IMG/VR virus record: IMGVR_UViG_3300030331_002896
Location: 1 to 36,565 of that record
Strand: one strand, 5' to 3'
Source: a virus
Length of the DNA: 36,565 nt
Shown here: one piece after another, positions 1 through 36,565 of the stretch
Position numbering within the stretch: the first letter of the stretch is position 1
How the letters are laid out: each line of letters begins with the position of its first letter
Translations under genes and position numbers: made by a program
Notes under the pieces: model-generated
Database searches by the model: none
The model's input: the letters and a program-made list of their open reading frames with translations, nothing else
What the model was told of the DNA's origin: nothing

Positions 1-252
1 TTGCCCGTCTACGATCTCATCGGCATTCCAATCACCGATGTATCCGTCACGGGTAATCGTGTATTCAACACGATCCACATCCTCTAAGTGATACGCCACT
101 ACACCCATGTCGAAAACCCCCGTGACATACTGTTGTGGAACAACATCGAAGTATGCAATCGGGGGCTCTTCTTCAGGAGTATACGCATTTTGTAAATCAG
201 CTTGACATAATATAGACAATCCACTCAAAGCAATCGCTGCGTTAGTAAACAT
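1..252 (-). CDS. Secreted or virion surface protein, N-terminal 84 residues (cut by window edge)
   Basis: The frame opens at 252 and stays open for 84 codons to the window edge, so the C-terminus is missing. A Shine-Dalgarno sequence (AAGGAAGG) lies about 7 nt upstream. The first ~19 residues (MFTNAAIALSGLSILCQAD) look like a signal peptide. After a short acidic linker comes a beta-rich stretch with the phrase GVFDMGVVAYHLEDVDRVEY. Similar VGVVA(F/Y)H..GIDRVEF phrases occur, from memory, in planctomycete surface proteins and marine phage structural proteins, where they look like Ig-like folds. An adhesin or depolymerase is possible but cannot be decided from a fragment. A TATAAATA element 72 nt upstream suggests late expression. 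Confidence 0.7.
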   Translation of the reverse strand, partial: MFTNAAIALSGLSILCQADLQNAYTPEEEPPIAYFDVVPQQYVTGVFDMGVVAYHLEDVDRVEYTITRDGYIGDWNADEIVDGQ

Positions 253-323
253 AACGCACCTTCCTTACTTGCGGTGATTATCCGCATTAATTTTTTACAC
301 GCAAACACCTCGCGCCTGAGCTA

Positions 324-331
324 TATTTATA
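324..331 (-). promoter_or_regulatory. T4-like late promoter TATAAATA
   Basis: The minus strand reads TATAAATA exactly, the T4 late-promoter consensus bound by gp55-type sigma factors. It points at the partial surface-protein gene starting at 252, giving a leader of about 65 nt. It lies between the end of the 204-aa glycosyltransferase gene and that gene, in the only non-coding gap of this area (253-334). Confidence 0.6.
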
Positions 332-334
332 CGC

Positions 335-949
335 CTATCGTTTTAAAAAGTTGTAGTAACTTCTAACTTCGGGGTCGATACCAACGTTGTTGTTTGCCCG
401 AATCCGAGACTCAAGGGCAAAGTATCCATCACCTCTATAGATGGGCCAATATAGAAGATCGCCGATGAAACTTCTCTTATGAATCATTTGTCCCTGATCA
501 ATACCGAACGGAGCGCAGTCACGAACAGGATCCGAAACAATTCTAGATTCGCCTCCATACTGTGACCCACTAATATCTTGTGAGAAGATCACGAATCCCT
601 CTTCACGAGCAAAATCAAATTCATAAAAATTTGGATGGACGATGGTATCATCATCCACCACATACACCCACTTATCACGATTCGTTGAGTCACTGTTTCG
701 AAGGTAATAGTTTATCTGGTTTTTACCCCATCCAGACTCAATCGATTTGTGTAAAGAAGCAAGGTATGTGTTTTTGAATTTGTTTTCAAACCACCGAGAG
801 TCAACTCTCGCAGAGGTTTTTGAATCGGCTACAATATACCAAGTCCAATCGATTGGAATAGGTTGAAGAGATTCGTAGATTTTTACCAACCATTCAAAAT
901 TACCAGAACCAAAAGGTGTTACGATGTCAATCTTATCGCATGCCATCAT
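335..949 (-). CDS. GT-A fold glycosyltransferase, 204 aa
   Basis: The N-terminus (IDIVTPFGSGNFEWLVKIYESL) has the beta1-alpha1 pattern of GT-A transferases. At residue ~98 WVYVVDDDTIVHP gives an acidic DxD-type nucleotide-sugar/metal site, followed by an acceptor-side region with conserved Asp and aromatic residues. At 204 residues it is a minimal catalytic domain with no membrane segment, so it should act in the host cytoplasm on a soluble acceptor: DNA base, virion protein or sugar precursor. The start is ATGATG at 949 or 946, overlapping the last codons of the upstream glycosyltransferase (ends 933), so the two are translationally coupled. The sugar and acceptor are unknown. Confidence 0.72.
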   Translation of the reverse strand: MMACDKIDIVTPFGSGNFEWLVKIYESLQPIPIDWTWYIVADSKTSARVDSRWFENKFKNTYLASLHKSIESGWGKNQINYYLRNSDSTNRDKWVYVVDDDTIVHPNFYEFDFAREEGFVIFSQDISGSQYGGESRIVSDPVRDCAPFGIDQGQMIHKRSFIGDLLYWPIYRGDGYFALESRIRANNNVGIDPEVRSYYNFLKR

Positions 950-2183
950 ATTCTAACAATCCGCATCTGTAATTATTACTCTTTACCGCGCTCAACCAAG
1001 CTTGAGCACACCAAATACCCTCACTCTGTTCTGATGGTGTTGTTTCGTCTGTGTGCCAACACTGAAATTTTATGTCATCCGTACCCGAGTGTTCGCCGGC
1101 GGACTGCACCGTGTAGTAAAGAAAGGAGTCTTCATTCCAAAATGATTTATGACTTGGGTCGGCAAACGCTCCGGGGCCTTTCGTGGACGGAACTTCGATG
1201 AATGCCCAAGAAAAGTCTGCACAAACACGATATATTTCACGCATCATGTGAATTTTGTCTGGGTGTTTTTGGAGTGTATGGAAGGAAAAGAACACACCGA
1301 CCGAATTATCCTCAAGTGGAAATCGTTTTTTATCGAAATCCCACGGAATCGATCCACCTTTGCCCATTGTTTCGTACCCAATGTCCTGCCACTTGTTGTA
1401 AACGAGTTGAATATTACGAAGTCCTCGAAGTTCGGAGTCCCGTTCAGCGAGTTCACGAGCATATTTTTGATAAATCTCTTTTGTCCTCTTCGGAATCGTA
1501 TCATTTGCAAAATTCAACCAACTATTTTTACCATCGACTCGGTAAATATACAGGGTTTCGGGGATTTTGAAGAATTTTGTCTTCAAATATGTACGAGTCA
1601 AGAGTTCTTGGTCGTCCAGAATTTCCAATGTCTTATCATGTCCGCCGATTTCCTTATAAACTGAGGTTCTCCAGGCACGAACGTGGTCTGGAGCAAAGTA
1701 AATACTCGATAAGGACTGAGCGCAAGGGGGAAAACTAATCATTGAAATCAGATCTTTACCTTTCCAGTTATAATTGTAGTGTTTCCATCCTTGTCTGGAG
1801 TTGAACGGAATAAAATTATCCTGAAGGTGTGCATCGTCTGAGAAAACAAATCCGACATCCTGCCTTTTTGAGAAAACAAATTCTAACTTTTCCAAACAAT
1901 CGGGGGTCAACATGTCATCGTGGTCTAATTCAACTAGAACCTCACCGGTTCCTTTCATGAAGGCGTCGTGTTTGATTGCCCCTATGACGCCTTTGTTGAC
2001 ATCATCCCGACTAATGAAGACCCGAGGATCTTCACGAATCGAATCGGGTATGTCCCCATCTCTTGCTTCTCCATTGAGAACCAGAATCCACTCCCAGTCC
2101 GGATAGATCTGGTCTGCTAGACTTTCGTATGCGTCAAGAATATGACGCGGATCATGTGTTGGTGTGATTACACTTATCTTCAT
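933..2183 (-). CDS. GT2 glycosyltransferase fused to a methyltransferase-like domain, 416 aa
   Basis: Residues 1-~225 form a GT2 (GT-A) domain: ISVITPTHDPRHILDAYESL at the start, then VLVELDHDDMLTPDCLEKL with the DxD site, and a C-terminal ILDDQELLTRTYLKT segment. Residues ~265-400 resemble the second half of a class I SAM methyltransferase: WDFDKKRFPLEDNSVGVFFS, then MMREIYRVC, then EVPSTKGPGAFADPSHKSFW. The usual glycine-rich SAM motif I is not obvious, so this domain may be degenerate. Fusions of this kind occur in phage and polysaccharide loci; the acceptor is unknown. It is the second gene after DUF4406 in a compact minus-strand operon and overlaps the next glycosyltransferase by 17 nt. 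Confidence 0.72.
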   Translation of the reverse strand: MKISVITPTHDPRHILDAYESLADQIYPDWEWILVLNGEARDGDIPDSIREDPRVFISRDDVNKGVIGAIKHDAFMKGTGEVLVELDHDDMLTPDCLEKLEFVFSKRQDVGFVFSDDAHLQDNFIPFNSRQGWKHYNYNWKGKDLISMISFPPCAQSLSSIYFAPDHVRAWRTSVYKEIGGHDKTLEILDDQELLTRTYLKTKFFKIPETLYIYRVDGKNSWLNFANDTIPKRTKEIYQKYARELAERDSELRGLRNIQLVYNKWQDIGYETMGKGGSIPWDFDKKRFPLEDNSVGVFFSFHTLQKHPDKIHMMREIYRVCADFSWAFIEVPSTKGPGAFADPSHKSFWNEDSFLYYTVQSAGEHSGTDDIKFQCWHTDETTPSEQSEGIWCAQAWLSAVKSNNYRCGLLEYDGMR

Positions 2184-2188
2184 AATGA

Positions 2189-2566
2189 TTAAACGTGTGG
2201 GTATCGGGGTTCATAATAAATCTTGATTCCAAGGGCTCTTGCAAGTTGCCACTCTGCAAGTGCGCCTCGACTCTCTTCCCAACCATCTAACATGTAAATG
2301 GCTGTACACTTCTTTGCAACTGCTTCCAGATCTCTGGAGAGAAGATGTCGAAGAGTCTCTTGATCCTCTGCACTCTTGTGGGGATCGAAGGTAAGTGGGT
2401 CTACACCTTCCTTCTTGTCGAGTTCTTCTGCATCCATCTTGGCAGGGTTTACAACATCCCAACCGATAGACTCTAGAATTCGTTCTGCTTCGTGAAAAGC
2501 AGGATAGTTAAAATCTTCGTAGCCCCGCATGGGGCCTGCAACATAAATTGTTTGCTTCTTAATCAT
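2189..2566 (-). CDS. DUF4406 (nucleoside 2-deoxyribosyltransferase-like) protein, 125 aa
   Basis: The protein begins TIYVAGPMRGYEDFNYPAF, the hallmark of DUF4406. It continues with HEAERILESIGWDVVNP and C-terminal IYMLDGWEESRGALAEWQLA, matching the Rossmann-like nucleoside deoxyribosyltransferase superfamily, with an acidic residue in the WEESRGA helix. Length is typical (~100-130 aa). The family is common in phages and is thought to act on nucleosides or nucleotides, but the substrate is not settled. The ATG at 2566 has a good ribosome-binding site (AGAGG, 6 nt spacing) and the gene is followed 5 nt later by the GT2 gene. Confidence 0.82.
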   Translation of the reverse strand: MIKKQTIYVAGPMRGYEDFNYPAFHEAERILESIGWDVVNPAKMDAEELDKKEGVDPLTFDPHKSAEDQETLRHLLSRDLEAVAKKCTAIYMLDGWEESRGALAEWQLARALGIKIYYEPRYPHV

Positions 2567-2592
2567 AATAAACCTCTAAAAAAAATAATAAA

Positions 2593-2988
2593 TTAAGGAC
2601 CAGCTGGCGGCGAAGAAGGCGGAACCTTAACAGCAATATTGGGTGTCGCAGCGGTGATTGCCAATCCTTGATCACTGAAGGTAAATCCGGGGACTTGTGG
2701 GTTGCCCAGTGTTAGTCCCACATCATCCATTGTATATCCAGGCATCTGATACCCAGAACCCTCTTCACCAAACATGTAAAAGTTTTTACATGCGTTCCAT
2801 GCGTCATTATAGTTTACAAACCCTGGCGCATTGATTGGTGGTCTATAGAGTTCGAAGGTGACACCATGAGGAGGAAAGTTACCGAAGATCGCCTTATAAA
2901 ACGACCAGTATGGTACACCAGCTATCTCGACCACCTTGACCATTGGATTACCACCGGTAGGTCCGAATGGATTAAACGTTGCTTCCAT
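2593..2988 (-). CDS. Hypothetical protein, 131 aa, Pro/Gly-rich C-terminus
   Basis: I do not recognise this family. The ATG at 2988 overlaps the upstream stop codon (TAATG), with AAGGGA about 13 nt before it, so I prefer this start over one 18 codons upstream. It begins MEATFNPFGPTGGNP, has an aromatic-rich middle (PYWSFYKAIFG, FELYRPP, NACKNFYMFGE) and ends in repeated G-(Y/F)-T-(M/F) phrases (PGYTMDDVGL, PGFTFSDQGL) followed by a proline-rich tail PPSSPPAGP. The two phrases look like a short tandem repeat of about 23 residues. There are no membrane segments. It is part of the operon driven from 3884-3912. Confidence 0.55.
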   Translation of the reverse strand: MEATFNPFGPTGGNPMVKVVEIAGVPYWSFYKAIFGNFPPHGVTFELYRPPINAPGFVNYNDAWNACKNFYMFGEEGSGYQMPGYTMDDVGLTLGNPQVPGFTFSDQGLAITAATPNIAVKVPPSSPPAGP

Positions 2989-3188
2989 TACCAATCCATC
3001 CCTTCGGTAAGCATATGGCTCACCTGAGACATCGGCAACCATTCACGAATACCATCGGAATACTGTAGTTCGACACGGGGTTCGTCATAACCGCGTGACT
3101 CCAGAACATTTTCCGAAACCATCACGTTCGAGACAGTTGCGTGTTTGAGAGTTGTCTTGTTGACTACTGAACTTCCGATGTTAAACAT
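2988..3188 (-). CDS. Small hypothetical protein, 66 aa
   Basis: The start at 3188 (MFNIGSSVVNKTTLKHATV) is chosen because AAGGAG lies 6 nt before it; the longer frame has no comparable site. The chain is mostly beta: VVNKTTLKHATVSNVMVSEN, then RVELQYSDGIREWLPMSQVSHML. It resembles a small SH3/KOW-like domain, but I cannot name a family. It starts 1 nt after the stop of the coiled-coil gene and its stop overlaps the next start, so the four genes from 3859 to 2593 form one translationally coupled unit. Confidence 0.6.
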   Translation of the reverse strand: MFNIGSSVVNKTTLKHATVSNVMVSENVLESRGYDEPRVELQYSDGIREWLPMSQVSHMLTEGMDW

Positions 3189-3189
3189 T

Positions 3190-3507
3190 TTAGGCTCCTT
3201 CATAATCCGTTGGATCATACTGCGTGGTTGTGCCATGAAAACGATCGTGCATCGAAGCATCGTATCCGTCTCTCCAAGAATCTCTCAGTTGCTCTTTCAG
3301 CAATTCATTCTCCTGTCGAAGACGTTCGTTTTCATTTCTCAATGTATTTAGTTGTTCTCGCATCTTTACAATGTATTTTGTTTGAGATTGATCTACTCCG
3401 TAACTATAGGCATCCTTCACACCATCGTAGTAAATTCTCTCCCATTCCTTACTATGTAATCCCTCATGGTAAGCCGGGTTTTTTTCAGTCTTGTGTTGAT
3501 ACTTCAT
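3190..3507 (-). CDS. Coiled-coil protein, 105 aa
   Basis: The start at 3507 (MKYQHKTEKNPAYHEGLHSK) is supported by GAGGTGG upstream; longer frames run back through the neighbouring gene. Residues ~45-80 form a clear leucine-zipper heptad pattern (MREQLNTLRNENERLRQENE, then LLKEQL), followed by an aromatic, charged tail (WRDGYDASMHDRFHG). The protein is probably a dimer or oligomer. It overlaps the upstream gene by 23 nt. The function is unknown; nothing marks it as DNA-binding beyond the basic residues before the zipper. Confidence 0.62.
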   Translation of the reverse strand: MKYQHKTEKNPAYHEGLHSKEWERIYYDGVKDAYSYGVDQSQTKYIVKMREQLNTLRNENERLRQENELLKEQLRDSWRDGYDASMHDRFHGTTTQYDPTDYEGA

Positions 3508-3859
3508 GTTCAACCACCTCAAAATCTGTAGCTTCTTTTCCATCACAATAAAACATCTGCCGGTCTTCTGGAAATTTTTTCTCAGGATGATCGATCTGTA
3601 GATAGGAGTCCTCTTTGTCGTGAATGTGCATATAACATTCGTGTGTTTCCTTCGGAGCAACTCTGTGTTCCTCCCACTCACCCCCGAAGATCTGCCTCAT
3701 CATACCTGCACGATCCTCACCTACGGTGAACACCGCTTCTGGAATGAGATCGTAATCGAGGTTTCTCCACCAATTGGAAAGTTCACTCTTTCTCTTGAAA
3801 GGTGTACTCCAGTTCCAATACTTCCAACCATTTTCTTCTTCGACTGTTACTTCAATCAT
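3485..3859 (-). CDS. Hypothetical protein, 124 aa, first gene of operon
   Basis: This is the first gene behind the consensus promoter at 3884-3912, with GGAG 7 nt before ATG 3859. It is rich in Trp, Tyr and acidic residues (WKYWNWSTPFKRKSELSNWW; GGEWEEHRVAP; ECYMHIHDKEDSY) and ends with acidic FEVVEHEVSTQD. It has no membrane segment and I recognise no motif. Small acidic proteins expressed first from host-like promoters are typical host-takeover proteins in T4-like phages, but this is inference from position only. Confidence 0.6.
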   Translation of the reverse strand: MIEVTVEEENGWKYWNWSTPFKRKSELSNWWRNLDYDLIPEAVFTVGEDRAGMMRQIFGGEWEEHRVAPKETHECYMHIHDKEDSYLQIDHPEKKFPEDRQMFYCDGKEATDFEVVEHEVSTQD

Positions 3860-3883
3860 AGATTATCTCCAAATAACTCTCAC

Positions 3884-3912
3884 ATTATACAATGTGATAC
3901 ACTCAGTGTCAA
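3884..3912 (-). promoter_or_regulatory. Perfect-consensus sigma70 promoter
   Basis: On the minus strand TTGACA (3912-3907), a 17-nt spacer, then TATAAT (3889-3884): both hexamers match the bacterial sigma70 consensus 6/6. The predicted start lies near 3877, giving an ~18-nt leader with a GGAG site before ATG 3859. The -35 box overlaps the last codons of the 68-aa gene upstream. It drives the hypothetical genes, DUF4406 and the glycosyltransferases. Confidence 0.9.
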
Positions 3913-4115
3913 GTGTTTTTATTCATGTTTGCGTAGACACAGAGAGTGGAGATATCCGCTTGACCAGTCGAGAATACTTTACCCTCTAGGTCTGTAATTT
4001 TTAAATCAATTCCATCGTCTGTCAACGTGCAGACTAATCGAATGTCTCGAAGCATACCATCCACTGGTTCTGTGAGGCCCATAAAGTCAGGCACAGTGTA
4101 ACTCTTTTCACACAT
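3909..4115 (-). CDS. Small hypothetical protein, 68 aa
   Basis: ATG 4115 has GGAG at 8 nt. The short beta-rich protein (MLRDIRLVCTLTDDGIDLKI, TDLEGKVFSTGQ) has no membrane segment or recognised motif; the pattern DGIDLKITDLEGKVF suggests one small beta sheet. It has its own late-type element (GATAAATA, 4139-4146) and is followed by the unrelated consensus promoter at 3884-3912, so it may be expressed late and separately from the downstream operon. Confidence 0.6.
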   Translation of the reverse strand: MCEKSYTVPDFMGLTEPVDGMLRDIRLVCTLTDDGIDLKITDLEGKVFSTGQADISTLCVYANMNKNT

Positions 4116-4138
4116 AATATCAACTCCATTTCACATAC

Positions 4139-4146
4139 TATTTATC
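4139..4146 (-). promoter_or_regulatory. Late-type promoter GATAAATA
   Basis: The minus strand reads GATAAATA, one mismatch from the T4 late consensus, 24 nt upstream of ATG 4115. It overlaps the stop codon of the PEP-CTERM-like gene. Confidence 0.45.
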
Positions 4147-4810
4147 TGCGTCTTCTTCTTCCTACAAACAGAGATGTCATGAGAAGTGCGAGAGATCCGG
4201 GTGCGGGGATCATCATCGTGGTCGTCGGTGTCTCTCTGAAAGGAATCGTCTCCCATTCATTGAATGCGAGTGCCGGCGGAGTTGTCAACTGAAAATTCTC
4301 AATCAATTGACTACTGAAAACAAGAGGGTCCATCTCTACCTTTGGAAGTAATGCCTCTGTTAGATACGAAGTATCCTCGTATGGATCACCTAAGAATATC
4401 TCGAATCCGGTGGGTCTTCCGTAACCTGCCAGTATGGGAATGTTTACGGGAACACTCTTCTTTGGTGGATTCTTTTTCTTGTCTTCTTCTTTTTCTGCGG
4501 GCGGTTCCTCGGGCGATTGCTCTGTTACTGCCGCTGAAAGAATGTCTCCCGGTGACACATCGACCACCTTGTTGAAACTTTCTATGAAGCTTGCAACCTT
4601 ATCGACGAACTCTTTCCCGAGTATGGTGCCGGCAACGACGGCGGCCACACCGATCTGGAGTAGTCTCTTCTGTAAATGCTTTTTACTTGCTTCACAATTC
4701 TTGAGAGCGTCTTCTTGTTTCTCTACGGACTCTCTCTTTTGATCTTCTAGTTCACTCTTTAAATCATCATAATCACGACAGCGTGGACATCCTTCGGTCG
4801 GATCAGACAT
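4142..4810 (-). CDS. PEP-CTERM-like membrane protein with zinc-knuckle and coiled coil, 222 aa
   Basis: The start is set at 4810 (MSDPTEGCPRCRDYDDLK) by a strong AAAGGGGAG site and a TATAAATA promoter 27 nt upstream; a longer frame to 4972 lacks these. In order: a CPRC pair (residues 8-11), a charged coiled coil (~15-50), a hydrophobic segment (LLQIGVAAVVAGTILGKEF, ~51-70), a Pro/Glu/Lys linker (~110-120), a beta-rich region and the tail PAPGSLALLMTSLFVGRRRRR, whose order (PxP motif, short hydrophobic stretch, Arg cluster) is that of PEP-CTERM sorting signals abundant in planctomycetes. In hosts this tail directs proteins to an exosortase-type system. There is no N-terminal signal peptide. 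A host-envelope or virion-anchored role is inferred. Confidence 0.75.
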   Translation of the reverse strand: MSDPTEGCPRCRDYDDLKSELEDQKRESVEKQEDALKNCEASKKHLQKRLLQIGVAAVVAGTILGKEFVDKVASFIESFNKVVDVSPGDILSAAVTEQSPEEPPAEKEEDKKKNPPKKSVPVNIPILAGYGRPTGFEIFLGDPYEDTSYLTEALLPKVEMDPLVFSSQLIENFQLTTPPALAFNEWETIPFRETPTTTMMIPAPGSLALLMTSLFVGRRRRR

Positions 4811-4836
4811 GAGTATCTCCCCTTTACTCGTTTCTT

Positions 4837-4844
4837 TATTTATA
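4837..4844 (-). promoter_or_regulatory. T4-like late promoter TATAAATA
   Basis: Exact TATAAATA on the minus strand, 27 nt before the ATG of the PEP-CTERM-like gene, with the AAAGGGGAG ribosome-binding site in between. The arrangement matches T4 late genes. Confidence 0.65.
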
Positions 4845-4942
4845 TTTTGAGCGGACCCTGGCAGCATTTTTAGCCCCCAAATTTTTGCAGCACCCCACAG
4901 CCACCCCCAGCGGTTTCGTGGCCGACTGCTATTTGCGCTTGT

Positions 4943-4995
4943 GTTAGTATAACAGAACCCCCGCCGTTTCACTGCGGCAGGGGCCTGTTGCTAAC
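4943..4995. other. Long imperfect inverted repeat (structured intergenic element)
   Basis: Four arm segments pair in order around an 8-nt loop: GTTAG/CTAAC, ACAG/CTGT, then CCCCCGCCG/CGGCAGGGG with one mismatch. Small internal loops separate them (TATA against TG, AA against C). About 17 of 18 stem positions can pair. It lies in the 213-nt gap between the end of the CobS-side operon (5024) and the late promoter of the PEP-CTERM-like gene. No U-tract follows on either strand, so an intrinsic terminator is only one option; a processing site or structured RNA are others. The rest of the gap (4845-4942) is GC-rich, with no gene or tRNA fold that I can support. Confidence 0.45.
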
Positions 4996-5023
4996 TATGT
5001 TAGCGTGTCGAATCTCTCACCTA

Positions 5024-5272
5024 TTAGGGAGAGGTTTGGGGAGTCTTATAAACTCCACCGGTTCGGCCTCGTCGGAATTCGATGGTGTCGCCGTATTGTT
5101 CGGAAAGAATCTTCCGGGCTTCTACGGGCCAGATACCATACTGATCGGCGAAGGCCTTCAGGACCAGACGGCCCTTCGTCTCGTAGTTGATCGGGTTGAG
5201 CGTAGCCTCTACCTCGTTCCAATCAATCGAAACATTTTCAAGAGAATTTTTGAGTGTTCGTGGTCGTGCCAT
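5024..5272 (-). CDS. Hypothetical protein, 82 aa, CobS-side operon
   Basis: Third gene of the minus-strand arm (CobS-like, acidic protein, this). It starts 3 nt after the acidic protein ends. The sequence reads MARPRTLKNSLENVSIDWNE, then RLVLKAFADQYGIWPVEARK with a mixed helix pattern and a basic end (EFRRGRTGG). The middle (FADQYGIWPVEARKILSEQYGD) could be a small helix-turn-helix, which with the basic tail would fit nucleic-acid binding; this is a weak inference. Codon use is GC-rich like the rest of the module. Confidence 0.6.
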   Translation of the reverse strand: MARPRTLKNSLENVSIDWNEVEATLNPINYETKGRLVLKAFADQYGIWPVEARKILSEQYGDTIEFRRGRTGGVYKTPQTSP

Positions 5273-5275
5273 TGT

Positions 5276-5521
5276 TCAGTTCCAATCGTGTTCGCCATCG
5301 TCGTTGAGATCGAAGGCATCGGGGTCATCGGTCCGAACGTCGAACCAGTCGTCATCCTCGTAGGGTTCGGGGTCTTCGTCTTCCTCGGGGTCCGGGTCGG
5401 GACCGTCGAGAACGGCTTCGATGCCGTGGTTGGCGAAGTCCTCAGCGAGGCAGTCGTCGAAGAAATCATCTTCGAATTCAATGTCGAAATCCGGGAGTTC
5501 CGGCACGTTATTGCGTGGCAT
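5276..5521 (-). CDS. Extremely acidic small protein, 81 aa
   Basis: ATG 5521 is preceded by GAAAGG at a suitable distance, 13 nt after the CobS-like gene stops. By direct count 34 of 81 residues are Asp or Glu against two Arg and no Lys, so the predicted isoelectric point is very low. Acidic runs include DFDIEFEDDFFDD, PDPDPEEDEDPEPYEDDDW and DDPDAFDLNDDGEHD. Such composition is seen in phage DNA-mimic proteins and in acidic chaperone or partner subunits; the VWA partner across the promoter also has a long acidic linker. No family is recognised. The tight operon with the AAA+ ATPase suggests a shared complex. Confidence 0.7.
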   Translation of the reverse strand: MPRNNVPELPDFDIEFEDDFFDDCLAEDFANHGIEAVLDGPDPDPEEDEDPEPYEDDDWFDVRTDDPDAFDLNDDGEHDWN

Positions 5522-5534
5522 GTTCTTACCTTTC

Positions 5535-6941
5535 TCAGAACGGGGCGTCAGTGGGAGCAACGGTCGGGCTGTACTGGGCCCATCCATCGGGGTTCTGGTT
5601 GTACTTGTAACCAGTGATCTGCCAAGTCTTGCGACCAGCGTTCCAAGTGGCGCCGGCGTTCTTGACATCATCCTTCTGATCGTAGGTCGTGGAGAGATCC
5701 AGCACCATCTCATCGGTGATGGGCTCGAGAGTCTGGATCTCCGGCGCGGCCGACTCCTGATCGTCTTCGGGTCGCACGGAAGCGTCGATCTTCTCGTACA
5801 TCGAGATGAACGATTCCTTCGTGGCATCGTCGAAGCGAGCGGTGGCCATCTCGACTGCCTTGCGACGGCATCCGAAGATGCTGAAGGCGGTAGCGATGTT
5901 GACCAGTCGCCGGGTCGTGACGATCTCGTCCACGGCATCCTGCATGTAGCAGGTTCGAATGTCGTTGGACCATCGCGTCAGGCACGCGGCGAATTCGGAG
6001 TCAGCCGCACCGAGCGACTTCATCACCTTCATGACGATCTTCTTCTCGGTGGACTTGGAAGGGTAATCCTGCTCAAGCGTGACCGGGAATCGATCGAGGA
6101 AGGCTTCGTTCAGAATGTTCGTAGCAACGAACTTTCCGCTTTCGTCGCCCTTACCCTTGGTGTTGGCAGTGGCGATCACGTTGAAGCCCTCGGCGGGCTT
6201 GACGAACGTGTTGATCTTCTTGAGGAAGACACCCTTGCCTTCCATGACGGGCTGAAGACACATGATGGCCGGCCCCGCCAGATCGATCTCATCGATCAGG
6301 AGGATAGCACCACGCTTCATGGCCTGGACGACTGGACCATCCTGCCAAACGGTATCGCCATTGATCAGGCGGAAACCACCGAGCAAGTCGTCCTCATCGG
6401 TCTGAGCCGTGATGTTGACGCGGAAGCACTCCCGCTTCATCTTGGCACAGACCTGATCGACCATCGTGGTCTTCCCGTTTCCGGAAAGGCCCGTCAGGAA
6501 GACAGGGTAGAACATCGTCGAACCGACGATCTGCTCGATGTCTTCGAAGTGACCCCACGGAACGTAGGTCGAGATCTTCGAAGGCACGAGCGACTCCTGC
6601 TCTCCGCCAGTCATGGCGAGAGCGAAGTTAGCCTCAGCAGTCGGAACCGAACCGACCGGCACAGCCGACTGAACCGACTTGCTCGACTTCGGCGCGACCG
6701 AAGCCTTGGAGCGGGGCTGGACAGTCGGCACGTTGCCGGTGTCGGTTCCGATCAAGTCGGAGATATCCCACAGACCGCGGCCGACCTTACGGTCTGCATC
6801 GGTTCGCACCCATGCCGGGATGCAAGTCCAGCCACCGTGATTCGCGGCGGTCAGGAGGTCATCGTACGATGCCGTGGCGGGAGCGCCGGTATCGATGAGG
6901 CACTGGATGAAACGGGTCTGCTTGGGCTTGAAATTGGTCAA
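5535..6941 (-). CDS. cobS: CobS/MoxR-like AAA+ ATPase, 468 aa
   Basis: The start is TTG at 6941 with GGAG 9 nt upstream; no in-frame ATG is nearby. Residues ~1-65 form a small unknown domain. Residues ~140-340 are an AAA+ module: Walker A GLSGNGKTT, DEDDLLGGFRL, Walker B ILLIDEIDLAGP, sensor 1 NVIATANTKGKGDES and the NEAFLDRF arginine region. This is the CobS/MoxR pattern. The last ~45 residues (NAGATWNAGRKTWQITGYKY) form a separate small domain. In bacteria CobS drives Co insertion into the corrin ring with CobT and CobN, and MoxR ATPases remodel VWA-partner complexes. Phage homologues are common in T4-like marine phages, and their substrate is not established. The CobT-like VWA partner is divergent, from a twin promoter. 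Confidence 0.85.
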   Translation of the reverse strand: MTNFKPKQTRFIQCLIDTGAPATASYDDLLTAANHGGWTCIPAWVRTDADRKVGRGLWDISDLIGTDTGNVPTVQPRSKASVAPKSSKSVQSAVPVGSVPTAEANFALAMTGGEQESLVPSKISTYVPWGHFEDIEQIVGSTMFYPVFLTGLSGNGKTTMVDQVCAKMKRECFRVNITAQTDEDDLLGGFRLINGDTVWQDGPVVQAMKRGAILLIDEIDLAGPAIMCLQPVMEGKGVFLKKINTFVKPAEGFNVIATANTKGKGDESGKFVATNILNEAFLDRFPVTLEQDYPSKSTEKKIVMKVMKSLGAADSEFAACLTRWSNDIRTCYMQDAVDEIVTTRRLVNIATAFSIFGCRRKAVEMATARFDDATKESFISMYEKIDASVRPEDDQESAAPEIQTLEPITDEMVLDLSTTYDQKDDVKNAGATWNAGRKTWQITGYKYNQNPDGWAQYSPTVAPTDAPF

Positions 6942-6986
6942 GATTGAAATCTCCGAAAAGAGGTGAAAAAGTGATTCGACAAGGGT

Positions 6987-7014
6987 AAGCTACCATAACT
7001 GGCTGCGATTGCAA
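6987..7014 (-). promoter_or_regulatory. Promoter of the CobS-like operon
   Basis: Minus strand: TTGCAA (7014-7009), 16-nt spacer, then TGG plus TAGCTT (6992-6987), an extended -10 layout. The predicted start near 6980 leaves a leader of ~39 nt with GGAG before the TTG start codon at 6941. Confidence 0.6.
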
Positions 7015-7215
7015 GCCCTTAGAGCGGTATTTTCTGAAAATAGTTCATCTTTTTTCTAAGTCCTGTAATACCAAGGGTTTACAACCAAATGTTGATAGTA
7101 GACCGTAAGTCCTTGCCCTGTAGGGACTTATGGCACACCCCCGCCAGGCGCCCCAGAATGGGGGTTATCGGACCCAAAAAAATTCAGAATTTTTCCATTT
7201 TATCGTCCTAAGCCC

Positions 7216-7243
7216 TTGACATTCCAGCCAGTTATGGTAGCTT
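7216..7243 (+). promoter_or_regulatory. Promoter of the CobT-like operon
   Basis: TTGACA (7216-7221), 16-nt spacer, then TGG plus TAGCTT (7238-7243). Position 7250, the A of the ATG, lies 7 nt after the -10 box, so transcription probably starts at or next to the start codon. Confidence 0.65.
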
Positions 7244-7249
7244 ACTCGT

Positions 7250-9541
7250 ATGACCATTTCTGCAAATACCGTTTCCCTCTCCAATACTCTCATCGATTCC
7301 AAGTCAATTCTCTCCCGCCTCCTGGCCGGTGAGAATATCGACGTTCAGCACCAGAACGTCCATACCGCTTCGTTCGATGTCCAGAACCGCGTGCTTACCC
7401 TGCCCATGTGGAATAACATGACCAACGAGCTCTACGATATGCTCGTCGGTCACGAAGTCGCTCACGCGCTCTTCACTCCTGCCGGCATGGATCCTCTCAT
7501 GGCCGCAGTCGCCACGATCAACAGCCGCGACTTCGCAGCTGCGAAGGATTGCCTCAACATCGTCGAAGACGCCCGCATCGAGCGGCTCATGAAGGATAAG
7601 TTCCCGGGCCTGGTCCGGGACTTTCGCATGGGCTACGACCGTATGCACACGGATGGCATCTTCGGTGATCTTCCCGCTTCTTCCGTCGGCATGCCCCTGA
7701 TGGATCGCGTCAACCTCCACTTCAAGCTCGAAGACCGATACGCGGTCTCGTTCAACGCTGAAGAGCAGGATCTCGTCAACCGAATCGCAGTGGCGACTGA
7801 ATGGTCCGAAGTTGTCGATCTCGCCCGCGAGCTCTACGACATGTCGAAGCTCGAACAGGACGAGAAGGAGCAGGAGCAGGAAGAATCCGAATCCGGCCAG
7901 ACTCCTGAGAAGGGCCAGTCCGGCAACGGCGGTTCTCCTTCGCCCTCGAACGAATCGACTGACGACGATTCCGAAGGCGAAGACGGTAAGGGCTCGGGCG
8001 GTGACGCCGGCGACGACGAAGATGTCAACGGTACTCCCGAAGGCAGCGAGTCCGGTGACGGTGACGACACCGGCGGATCGATGGACGACGACACCGACAC
8101 CGGCGAGTCTGCTGACTCCGATGAAGTCGATGGTACTGCCGCGTCCGGCCGCGAAGCGGGCGATACTGGTTCCACGCTGCAGCGTTCCACTACCCAGCAG
8201 GGTATGGAAGAAGCGCTCGTCGATAAGGACCGAGCCGAAGACGAGCATCCCGCTCTCTACGGACAGCTTCCCGTGCGAATGGATGTCGATAAGGTGATCG
8301 TGCCCGCGAGCGAGATCACCAAGGAGCTCTCTCAGAACCTGACCATCGATCAGAAGATCGCCATCAAGGCCTACGCCGATACCTTCCTCCGCGATCAGAA
8401 GCTTCTGATCAACGTCATGGCGAAGCAGTTCGACATGAAGAAGGCCGCGGACGTTGCCCGCAGGGCGCAGATCTCGAAGACTGGTGTTCTCGATACCGTC
8501 AAGATGGTCAACTACAAGTTCTCGGAAGACATCTTCCGCAAGAACACGATTCTGCCCAAGGGTAAGAACCACGGCATGGTCGTTCAGATCGACTGGTCTG
8601 GATCGATGGATCAGCAGATGGGTGATACCATCCAGCAGGCCATCAACCTCGTCATGTTCTGCAAGCGAATCGGAATTCCCTTCGCGGTCTACGGTTTCAC
8701 CACTGGATGGGATCGCCGTAGTTACGATGCTCCCGAAGCAGTCGGTTCGATCACCAAGGGCAGCAAGAACTTCAAGGTTTCCGGTGACGGATTCCGTCTT
8801 CTGGAGATGAGTTCTTCGAACCTCAGTCCCACCGATTACGCTCAGTCGCTGGTCAACATGGTCACGCTCATGGATTACTTCAACATCAACGGCGGCCGCC
8901 GCAAGAGCAAGGCGCGAGTCTTCACCCCGAACGACTACTACTGCATCGGTCGTCGTCTGGGTCTCGGTGGTACTCCTCTCGACGAGGCCATCGCCGCGAC
9001 TGCTCCTCTGATCATGCGAATGCGTGACGCCGGCGTCCAGCACCCCACCGCCGTGTTCCTCACGGACGGATGCTCCGGTTCTGGTCCGATCAGTTACTAC
9101 GGTGCTGCACTTAACGGGTCCGAAGGTGGATACTACCGCGATGCGATTCTGAAGATCGGAAACAAGGTCGTCGAAGGTAAGAAAGACACCGATCGACTCC
9201 TGAACTGGCTTCGACAGGCCACGGGATGCCGCACCATCGGGTACTTCCTGACTGACAATGGTCACTACGCCACTCAGTACATGAACGACCACGACAAGGC
9301 TACCAAGGCCCTCGAAGACTTCCAGAACAACAAGTACGTTGCACTGACCGACTACCCCGGATACGATCACTACTTCGTCTTCGATCCCAAGATCAACGGA
9401 CGAGCACTGAATGCTTTCGACAATCTCCCGGAGAACGCCTCCGCGGCACGAGCGAAGACCGCATTCATCAAGCAGGCTGCTGCGAAGAAGGCCGAACGCA
9501 GTATGCTCACCACCCTGGCCGGTAACTTTGCGGAGGTCTGA
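7250..9541 (+). CDS. cobT: CobT-like HExxH/VWA protein, 763 aa
   Basis: Domains in order: an N-terminal region with a zinc-protease-like HEVAHALFTP site (residues ~72-81; VGHEVAHALFTPAG) and a downstream DCLNIVEDARIE segment supplying possible acidic ligands; a long acidic Gly/Ser/Asp/Glu linker (~205-320); a helical domain; then a VWA domain from ~440 with the MIDAS motif DWSGSM and later GGTPLDEAI and FLTDGCSGSG. This matches the CobT-like metallopeptidase/VWA partner of CobS-like ATPases in T4-like marine phages. Bacterial CobT works with CobS in cobaltochelatase, but the HExxH site suggests proteolysis or another remodelling role here. No ribosome-binding site precedes the ATG, which lies at the predicted transcript start. 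GC and codon use are higher than in the structural genes. Confidence 0.85.
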   Translation: MTISANTVSLSNTLIDSKSILSRLLAGENIDVQHQNVHTASFDVQNRVLTLPMWNNMTNELYDMLVGHEVAHALFTPAGMDPLMAAVATINSRDFAAAKDCLNIVEDARIERLMKDKFPGLVRDFRMGYDRMHTDGIFGDLPASSVGMPLMDRVNLHFKLEDRYAVSFNAEEQDLVNRIAVATEWSEVVDLARELYDMSKLEQDEKEQEQEESESGQTPEKGQSGNGGSPSPSNESTDDDSEGEDGKGSGGDAGDDEDVNGTPEGSESGDGDDTGGSMDDDTDTGESADSDEVDGTAASGREAGDTGSTLQRSTTQQGMEEALVDKDRAEDEHPALYGQLPVRMDVDKVIVPASEITKELSQNLTIDQKIAIKAYADTFLRDQKLLINVMAKQFDMKKAADVARRAQISKTGVLDTVKMVNYKFSEDIFRKNTILPKGKNHGMVVQIDWSGSMDQQMGDTIQQAINLVMFCKRIGIPFAVYGFTTGWDRRSYDAPEAVGSITKGSKNFKVSGDGFRLLEMSSSNLSPTDYAQSLVNMVTLMDYFNINGGRRKSKARVFTPNDYYCIGRRLGLGGTPLDEAIAATAPLIMRMRDAGVQHPTAVFLTDGCSGSGPISYYGAALNGSEGGYYRDAILKIGNKVVEGKKDTDRLLNWLRQATGCRTIGYFLTDNGHYATQYMNDHDKATKALEDFQNNKYVALTDYPGYDHYFVFDPKINGRALNAFDNLPENASAARAKTAFIKQAAAKKAERSMLTTLAGNFAEV

Positions 9542-9634
9542 ATGGACACCCAAGAATGCGACTGCCACAGTTGCACCATCGAACGTGAAGAAGAAAACAT
9601 CAACAACACTCCAGAGGACCATTGGGCCATATGA
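9542..9634 (+). CDS. Cys-rich microprotein, 30 aa
   Basis: ATG 9542 directly follows the CobT-like stop (TGA ATG) and has a strong GGAGG site in the end of that gene. Its TGA overlaps the ATG of the next gene (ATGA). The N-terminus carries QECDCHSCTIE (a CxCxxC pattern with a His), likely metal-binding or redox-active, and the rest is acidic. The ribosome-binding site and coupling on both sides support a real gene despite its length. No family is recognised. Confidence 0.65.
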   Translation: MDTQECDCHSCTIEREEENINNTPEDHWAI

Positions 9635-9894
9635 CCACCACCACCGAAATCACCGACTCACTCGAAGCACTGACCGTCCTGTATGATACTCTTCATGCAG
9701 AACAGGACAACCTCTCCTCTGAGGAGATCCTTCAGATCTGCAAGACGATCAACAACAGCGCGTACATCATTCAACTTCTCCAACGTCTGGGTGGCATCTA
9801 CCTCACGGAACTGGAGGAGGAGAACCTCACCGATATCGTGGACCTGACCACTGGTATTGTTTCAACCCTCGAGGGGCTCTATGAAGACGAATGA
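9631..9894 (+). CDS. Hypothetical helical acidic protein, 87 aa
   Basis: The start is taken at ATG 9631 because it overlaps the microprotein stop; the frame could be opened 9 nt earlier at a TTG. The chain is almost entirely amphipathic helix (SLEALTVLYDTLHAEQDNL, NNSAYIIQLLQRLGGIYLTE, LTDIVDLTTGIVSTLEGLYE) and acidic. It looks like a small helical-bundle partner protein. The function is unknown; operon position ties it to the CobT-like protein and the metallopeptidase that overlaps its last 14 nt. Confidence 0.65.
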   Translation: MTTTTEITDSLEALTVLYDTLHAEQDNLSSEEILQICKTINNSAYIIQLLQRLGGIYLTELEEENLTDIVDLTTGIVSTLEGLYEDE

Positions 9895-10288
9895 GCTACT
9901 CAAGATGGTGCGGGACCAGGCCAAGAAACTGAATGTCCAAGTCGTTCTCAGACCCTACAAGACCGTGAAATTCCAAGGAGAGTACTCAGATGGGTATTTC
10001 ATAGAACCAGACATCGAAGGACCGTGGAAGGGGACGCCAGGACGCCTGGTGGTCGCCACTAAGTGTCCCAAGACCGAATGGACATGGACTCTACTGCACG
10101 AATACGTTCACATGATGCAGTGGTTTCGAAACGACCCGATCTTCCTCACAGAAGACTACCTCGAACTAGAGAAGGCCACAGAAAAAGAAACAAGAAAATT
10201 AGCGAAACAATACAACCTCCCAATTAACCTACCTGCAAGAAAGCGGGACTCGGAGTCCTATTTGAAATGGTTAGCAGGTAAGCGTTAG
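9881..10288 (+). CDS. Small HExxH metallopeptidase, 135 aa
   Basis: ATG 9881 has GAGGGG in the preceding gene. The active-site helix TLLHEYVHMMQWF (residues ~69-81) is a gluzincin-type HExxH zinc site, with acidic helix residues afterwards (EDYLELEKATEKETRKLA) able to supply the third ligand. The N-terminal beta strands (NVQVVLRPYKTVKFQGEYSD) and the ~135-residue length resemble SprT/IrrE-type minimal proteases. It is the last gene of the CobT-side operon, so the module has two HExxH proteins. It ends 7 nt before a strong intrinsic terminator. The substrate is unknown. Confidence 0.72.
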   Translation: MKTNELLKMVRDQAKKLNVQVVLRPYKTVKFQGEYSDGYFIEPDIEGPWKGTPGRLVVATKCPKTEWTWTLLHEYVHMMQWFRNDPIFLTEDYLELEKATEKETRKLAKQYNLPINLPARKRDSESYLKWLAGKR

Positions 10289-10295
10289 GGAGTTC

Positions 10296-10323
10296 ACCCG
10301 GTCGCAAGACCGGGTTTTCTTTT
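10296..10323 (+). terminator. Intrinsic terminator of the CobT-side operon
   Basis: CCCGGTC/GACCGGG stem (7 bp) with a GCAA tetraloop, followed by TTTTCTTTT. It closes the operon just before the next late promoter. Confidence 0.92.
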
Positions 10324-10330
10324 ATAAATA
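10323..10330 (+). promoter_or_regulatory. T4-like late promoter TATAAATA
   Basis: Exact TATAAATA immediately after the terminator U-tract, 14-17 nt before the FmdB start codons, with GAGGAG between. The transcript would start close to the ribosome-binding site. Confidence 0.65.
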
Positions 10331-10343
10331 TACAGAGGAGTGA

Positions 10344-10631
10344 ATGATGCCCATATATGATTACCAATGTGAGAAGTGTGAACATGCCTTCGAGAAGAAC
10401 CTCGGCATGGACAACCGCAACCAACCAACAACCGAACCCTGTCCCGAGTGCGGAGAACTCTCCGTGGTGAAGACCATAGGAGGCATGCCTGCACTGGGCA
10501 AACTCCAAGAACTCGACATGACTCGCACGGGTAAACTCCCCCAACATTTCCGGGACAGTATGAACAAGGTAGCAAACTCACCCGGAGTCAAGGGTACTAA
10601 GTGGGGAGACAACCTTTCAAACTTCTATTGA
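10344..10631 (+). CDS. FmdB-type zinc-ribbon protein, 95 aa
   Basis: The N-terminus MPIYDYQCEKCEHAFEK with a second pair PCPECG (residues ~33-38) is the FmdB/CxxC_CXXC_SSSS zinc ribbon. Tandem ATGs sit at 10344 and 10347; the family normally begins MPIY, which favours 10347, and GAGGAG serves both. The C-terminal half (KLPQHFRDSMNKVANSPGVK) is helical and basic. FmdB-like proteins are frequent in phages, possibly as transcription or nucleic-acid-associated factors, but no activity is established. Confidence 0.8.
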   Translation: MMPIYDYQCEKCEHAFEKNLGMDNRNQPTTEPCPECGELSVVKTIGGMPALGKLQELDMTRTGKLPQHFRDSMNKVANSPGVKGTKWGDNLSNFY

Positions 10632-10693
10632 TCCCCCCTCTATGGCCCGCATATAGCCGTTTTATTTTTATTTAAAAAAGGATTTTATACTTT

Positions 10694-10909
10694 ATGACTG
10701 ATTATTTCCATACTACAGTGAACCTCGCAGAAGTCGAAGTCGATCTACTACTTACTGAATCAGAGATCAAGAGGGCATCTCAGAGGGCGATCAAGAACCC
10801 CGATGATATTCCTCTCTCTGGAGGCAAATCATGGCCCGTTGATTGTCCCACAAAAAAATGCTCTATACTAAAGTGGATCATGGGTCGATGTTGCGAATGC
10901 GATAAGTGA
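10694..10909 (+). CDS. Small Cys-rich protein, 71 aa
   Basis: The ATG at 10694 lies after an AT-rich gap with AAAGGA about 12 nt before it. The first 45 residues are charged and helical (LAEVEVDLLLTESEIKRASQ). The last 21 have five cysteines (CPTKKCSILKWIMGRCCECD), a possible zinc site. Its AAGTGA end overlaps the GTG start of the DUF2061 gene. The gap before it (10632-10693) holds only AT-rich sequence. No family is recognised. Confidence 0.6.
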   Translation: MTDYFHTTVNLAEVEVDLLLTESEIKRASQRAIKNPDDIPLSGGKSWPVDCPTKKCSILKWIMGRCCECDK

Positions 10910-11136
10910 ACTTCAAAGAATCTGTTTCGAGAAGTCTTGTCAAAGCCATTGGTTTTAGAATCATTGGTTTTGTCATGTGTGTTTCGTTGATCAAGTGGGG
11001 CAGTATAAATGATATCTTGTTGGCTCTACAGATCAACGCATCTGCACTTGTCTTGTATATCATATATGAACGTGTTTGGAATCATGTAAAATGGGGCAGA
11101 AAAATTGACGATAAAGTGAGTGATATCCCTAAATAG
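10906..11136 (+). CDS. DUF2061 membrane protein, 76 aa
   Basis: GTG start at 10906 overlapping the upstream stop. The sequence SLVKAIGFRIIGFVMCVSLI, then ASALVLYIIYERVWNHVKWG matches DUF2061 (consensus SLxKaitfRiig...yyiHERxW..i.wG), a two-helix inner-membrane family. It carries the expected basic N-terminus and the E-R-x-W signature. The function of the family is unknown; in phages it may modify the host membrane or assist lysis or exclusion, which is speculative. Confidence 0.82.
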   Translation: MNFKESVSRSLVKAIGFRIIGFVMCVSLIKWGSINDILLALQINASALVLYIIYERVWNHVKWGRKIDDKVSDIPK

Positions 11137-11171
11137 TTTGATCGATAAAGATCAAAAAGGGGAGAAATCAA

Positions 11172-11435
11172 ATGGAAGAAGCACTTAGCAACTATTTCAT
11201 TGATTTCATCATGGGTGCATTAGGAACAGCCGTGTTCGCATTGATTGGATTTGTTTGGAAGATCAGTCACAAGGTATCCACTCTCGAAAAGCAAGTGGCG
11301 AACGAGAGAGACTTGAGACAACGGTTGGAGAGATCTGTTCAGAGAGACATCGACAATATCATTGATAATGTTGATAAGAACCGTGAATGGTCTACGAATA
11401 GAATGATGTCGATTGCAAAAGAACTACCCCGTTGA
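11172..11435 (+). CDS. Membrane-anchored coiled-coil protein, 87 aa
   Basis: GGGGAG precedes ATG 11172. Residues ~10-30 (IDFIMGALGTAVFALIGFVW) form one membrane helix. Residues ~33-75 are a coiled coil (HKVSTLEKQVANERDLRQRL, ERSVQRDIDNII). The design matches the 95-aa protein at 15410 (N-terminal membrane helix plus coiled coil) and resembles small phage lysis accessory or holin-like proteins, but no family is recognised. A CTAAATAG element (11129-11136) and a TTGATC/GATCAA hairpin (11138-11155) lie upstream. Confidence 0.65.
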   Translation: MEEALSNYFIDFIMGALGTAVFALIGFVWKISHKVSTLEKQVANERDLRQRLERSVQRDIDNIIDNVDKNREWSTNRMMSIAKELPR

Positions 11436-11445
11436 GGGTATGCGG

Positions 11446-11479
11446 TAAACGCCTTGGGGAACCGGGGCGTTTATCTTTC
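11446..11479. terminator. Hairpin between convergent genes
   Basis: TAAACGCC (11446-11453) pairs with GGCGTTTA (11466-11473) around a GC-rich 12-nt loop, then TCTTTC on the plus strand. It sits exactly between the plus-strand 87-aa gene and the end of the 898-aa minus-strand gene. The U-tract is weak on both strands, so its strength is uncertain. Confidence 0.6.
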
Positions 11480-11969
11480 AGCAGTCCCACTTGCGGAGTG
11501 CGAGGGCCTTTCGAGTTGGTCTTCCCTTCTCGTCCTTCATGGGCCCAGGCATACCACCCATGCGAGCACAGAATGACTTGCGTCTCTTTGCGGCCTTACC
11601 GTCTGGGTTCTTCTTTGCAGTCTTCGCGGAGACAGGAGCCTTCAGATCACTTCCGGGGTTCTCACGTTCGTATGACTTTCGTCCTGCGGCGTTGAGTCCA
11701 CCTTCTTTGTTCTTACCGGCCTTACGTTGCCATGCGGGAGACTTGGCCTCTTCGGAGGTTCCGTTACATCCACAGCCCTCTTCGACTGACTCGGATTTGG
11801 ATTTAGTCCAACTTCCACCCTTGCTCTTGTAGTGCTTGGATGCCCATGCGTTGGCATATGCGGACGGGTACACATCAAACTTTCTCTTTGCGGCGGCGAT
11901 GGATGCTGCCCAGAGTTTGGGGTTGGTTGGTTTGTTCTTCTCTTGTAGATACTGGTTGAAAGACTTCAT
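11478..11969 (-). CDS. Probable nested in-frame gene, 163 aa (C-terminal part of the 898-aa protein)
   Basis: Inside the 898-aa frame, codons for RDKKEET read AAAAAGGAGGAGACG directly before an ATG at 11969. This is a near-ideal ribosome-binding site (AAGGAGGAG) at 4-5 nt spacing. The product starts MKSFNQYLQEKNKP, the same MKSF...(I/L)-x-E leader found at the true N-termini of other late proteins here. It contains the DUF5872-like and DUF6321-like modules. Either this is an internal start giving a second product, or two genes fused by loss of a stop. It should be read as an alternative product of the same DNA. Confidence 0.6.
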   Translation of the reverse strand: MKSFNQYLQEKNKPTNPKLWAASIAAAKRKFDVYPSAYANAWASKHYKSKGGSWTKSKSESVEEGCGCNGTSEEAKSPAWQRKAGKNKEGGLNAAGRKSYERENPGSDLKAPVSAKTAKKNPDGKAAKRRKSFCARMGGMPGPMKDEKGRPTRKALALRKWDC

Positions 11970-14174
11970 CGTCTCCTCCTTTTTATCACGGCCATCACAG
12001 TGGGCGCGTTGACTGAATCCTTTGGGGTTGTCACAATCAATGGACTTCTTGTACTTGTCAGACCAATCCTCGTTCTTCTCTTTGGTCTTCTTCTTCATCT
12101 GATTGATATACTTGCGATACACGGCAGCTTCGGATGTCTTACCCATCTCTCTCGCCCTCTGTTCCATGGCGATGGCAGCCTGAATCTTGTGTGCATGTGA
12201 TCGATCAGATCTCTTGATCTTGGCAACGGATGACTTCGCGGTCTCTACGTCCTTGAATCCAAGACCGTGAATCGTACCCTTGGGGTTCTCATCGGTGTAT
12301 AGATCCGAATGCTTCTTGGAGTTCGCGGGTTGACCAGGCTTGCGAGGAATGCGAGGATTGTTCTCGTCCTGTATACCCTTCTTCTTGGGGTCTTTATCGA
12401 TACGGTTCGAGACGTTGATCGGCTTGTTTCCGGTTCCGGGACGATCGGTGTCGGGATCCTTCGCACGTTTGCGTCGAACGGCATTTGCGATTGCCTTCTT
12501 ACCACCCTGCGCTCGCAGTTTCGCGGCCTTCTGTCTCGAAAGACACTTGGGTTTACCTTCGCCCTTCTTCGCGTCTCCGCACTTACCGATTCTTTCGCCC
12601 TTGGTGTTGTATCGATCCCATCCGGGTTTACCGCCGGCGGACTGACCATGAAACCACTTACCCAGACCGGAGTCACGGTATACCTCATCGACCTCTTCCG
12701 TAGCAAAGTAAGGCAGTTTATCTCCAGTTTTTGCATCTGGATCTAACACGATGATCGCCTTTCTATGTCTTGAAACTTCCTTCTCTGCATTTTTACTGGT
12801 GAGGTTGGAGGCAACCACTTTGCCCTTGGGGTCAACTATGCAGAATACATCACTTCTTCGTTCCTGTATATCTTCGTTCTTTGGTACACAGTTGGGAACT
12901 CTCTTCCCACCCTTCATCTTGTACCCTCTCTGCACATGGGTACTCCAGCACTCGTTGATCTCTTCACCGAGAATCATAGAACGCAGAGATCTCACGACAG
13001 TCACGGCCTGTTGCTGTTTGTCTGAGCTCGAGAGAAGACTACTCACCGCAGGAATGGCGAGTAGAGTCGAGGCGGCCTTCTTGAGTTCAAATTGGGCAGT
13101 TGACTTGATCTTCTTGATAACCGCCGGCATTCTCCTGAGTTTCATGATGATGTCACGAACACCTTCGTCGAGAACTTCTTCACTCAGGAAGTCCACGATC
13201 TCTTCATAGTTGTTGTATGACTTATCGCCAGCACGACTCTTCTTGTTCTTCACCCATGCGTCGATGTACATGGGACGATTTATTCCCTTGTTGCCGTACT
13301 CAGGACCAGCATCAACAATATCTCTCAGTGCTTTCTTTTGTGATCTGGTTAGTTTCTTCATGTTGACTTCAACATCAATCTCGCGTGAGTTGTTTCGTAC
13401 TCTTGCCCACCCCTTTTCGTGTGGTGCATCGTAGACAACTTTACCCATATTATCTGGTGCAGTCTTACCGAAATACTTGGTGAAGTTTGCAGCGACCCAA
13501 TCATAGTGAGTGTATGGGTGACCCTTGGGGTGTGTGATTTCTTTGCGATCATTCATGTCATAGATCTTACCCTTGGGGTCGATCCAGAGTGTGTGACCAA
13601 ACTTACCCTCATTGAGTTGCGTCCACTCGCGGAACATGGCCATGGTGGAACCGATCTCGGTCTTCTTGGGAACCTTACCAGTCTTGAGGTAGGTCTTCCA
13701 CGATCCTTCGTCCGAGATTAGTTGAGGTACATCATCGTGTAGAATGTCACCCATCTCCAGAAACTCGATCTGTTCCCATGCGAATCTCTTCGCAAGAACC
13801 TTCGCGGCAGGCAGGATGTTTCTATTGTATGCTCTGGGGGCCTCAATGGAACTCGTACCCTTGTTCAGAACGACTCGGACCCATCCCTGCGAATACATGT
13901 ATTCGTCGATCTGATCATCGCGGTCGAACCGACCAACCTTCACATCCTGAAGTAGATCCTTTGTCTCGTCGTCCTCTGGTTCAAATCCATCCATACCCTT
14001 TGCGATGATCTTCAATAGATCATGTTCGGTCATCCCATACTTCTTGGGGTTGTTCACAACGTGTTCCGTGTGATACGGACGAATGTGACTCTTGGGTTTC
14101 CAGAGGATGATCTTCCTCTTCTTCCCATGAATCCACCCCTTGAGGTTTACATTTGTACCTTCAAACAGACTCAT
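11478..14174 (-). CDS. Large mosaic virion-interior-type protein, 898 aa
   Basis: This is a basic protein built of modules. Residues ~30-300 hold two related W-R-containing segments and the phrase KFGHTLWIDPKGKIYD. Near 405-433 is ECWSTHVQRGYKMKGGKRVP then NCVP; near 503-580 GKWFHGQSAGGKPGWDRY then GKCGDAKKGEGKPKCLSRQK; near 635-690 HGLGFKDVETAKSS; near 705-733 SIDCDNPKGFSQRAHC. Then comes a DUF5872-like YPSAYANAWASKHYKSKGG (~770-790) and a DUF6321-like SFCARM...ALRKWDC C-terminus (867-898). These modules recur, from memory, in marine T4-like phages and some giant viruses. A capsid-targeting-like leader MKSFNQYLQE occurs internally at residue 736, with its own ribosome-binding site. It overlaps the upstream gene by ATGA. 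Confidence 0.78.
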   Translation of the reverse strand: MSLFEGTNVNLKGWIHGKKRKIILWKPKSHIRPYHTEHVVNNPKKYGMTEHDLLKIIAKGMDGFEPEDDETKDLLQDVKVGRFDRDDQIDEYMYSQGWVRVVLNKGTSSIEAPRAYNRNILPAAKVLAKRFAWEQIEFLEMGDILHDDVPQLISDEGSWKTYLKTGKVPKKTEIGSTMAMFREWTQLNEGKFGHTLWIDPKGKIYDMNDRKEITHPKGHPYTHYDWVAANFTKYFGKTAPDNMGKVVYDAPHEKGWARVRNNSREIDVEVNMKKLTRSQKKALRDIVDAGPEYGNKGINRPMYIDAWVKNKKSRAGDKSYNNYEEIVDFLSEEVLDEGVRDIIMKLRRMPAVIKKIKSTAQFELKKAASTLLAIPAVSSLLSSSDKQQQAVTVVRSLRSMILGEEINECWSTHVQRGYKMKGGKRVPNCVPKNEDIQERRSDVFCIVDPKGKVVASNLTSKNAEKEVSRHRKAIIVLDPDAKTGDKLPYFATEEVDEVYRDSGLGKWFHGQSAGGKPGWDRYNTKGERIGKCGDAKKGEGKPKCLSRQKAAKLRAQGGKKAIANAVRRKRAKDPDTDRPGTGNKPINVSNRIDKDPKKKGIQDENNPRIPRKPGQPANSKKHSDLYTDENPKGTIHGLGFKDVETAKSSVAKIKRSDRSHAHKIQAAIAMEQRAREMGKTSEAAVYRKYINQMKKKTKEKNEDWSDKYKKSIDCDNPKGFSQRAHCDGRDKKEETMKSFNQYLQEKNKPTNPKLWAASIAAAKRKFDVYPSAYANAWASKHYKSKGGSWTKSKSESVEEGCGCNGTSEEAKSPAWQRKAGKNKEGGLNAAGRKSYERENPGSDLKAPVSAKTAKKNPDGKAAKRRKSFCARMGGMPGPMKDEKGRPTRKALALRKWDC

Positions 14175-15322
14175 TTAGTACCAAGTTCCTTCTTCAACTT
14201 AGCGAGATTGTCCACTCTCATCTTCTTGAATTTGGCAGGGATCTTTGGACCCATATTCTTGATTGCTTTCTCTGCGTCTCTGATGCAGAGATCGACCGCC
14301 TTCTTGGTTATTCCGGTGACATTGTTTGCATCTAGATGAGGACCACCAGAGTGACCGAAGGAGTTCGCCATGATGGCAAGTTCTGCTTTGGACTCTTTGG
14401 ATAGTTTCTTGATTCTAGGATCGGGCCCGGGACCATAAACTCTTTTAGATTCACCGACATCTTTCTTACCGGGCATGTCTCTTCTCTTGGTGACAGTGGT
14501 CTTACCACCGGGACCAACGGACCTGACCTCATATCCAATCTTCTTCTTGGGGTCGAGTTTGATCTTGATCTTTGGTGCTTCGAAGACCTTCTTCATGCGT
14601 GGACCTTCGTCGGTGCTGATGATCTTACCACCGAACTTCTTCATGATCTTTGACATCTGTTGGTGAGCTCTTGTTGGGCTACCAACGCCTGCCTGTTGTG
14701 GACCGTGAACGGTAACCTTACCGTCCTTGGTTCCAGTGGCAGAACCGAGTCGAAGTCGAACGATCTGAGACATGAACTTCTGAGCGGTTTCTTTATCTGC
14801 AAACTCCATCTCAAACTTCTCGGTAACCTCTTCAACCTCTTCCTTGAAGGTGCCGCGAATGGTTCCCTTCTTATCCTCGATAGCGATGGTGCCACCAGGC
14901 CCGATATCCTTACGCATCGTCTTGACGATGGCGGGAAGCATGTTTCGCATCTTGGTGGTTTCTTGCTTGATTACCTTCTTGTTTCTGATGGCAACAACGG
15001 TGAAGGGGCCGTCCATATCGGTGAGACCCTTGACGATATCCTTGGACTTTGCTTCTTCGAGTTCAGTGGACTCCTTCACACTTACACGATTCATTGGGCC
15101 CTTGAATGTGTCACCTTTGTCGTTCTTGATATGAACCATGTTACCTTGAATTTTAATGACTCTACCAACGACACCAGTACCACCCCTTGTCCCATGTCCG
15201 AGGTGAACAGTATCACCTACCTTTACATCAGACTTTGCTTCACCGATGTTCATGTCAGCGAGTTCGGGATCGTATTCTGGGTTTTTGGTGGGATCATTGA
15301 CGTAATTACGGAAGGATTTCAT
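14171..15322 (-). CDS. Basic virion-interior-type protein with MKSF leader, 383 aa
   Basis: It starts MKSFRNYVNDPTKNPEYDPE and has candidate prohead-protease sites at NIGE|AKS (after residue 28) and ELEE|AKS (after residue 90). Between them lies a KOW/SH3-like segment (DVKVGDTVHLGHGTRGGTGV, then VIKIQGNMVHIKND). Later regions: an FTVVAIRNKK segment, an EFADKETAQKFMSQIVRLRL helix pattern and a Lys-rich C-terminus. No catalytic motif is seen. The leader, cleavage sites and basic composition resemble T4 internal/core proteins. A TATAAATA promoter lies 31 nt upstream and it is coupled (ATGA) to the 898-aa gene. Confidence 0.72.
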   Translation of the reverse strand: MKSFRNYVNDPTKNPEYDPELADMNIGEAKSDVKVGDTVHLGHGTRGGTGVVGRVIKIQGNMVHIKNDKGDTFKGPMNRVSVKESTELEEAKSKDIVKGLTDMDGPFTVVAIRNKKVIKQETTKMRNMLPAIVKTMRKDIGPGGTIAIEDKKGTIRGTFKEEVEEVTEKFEMEFADKETAQKFMSQIVRLRLGSATGTKDGKVTVHGPQQAGVGSPTRAHQQMSKIMKKFGGKIISTDEGPRMKKVFEAPKIKIKLDPKKKIGYEVRSVGPGGKTTVTKRRDMPGKKDVGESKRVYGPGPDPRIKKLSKESKAELAIMANSFGHSGGPHLDANNVTGITKKAVDLCIRDAEKAIKNMGPKIPAKFKKMRVDNLAKLKKELGTK

Positions 15323-15351
15323 ATGCAGGGACTCCAGATTTGGTGTTTACC

Positions 15352-15370
15352 TTATTTATAGAATAAATAA
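15352..15370. promoter_or_regulatory. Bidirectional late promoter (near-perfect palindrome)
   Basis: TTATTTAT-AGA-ATAAATAA: the minus strand reads exact TATAAATA (15360-15353) toward the 383-aa gene, and the plus strand reads AATAAATA (15362-15369, one mismatch) toward the gene at 15410. Two late promoters share one 19-bp palindrome. Confidence 0.6.
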
Positions 15371-15409
15371 TTTGTCTACATATAGTACTCATGGGGAGAA
15401 TGAAACACA

Positions 15410-15697
15410 ATGGCATCATCAAGTAGTTCAAGGACGAATGTCGCAACACTAGTGGGATGGGCGCTTACTCTCTTAGCTCTTGTCTGGCAAGTAGCAGTAA
15501 AAGACGCAACTTACTCATTAGAAATCGAATCACTCAAAGGTGACATACGGGAACTCGAAACGCGAGTTGGTGTCGCAGAGGAGTTTCGAGTAGAACTTCA
15601 ATCTAACCTGGCAGAGATCAAGACTGATCTTGTTTGGATTAGACAACAATTACAAGACAACGCGATTGCGATTCGCGGAATCAGTGAAAGGGATTAG
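15410..15697 (+). CDS. Membrane-anchored coiled-coil protein, 95 aa
   Basis: GGGGAG precedes ATG 15410. A Ser-rich N-terminus is followed by one membrane helix (VATLVGWALTLLALVWQVAV, ~11-30) and a coiled coil (~37-90: LEIESLKGDIRELETRVGVA, then RVELQSNLAEIKTDLVWIRQ). It has the same layout as the 87-aa protein at 11172. Possible roles include holin/antiholin-like lysis control or a trimeric membrane stalk. It is the first gene of a small plus-strand operon. Confidence 0.65.
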   Translation: MASSSSSRTNVATLVGWALTLLALVWQVAVKDATYSLEIESLKGDIRELETRVGVAEEFRVELQSNLAEIKTDLVWIRQQLQDNAIAIRGISERD

Positions 15698-15699
15698 AC

Positions 15700-15954
15700 A
15701 TGCCACTCAGTACCATCGGCGGAAGAGATTATTATACGAACGCAGTAGAAGTCACCATCACTAACAGTGCCTTTTCGGATGTCCCCCCAACCACCAAAGC
15801 AATTTATTTTGCAACTGCTGATGATTATGATATCAAATTTGACAATGGTGTGGAAATTGAGTTATCACCCACAGCCGGTCAGATAACAAACATCATACCT
15901 TCCCAGATAAGAGCAGGCGGTTCCAGTAACCGAACAATCCACTACCTGTTTTGA
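15700..15954 (+). CDS. Small beta-rich protein A of a three-gene set, 84 aa
   Basis: It starts 2 nt after the coiled-coil gene. The opening YYTNAVEVTITNSAFSDVPP, then KAIYFATADDYDIKFDNGVE and a C-terminal aromatic end, forms a beta-sandwich-like pattern. It shares an opening phrase (aromatic-x-x-A/V-V-E-[LV]-T-[IV]) and similar strand spacing with the next two genes, suggesting paralogues. Small repeated beta proteins next to tail-type genes are often virion decoration or tip proteins; this is inference. Confidence 0.6.
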   Translation: MPLSTIGGRDYYTNAVEVTITNSAFSDVPPTTKAIYFATADDYDIKFDNGVEIELSPTAGQITNIIPSQIRAGGSSNRTIHYLF

Positions 15955-15959
15955 GGTGA

Positions 15960-16238
15960 ATGATGGCGTTAGATCTCACAACAACAAAACAAGACGGAAT
16001 CGCCTACGATTCGGCGGTAGAACTTACCATTTCAGCTGGGACCACCTCAATTAAACTACCTACGAAGATGAAAGCATTCAAGATTCACCCCACCACAGCC
16101 TCGGCTTTAATTATGAATTTTCAAAGTAGTCAAATGACTCTAATATTAGATGCGGACGATGACGATGGAAAAATCATACCGTTCAGACCCGAATCTATAT
16201 TTTGTTCGGCAGAACTGACCATAGAAATGTTATTCTAG
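15960..16238 (+). CDS. Small beta-rich protein B of a three-gene set, 92 aa
   Basis: Tandem ATGs sit at 15960 and 15963 with GAGG just upstream. The opening GIAYDSAVELTISAGTTSIK and the later KAFKIHPTTASALIMNF parallel the opening strands of the neighbours on either side. The acidic loop DADDDDGK could bind metal. It ends in a beta strand (AELTIEMLF) like protein A (TIHYLF). It belongs to the same operon, with no membrane segment or catalytic motif. Confidence 0.6.
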   Translation: MMALDLTTTKQDGIAYDSAVELTISAGTTSIKLPTKMKAFKIHPTTASALIMNFQSSQMTLILDADDDDGKIIPFRPESIFCSAELTIEMLF

Positions 16239-16248
16239 GAAAATAACC

Positions 16249-16638
16249 ATGAGAAGCGCACCAGAAAGATTCACTAACGTTGTAGAACTTACAGTCCATG
16301 CTGTCAGCGGAACTGTTCAAGATGAACTGCGTGGCTCTGATATACCGGCAGACGTTCAAGCCATCCTATTCAAAATGCCCACGGCCGGTAAAGCAGTATT
16401 ACGAGAAATCTCTGATTACGTAGGGAGCGCTGCCCCCAGTATTGGTGGTCAAGCTACCATTGCAGCCGGCGGAAAAGGTCTAAGGTTCCTTCAAAACAGG
16501 AAAACACCAAGAACGCCCGTTCTCCTAAAAAGTGTAAGACATGCCGCCGGGGAAGTGGTGGTAAGACCAATACCACCAGCAGATGGTTCATATAGGTTCC
16601 GAGCCGCATCGGTCACAGTTTTCGGTTTGATTCCCTAA
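16249..16638 (+). CDS. Beta-rich protein C of a three-gene set, 129 aa
   Basis: The largest of the three. It begins ERFTNVVELTVHAVSGTVQD like the other two, then QAILFKMPTAGKAVLREISD, a Gly/Ala-rich loop (SIGGQATIAAGGKG) and a closing strand (YRFRAASVTVFGLIP). It probably arose from the same ancestor with an insertion. Its stop overlaps by 4 nt the stop of the convergent 104-aa gene. Confidence 0.6.
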   Translation: MRSAPERFTNVVELTVHAVSGTVQDELRGSDIPADVQAILFKMPTAGKAVLREISDYVGSAAPSIGGQATIAAGGKGLRFLQNRKTPRTPVLLKSVRHAAGEVVVRPIPPADGSYRFRAASVTVFGLIP

Positions 16639-16949
16639 ACCGGTTCTTCTTCGTAATGAACCTCTAGAACTCCGATAGGAAGTTCACCATTGTAAAACTC
16701 AATCTTATTGACACCCAAGTGTTGAAGAAGAGCTAAAGCTCTGTCTTGATTCTTATCTAGATACTCATGAACACCAACGTATAAAACGTGCATTGCATTC
16801 TGCTCTGCAGCAGTGTCATCAGGGAATTTCTTCAATACATCAACATAGTATTTCATTATGGAACTTATAACTCCATAATCTTGTGGAATAAGAACATGAA
16901 TTATCTTGGAACACGATTCAGCGAACTCTTGTACATTTCTAACAATCAT
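16635..16949 (-). CDS. Hypothetical helical protein, 104 aa
   Basis: The start is taken at ATG 16949 (MIVRNVQEFAESCSKIIHVL) because GGAG lies 8 nt before it; an in-frame TTG at 16961 contains that site. The protein is mostly helical with a C-terminal strand pair (KIEFYNGELPIGVLEVHYEE). No family is recognised. A CATAAATA late-type element lies 20 nt upstream, overlapping the stop codon of the 1464-aa gene. Confidence 0.62.
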   Translation of the reverse strand: MIVRNVQEFAESCSKIIHVLIPQDYGVISSIMKYYVDVLKKFPDDTAAEQNAMHVLYVGVHEYLDKNQDRALALLQHLGVNKIEFYNGELPIGVLEVHYEEEPV

Positions 16950-16968
16950 ATAAATCTCCAATTCAATT

Positions 16969-16976
16969 TATTTATG
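16969..16976 (-). promoter_or_regulatory. Late-type promoter CATAAATA
   Basis: One mismatch from TATAAATA on the minus strand, overlapping the stop of the 1464-aa gene and 20 nt before ATG 16949. Confidence 0.5.
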
Positions 16977-19900
16977 CACCCGTAATCCCATTCGGAGCAG
17001 CGTGACTCGCTAGTGTGCATATAACGTCATCGATTTCCGCGACCTGATTCGAGTCTGACCCACTAAAAGAGGAGAAGTATACTCTACTATTGAACCCACC
17101 ATTGGTCTTGTCGTGTATTCTACTACACGCTCCAAGATATGGTTTGTCAATATCAGCGTTTGTAGCGCAAATAAGGTCTGCATCGTCTCCTGTAAAACCA
17201 AAGACCTCAAGGGAAGCATCATATGGTCTAATATTCAAATTAATCGGGTCAGAAAATGTGCTTCCCAACATACTAGCGACACCGCCGGTTGCCCTAATCT
17301 GTAGGGTGTCACCATTCTGGGAAATTAATGTAAAGTATCCACCCGCTTCGATACCGGGATGACCACCAAATCCGGCTGAGAGTCCGTCTCTCCATGCAAA
17401 CACAGCGTCGAACATCTTAGTATCGTTCAATATTTCAATTCCACCAGCAGAGGAGACTGGATAATATCCTGAGTTAATTTGGGGGAAGTGCGTATCAGTG
17501 GCTTGCCTTTGGTAGTCAGAGAATGGACTCTTCATGGAACACGCAGTCCAACCATTATTTAAGTTATCATTACCCACTTGGGATGGTATGATTAAACTCT
17601 CCTCGCCCGGAACGAAACCCCCGATATCGTTTTTTACATGTCTTGAGAAACTAGAACTAGAGGAATTGAGAAAATCAGCGTTCGGTTGTGTATATCGATT
17701 GTCTCCTAGATTCGCTCCTTCATCGCCCGCGTTTTTCCCGGTTTCCATTTGTTGGGATAGGACGGTCCCATCCGTGACATCATAGTCCGGATACCATCCG
17801 TGTTCATGTTTAACCCACCCGGCCGGGCCGATACCCGATGTCCATCCACACTCGTCAATACCTCTACTCAACTGTTCGTGGGTTCTATACCACCAACCAT
17901 TCCCGTTGAACTGGTAAGTTGAAGTCGCGTTTGACCCATCACTTGCAGGGAAAGATCCAGCGCTTGGCGGTCTATAAAAAGCAGTACATCCTGCGAACTT
18001 AGAACTAATTGTCGAAATACCTTGTGAGGAAATGTCCAACAGACAGTGACTAGCAGCTAAGTATTGCCATCCACGGTACTCACAATTACTGATCATATCT
18101 AAAACTTTACCCGTCTGCTGATAGGGGAGATCCAGAACTTTAGCGGTAGTTGCGCTATTTGTATCCGATCCGCTATTGTAAAGTCTCTGGGCGTGATGAG
18201 AACTGTATTGATCAGATTGATTTGAGTCGGGAGTGGTTGCTCCGGTGGCTTGACTGCCATCGGGATTTAAGTATAAAGTTTTGTCATTTCGATCGCCCTT
18301 TTGTCTCCAAGATATATCCCTACCAAAACCACCATAGAGAAATCCATTGGCATTACCAATACCGGTCACTTCATTTAGATCTGACAGACTGACCGTGGGT
18401 TGACCATAGGTATCTACGGTTTTTGGACCAGCATAAAGGTATCCCCCCACTATATTAAGTGGGTAGTAGGATAGAATTGAAGGACTGGGCATGATACCAT
18501 CCACGACATCAGAACCTAGTAGGCCACCACGATGACCAACTGCGGAATCTGATTCCCATCTATCCATGCCGTGATATCTTTGGTTTTGTTCGTATGGTCT
18601 AGTAGCGTCTCTAAATAGTCCATAATTAACTCTAGCTGTACCATTCACATCGTTGGCGCCGCCGGACTCGTTGAATTCTTGTGGGCAAGTATTTGATCTC
18701 TCCCCACCGCGCCCAGTCCCAGCTGGTTCCTGTAGTCGTTCGACAATTTGAAATTTTCGAACACCATCTCCGACTGTCCACTCGGGCCTGAAGTTTGCAC
18801 CACTGTAATAACATGGGTATTGAGATGTAGGTAGACCACTGGGGCCATGATCATCTTCGTCATCTGAACGAGGGAGTTGGGAAAGTAACGTCGTTACTGA
18901 GAAAACTCTTTGTTCCGGTTGGAAGACCGAACCGGTTATTGGTTCGATGTTCTCACCGATCCCGGCACCACCGAACCCACGATCTGGGAGACCGGGGGCC
19001 CCGATCCCGAAGAGTTCAGATTGGATTTTATCAAGTTCTGCATTTGTCCAATAAGTGGATCCGGCATATTTTTCAGTGCCCGGCTTGTACGCTGCTGAGT
19101 TACCAGCCCCCACCCACAACCAATTACTTAAGACTGTAAATCTGGGGTTTAACCAAGAACAGTTCTGTCTGCCTATCATCGAACACCAACCCATCCCACA
19201 ATATCCAGTGAGTCCCATCGGGTTAGATTGTAGGTGAGTAGCTGATGGGTTAGCGGATCCGGGTGTCTGATTCGGCGGAGCTTCTATACCGTTCGTCAAA
19301 ACTTCATTGAAAGATGGCAGGGTTCCTCCTGTCCAGACACTATCAGGTTGACGATAAAACTCGTTTAGTTTTACAGCCCCCCAACTATTCATATATCCTC
19401 TATTTGTTATGTTTTCTCTAGCTTCCTTTGCGTATCCAAAGAAACCGGGGGGTGTAATAAAGTTTCCAAATAACTGTGGGTGTTGTTGACCTCTGATCGT
19501 TATGGGAGCAGTGGTTTGTGGGGTTATAGACCCCCTAAATCTTAGTTGATCATCGATGGCACCGGCCGGCGATTCGAAAGCGAAGCTGTCACTGTTTCCA
19601 TGTATGATATCAAACATGGGTCCACTAAACCAACTGTGATAATTTGACGCAGGATATACACTAAATGCGACACCCTCATTGGCAACACTAAGTGAAGCGG
19701 CATTAATAGCAACTCTGTCTATGAAGTTGTCAGTCCAAGGAGCAAAGAAAGATCTAGCTATTCCAGTTGAAATTATTGGCAGGTCGAACAACTCCTCTGA
19801 CCTGACACCTATTCTATTAACGGCTTCTCTAGCAAAGGGAGTTCTTGCATTTTCGATAGTTGGATTGACCACCAAATCTCCGGTATTGGAGGGTTGAGGG

Positions 19901-21366
19901 TCTGCTCCGACTTGGTTGAGGATCGAATCACATGTCGAAAAGTAAGGTTCGTAGTGTCGAGTCGTAGCGGATCCAACTATATAAGGTTCACCATTCATAA
20001 ATTCTCTACAAGCCCCACCAGTAAATCCAACGTTATCAGATAGATCATTTTGGGGGTCAGAACACCCGCAGGGATTGATACCACATGTATCAATCAACGA
20101 AGTATCAATTCTTTTGGTCTCGTCGAAGAAGGGCAATCCGAGCGGGTCTGAGCTCCAGTTGGATCTTACCAAACCCTTTCCGCAACCAAACTCAAGCAGA
20201 TAGTCTGACTCTGGGTATTGGAATTGTTCCGTCCTTCCCGGTGCGGTGAATCCAGCTAAGGCAAAAGTACACCCAGTCTCAGTGAAAGTGGGAGGAGAAC
20301 AGGGACCACTAATGGTCGGCGTTAGGAAAAGATTACAGAAAGTAACACCCTCTTCATATGTGATATACGCAAAGAACGCTTTATATGCAGAGTTGGAACA
20401 ACCAGCACAATCATTTCCAGTTATGTTTATCATTCTACTTGGATCGATTTGATTTGTATTTGTTATTCCAGGCCCAAAATCCTCAACAGACACAAAATGT
20501 CCAGTGTTAGTGATGCAGTAATGAGGCGTGATCCCGCCTTGGGTTTCAGAGAGAGGATCTCTAATTGAAGGAGACTCTGGCATATCAACATTAATTGGAC
20601 ATCCGTTTTCGCCGGGCCCTGCTGGTCCTAAGTAGGACAATGATCCGGAGGCATCACAGAGTTCACAGTTGGAATTTTGCGGGCAACCCTCGGCACATGT
20701 GCTGGTGGTGCATAGACAATTAGGTGACACGTAAGGCACGCTAATACCGCAATGAATTGCATCTCCCGTTACACCACCGAAACAAAAATCGCACATTTCG
20801 TCTTCAGTTGGAATGCAGAAAGTGTGTCCAAATTGCGTACAATTAACTCCAGTTTCTATGCAACATTCATCACTTAATCGATCATCCGGTCCTCCAGTCC
20901 TACAAAATATGTCCTCCGGACCAACGGCGCACAGATCCTGTGCGTTCGCATTTTGGGGTGCTCCACAATTAGTCGTAAGGTGATTTTGAGAATTCGCAGA
21001 AATTCTATTAACGATGTTCTTGAAAAAACAATTTAGTCCTTTTACATAATCTCCCGTACAAGAACAAAACTCTTCATCAGGCATCCCTACTGGTGGGCCC
21101 TCATAAACATCGCTGGTTTTATCGATACAATTATTCGGTGGATAAGTTCTCGGCCTGTTGTAATCTATGCACTCAGATGTCATTGTACAATCATAAATGT
21201 AAGCAAAGGCTGGTTTGTCTGGGACTGGGAAATTGTCAAAACCAAACACTACGTGTTCCGTACCAGTTAAACCAAAACAATAAGTATCACCACCGGGGGT
21301 TGGTCCACCCGGAGTCACTACTGATCTGAAATGTTTGAATCCCATTCGGCCAGCATTAAAGAACAT
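16972..21366 (-). CDS. Giant cysteine-rich putative adhesin, 1464 aa
   Basis: This is the largest gene in the window, with ATG 21366, a GGAG site and a TATAAATG late element. By eye about 36 cysteines fall in the first ~480 residues in short clusters (EFCSCTG, DECCIETGVNC, CDFCFGG, NCLCTTSTCAEGCPQNSNC, NPCGCSD), with few later. The rest is rich in Asn, Gly, Ser, Tyr and Trp with no long helices. This is typical of beta-rich extracellular or receptor-binding proteins. There is no signal peptide (MFFNAGRMGFKHFRS) or membrane segment, so it is more likely a virion tail/fibre protein than a secreted one. I recognise no domain. Disulfide-type content is unusual for a cytoplasmically assembled virion protein. 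Confidence 0.7.
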   Translation of the reverse strand: MFFNAGRMGFKHFRSVVTPGGPTPGGDTYCFGLTGTEHVVFGFDNFPVPDKPAFAYIYDCTMTSECIDYNRPRTYPPNNCIDKTSDVYEGPPVGMPDEEFCSCTGDYVKGLNCFFKNIVNRISANSQNHLTTNCGAPQNANAQDLCAVGPEDIFCRTGGPDDRLSDECCIETGVNCTQFGHTFCIPTEDEMCDFCFGGVTGDAIHCGISVPYVSPNCLCTTSTCAEGCPQNSNCELCDASGSLSYLGPAGPGENGCPINVDMPESPSIRDPLSETQGGITPHYCITNTGHFVSVEDFGPGITNTNQIDPSRMINITGNDCAGCSNSAYKAFFAYITYEEGVTFCNLFLTPTISGPCSPPTFTETGCTFALAGFTAPGRTEQFQYPESDYLLEFGCGKGLVRSNWSSDPLGLPFFDETKRIDTSLIDTCGINPCGCSDPQNDLSDNVGFTGGACREFMNGEPYIVGSATTRHYEPYFSTCDSILNQVGADPQPSNTGDLVVNPTIENARTPFAREAVNRIGVRSEELFDLPIISTGIARSFFAPWTDNFIDRVAINAASLSVANEGVAFSVYPASNYHSWFSGPMFDIIHGNSDSFAFESPAGAIDDQLRFRGSITPQTTAPITIRGQQHPQLFGNFITPPGFFGYAKEARENITNRGYMNSWGAVKLNEFYRQPDSVWTGGTLPSFNEVLTNGIEAPPNQTPGSANPSATHLQSNPMGLTGYCGMGWCSMIGRQNCSWLNPRFTVLSNWLWVGAGNSAAYKPGTEKYAGSTYWTNAELDKIQSELFGIGAPGLPDRGFGGAGIGENIEPITGSVFQPEQRVFSVTTLLSQLPRSDDEDDHGPSGLPTSQYPCYYSGANFRPEWTVGDGVRKFQIVERLQEPAGTGRGGERSNTCPQEFNESGGANDVNGTARVNYGLFRDATRPYEQNQRYHGMDRWESDSAVGHRGGLLGSDVVDGIMPSPSILSYYPLNIVGGYLYAGPKTVDTYGQPTVSLSDLNEVTGIGNANGFLYGGFGRDISWRQKGDRNDKTLYLNPDGSQATGATTPDSNQSDQYSSHHAQRLYNSGSDTNSATTAKVLDLPYQQTGKVLDMISNCEYRGWQYLAASHCLLDISSQGISTISSKFAGCTAFYRPPSAGSFPASDGSNATSTYQFNGNGWWYRTHEQLSRGIDECGWTSGIGPAGWVKHEHGWYPDYDVTDGTVLSQQMETGKNAGDEGANLGDNRYTQPNADFLNSSSSSFSRHVKNDIGGFVPGEESLIIPSQVGNDNLNNGWTACSMKSPFSDYQRQATDTHFPQINSGYYPVSSAGGIEILNDTKMFDAVFAWRDGLSAGFGGHPGIEAGGYFTLISQNGDTLQIRATGGVASMLGSTFSDPINLNIRPYDASLEVFGFTGDDADLICATNADIDKPYLGACSRIHDKTNGGFNSRVYFSSFSGSDSNQVAEIDDVICTLASHAAPNGITGA

Positions 21367-21394
21367 GCGGTATCACTCCATTTTCTAGAACCTA

Positions 21395-21402
21395 CATTTA
21401 TA
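21395..21402 (-). promoter_or_regulatory. Late-type promoter TATAAATG
   Basis: One mismatch from the T4 late consensus on the minus strand, 29 nt upstream of the 1464-aa gene, in the 60-nt divergent gap before the HNH gene. Confidence 0.5.
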
Positions 21403-21426
21403 TATATGTATGATTGAGGAGGTTTT

Positions 21427-21963
21427 ATGACGAGAAGTGTACTCCTACTAAACGCAAGTGAAGAAGTACTTTCAATCATAGATTGGAAAAAAGCAATCAG
21501 ACTCATCGAGTCGGGAAAAGCAAAAGCACCCCACAACTACAAAGAAAACTATTCGGTAAGGACGGTCAAAGGGAAATACACACTACCCGCTGCGATCGTC
21601 CTTGTTCAATATGTTCACATACCTTGGGACAACGACCCACAACCAACGAGAAAAAATGTCTTCAGACGGGACAACTGGACCTGCCAATACTGCGGATTTA
21701 GATCGAAGAATCCAAGAACTCTCACAATCGATCACGTTCATCCTCGGAGCCGGGGAGGAGATTCGTCGTGGACGAACCTCATTACGTCGTGCGAGAGTTG
21801 TAACCATTCTAAGTCTAATAAATCTCTCAAAGAAGCGAAAATGAAATTGAATTATAAACCATACAAACCATCTTTCTGTACACTCCGACTTGTCGGACTG
21901 GATAATCAGGGAAAACAAATCTGGAGAAGATGGTTAACTATAAATATGAAGAAACCCATTTAA
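21427..21963 (+). CDS. HNH endonuclease, 178 aa
   Basis: GAGGAGG precedes ATG 21427. The N-terminus SVLLLNASEEVLSIIDWKKA, then IRLIESGKAK is the classic opening of the widespread HNH family whose members begin VLNASYEPL..W.rAi.L...gKA. Residues ~85-135 hold the nuclease: RRDNWTCQYCG, TIDHVHPRSRGGDSSWTNL and SCESCNHSK, giving two CxxC zinc pairs around the DHV...N core. It may be a free-standing homing or repair nuclease. All core residues are present. A late promoter for the next gene lies inside its 3' end. Confidence 0.9.
   Translation: MTRSVLLLNASEEVLSIIDWKKAIRLIESGKAKAPHNYKENYSVRTVKGKYTLPAAIVLVQYVHIPWDNDPQPTRKNVFRRDNWTCQYCGFRSKNPRTLTIDHVHPRSRGGDSSWTNLITSCESCNHSKSNKSLKEAKMKLNYKPYKPSFCTLRLVGLDNQGKQIWRRWLTINMKKPI
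21939..21946 (+). promoter_or_regulatory. T4-like late promoter TATAAATA
   Basis: Exact consensus inside the last codons of the HNH gene, 31 nt before the ATG of the 127-aa gene. Confidence 0.6.
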
Positions 21964-21976
21964 GAGAGGCAATGTA

Positions 21977-22360
21977 ATGGCAGATGATAACGACTTCATG
22001 GAAGGATTCGACAGTGACGAATCCTACGGATTTATGGCTGTCAATGAGGATGAACTCAAAGACATCCTTGGTGGTAAAGCAGCAGAGACCGCATCACCAG
22101 AAGAAATTGAAAACATCAAAAACAAACTAGATATGATTCTTGAGATGAACTCCACCTGCGAAGGTGCGAACGCGGTCAAGGATCAGTACGACGAACTACT
22201 CAAAGCAAAACTCGGGGAGATTCAATCACTCATCTTCCCACTACTCATCAACCTCAAAAAGAACTCTGATAAAGACTATCTGTACTGGCCTGGATCACAG
22301 AGATCTTCACAGTGTGAACTGCAAATGCAGAAAATTCTCAACCTCACCCAATCATCATAA
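21977..22360 (+). CDS. Conserved marine T4-like phage protein, 127 aa
   Basis: AGAGAGG precedes the ATG. The N-terminus is acidic (ADDNDFMEGFDSDESYGFMA) and is followed by a helix pair. The C-terminal phrase KDYLYWPGSQRSSQCELQMQ then KILNLT resembles a motif I recall in T4-like cyanophage hypothetical proteins (YLYWP.R...CELQIQKIL). The function is unknown. It opens the plus-strand late gene cluster, with TATAAATA upstream and another late element immediately after it. Confidence 0.68.
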   Translation: MADDNDFMEGFDSDESYGFMAVNEDELKDILGGKAAETASPEEIENIKNKLDMILEMNSTCEGANAVKDQYDELLKAKLGEIQSLIFPLLINLKKNSDKDYLYWPGSQRSSQCELQMQKILNLTQSS

Positions 22361-22362
22361 AT

Positions 22363-22370
22363 CATAAATA
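22363..22370 (+). promoter_or_regulatory. Late-type promoter CATAAATA
   Basis: One mismatch from consensus, 26 nt before ATG 22396, with AAGGAG between. Confidence 0.55.
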
Positions 22371-22395
22371 AAAAAAGTCCAACAAGGAGATATCA

Positions 22396-23430
22396 ATGTC
22401 TATTCAACGTCAACTATACCTAGAGCGAATGAAAAAGTTAGTCGAAATGGATCCCAAGAAGCATGTCAAGAAGAATCCCGAAACCGGAATGTTCTGTGTT
22501 TATAACAAGAGCGGGAAGAAGGTTAAGGAATTCAAGAGTGAAGCAGATGCCAACAAGTATGCAATTGACAACCATGACGCACTCATGAAGGAAGACGTTG
22601 ACGAAGCAGTTACCGCAAATGTCAAGTTTAAGAGTGATAATGCCGGCGCGGCTGCGCTCGGATCCGAGACCTCACGAACAGGTTTACTTGATGGAGGCAA
22701 AAAAGTCAAAGACGGTGAGTATAGACTTACCTTCAAGAACGACCGCATGAAAGATAAGTTCATGAAGAAATACTCCATGAAACTCGAAGACGTTGAACAG
22801 GTTGATGAGATGATGCCTCACGGTATGAACTTGAGTGTGAAGAGCATAGAGAAAACACCCTCGATGATCGCGTACCGTAAAAAGGTCAAGCAGGATCACG
22901 AAAAGAGAATGCAACAACAGACACGAACGTCGGCCGACAGAGAAAAAGAAAGACTAGCAAAACGAGAGGCTAATCTTTACGCACACAAGGGAACTCACTT
23001 CTTCAAGGGTGGCGAACCATACGATGGTCCTGTTCATAAAATGCCCAACGGTGAAGTTCACACCGGGAAAACTCACACGAAGGACTCTAAAAGAGTTTTC
23101 CATACCAAGAAGGACTCTATGAAAGAAAGTGTTGAACTCTCAGAAGCCGATAAGGTAATGATCAACGAACTGTTCCTCTTCATCACCAACGACGCACAAC
23201 TCTACCGACAGAGAATCACCCCACTCATCAAGAACTACCAGAGAAAGATGAAGAAGGGTATCTTCGATCAGGAGATGGCAGTCAAGGGTTTCCTATACGC
23301 AGTCAACGACGGAATCAAGAAGTACAACAAAGAGTTTGGTTCTGGTAGTATGAAACTCTCCAAGCAGGAGAAGGAAGCAGTCGCAACCAAACTGCTCGAC
23401 TATTATCAGGAAGAACTCGCCGGAGGGTGA
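22396..23430 (+). CDS. Basic virion-interior-type protein, 344 aa
   Basis: AAGGAG precedes the ATG. The Lys-rich N-terminus (KKHVKKNPETGMFCVYNKSG) is followed by an acidic site (MKEDVDEAVTAN), then a KDGEYRLTFKNDRMKDKFMK segment like the EFADKE..A.KFM segment of the 383-aa protein. Near residue 240 SMKESVELSE|ADK resembles a prohead-protease site. The last ~94 residues (LFITNDAQLYRQRITPLIKN, YQRKMKKGIFDQEMAVKGFL) form a helical domain I recall from marine phage proteins. GAAGGA before an internal ATG at 23119 could give a 103-residue C-terminal product starting MKESVELSEADK. Confidence 0.68.
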   Translation: MSIQRQLYLERMKKLVEMDPKKHVKKNPETGMFCVYNKSGKKVKEFKSEADANKYAIDNHDALMKEDVDEAVTANVKFKSDNAGAAALGSETSRTGLLDGGKKVKDGEYRLTFKNDRMKDKFMKKYSMKLEDVEQVDEMMPHGMNLSVKSIEKTPSMIAYRKKVKQDHEKRMQQQTRTSADREKERLAKREANLYAHKGTHFFKGGEPYDGPVHKMPNGEVHTGKTHTKDSKRVFHTKKDSMKESVELSEADKVMINELFLFITNDAQLYRQRITPLIKNYQRKMKKGIFDQEMAVKGFLYAVNDGIKKYNKEFGSGSMKLSKQEKEAVATKLLDYYQEELAGG

Positions 23431-23434
23431 CCCA

Positions 23435-24544
23435 ATGGCGCAATCAGGTGCTGGTGCCGATCTAACACGCATAGCCGAATCCGCTCAATGTCTTTTTGCT
23501 GCGGTTCGGTTTTATATCAAACCCAGTCGAGACCTGAAACCAGAAGACATCTCCGAATCTGTACTAAAAAAGAGCATGAAACATGTCGATGTTGATGATC
23601 CAAGGATCATAAAAAACATCTTCAATAAACTAGATACCACATGGTTTGTTTCCTTGTGTATAACTGCCAACAAAATGTATAAATTGGTCGGTAGTAAAAA
23701 ATCAAACAAAAGATATATTTTCCACAGAGGATCCAAGTGGGTTGATGCGTTTGAAAACCAGTATAAAGTCTGGAATACAGAATCCGGTAAAGTATTTTCA
23801 AACCTCAACAAATATACGCCCGCTGACATATGGATCATATCCTCAACCGGTGCAAAAAAGGATTGGAAAAGTTGCCCCAACTTTGGAGAAGCTAACAGGT
23901 ATTTGTTGGACGCATATAAAAGCGGAGATGTTGTTGGTGTGTCCCTAAAGAAAACTAGTGTGGGTACGGTCTCCTTCTTCAATATGCCGCAGTCCACTCG
24001 GTACAATTTCAAATACACAAAGAGTATTCTAACAAGTGGTGACTTCTTCGCCAGTAAAGATGTTTACTTAGAATACGATAAAGGTAAGATTCAGTTCCGA
24101 TCCTTTTCGTCCAGACCAACAGGATGGCAGGGGGAGATCAAGGGAGCAGAAGCAAACTTGGGTAAAGTATCCGGGGGACCACTCAACAAAATCATTGTCG
24201 ATACATTCCCCAGAAAGAGTTCCAACATCATCTCAATATCAGACTCCGATGCGATTGCGAGTGAAGTAACCAATCCCAAAAATCTGTCTGAGAGTTTTAT
24301 CAATGATTTTTACTATTACTACAAACAGGTAGATCGTGGTAGTAAGAAATTGAGCAAATCCGAAATTGCAGTTGGGTTGAGAAAAAAAGAAGCAACTTGG
24401 ATTTATTCAAAGTATCTTGGGATGGAATTGTTAACTCTATTCGAAGATTTGACCGGTCCAGAGAGAAACAAACTAATGACATCCATTCTTCTGTACGCGA
24501 TGTCCTCCAGTAAAATGAGCGCACCCTTTGTAAAGATAGGATAA
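23435..24544 (+). CDS. Conserved phage protein of unknown function, 369 aa
   Basis: GGAGGG precedes ATG 23435. It begins SGAGADLTRIAESAQCLFAA and carries the phrase NKYTPADIWIISSTGAKKDW (residues ~126-145), a W/P-A-D-I-W motif seen in phage and plasmid proteins of unknown role. Later come VVGVSLKKT, a Ser-rich FRSFSSRPTGWQGEIKG and a C-terminal helical region (YLGMELLTLFEDLTG). The VGVSLKK and SRPxGW elements suggest an alpha/beta enzyme-like domain, but I cannot assign a reaction. Its genome position inside the packaged-protein cluster suggests a virion or early-infection role. Confidence 0.6.
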   Translation: MAQSGAGADLTRIAESAQCLFAAVRFYIKPSRDLKPEDISESVLKKSMKHVDVDDPRIIKNIFNKLDTTWFVSLCITANKMYKLVGSKKSNKRYIFHRGSKWVDAFENQYKVWNTESGKVFSNLNKYTPADIWIISSTGAKKDWKSCPNFGEANRYLLDAYKSGDVVGVSLKKTSVGTVSFFNMPQSTRYNFKYTKSILTSGDFFASKDVYLEYDKGKIQFRSFSSRPTGWQGEIKGAEANLGKVSGGPLNKIIVDTFPRKSSNIISISDSDAIASEVTNPKNLSESFINDFYYYYKQVDRGSKKLSKSEIAVGLRKKEATWIYSKYLGMELLTLFEDLTGPERNKLMTSILLYAMSSSKMSAPFVKIG

Positions 24545-24545
24545 C

Positions 24546-25073
24546 ATGAGATCATTCAAAGAACATCTTCAACTACTCCGCGAACCCGAGATTCTCGACC
24601 GACTCGTCCAACAGCTGATGGACAAGGGTAAGTCGAAGGACGCTGCATACGCAATCGCAACTGCATCCCTCCAGAAAAACGGCGTACTTAAGCCAGGCAC
24701 TCAACAACTCACAGCAAAAGGCGAAAAAAGAAACAGTATGTCTGCTGGTGAGAGAGCCAAGGACCGGGCTGCGAAGAAGGACGGGAATAAACCCGAGGAG
24801 TACAGTTATAATAAAAAAACCAACCTCGCAACCAAGAAGGAAGACCGCGACTACAAGCGCGAGTACCAAACCTTTCACGGGAAACCACAGGAGAGACGTA
24901 GACGGTCCCTGAGAGTCCTGGCGAGACGAGAGATGGAGAAGAGGGGGAGAGTCAGTAAGGGAGACGGCAAGGACGTAGACCACCGTAAACCCCTCTCCAA
25001 AGGTGGGACAAACGCGATATCAAACCTAAAAATCGTGGACAAGTCCTCCAACCGGTCAAAGAAAAATACTTGA
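24546..25073 (+). CDS. HNH-type nuclease with capsid-targeting-like leader, 175 aa
   Basis: Starts MRSFKEHLQLLREPEILDRL, a leader with L-R-E at residues 11-13 as a candidate prohead cleavage signal. Next comes a helical module (DKGKSKDAAYAIATASLQKN) and a very basic linker (~60-125). The C-terminus GKDVDHRKPLSKGGTNAISN, then KIVDKSSNRSK is an HNH core: D-H, N and the final N-R-S-K. The zinc cysteine pairs of the HNH protein at 21427 are absent, as in many short phage HNH domains. Leader plus nuclease suggests a nuclease packaged in the head and delivered with DNA; this is inference. Confidence 0.68.
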   Translation: MRSFKEHLQLLREPEILDRLVQQLMDKGKSKDAAYAIATASLQKNGVLKPGTQQLTAKGEKRNSMSAGERAKDRAAKKDGNKPEEYSYNKKTNLATKKEDRDYKREYQTFHGKPQERRRRSLRVLARREMEKRGRVSKGDGKDVDHRKPLSKGGTNAISNLKIVDKSSNRSKKNT

Positions 25074-25097
25074 CTTTTAACATAAATAGTGTATAAT
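25070..25097 (+). promoter_or_regulatory. Sigma70-type promoter with embedded late element
   Basis: TTGACT (25070-25075), 16-nt spacer, TATAAT (25092-25097). The spacer contains CATAAATA (25081-25088), a one-mismatch late element. The exonuclease gene could thus be read by both early and late RNA polymerase forms. The predicted start is near 25102-25105. Confidence 0.8.
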
Positions 25098-25116
25098 ATG
25101 GATTGTGAGAATTGTT

Positions 25117-25812
25117 ATGAAAAGTTTTAATCATTTAGAGACACCTCAGTTGGATGATCTCAAATCAGAGACCACAGAGAACGGTAGGCACTACCTCACC
25201 CCAACAGGCGAAAAGTACCCATCTGTCACCACGGTCACTGGCCACGAAAAGAAAAAGTTCTTCAAGGAATGGAGAAAGAACAACCCCGAAGAGTCGAAGC
25301 GAGTACTTCGACGCGGGAACAAGTTCCACGCCATCATCGAAGACTACCTACAGAACAAAGAAGTCTCCTATAAGGATGTGGATGCAAACTCATGGGATCT
25401 CTTTGAACAGGTCATTCCTCTTCTAGACAACATCGATAACATCGTCGCACAGGAAGTTCCTCTCTGGAGCAACACCCTGATGCTTGCGGGTAGAGTTGAC
25501 TGTCTTGCAGAGTATAATGGTGTTCTTTCCGTGGTTGATTTCAAAGGTTCGACTCGAAAGAAGAGAAAGTCGGACATCACCGAGTATTTCATGCAGTCTA
25601 CGGCTTACGCAATCATGTGGCAGGAGCGAACTGGACAACCAATTGAACAAATCGTAATCCTGATTTCCAACGAAGACGGAGAAATTCAGGAATTTGTTGC
25701 GAATCCCCTCGATTATTGCGAACCCCTAAGGCAATGTATCAATAAATACTGGGTAGAACGAAAGGATAATCATGACAATTCAACCGTTCAAATCCTTTCT
25801 GACGGAAGCTAA
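25117..25812 (+). CDS. PD-(D/E)XK exonuclease, MGME1/RecB-like, 231 aa
   Basis: The start is taken at ATG 25117 (MKSFNHLETPQ); a GTG at 25105 sits at the predicted transcript start. Motifs: GEKYPSVTTVTGHEKKKFFK, RRGNKFHAIIEDYL (conserved G..H...E), ILLSN-like middle, AGRVDCLAEYNGVLSVVDFK (the D..DFK active site) and ITEYFMQSTAYAIMW (the Q...Y helix). This is the MGME1-like/RecB nuclease found in T4-like marine phages; it probably processes single-stranded or flap DNA ends in replication and recombination. All catalytic residues are visible. The last 41 nt overlap the start of the next gene. Confidence 0.88.
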   Translation: MKSFNHLETPQLDDLKSETTENGRHYLTPTGEKYPSVTTVTGHEKKKFFKEWRKNNPEESKRVLRRGNKFHAIIEDYLQNKEVSYKDVDANSWDLFEQVIPLLDNIDNIVAQEVPLWSNTLMLAGRVDCLAEYNGVLSVVDFKGSTRKKRKSDITEYFMQSTAYAIMWQERTGQPIEQIVILISNEDGEIQEFVANPLDYCEPLRQCINKYWVERKDNHDNSTVQILSDGS

Positions 25813-26986
25813 GAACGTCCACATGGAGCATCTTGAGGATGCGATCCTCAATGATGGCACCGCCGGCGGTGAACAAGCAATAGAGTTCCTGTCCGCCGTC
25901 ACGGACATGCTTTCTGGTAACAACCAATCTCGCGTAGATCTTACGGTGAAGTGGGACGGAGCTCCCGCGATCTTCGCAGGCATCAATCCGGACAACGGGA
26001 AATTCTTTGTTGGATCGAAATCAGTATTCAATAAAAGAACTCCCAAAATCAACTACACCAATGCAGATATTGACAAGAACCACCCCGGTGGTCTTGGCGA
26101 ACGACTCAAGATCGCACTGAAGTACCTTCCGAAACTCGGGATTAAAGGTATTCTTCAAGGCGATATGATGTTTATTAAATCGGATTTAAAACAGGAGACT
26201 ATCGATGGACAAGAACATGTAACATTTCAACCCAATACTATTGCGTATGCTGTTCCCGTCGATTCAACACTATCCAAGGAAATAAAGTCATCCAAGATGG
26301 GAATTGTTTTCCACACAGCATACAAGGGACGAACCTTCTCGAAGTTAAAGGCCTCGTTTAACCCACGTTTGACTGCGTTAAGAAAGACTAGGGATGTCTG
26401 GTTCCGCGATGCCGCATTTAAAGATGTAAGTGGCACAGCCACGTTTACCAAAGCTGAAACAACAAGAATAAAAAAACAGATATCAAAACTTAAAACATCA
26501 CTAAACTCAGTGAGTAGTTTTTTAGATACATTTATATCCAATACAAGGATAATAGATGAATTGAAAATCTATAGTAATTCGATGGTGAAGCAGGGAGCTG
26601 CCATTGGGTCTGCGGAGGATTTCACAACGTTCGTGAAAGACAAGATGCAGGCCGCTATAGATAACCTTAAAACAGACAGCGCCAAAAAGAGAAAAAGCAC
26701 AGAATTAGAAGACTTGATCTCAGAATTGAAGTCGAATCAGTCTAAGATAGATAAAATTTTCTCTTTATACCGCGATCTGTCTGTCGTTAAGGTTGATGTC
26801 ATTAGAAAGTTAGAGACAATTAAAGACATAGGAACATTTGTACCTACATCAGATGGATATAAGTCTACCGCACCAGAGGGATTTGTAGCGATAGACAGAT
26901 TTAAAAAAGGTTCTACATTAAAACTCGTAGATCGAATGCAGTTCTCAAGACAAAATTTCAATGCTCCGAAGAACTGGACACCCTGA
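25772..26986 (+). CDS. KWDG ligase-like nucleotidyltransferase with capsid-targeting-like leader, 404 aa
   Basis: AAAGGA precedes ATG 25772. The leader MTIQPFKSFLTE|AKN contains FLTE|A, identical to the T4 gp23 prohead-cleavage context (SFLTE|AE). The catalytic part has VKWDGAPAIFAG (K60-x-D-G, the lysine-adenylate motif I of DNA/RNA ligases), KFFVGSKSVF, GILQGDMMF (motif III-like) and GIVFHTAYKG (motif IV-like), and ends KLVDRMQFSRQNF. This matches the DUF6267-type family of T4-like marine phages as I recall it. A role in end-sealing or nucleotidylation is likely but the substrate is unknown. A long helical insertion occupies ~235-350. A terminator follows. Confidence 0.78.
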   Translation: MTIQPFKSFLTEAKNVHMEHLEDAILNDGTAGGEQAIEFLSAVTDMLSGNNQSRVDLTVKWDGAPAIFAGINPDNGKFFVGSKSVFNKRTPKINYTNADIDKNHPGGLGERLKIALKYLPKLGIKGILQGDMMFIKSDLKQETIDGQEHVTFQPNTIAYAVPVDSTLSKEIKSSKMGIVFHTAYKGRTFSKLKASFNPRLTALRKTRDVWFRDAAFKDVSGTATFTKAETTRIKKQISKLKTSLNSVSSFLDTFISNTRIIDELKIYSNSMVKQGAAIGSAEDFTTFVKDKMQAAIDNLKTDSAKKRKSTELEDLISELKSNQSKIDKIFSLYRDLSVVKVDVIRKLETIKDIGTFVPTSDGYKSTAPEGFVAIDRFKKGSTLKLVDRMQFSRQNFNAPKNWTP

Positions 26987-27002
26987 ATCATGGAAGATTA
27001 TC

Positions 27003-27030
27003 AAAAGACGCCGAAAGGCGTCTTTTTTTT
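27003..27030 (+). terminator. Intrinsic terminator
   Basis: AAAAGACGCC/GGCGTCTTTT stem (10 bp) with GAAA tetraloop and a continuous T-run to 27030, directly after the ligase-like gene. Confidence 0.93.
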
Positions 27031-27037
27031 ATAAATA
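27030..27037 (+). promoter_or_regulatory. T4-like late promoter TATAAATA
   Basis: Exact consensus starting in the last T of the terminator, 23 nt before ATG 27053, with GGAG between. The same terminator-then-late-promoter layout as at 10296-10330. Confidence 0.7.
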
Positions 27038-27052
27038 GACTGGAGAACAACC

Positions 27053-28099
27053 ATGAAGTCAGCAACACTCACATTCGGTAGATTTAATCCCCCAACATCC
27101 GGACATGAAGTTCTTGTACAAAGAGTAATCTCTGTATCAAAGGGATCAGAACACCGAATCTACGCATCGCAATCACATGATCCTAAAAGTAATCCTCTAC
27201 CTTATAGATCAAAGGTCAAGTATCTAAAGAAGGCATTTCCCTATGCCAATATTATGATGGACCCCCGATCAATCACAGTCTTCCATGCTCTTAAGAGTAT
27301 GAGTGATGATGGGTACACAGATGTAACACTTGTGGTCGGCTCGGACAGAGTTAGAGAGTTCGATCGGGCCATCAAACGATATATCGGACACCCGGATCCG
27401 AAAAAGGCATTCAACTTTGACAAGTTCAAAGTCGTAAGTGCAGGTCAACGAGATCCCGACGCAGAAGGCGTTTCTGGTATGTCCGCATCTAAAATGAGAA
27501 AGTTCGTGAAGAATAAAGATATCAAGTCTTTCCTCAAGGGCATTCCTTCAAAGATGCGTGTTGCAGATGGTAAGGCCATGTACAATGAGTTAAGAAAGAG
27601 CATGTCAATCGTCGAAGATGTGGAGATGGACATCAACGAACAGATGAACCTCTTCGAGATCTCCATGAAGGGCAGAAGAAACATTGCCCGTGCAGCAAAA
27701 AGAACTGCAAAGAAGAGACAAAAGAGTCGTGAACGTAAAAAGAAAATAAAGAAGAACTCGACCCAATTGAAAAAAATAGCTCAAAAAGCTGCACGGGAGA
27801 AGATCAAAAAGAAGATCATTCGAGACAGGAATTGGAACACAATGTCACCGCAGGAAAAAGACAAGGTTGAGAAGAAAATAGACAAGAAAAAGGCAGTAAT
27901 CAAGAAACTGACCACCAAACTCCTCCCGAGTATTCGTAAAAAAGAGACAGAACGAATTGCTAAACTCAGAGGAAAGAATGAAAACAATACATATAATGAG
28001 AAACAAAAATCTGGTGCTGGAGAAGACGGAACAGACGAACTTCTCAAGAATTACATGAAACAAACACCACACTCTAGGAGAAACAATGTTCAAAGATGA
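27053..28099 (+). CDS. NadM/cytidylyltransferase-like nucleotidyltransferase with basic C-terminus, 348 aa
   Basis: Residues 1-~165 are an adenylyl/cytidylyltransferase of the HIGH superfamily: LTFGRFNPPTSGHEVL (T-x-G-H nucleotide site, 15-18), LVVGSDRV (94-100) and SGMSASKMRKF (141-151, the second nucleotide-binding motif). This resembles NMN adenylyltransferase-like proteins of T4-like phages, which can act in NAD salvage; cytidylyltransferase activity is an alternative. Residues ~195-330 are a highly basic helical extension (MKGRRNIARAAKRTAKKRQK) not needed for catalysis, suggesting DNA or head association. First gene of the 27.05-30.74 kb operon. Confidence 0.8.
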   Translation: MKSATLTFGRFNPPTSGHEVLVQRVISVSKGSEHRIYASQSHDPKSNPLPYRSKVKYLKKAFPYANIMMDPRSITVFHALKSMSDDGYTDVTLVVGSDRVREFDRAIKRYIGHPDPKKAFNFDKFKVVSAGQRDPDAEGVSGMSASKMRKFVKNKDIKSFLKGIPSKMRVADGKAMYNELRKSMSIVEDVEMDINEQMNLFEISMKGRRNIARAAKRTAKKRQKSRERKKKIKKNSTQLKKIAQKAAREKIKKKIIRDRNWNTMSPQEKDKVEKKIDKKKAVIKKLTTKLLPSIRKKETERIAKLRGKNENNTYNEKQKSGAGEDGTDELLKNYMKQTPHSRRNNVQR

Positions 28100-28361
28100 C
28101 AAATATAGTAATTTAGTGAACGATATCTCGAACATGATGTCTAGTCACAAAGCCGTCGGTTCCGAGTTACCAGATCATATGCGATCTGCTGCGATTCAGG
28201 CCGGAATTGAAGCTAGAGAGGCAAAGACTCTAGAAGATAGAAACGCAACCTTCTCTAAGCACTTAACCACAGCGGCTGATGGTGTGATGTATTCAAACAA
28301 GCAAGCCGGAACCTTTTATGATATTGCAACACACTCAATGGAAGGAAGAATAGACAAATGA
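28086..28361 (+). CDS. Hypothetical protein, 91 aa
   Basis: AGGAG precedes ATG 28086, inside the last 14 nt of the nucleotidyltransferase gene. Helical and charged (KYSNLVNDISNMMSSHKAVG, AAIQAGIEAREAKTLEDRNA), no membrane segment and no recognised motif. The stop overlaps the next start (ATGA). Tight coupling places it in the internal-protein operon. Confidence 0.62.
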   Translation: MFKDDKYSNLVNDISNMMSSHKAVGSELPDHMRSAAIQAGIEAREAKTLEDRNATFSKHLTTAADGVMYSNKQAGTFYDIATHSMEGRIDK

Positions 28362-28822
28362 AATCGTTCGATAAAATTAGAGAAAAACTAGACGAAGATC
28401 TTCAAGCTGTGTACGATTATGGTTCAACCCAACCAAACGTAGGGTCTGGTTCATATGGGGTTCACGAACTAGGTGACCCGGAAAGTATCGAAGTCATAAA
28501 CAACTTCCTACAGAACTACACAAGAAAACTATACTTTGACAAAAGACAAGCCGTCGTAGAACTTAAGACAAACCTTCACAAGTTTGGTTTGGACTTCGAT
28601 GTCGCCTCTGCAAGTGAAGGCACGTACGCTCTCAAAATGTGGGGTGGTTCTTTTGGTAAGACCGTAGACACACCTTTCGATGAGTTTCACAGAAGTGACA
28701 ACATCAGAGAAAAACTAGGACACGGTTTAAACCTAGAAGTCAACTTCAATAAAGTCGGCAATGGTTTACATAAAGCAGAAGTTATGATTGTTCCCGACAG
28801 TGGAGAAACAGAGACAGAATAA
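28358..28822 (+). CDS. MKSF-leader late protein, 154 aa
   Basis: Starts MKSFDKIREKLDE|DLQ, with I-R-E and L-D-E as candidate prohead-protease sites. The body has an alpha/beta pattern (IEVINNFLQNYTRKLYFDKR, VVELKTNLHKFGLDFDV, TYALKMWGGSFGKT) and an acidic tail. I recall similar MKSF-starting proteins of this size in T4-like cyanophages, function unknown. Likely an internal head protein. Confidence 0.66.
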   Translation: MKSFDKIREKLDEDLQAVYDYGSTQPNVGSGSYGVHELGDPESIEVINNFLQNYTRKLYFDKRQAVVELKTNLHKFGLDFDVASASEGTYALKMWGGSFGKTVDTPFDEFHRSDNIREKLGHGLNLEVNFNKVGNGLHKAEVMIVPDSGETETE

Positions 28823-29200
28823 ATGATCTATGGTGAACCTCTTAATAATGATAACTACATGATGGTTTGTATGAAATTCTACGATAACCCACAATGCAAG
28901 GGTATTGAAGAATTCCATGAAGACTTAGATCGAGTGAAGTACCTAAAAAGATTGTTTAAAAAATATTTAAACAGTGGATCTTTACGAGAGAGGTTGATAC
29001 TAAATCATTTAATAATACTACACAACGTGTTAGGACAAATTTCGGTGAGATTACTTTTCCTAAAACTAGAGAAAGAAATACACTCACCACTGAAAACTTT
29101 TTTATTATATCTTAACTACTTACCAGAAACGATACCAGAGGTTGATCTAGTGGACATTCCGGTGGATCAAAAGATTGCAGAAACTTTGAGAGGAATCTGA
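28823..29200 (+). CDS. Conserved marine T4-like phage protein, 125 aa
   Basis: Starts directly after the previous stop (TAA ATG). MVCMKFYDNPQCKGIEEFHE, then DLDRVKYLKRLFKKYLNSG and RERLILNHLIILHNVLGQIS form the recognisable core of a protein I recall in T4-like cyanophages (YDNPQC...EDL.RVKY.KRL...Y...G.L.ERLILNH.I). All-helical, with no membrane segment. Function unknown; it is one of a conserved pair with the next gene. Confidence 0.72.
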   Translation: MIYGEPLNNDNYMMVCMKFYDNPQCKGIEEFHEDLDRVKYLKRLFKKYLNSGSLRERLILNHLIILHNVLGQISVRLLFLKLEKEIHSPLKTFLLYLNYLPETIPEVDLVDIPVDQKIAETLRGI

Positions 29201-29736
29201 TGGCACTCGCAGGAACGGCACTTGATATTTTCATCGCATATAAGTTTATACAACTTCTTGTTGTTCCATTCGATAAGACTGACGCTTATAAACTAGGCAT
29301 CATCGATGAACGGGGCCAGATTCTTAAGAAGAGAAAGACTCTCAAAACATCCGAAGAGAAAAAAGCATACCCTTCCGTGTTTTATACCCTCGTCTGGAAG
29401 ATGAAAAGAGTTCTAGAAAAACTGCCGTTCGGTAAAACTAAACTAGCTTCACTCGCAGCTGCAATTTACTTCCTCAAAGAACACAGTATGAAAATGGGGT
29501 GTTCTCCCGATACCATCGAGAATGCACTCCTAAACCATCTAGAGGATTTAAATCTAGAGGGTCTGGAGGAGTCTTTCGAGTTTCCGACCGTCTTGGAGGA
29601 CGGAGAGTACATCCTAGACGGTAGGAAAGTAGTTATATCAGAGTATATGGAACCGGTGGACATAATTCTAGGTGTCCCCATATTTAAGATAAAAGAAAGA
29701 GTATTCACCCATGAAGACCTTCAACCAATTCATTGA
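29200..29736 (+). CDS. Conserved marine T4-like phage protein, 178 aa
   Basis: The start overlaps the previous stop (TGATG). LDIFIAYKFIQLLVVPFDKT, then DAYKLGIIDERGQILKKRKT and FGKTKLASLAAAIYFLKEHS are, as far as I recall, hallmarks of a protein conserved in T4-like marine phages next to the 125-aa protein. The N-terminal segment is hydrophobic but short. The C-terminal part is a beta-rich acidic region (EDGEYILDGRKVVISEYMEP). Function unknown. Confidence 0.72.
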   Translation: MALAGTALDIFIAYKFIQLLVVPFDKTDAYKLGIIDERGQILKKRKTLKTSEEKKAYPSVFYTLVWKMKRVLEKLPFGKTKLASLAAAIYFLKEHSMKMGCSPDTIENALLNHLEDLNLEGLEESFEFPTVLEDGEYILDGRKVVISEYMEPVDIILGVPIFKIKERVFTHEDLQPIH

Positions 29737-30046
29737 AGAAGAAACTGCGGTTAATTCCACAGGACCAGGCATCGCAGGAATAAATCCTCCGCCTGATGAT
29801 TTTCCTCCAGTCAGAAAAAAGAAAAGAAAACCTGATGACAAGTTCATGGGTAACCCAGTCTTCAAAGTAAGTCAAGAAGAGTATGACAAGTGTATCATGG
29901 GTAAAGTGAAGTATGAGAGATACGCAAAGTATCTCAAGCAAGAAAACACTGATGGCGTCAAAGACCAAATTAGACGATCCGGTGCAAAAAGCATTATAAT
30001 CCAAAACGAAAAAACAGGGGAAATGTCCTATCTGTTCAGGAGGTAA
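29711..30046 (+). CDS. Internal-head-type protein with MKTF leader, 111 aa
   Basis: Starts MKTFNQFIEE|ETAVN, with I-E-E at residues 8-10. This is close to the T4 IPIII capsid-targeting sequence, which as I recall begins MKTYQEFIAE|A. The body has a proline-rich linker (GINPPPDDFPPVRKKKRKPD), MGNPVFKVSQEEYDKCIMGK, and a basic end (AKSIIIQNEKTGEMSYLF). A protein of this pattern is conserved in T4-like marine phages. It overlaps the previous gene by 26 nt. Confidence 0.74.
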   Translation: MKTFNQFIEEETAVNSTGPGIAGINPPPDDFPPVRKKKRKPDDKFMGNPVFKVSQEEYDKCIMGKVKYERYAKYLKQENTDGVKDQIRRSGAKSIIIQNEKTGEMSYLFRR

Positions 30047-30049
30047 AAT

Positions 30050-30502
30050 ATGTTGGAGTCGTTTTTAACAACAGAATTTTTATCATTAGTAGGCGGCAGT
30101 TTGACCGGATTCTTCTTCAAGTCCATAGCAGAAAAAAGACAGATGGAACAAGAGAGGTTCGAGAGAACCATCTCCATGATGAAAACCGAAAACGAAATGG
30201 CCGACTCTGCGGTGAACAGAGTTCCTATCAGTGCGGGTAAGGTGGTTCGTAGAATTATCGTTCTCTGTATCTTATTCGGAACGATCATTGCTCCGTTCAT
30301 TCTACCGTTCTTCCAGATTCCAACTGTGGTAGAAATAGTAGAGAAGAGAAACTCACCCCTTGACATTTTTGGAATGTTCGGGACTAATGAGTACGTTTCG
30401 TTCGAATCGATACATGGGTTCCTGTTTACTACAGAGAACAGGCAAATATTAGTTACAATTGTGGGGTTCTACTTCGGAACCGCTGCGGGGAAATCTAGAT
30501 GA
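30050..30502 (+). CDS. Membrane protein with cytoplasmic coiled region, 150 aa (holin candidate)
   Basis: AGGAGG precedes ATG 30050. Hydrophobic segments: ~8-24 (FLSLVGGSLTGFFF, weak), ~66-90 (VVRRIIVLCILFGTIIAPFI, then LPFF) and ~130-147 (ILVTIVGFYFGTAAG). Between the first two is a charged helix (EKRQMEQERFERTISMMKTE). Size and topology would fit a holin-like or inner-membrane accessory protein. It is coupled (ATGA) to a lipoprotein gene, a pairing seen in lysis cassettes, but no endolysin is visible in the window. Confidence 0.62.
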   Translation: MLESFLTTEFLSLVGGSLTGFFFKSIAEKRQMEQERFERTISMMKTENEMADSAVNRVPISAGKVVRRIIVLCILFGTIIAPFILPFFQIPTVVEIVEKRNSPLDIFGMFGTNEYVSFESIHGFLFTTENRQILVTIVGFYFGTAAGKSR

Positions 30503-30741
30503 AAAAGTTATTATTGATTTTATTTTGTGCAGGTTTAGTCGGATGTGCAGGCAACCAGAAGATTTTAGGCGAGAATGATTCGGCTCCAATCAAACAGGTT
30601 GGTTCTCCAGTCGAAATCGTGGAGGCCTCCGGATCCCATTGGTGGGTTTATATGATCTGGTTCGTTCTCATTGTGGCATCGGTTATATTCGCCTGGAGAG
30701 AGTTCAAACCTAGTCCTCCTGAACAAACCACCGATTCATGA
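30499..30741 (+). CDS. Lipoprotein with C-terminal membrane helix, u-spanin-like, 80 aa
   Basis: N-terminal lipoprotein signal with lipobox: MKKLLLILFCAGLVGC|AG. A ~35-residue periplasmic stretch follows, then a membrane helix (HWWVYMIWFVLIVASVIFAW, ~47-66), an Arg and a short tail. A lipidated N-terminus plus C-terminal inner-membrane helix is the architecture of unimolecular spanins such as T1 gp11, which fuse inner and outer membranes at lysis. The periplasmic part is short for that role, so a general envelope protein is the alternative. It is the last gene of the operon and converges on the GIY-YIG gene with a 32-nt overlap. Confidence 0.62.
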   Translation: MKKLLLILFCAGLVGCAGNQKILGENDSAPIKQVGSPVEIVEASGSHWWVYMIWFVLIVASVIFAWREFKPSPPEQTTDS

Positions 30742-31123
30742 TATTAGAATTGTAGTAGGCCCGGTCACCATTATCCATAGACTCAGATAGAACATCATTC
30801 TTAATCTGATACTCGACTTCAGAGAATGTAAGTTCTCCTCTACTCTTGCACAGTTTCAGAACCTCGAACTTGAAGTTCTCTATACCATATTCCTCGATGT
30901 CCCGATTGAGTTCGTCGCAGGATCCTGTGTAGGATCTCCACTTAGATTCTTTTACCACACGTTTTCTGTTCTTCCTGCCGGTCACTTTCTTTCGTGTATA
31001 CGAGTGTAATTGTTTCTTGCCGATATACTTTCTGCCTGTCTCTTTGTGGGTGATCTCGTAAACAAAACCAAACCACCGATCTGGTTCAAAGTCTACTGGT
31101 AAGTTTTCCCAATGTCCAAACAT
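30710..31123 (-). CDS. GIY-YIG endonuclease, SegE-like, 137 aa
   Basis: Start at ATG 31123 (MFGHWENLPVDFEPDRW). The nuclease core is GFVYEITHKETGRKYIGKKQ (GIY reads FVY, then KYIGKK), followed by SKWRSYTGSCDELNRDIEEY with the conserved R and an EFEVL-like strand (FKFEVLKLC). The catalytic Glu is in the SEVEYQIKNDVL helix. This matches the T4-like SegE-type GIY-YIG family, mostly free-standing homing nucleases. The ribosome-binding site (GGAGAGG) lies within the hairpin at 31131-31154. The 3' end overlaps the convergent lipoprotein gene. Confidence 0.85.
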   Translation of the reverse strand: MFGHWENLPVDFEPDRWFGFVYEITHKETGRKYIGKKQLHSYTRKKVTGRKNRKRVVKESKWRSYTGSCDELNRDIEEYGIENFKFEVLKLCKSRGELTFSEVEYQIKNDVLSESMDNGDRAYYNSNIMNRWFVQED

Positions 31124-31130
31124 AAAAAAA

Positions 31131-31154
31131 CCTCTCCCCATATTTAGGGAGAGG
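31131..31154. terminator. Bidirectional terminator hairpin with embedded RBS and late element
   Basis: CCTCTCCC (31131-31138) pairs with GGGAGAGG (31147-31154), 8 bp, loop of 8 nt. On the minus strand seven Ts follow (31130-31124), ending the porin transcript. On the plus strand TTCTTTATTGTTCTTTT follows, ending the late operon. The minus-strand 3' arm holds GGAGAGG, the ribosome-binding site of the GIY-YIG gene, and the loop holds CCTAAATA. Confidence 0.85.
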
Positions 31155-31179
31155 TTCTTTATTGTTCTTTTAGTTTGTA

Positions 31180-32241
31180 TCAGAAACTAAAAGTGATCTG
31201 GGATCGAACGAGGTACTGTCCGTCCTCGGAGTTGTTCGACCAACCAGTGTCGTTGACATCCCATGAAGCGCCGACACCCTCGAAAGAGTAACCAACAGAG
31301 TTGGTCCATCGGACATTCGTGCAGAGGTCATAGTTGACACCAACAGTCGCAATGTTCAGAACTTCCGAGTCGATCTTGCCGTACTCGTACATACCAAACA
31401 GTTGACAATTGGTTGCAACTCGATAACCGACCTGTCCAACCGCACCCCAGCCGTCAGCGTCACCATCTCGGGCAACATAACCAACGCTACTGGTGAGATC
31501 ATCACTCAGGTCGAAAGTGGCATCAAAGGTGTACGATGTAACACCCATATCGGCAGCCTCGTTGTATGCAATAGCAGCACCGAGATCTACCCAGTCGAGT
31601 CCACCGTAAGAGAGACGACCAACAAAACCATAGTCGTGGTCGGTCGTAACCTCAGTATTAGCGGAGTTGAAACCATCGGTGTAGGCACCGGAGAGGTTGA
31701 AGTCTCCAAGTTCCTTCGAAAGTTCCACACCCTGCGATCGTCCCTGACCAAAGGTATAAGAGACGATCGAGTAATCGCCAATCAGAGTGTCTGGAGTTGA
31801 AACATTAACCTCAGACATGAACTGAGTCTTAAACTGTCCAACTTTAACAGTCGCAAATCCAAAGTCGTTACGAATATAAGCGTCACGAAGTCGGAAATCG
31901 GTGTTAGAACCTACCTCTGCGGTAAACTTGTAGCTTGCGAACCCGTCACCGAGTTGCAGACGACCCTTGAACCCAAAGGCGGCCTTACGAACGTCGAATC
32001 CCTGACGAACATCTAGGTCATCACCGTCGTTGTACAGGTATCGAAACTGTACAAATCCGGTGGGAGTAAAGGTGAAGTCTCTGTGGACCCCATCCCGAAG
32101 TGAAGTGTGAGTTGCAGACTCGGCAAGAACCTCGCGGATCATTTCCCTAGTCTCGGCAGCTCTCATTGACTCCACGTTAGTATCTGCGTAGCAAGTTCCA
32201 CTTGCGATTGACGCAGCAACAATAGTAGTAAGTAAATTCAT
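31180..32241 (-). CDS. Outer-membrane porin, planctomycete-type, 353 aa
   Basis: Start at ATG 32241 (AAGGAG 7 nt before it). Signal peptide MNLLTTIVAASIASGTCYA|D. Residues ~23-50 form a helical or coiled region (ESMRAAETREMIREVLAESA), then FTPTGFVQFRYLYNDGDDLD and alternating strands with GRLQLGDGFASYKFTAEVG, ending QITFSF with the C-terminal aromatic of beta-barrel outer-membrane proteins. The pattern resembles OprO/OprP-like porins, particularly Planctomycetes/Phycisphaerae versions with the E-REML/VLADA-type N-terminal helix and QFRY phrase, as far as I recall. Length is typical. Probably acquired from the host; a nutrient-uptake or receptor-masking role is inferred. Preceded by a small membrane protein in the same transcript. 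Confidence 0.82.
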   Translation of the reverse strand: MNLLTTIVAASIASGTCYADTNVESMRAAETREMIREVLAESATHTSLRDGVHRDFTFTPTGFVQFRYLYNDGDDLDVRQGFDVRKAAFGFKGRLQLGDGFASYKFTAEVGSNTDFRLRDAYIRNDFGFATVKVGQFKTQFMSEVNVSTPDTLIGDYSIVSYTFGQGRSQGVELSKELGDFNLSGAYTDGFNSANTEVTTDHDYGFVGRLSYGGLDWVDLGAAIAYNEAADMGVTSYTFDATFDLSDDLTSSVGYVARDGDADGWGAVGQVGYRVATNCQLFGMYEYGKIDSEVLNIATVGVNYDLCTNVRWTNSVGYSFEGVGASWDVNDTGWSNNSEDGQYLVRSQITFSF

Positions 32242-32263
32242 GTCTTTTCTCCTTGACATTTAC

Positions 32264-32458
32264 TCAGGCACCCCAAGAGGTGACAGCATCCCAAACAGTT
32301 GCGATTGCATCGCGGAACCAAATTACGCCATCCCATGCGAAGGGAATAAGAGCGAGAGTAATGAGAGTAGAACGGCACACGCCGAACTTCGTAAGAGTTT
32401 TACCGACGACATCGGTAGCGCACCCAAAATAGGAGCAATTGTTTGCAGTCTTAGTCAT
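32264..32458 (-). CDS. Small membrane protein, 64 aa
   Basis: ATG 32458 has AAGGAG at a good distance and follows a perfect-consensus promoter. Four cysteines lie in the first 30 residues (NNCSYFGCATDVVGKTLTKF, GVCRS) and one membrane helix at ~30-50 (STLITLALIPFAWDGVIWF). Next gene, 22 nt on, is the porin, so both are co-transcribed. No family is recognised; a partner for the porin or an envelope modifier is possible. Confidence 0.68.
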   Translation of the reverse strand: MTKTANNCSYFGCATDVVGKTLTKFGVCRSTLITLALIPFAWDGVIWFRDAIATVWDAVTSWGA

Positions 32459-32520
32459 ATTTTTTCTCCTTATGTTTAGACTGTAGTCACAGACGGACTA
32501 ACCGAATGTGAACAATATGT

Positions 32521-32549
32521 ATTATACTTTAATTTGATCAGTTTGTCAA
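32521..32549 (-). promoter_or_regulatory. Perfect-consensus sigma70 promoter for the porin operon
   Basis: Minus strand: TTGACA (32549-32544), 17-nt spacer, TATAAT (32526-32521), both 6/6 matches. The start near 32514 gives a ~55-nt leader before ATG 32458. The -35 overlaps the end of the NrdJ gene. Confidence 0.9.
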
Positions 32550-34487
32550 GTCAACAATTTCACATGAGTTTCCGGAACAAGCCATCGTCTGGGTTCCGGA
32601 TGTATTGTCTTCCTTTTCATAACTGGATAGTTCCAACCAATCAACTTCCTGAGGCAGTTTCTTGCAAAACTCGGTAAACTCCCTCTTGGTAGAATCTTGG
32701 TATGGAGCCTGTCTGTAGGAGTGGTCACTGTGAGGCAGGAATGAGATACCTGAAATCTCATCAAAGTGATCGTAAACCCAACCACCCACCATAGGCCACT
32801 CTTCTTCTTTAACGGTGATGGTAACACTTGGTTTGTGTTCACACCAATGTCTCTGATAAACCAACCAGAGTTCTAGTTGTTCTATCGCACTCATATCGTT
32901 TCTCGTAACAGAACCCTTGGGGGACTGCACCGGGAAAGAAAATACTGTAACATGATCTGGTTTCATCACATCAGCTTCGTTCGGGAATCCTTTATCCTTC
33001 ATGAACTTGCACAGAGGATCTTTGTTGTCTGCCCGAACTGTTCTGATGTAATAGTCATTGTGTCTAGCATGAATACCAGAAGCGGCATCGGTCAACTGAG
33101 AGACTGTCCCGGATGGTTTCACGCATGTAATTGCGGCAGACTGAGGAATACCAAGAAGATCTGCATGTTCCTTGTTGGTAACAATAGCAGTTCTTCTGAA
33201 ACCCTCCAGTCTATCCGACAGACCCTTCATGTCTCTGGTAATCTTAGAATCCATGATGCCTGTCATGGACACTCCAAGAAGCCTCTCCTCCTCGCAGTTC
33301 TTTCTCCAATCACCCGACAGGTAACGAAAGTTTACAAGAGTAGACTGCCAAGTTCCTAGAATGGTTGCGAGTTGTACCTTTCGGTTGAGACTCTCTTCGG
33401 TGTCATTATTGCGAACAACGACCTCTGTCAGATTACAGAATTCCTTGTCACGAAGAATAATTTCAGAACATGGATTGGTTCCGAAGTCGTGATCCGGGTC
33501 TCTGGTCACATAACTAGAGTCAATGTCCAGACGGAACTTGTTCGCCTTTTCGATTTGCTTCTTGGAAGCATCACGATTGAAGATACCGCGTTCACCACTC
33601 TTTGACTTATAAAGAGATAACCATTCTTCCATAAAAGTACCGGACTCCGGCTTCTCTCTGTAAGCTACGGAGTTATTAGCAAGAGCCCTCTGGGGGTCTG
33701 CTTCCCACCAGGCACCACTCTTTGCGTCTCTCATACGTTCGTCCGTAAGAGAAGAAAGAGAAATCAATGCGGACCGGCGTACGCCTCCGACAACCACAAT
33801 CTCTGCAATTTTGCAGATGATATCGTGACATTCGATAGAAGTAAGTTTTCTACCCTTTGCTCGTCGGAAAGTTTCGACGGTGAATTTAAATAAGTCTTCA
33901 AGCGGTTCGGGTCCACTTGCCCGACCTCCAAAAGTTTTAAGTCTTGCGCCCGCAGGGCGAACTTTGCTTGTGTCCCATTTTGGAACCTGACCTCCAATGA
34001 GCAGGCTAAAGAGCTCTCTATACGCTTTCGCCCAGCCCATCTTCGAATCCTGTACAACAATTGTCGTATCACTGTCTTCAAACTCCTCTGCTATCGTCGG
34101 CAGGGTTTTGATGAGTTCGCGTTCGACAGAAAATCCAACGCCAGTTCCGCACATAAGAACGTACAGAATTTCATCAAACGACTTGACCTTATTTGCACTA
34201 ACGTAGGAACAATTATACCCTGCGATATTGTCCCTTCTAAGGGCTTCACCAGAAGTCATCAATGCCCTCATGGATGGCATGATCTCTAGATTCACAACAG
34301 CTCGTTCTAATTCTTCGCGGAGACCGGGATCTACTTCGTGATCACATGTTTCTCTAAGGTGTTCTGTAAAAAAATCAAAATACCTTTTCACGGTTTCCTC
34401 CCAAGTTTCTCGTCGGTTTTCTTTATCTAACCATCGAGAGTATCGAGAGAGGTGTATAAAATCTTGATATAAACTAGGTAGTCCCAT
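32538..34487 (-). CDS. nrdJ: Adenosylcobalamin-dependent ribonucleotide reductase, class II monomeric type, 649 aa
   Basis: It reduces ribonucleotides to deoxyribonucleotides using B12. Catalytic cysteines fit the RTPR (L. leichmannii-type) layout: Cys93 in NCSYVSAN, then NPCSEIILRDKEFCNL with Cys340 and Cys351, 11 residues apart as for C408/C419 of RTPR. The C-terminal redox pair is ACSGNSC (residues 637 and 642). Substrate-site phrases include CGTGVGFSVE, GGVRRSALISLSS and CVKPSGTVSQ. At 649 residues it is slightly short for the family (~700-740), as in other phages. It directly follows ThyX (TGA then ATG) in the primase operon. Phages with class II enzymes depend on host or environmental B12; the CobS/CobT-like genes here are a possible but unproven link. 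Confidence 0.93.
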   Translation of the reverse strand: MGLPSLYQDFIHLSRYSRWLDKENRRETWEETVKRYFDFFTEHLRETCDHEVDPGLREELERAVVNLEIMPSMRALMTSGEALRRDNIAGYNCSYVSANKVKSFDEILYVLMCGTGVGFSVERELIKTLPTIAEEFEDSDTTIVVQDSKMGWAKAYRELFSLLIGGQVPKWDTSKVRPAGARLKTFGGRASGPEPLEDLFKFTVETFRRAKGRKLTSIECHDIICKIAEIVVVGGVRRSALISLSSLTDERMRDAKSGAWWEADPQRALANNSVAYREKPESGTFMEEWLSLYKSKSGERGIFNRDASKKQIEKANKFRLDIDSSYVTRDPDHDFGTNPCSEIILRDKEFCNLTEVVVRNNDTEESLNRKVQLATILGTWQSTLVNFRYLSGDWRKNCEEERLLGVSMTGIMDSKITRDMKGLSDRLEGFRRTAIVTNKEHADLLGIPQSAAITCVKPSGTVSQLTDAASGIHARHNDYYIRTVRADNKDPLCKFMKDKGFPNEADVMKPDHVTVFSFPVQSPKGSVTRNDMSAIEQLELWLVYQRHWCEHKPSVTITVKEEEWPMVGGWVYDHFDEISGISFLPHSDHSYRQAPYQDSTKREFTEFCKKLPQEVDWLELSSYEKEDNTSGTQTMACSGNSCEIVDLTN

Positions 34488-35240
34488 TCACGTATTCTCC
34501 GTAATGCTTTTCTCTGGATCATTTATGTATGTCAATTCTTTCCACGACTCAGGGAAAAGAGGTTGGATTAGATTTGAAATTGCTCTTGCGTATTGTCGTA
34601 TTTCCCACTGTGCATGTTCGTCAATTCTCTGACTGTAGAACCTTGCGTAGGCTGCGAGGCTGCCTGTCCAATACCATTCGGTATACATCCCTTGGGGCAA
34701 GACAAATCTAGCCTGTTCAGGGGCGACCCCATTCTCAAGAAGTTGACCGTATGTGTACATGCAGGCTCTGATTGCATTCTCGTAACCCTTTTCCGTTTCG
34801 GAATCGATGCCAACAAAGTCTTCACTACCTTGTTTCGCGCCATTAGTGGGTTTGCCTCTCCACTCGGGGTAGTAAAATTCAGGTTCAAATGAAACGTAAC
34901 GACGACTAATTTCGTTCTCAACGAAACCCTGCTTATGCTTAAAGAACTGGGTTCGGATAGAAATCGGCGCCTTAATTCGTAAAGTGATCTGTGGGTGTGC
35001 AAATGGGGTCCAGTGATTGTGTCGAGCGAGATAACGAATCAACTTCTTATCTTTTTCACACAACACCAGAATATCTTCTCTGTGGTACTTTGATCCTGTT
35101 TCAGCGAGTCTGATTATAGCCTCTTTATCCTCGCACCATTCACTTTCGTTATTGAAAGAAACTCTAGCCGCATTACATACGGTGAGGTCACTTCCCATGT
35201 GATCTACGAGTTGAACATGTCCTTTATCTAAAACTCTCAT
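34488..35240 (-). CDS. thyX: Flavin-dependent thymidylate synthase, 250 aa
   Basis: It makes dTMP from dUMP with FAD and methylenetetrahydrofolate. The signature region FKHKQGFVENEISRRYV (residues 100-116) corresponds to the ThyX motif RHRxxSxNExSxRY, with basic substitutions in RHR and no Ser at the usual first position. Other ThyX phrases: NHWTPFAHPQITLRIKAPIS, then ARFVLPQGMYTEWYWTGSLA and HAQWEIRQYA. Length is normal. The ATG overlaps the 58-aa gene stop (ATGA) and NrdJ follows at once, so the two dNTP enzymes are made together. Confidence 0.93.
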   Translation of the reverse strand: MRVLDKGHVQLVDHMGSDLTVCNAARVSFNNESEWCEDKEAIIRLAETGSKYHREDILVLCEKDKKLIRYLARHNHWTPFAHPQITLRIKAPISIRTQFFKHKQGFVENEISRRYVSFEPEFYYPEWRGKPTNGAKQGSEDFVGIDSETEKGYENAIRACMYTYGQLLENGVAPEQARFVLPQGMYTEWYWTGSLAAYARFYSQRIDEHAQWEIRQYARAISNLIQPLFPESWKELTYINDPEKSITENT

Positions 35241-35413
35241 TCTTCATCCTTATCAAGATAGTATAGTGTCACGCCTTCTACGTCAGTAAAGTCCTTGGCA
35301 AAATCTACTGCTCGGTTCCACAGATCCGGATCGTTTTCTTTTATGTAACCAGAAAATAATTTATTAAATTTCAGTAGTGCTTTAAGTAGTCTGTCATCCG
35401 GATCTTCATTCAT
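35237..35413 (-). CDS. Small acidic protein, 58 aa
   Basis: The start is set at ATG 35413, which overlaps the primase stop (ATGA); an ATG four codons earlier is the alternative. The protein (MNEDPDDRLLKALLKFNKLF, then DVEGVTLYYLDKDEE) is helical at the start and acidic overall. It sits between primase and ThyX with 4-nt overlaps on both sides. No family is recognised; a replication accessory role is a guess from position. Confidence 0.62.
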   Translation of the reverse strand: MNEDPDDRLLKALLKFNKLFSGYIKENDPDLWNRAVDFAKDFTDVEGVTLYYLDKDEE

Positions 35414-36468
35414 ACTTTTTTCCATTTGTTAAATTTTAATTGAGCAATCATACCCTCACAGGAATTTTCATCCATCATTTTCTTTATCTCCCTAACACTC
35501 ATACCACTGGTTATCATATCATTAATGTCTTTGTGTTGCAAGTTCCTAGGCCAGATACACACAGTTTTTCCACGATCGATGAGTTTTTGCACATAAGAGC
35601 ATATCTGTGGATTCCTTGGTTCGTTGTCTAGAGCGTAAATCAGTTCAGAATTTTCGAACCTCGGATGCACGTTATCAATAGCGCCCGCACCTACCATTGC
35701 GATGGTGTTGGGAACGAACAAAGAATCAAGTGGGCCCTCAACAACGTAAACCGTTTTCTTTGGGTTTGCACGCCACATACCATACCAGAGACGATCAATA
35801 CTCTTATCTGCCTTCACAGTAATATACTTGGCGGTTCTTCTTGCCTGGTGTTCTTCTCTAAAAGATAGGCTTCTACCCTGAACTGCAACTACCTCATCCT
35901 TCTTATTAAAGAAGGGTATGATTAGTCTTTGATCTTCCCCCACCAGACCTCTAACTTCAGGGTCCACTAGTTTCATGTACTTGTGAAAATCCTTAGAGTA
36001 GTAAAGTATATCGTAAAACTTTTTTGGGATCTGTCTAAGTTCTAGGAATTGCTTTGCTACGTGGTTGTCCGGCAGATCCTTGACTCGGACAAGTGGTTTG
36101 AGTAGATCATCTTTCTTTTTAAACTTCGGTCTAGAAAATATGGGCATGAGCTCTGTATCTTTGGGTTTCTTGTAATTTGATTTACCCGTTTCTCCGTTCT
36201 TGAATCTCTCTAGGGAATATTGTTTCATTAAAGTTGGGTCAAGTTGTTCCAAGAAGTTATACAGGTTGGAACCAAAGTTGCAATTATGACAACGATAAAA
36301 GAAGTTGGAGTTCTTCTTGTAAAAGAACCCTCTGGCCTTTGATTTATTCTTGGTAGAGTCTCCGCAAATAGGACACCTACAATTAGCTAGATCTTCCCTT
36401 TTCCAAGAGAATCTTTCTAACCTGGCCGAAACTAAATTTATATACTTTTTATCGACATAAAAACTCAT
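35410..36468 (-). CDS. DNA primase, DnaG/T4 gp61-type, 352 aa
   Basis: It makes RNA primers for lagging-strand synthesis, working with the replicative helicase (gp41-type). The N-terminal zinc finger is CRCPICGDSTKNKSKARGFF, then RCHNCNFG. The TOPRIM domain has VVEGPLDSLF and the YALDNEPRN acidic site, with AMVGAGAIDN in between. Length is close to T4 gp61 (342 aa). The start is taken at ATG 36468 (MSFYVDKKY), matching the usual phage primase N-terminus; an ATG at 36477 overlaps the -10 box and cannot be transcribed from this promoter. First gene of the primase-ThyX-NrdJ operon. Confidence 0.9.
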   Translation of the reverse strand: MSFYVDKKYINLVSARLERFSWKREDLANCRCPICGDSTKNKSKARGFFYKKNSNFFYRCHNCNFGSNLYNFLEQLDPTLMKQYSLERFKNGETGKSNYKKPKDTELMPIFSRPKFKKKDDLLKPLVRVKDLPDNHVAKQFLELRQIPKKFYDILYYSKDFHKYMKLVDPEVRGLVGEDQRLIIPFFNKKDEVVAVQGRSLSFREEHQARRTAKYITVKADKSIDRLWYGMWRANPKKTVYVVEGPLDSLFVPNTIAMVGAGAIDNVHPRFENSELIYALDNEPRNPQICSYVQKLIDRGKTVCIWPRNLQHKDINDMITSGMSVREIKKMMDENSCEGMIAQLKFNKWKKV

Positions 36469-36475
36469 ACCAAAC

Positions 36476-36503
36476 ATTATACCACATGTTCACAAGAAGT
36501 CAA
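36476..36503 (-). promoter_or_regulatory. Near-consensus sigma70 promoter of the primase operon
   Basis: Minus strand: TTGACT (36503-36498, 5/6), 16-nt spacer, TATAAT (36481-36476, 6/6). Position 36468, the A of the ATG, is 8 nt past the -10 box, so the transcript begins at or within about 2 nt of the start codon. Beyond it (36504-36565) I see no gene with a ribosome-binding site. Confidence 0.85.
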
Positions 36504-36565
36504 GCGTTATTCAGTTGCGTGGAAAGGAACGTGATTAACTATAAAATAGGGTTTTATTGCGGTCT

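Follow-up and report, generated by a model that had tools for sequence, protein, structure and literature searches.

A two-gene unit encoding an outer-membrane porin and a 64-aa membrane protein (TM64) is, as judged from sequence comparison, stably kept and widespread within one lineage of marine T4-like phages that have not been cultured. We describe it from the window, a 36.6-kb IMG/VR virus record (36,565 nt) analysed at full length, in which both genes lie on the minus strand at 31180-32458; the features that follow are on the same strand. The unit opens with a σ70-type promoter, TTGACA-17-TATAAT (32521-32549, a 12/12 match), whose -35 hexamer lies inside the last codons of a ribonucleotide reductase (RNR) gene. 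Next come a TM64 leader of ~56 nt with a hairpin and a Shine-Dalgarno sequence (32459-32514), TM64 itself (32264-32458), a gap of 22 nt, the porin gene (31180-32241) and, directly 3′ of it, an intrinsic terminator hairpin (31125-31160). The usual upstream neighbor is the RNR gene, here encoding a class II (B12-dependent) enzyme (32538-34487), preceded by the conserved neighbors thymidylate synthase ThyX (34488-35240) and a T4-like DNA primase (35410-36477). Directly downstream is a SegE-like GIY-YIG homing endonuclease gene (30710-31141; its start may be 31123). Bounded by a promoter and a terminator of its own, the TM64-porin pair forms a separate transcription unit between RNR and the SegE-type gene. 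An earlier note on this DNA, made from the sequence alone, had placed the porin in a phage operon behind a perfect host-type promoter; the promoter and the pairing with TM64 were borne out, but the pair does not simply belong to a longer operon. SegE-like genes also occur near the porin unit in the loci of eight relatives, and such an enzyme might help mobilise the unit.

On sequence grounds the start of the porin is ambiguous between 32241 and 32259. At 32241 the start codon follows a good GGAG Shine-Dalgarno sequence and the product has 353 aa, and the in-frame ATG at 32259 would add MSRRKD, a positive n-region as in most other phage porins.

Outside the unit, G+C content in the window is 0.54-0.58 between 5000 and 10000 and 0.40-0.48 elsewhere. 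This high-G+C region encodes a MoxR-type AAA ATPase (5535-6941, minus strand) and a large VWA/CobT-like protein (7250-9541, plus strand). A Cys-rich protein of 1464 aa with no family match is encoded at 16975-21366 (minus strand).

The window protein alone had no sequence match in Pfam, PHROG, NCBIfam or the PDB, nor by phmmer, and a profile search of the PDB returned only noise. Relatives were therefore needed to place it. Scans of IMG/VR gave at least 87 viral contigs, from which 85 near-complete porins were grouped into 53 clusters at 95% identity; identity to the query of the main scan was as low as 34%. Among 30 phage relatives, nine matched the Pfam family Porin_4 (best 1e-12) and ten matched Porin_O_P (best 6e-10), neither of which matched the window protein. 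An AlphaFold model built from 30 aligned viral sequences predicted 16 strands (pLDDT 79.8, pTM 0.74), with the barrel spanning residues 59-352 (31186-32067). In the model, a long loop with helical turns lies between strands 5 and 6, the position of the constriction loop L3 in porins. When the model was compared with solved porins by Foldseek, the matches were VhChiP (5e-14), Omp32 (8e-14), OmpU (1e-13) and OprP (3e-12), and a few annotated viral porins were matched as well. On these matches, together with the export signals described next, the window protein is a real porin of the Gram-negative type; its 16-strand fold and its channel are predicted.

The targeting signals agree with this assignment. 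The window porin has a predicted signal peptide (residues 1-19, 32185-32241, ending in ...CYA before DT) and the C-terminus ...QITFSF. The terminal Phe, a BAM signal, is present in all 53 viral cluster representatives, and the signal-peptide h-region in 49 of 53. The earlier note's description of a complete porin with signal peptide and C-terminal FSF was therefore accurate, and one of the two outcomes that it said would refute it, failure to predict a closed β-barrel, did not occur, since the model is a porin-fold barrel of 16 strands.

The predicted inward loop L3 (residues 139-167, 31741-31827, from the model and the phage porin alignment) is exactly 29 residues long in 53/53 phage porins and 28-29 in cellular ones, and it is conserved as strongly as the barrel strands. 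The median dN/dS over 37 phage porin pairs was 0.17, which indicates that the porin is used; for the window porin against its relative L001 the value was 0.087. From these sequence comparisons, the porin is kept under purifying selection.

Several observations connect the unit to T4-like phages. Eight of 12 tested contigs, including those of 75-142 kb, carry one T4-type gp23 major capsid gene; those that lack it are a 60.6-kb contig and shorter fragments. The capsid protein of L003 is closest (~56%) to those of Pelagibacter phage Mosig/HTVC008M and Methylophilales phage Melnitz. The genes upstream of the unit are usually primase, thyX and RNR. Of the 36 clusters in which the sequence reached far enough, 29 had a detectable RNR within 700 nt; the unit is still present at loci whose RNR is no more than a distant relative. 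In one contig, a long insertion containing intein/homing-endonuclease-like sequence interrupts the RNR gene (L011:176-3337). Single-protein tblastn searches with four different porins found no member of the family in 50,697 cultured-phage records. The earlier note had regarded outer-membrane porins as rare in lytic phages, which is untrue for this T4-like lineage.

The porin appears to derive from planctomycetes, in line with the planctomycete-like style noticed earlier. A first scan of a genome collection with phage-specific patterns gave no match. In the second scan, an alignment (A4) that included three hand-made variant fragments served solely to steer the search patterns, and tblastn comparison with a real phage protein confirmed each match. 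Among 84,980 species genomes scanned, there were seven confirmed porin relatives, of which six are titled Phycisphaerae or Phycisphaerales MAGs and the other is an untitled bacterium. The viral profile found at least one copy in all seven genomes and matched 58 of 149 sampled Planctomycetota genomes. Identity between phage and cellular porins is 28-33%. In the maximum-likelihood phylogeny, all 53 porins from phages formed one clade (100/99) nested in a 69-row clade (100/99) together with 16 Phycisphaerae-type cellular porins; the cellular rows of this tree are Planctomycetota only, the root is a midpoint root and some cellular branches are long. The tree thus puts the protein beside Phycisphaerae porins and not with virion proteins, so the other outcome named in the earlier note as refuting did not occur either. 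Most simply read, these sequences point to a gene that was acquired once, long ago, from a planctomycete and has stayed in phages for a long time since.

The phage porins share with the Porin_4/Porin_O_P-type porins of Phycisphaerae the fold, the family and the L3 length. Common to both are an N-terminal VLADA-x-TR segment and an R-x-Q-x-Q-x-x-F-like C-terminal signal, and the longer phage porins also share the coiled coil that precedes VLADA-x-TR. They differ in forming their own clade (sister, with full support), in having ~40 residues fewer around strands 8-9 and shorter L1, L6 and L7 loops, and in being paired with TM64. The window also encodes a 276-aa protein (4142-4972, minus strand) whose C-terminus, ...IPAPGSLALLMTSLFVGRRRRR, resembles a PEP-CTERM sorting tail; the tail scored just below the NCBIfam cut-off (15.8 versus 16 bits, with few examples) and weakly hints at an exosortase-bearing host.

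Counting perfect hexamer pairs with spacers of 15-19 nt, we found two in the window, compared with 0.01 expected when the window was shuffled. The second one (3884-3912, minus strand, again TTGACA-17-TATAAT) stands before a run of small minus-strand genes. Across the family, the best σ70 match before the unit scored at least 11/12 in 36 of 52 clusters and 12/12 in 23, compared with ~8.5 for the best match in shuffled sequence. In 642 kb, 23 of 29 perfect promoters stand before the unit, with ~0.9 expected in the whole set. Promoter spacers differ between clusters, and L008 and L012 have the promoter past the stop codon of RNR rather than overlapping the gene; the promoter is thus maintained and not inherited by proximity. 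A strong terminator follows the porin in 47 of 53 clusters; the shuffled sequences gave none.

In many relatives, though not in the window, TM64 is preceded by a longer leader with at least three covarying hairpins. In the leader alignment 98.8% of cells were paired, with 23 double-change cells versus 5.2 in shuffles, and the pairing signal dropped sharply when the alignment was slid. Matches to a covariance model of the leader stood before TM64 and nowhere else, with a single match in each of two long contigs. The leader also precedes the porin-less TM64 genes of L177, L188 and L193. It matches no known Rfam family; the candidate Rfam freshwater-2 was rejected at 21.9 bits against a gathering cut-off of 49.9 (E 0.13-0.19). 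Multi-hairpin leaders, often with a CTAHATAA loop, are found at L066:3054-3168, L029:2004-2118, L219:19622-19736 and L225:1134-1246 and in other TM64 leaders. We considered CTAHATAA as a late promoter and rejected it, as the motif sits in a hairpin loop; it was not enriched before other genes in two long contigs. The leader could be a cis-regulatory RNA or an mRNA stabiliser.

TM64, a small protein of inner-membrane type, has a conserved core, G-x-x-RS-x-LITLAL-x-PFAW-x-GV-x-W, and its conserved Cys residues stand near the N-terminus, before the single hydrophobic segment. It lies directly upstream of the porin in 48 of 53 clusters, so the 64-aa Cys-containing protein suspected earlier of sharing the porin's function is indeed a linked partner. 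A scan of viral contigs for TM64, in which the porin was not used as a query, gave 169 viral contigs, and a porin followed immediately in 40 of 71 new loci. At least nine further TM64 loci (L158, L162, L165, L169, L171, L187, L196, L201 and L205) encode, ~5 nt later, an exported, barrel-like protein of ~256 aa instead of the full porin. This reduced protein is colinear with the porin by profile comparison (hhalign 90%, E 1.4e-6), on which its homology rests, the AlphaFold pLDDT being only 30. Four loci (L177, L188, L191 and L193) have TM64 without a porin, and the order is swapped in a few. Conversely, L003 (5013-5972) has a porin without TM64 or the σ70 promoter, located between the major capsid and tail-tube genes. 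Pairing of the two genes is thus not absolute. TM64 was not detected in 149 Planctomycetota genomes by a search that had no positive control.

What does the unit do? The reading that we favor, at close to even chances, is that it encodes a general-diffusion porin, transcribed early by the host polymerase, that keeps small solutes flowing in during infection. By its sequence, the unit is a self-contained, moron-like expression unit of marine T4-like phages. Host RNA polymerase would transcribe it early, the timing being read from the promoter type: a strong promoter of host type, next to genes for nucleotide synthesis, suggests that expression is early. Sec would export the porin and BAM would insert it into the host outer membrane, where this trimmed general-diffusion pore would keep nutrients entering for the adjacent nucleotide synthesis genes even as the phage turns off gene expression in its host. 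TM64 may help porin assembly or control, or may have an envelope function of its own. Conservation of the constriction loop L3 favors a working pore. In cyanophage infections in the dark, host porin transcripts rise, which the authors of that study read as nutrient limitation (PMC5082946).

The strongest competitor, which we consider rather unlikely, is superinfection exclusion, in which the phage porin replaces a host receptor porin and TM64 either prevents DNA entry or works on the porin. Here, too, the strong promoter of host type would fit early expression, and the shortened extracellular L1, L6 and L7, with the missing residues around strands 8-9, fit receptor evasion as well as nutrient flow. 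There are precedents: the sRNA IpeX, which controls host OmpC, comes from the transcript of a phage porin (PMC12197685), and Llp of T5 is a small phage protein that acts on an outer-membrane receptor (PMC9586334). However, the conserved L3 and the purifying selection indicate that the pore architecture itself is kept, and TM64, which has no lipobox Cys signal peptide, is not a lipoprotein of the Llp/Cor type.

Massive production of porin and TM64 might instead weaken the envelope for lysis or for the release of vesicles or decoys. The strong promoter agrees with this, as does TM64, being a small membrane protein whose C-terminal part looks amphipathic. We consider it improbable because in nearly all loci the host-type promoter lies by nucleotide-metabolism genes and not late genes, and because envelope weakening would not need a conserved pore loop.

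Still less probable is an OprP-like, phosphate-specific porin that raises phosphate uptake during infection, an idea raised in the earlier note and not borne out. The Porin_O_P matches of the ten relatives and the presence of OprP among the Foldseek matches speak for it. However, that family name spans many porins never assayed for phosphate, and VhChiP, Omp32 and OmpU are better Foldseek matches than OprP. The barrel is acidic (net charge -20 in the window protein; phage median -19) and has few Lys and Arg residues (20, counted over the whole barrel), which argues against an arginine ladder of the OprP type. The Pho-box-like sites suggested as a check were not above chance in the window (8 sites versus 12.2 expected, with an E. 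coli-type box only). That the protein belongs to the virion or serves adsorption, as the L003 gene among structural genes could imply, is barely credible given the signal peptide, the C-terminal Phe, the Phycisphaerae-type porin phylogeny and the usual position of the gene away from structural genes, with L003 the only copy seen among them.

A broader reading, which includes nutrient supply and exclusion alike and which we hold only tentatively, is that the unit is a two-gene module for remodelling the outer membrane, near-core in a large clade of uncultured marine T4-like phages that probably infect Phycisphaerae. It would consist of a structured leader RNA, TM64 and a barrel, for which the full-size and the reduced form would be interchangeable; TM64 and the porin, controlled by the leader RNA, would act jointly across both membranes, either for nutrients or against competing phages.

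Most porins known to be carried by phages come from prophages of enterics or from scattered metagenome contigs, and the Lc/NmpC phage porin is a case of receptor replacement. The enteric porins with IpeX (PMC12197685) and the marine OmpL (PMC8115048) establish that porins carried by phages are not new in themselves. Like lambdoid Lc/NmpC with IpeX, the unit described here is a phage-encoded porin of a functional type with its own promoter (PMC12197685). Lc/NmpC is an OmpC-type porin of temperate or cryptic enteric prophages, whereas here the phages are T4-like, the porin is of planctomycete type and it is accompanied by TM64 and a structured leader. Viral OmpL, found by glnK-amtB in contigs from oxygen-minimum zones, is likewise a virus-borne predicted β-barrel, with a promoter and a terminator around the gene set (PMC8115048). 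That system is known from few contigs, which its authors assign to Bacteroidetes, and is tied to ammonium transport; it has other neighbors and no TM64 is reported (PMC8115048). The unit resembles a moron in having its own promoter and terminator between phage genes, but it stays at a single locus throughout a T4-like lineage that is very divergent, and so behaves as a near-core gene and not as a sporadic passenger. TM64, like T5 Llp and T1 Cor, is a small phage protein of the envelope whose target might be an outer-membrane barrel; unlike them, it is encoded beside its own barrel. The open-access literature that we searched gave no case of a conserved module of promoter, leader, TM64, porin and terminator in a T4-like lineage.

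The usual view is that lytic phages leave the envelope of the host much as it is. A porin that dozens of divergent T4-like phages retain with its own promoter, partner, terminator and, often, structured RNA leader implies that remodelling of the outer membrane is a selected step of infection, and it suggests that these lytic phages alter the outer membrane of infected cells as a matter of routine. To our knowledge, little is known of the viruses of marine planctomycetes, and the porin unit provides a sequence marker for phages of these hosts. The gene pair is also a defined system for deciding between two roles of the phage, supplying the cell it infects with nutrients or keeping competing phages out.
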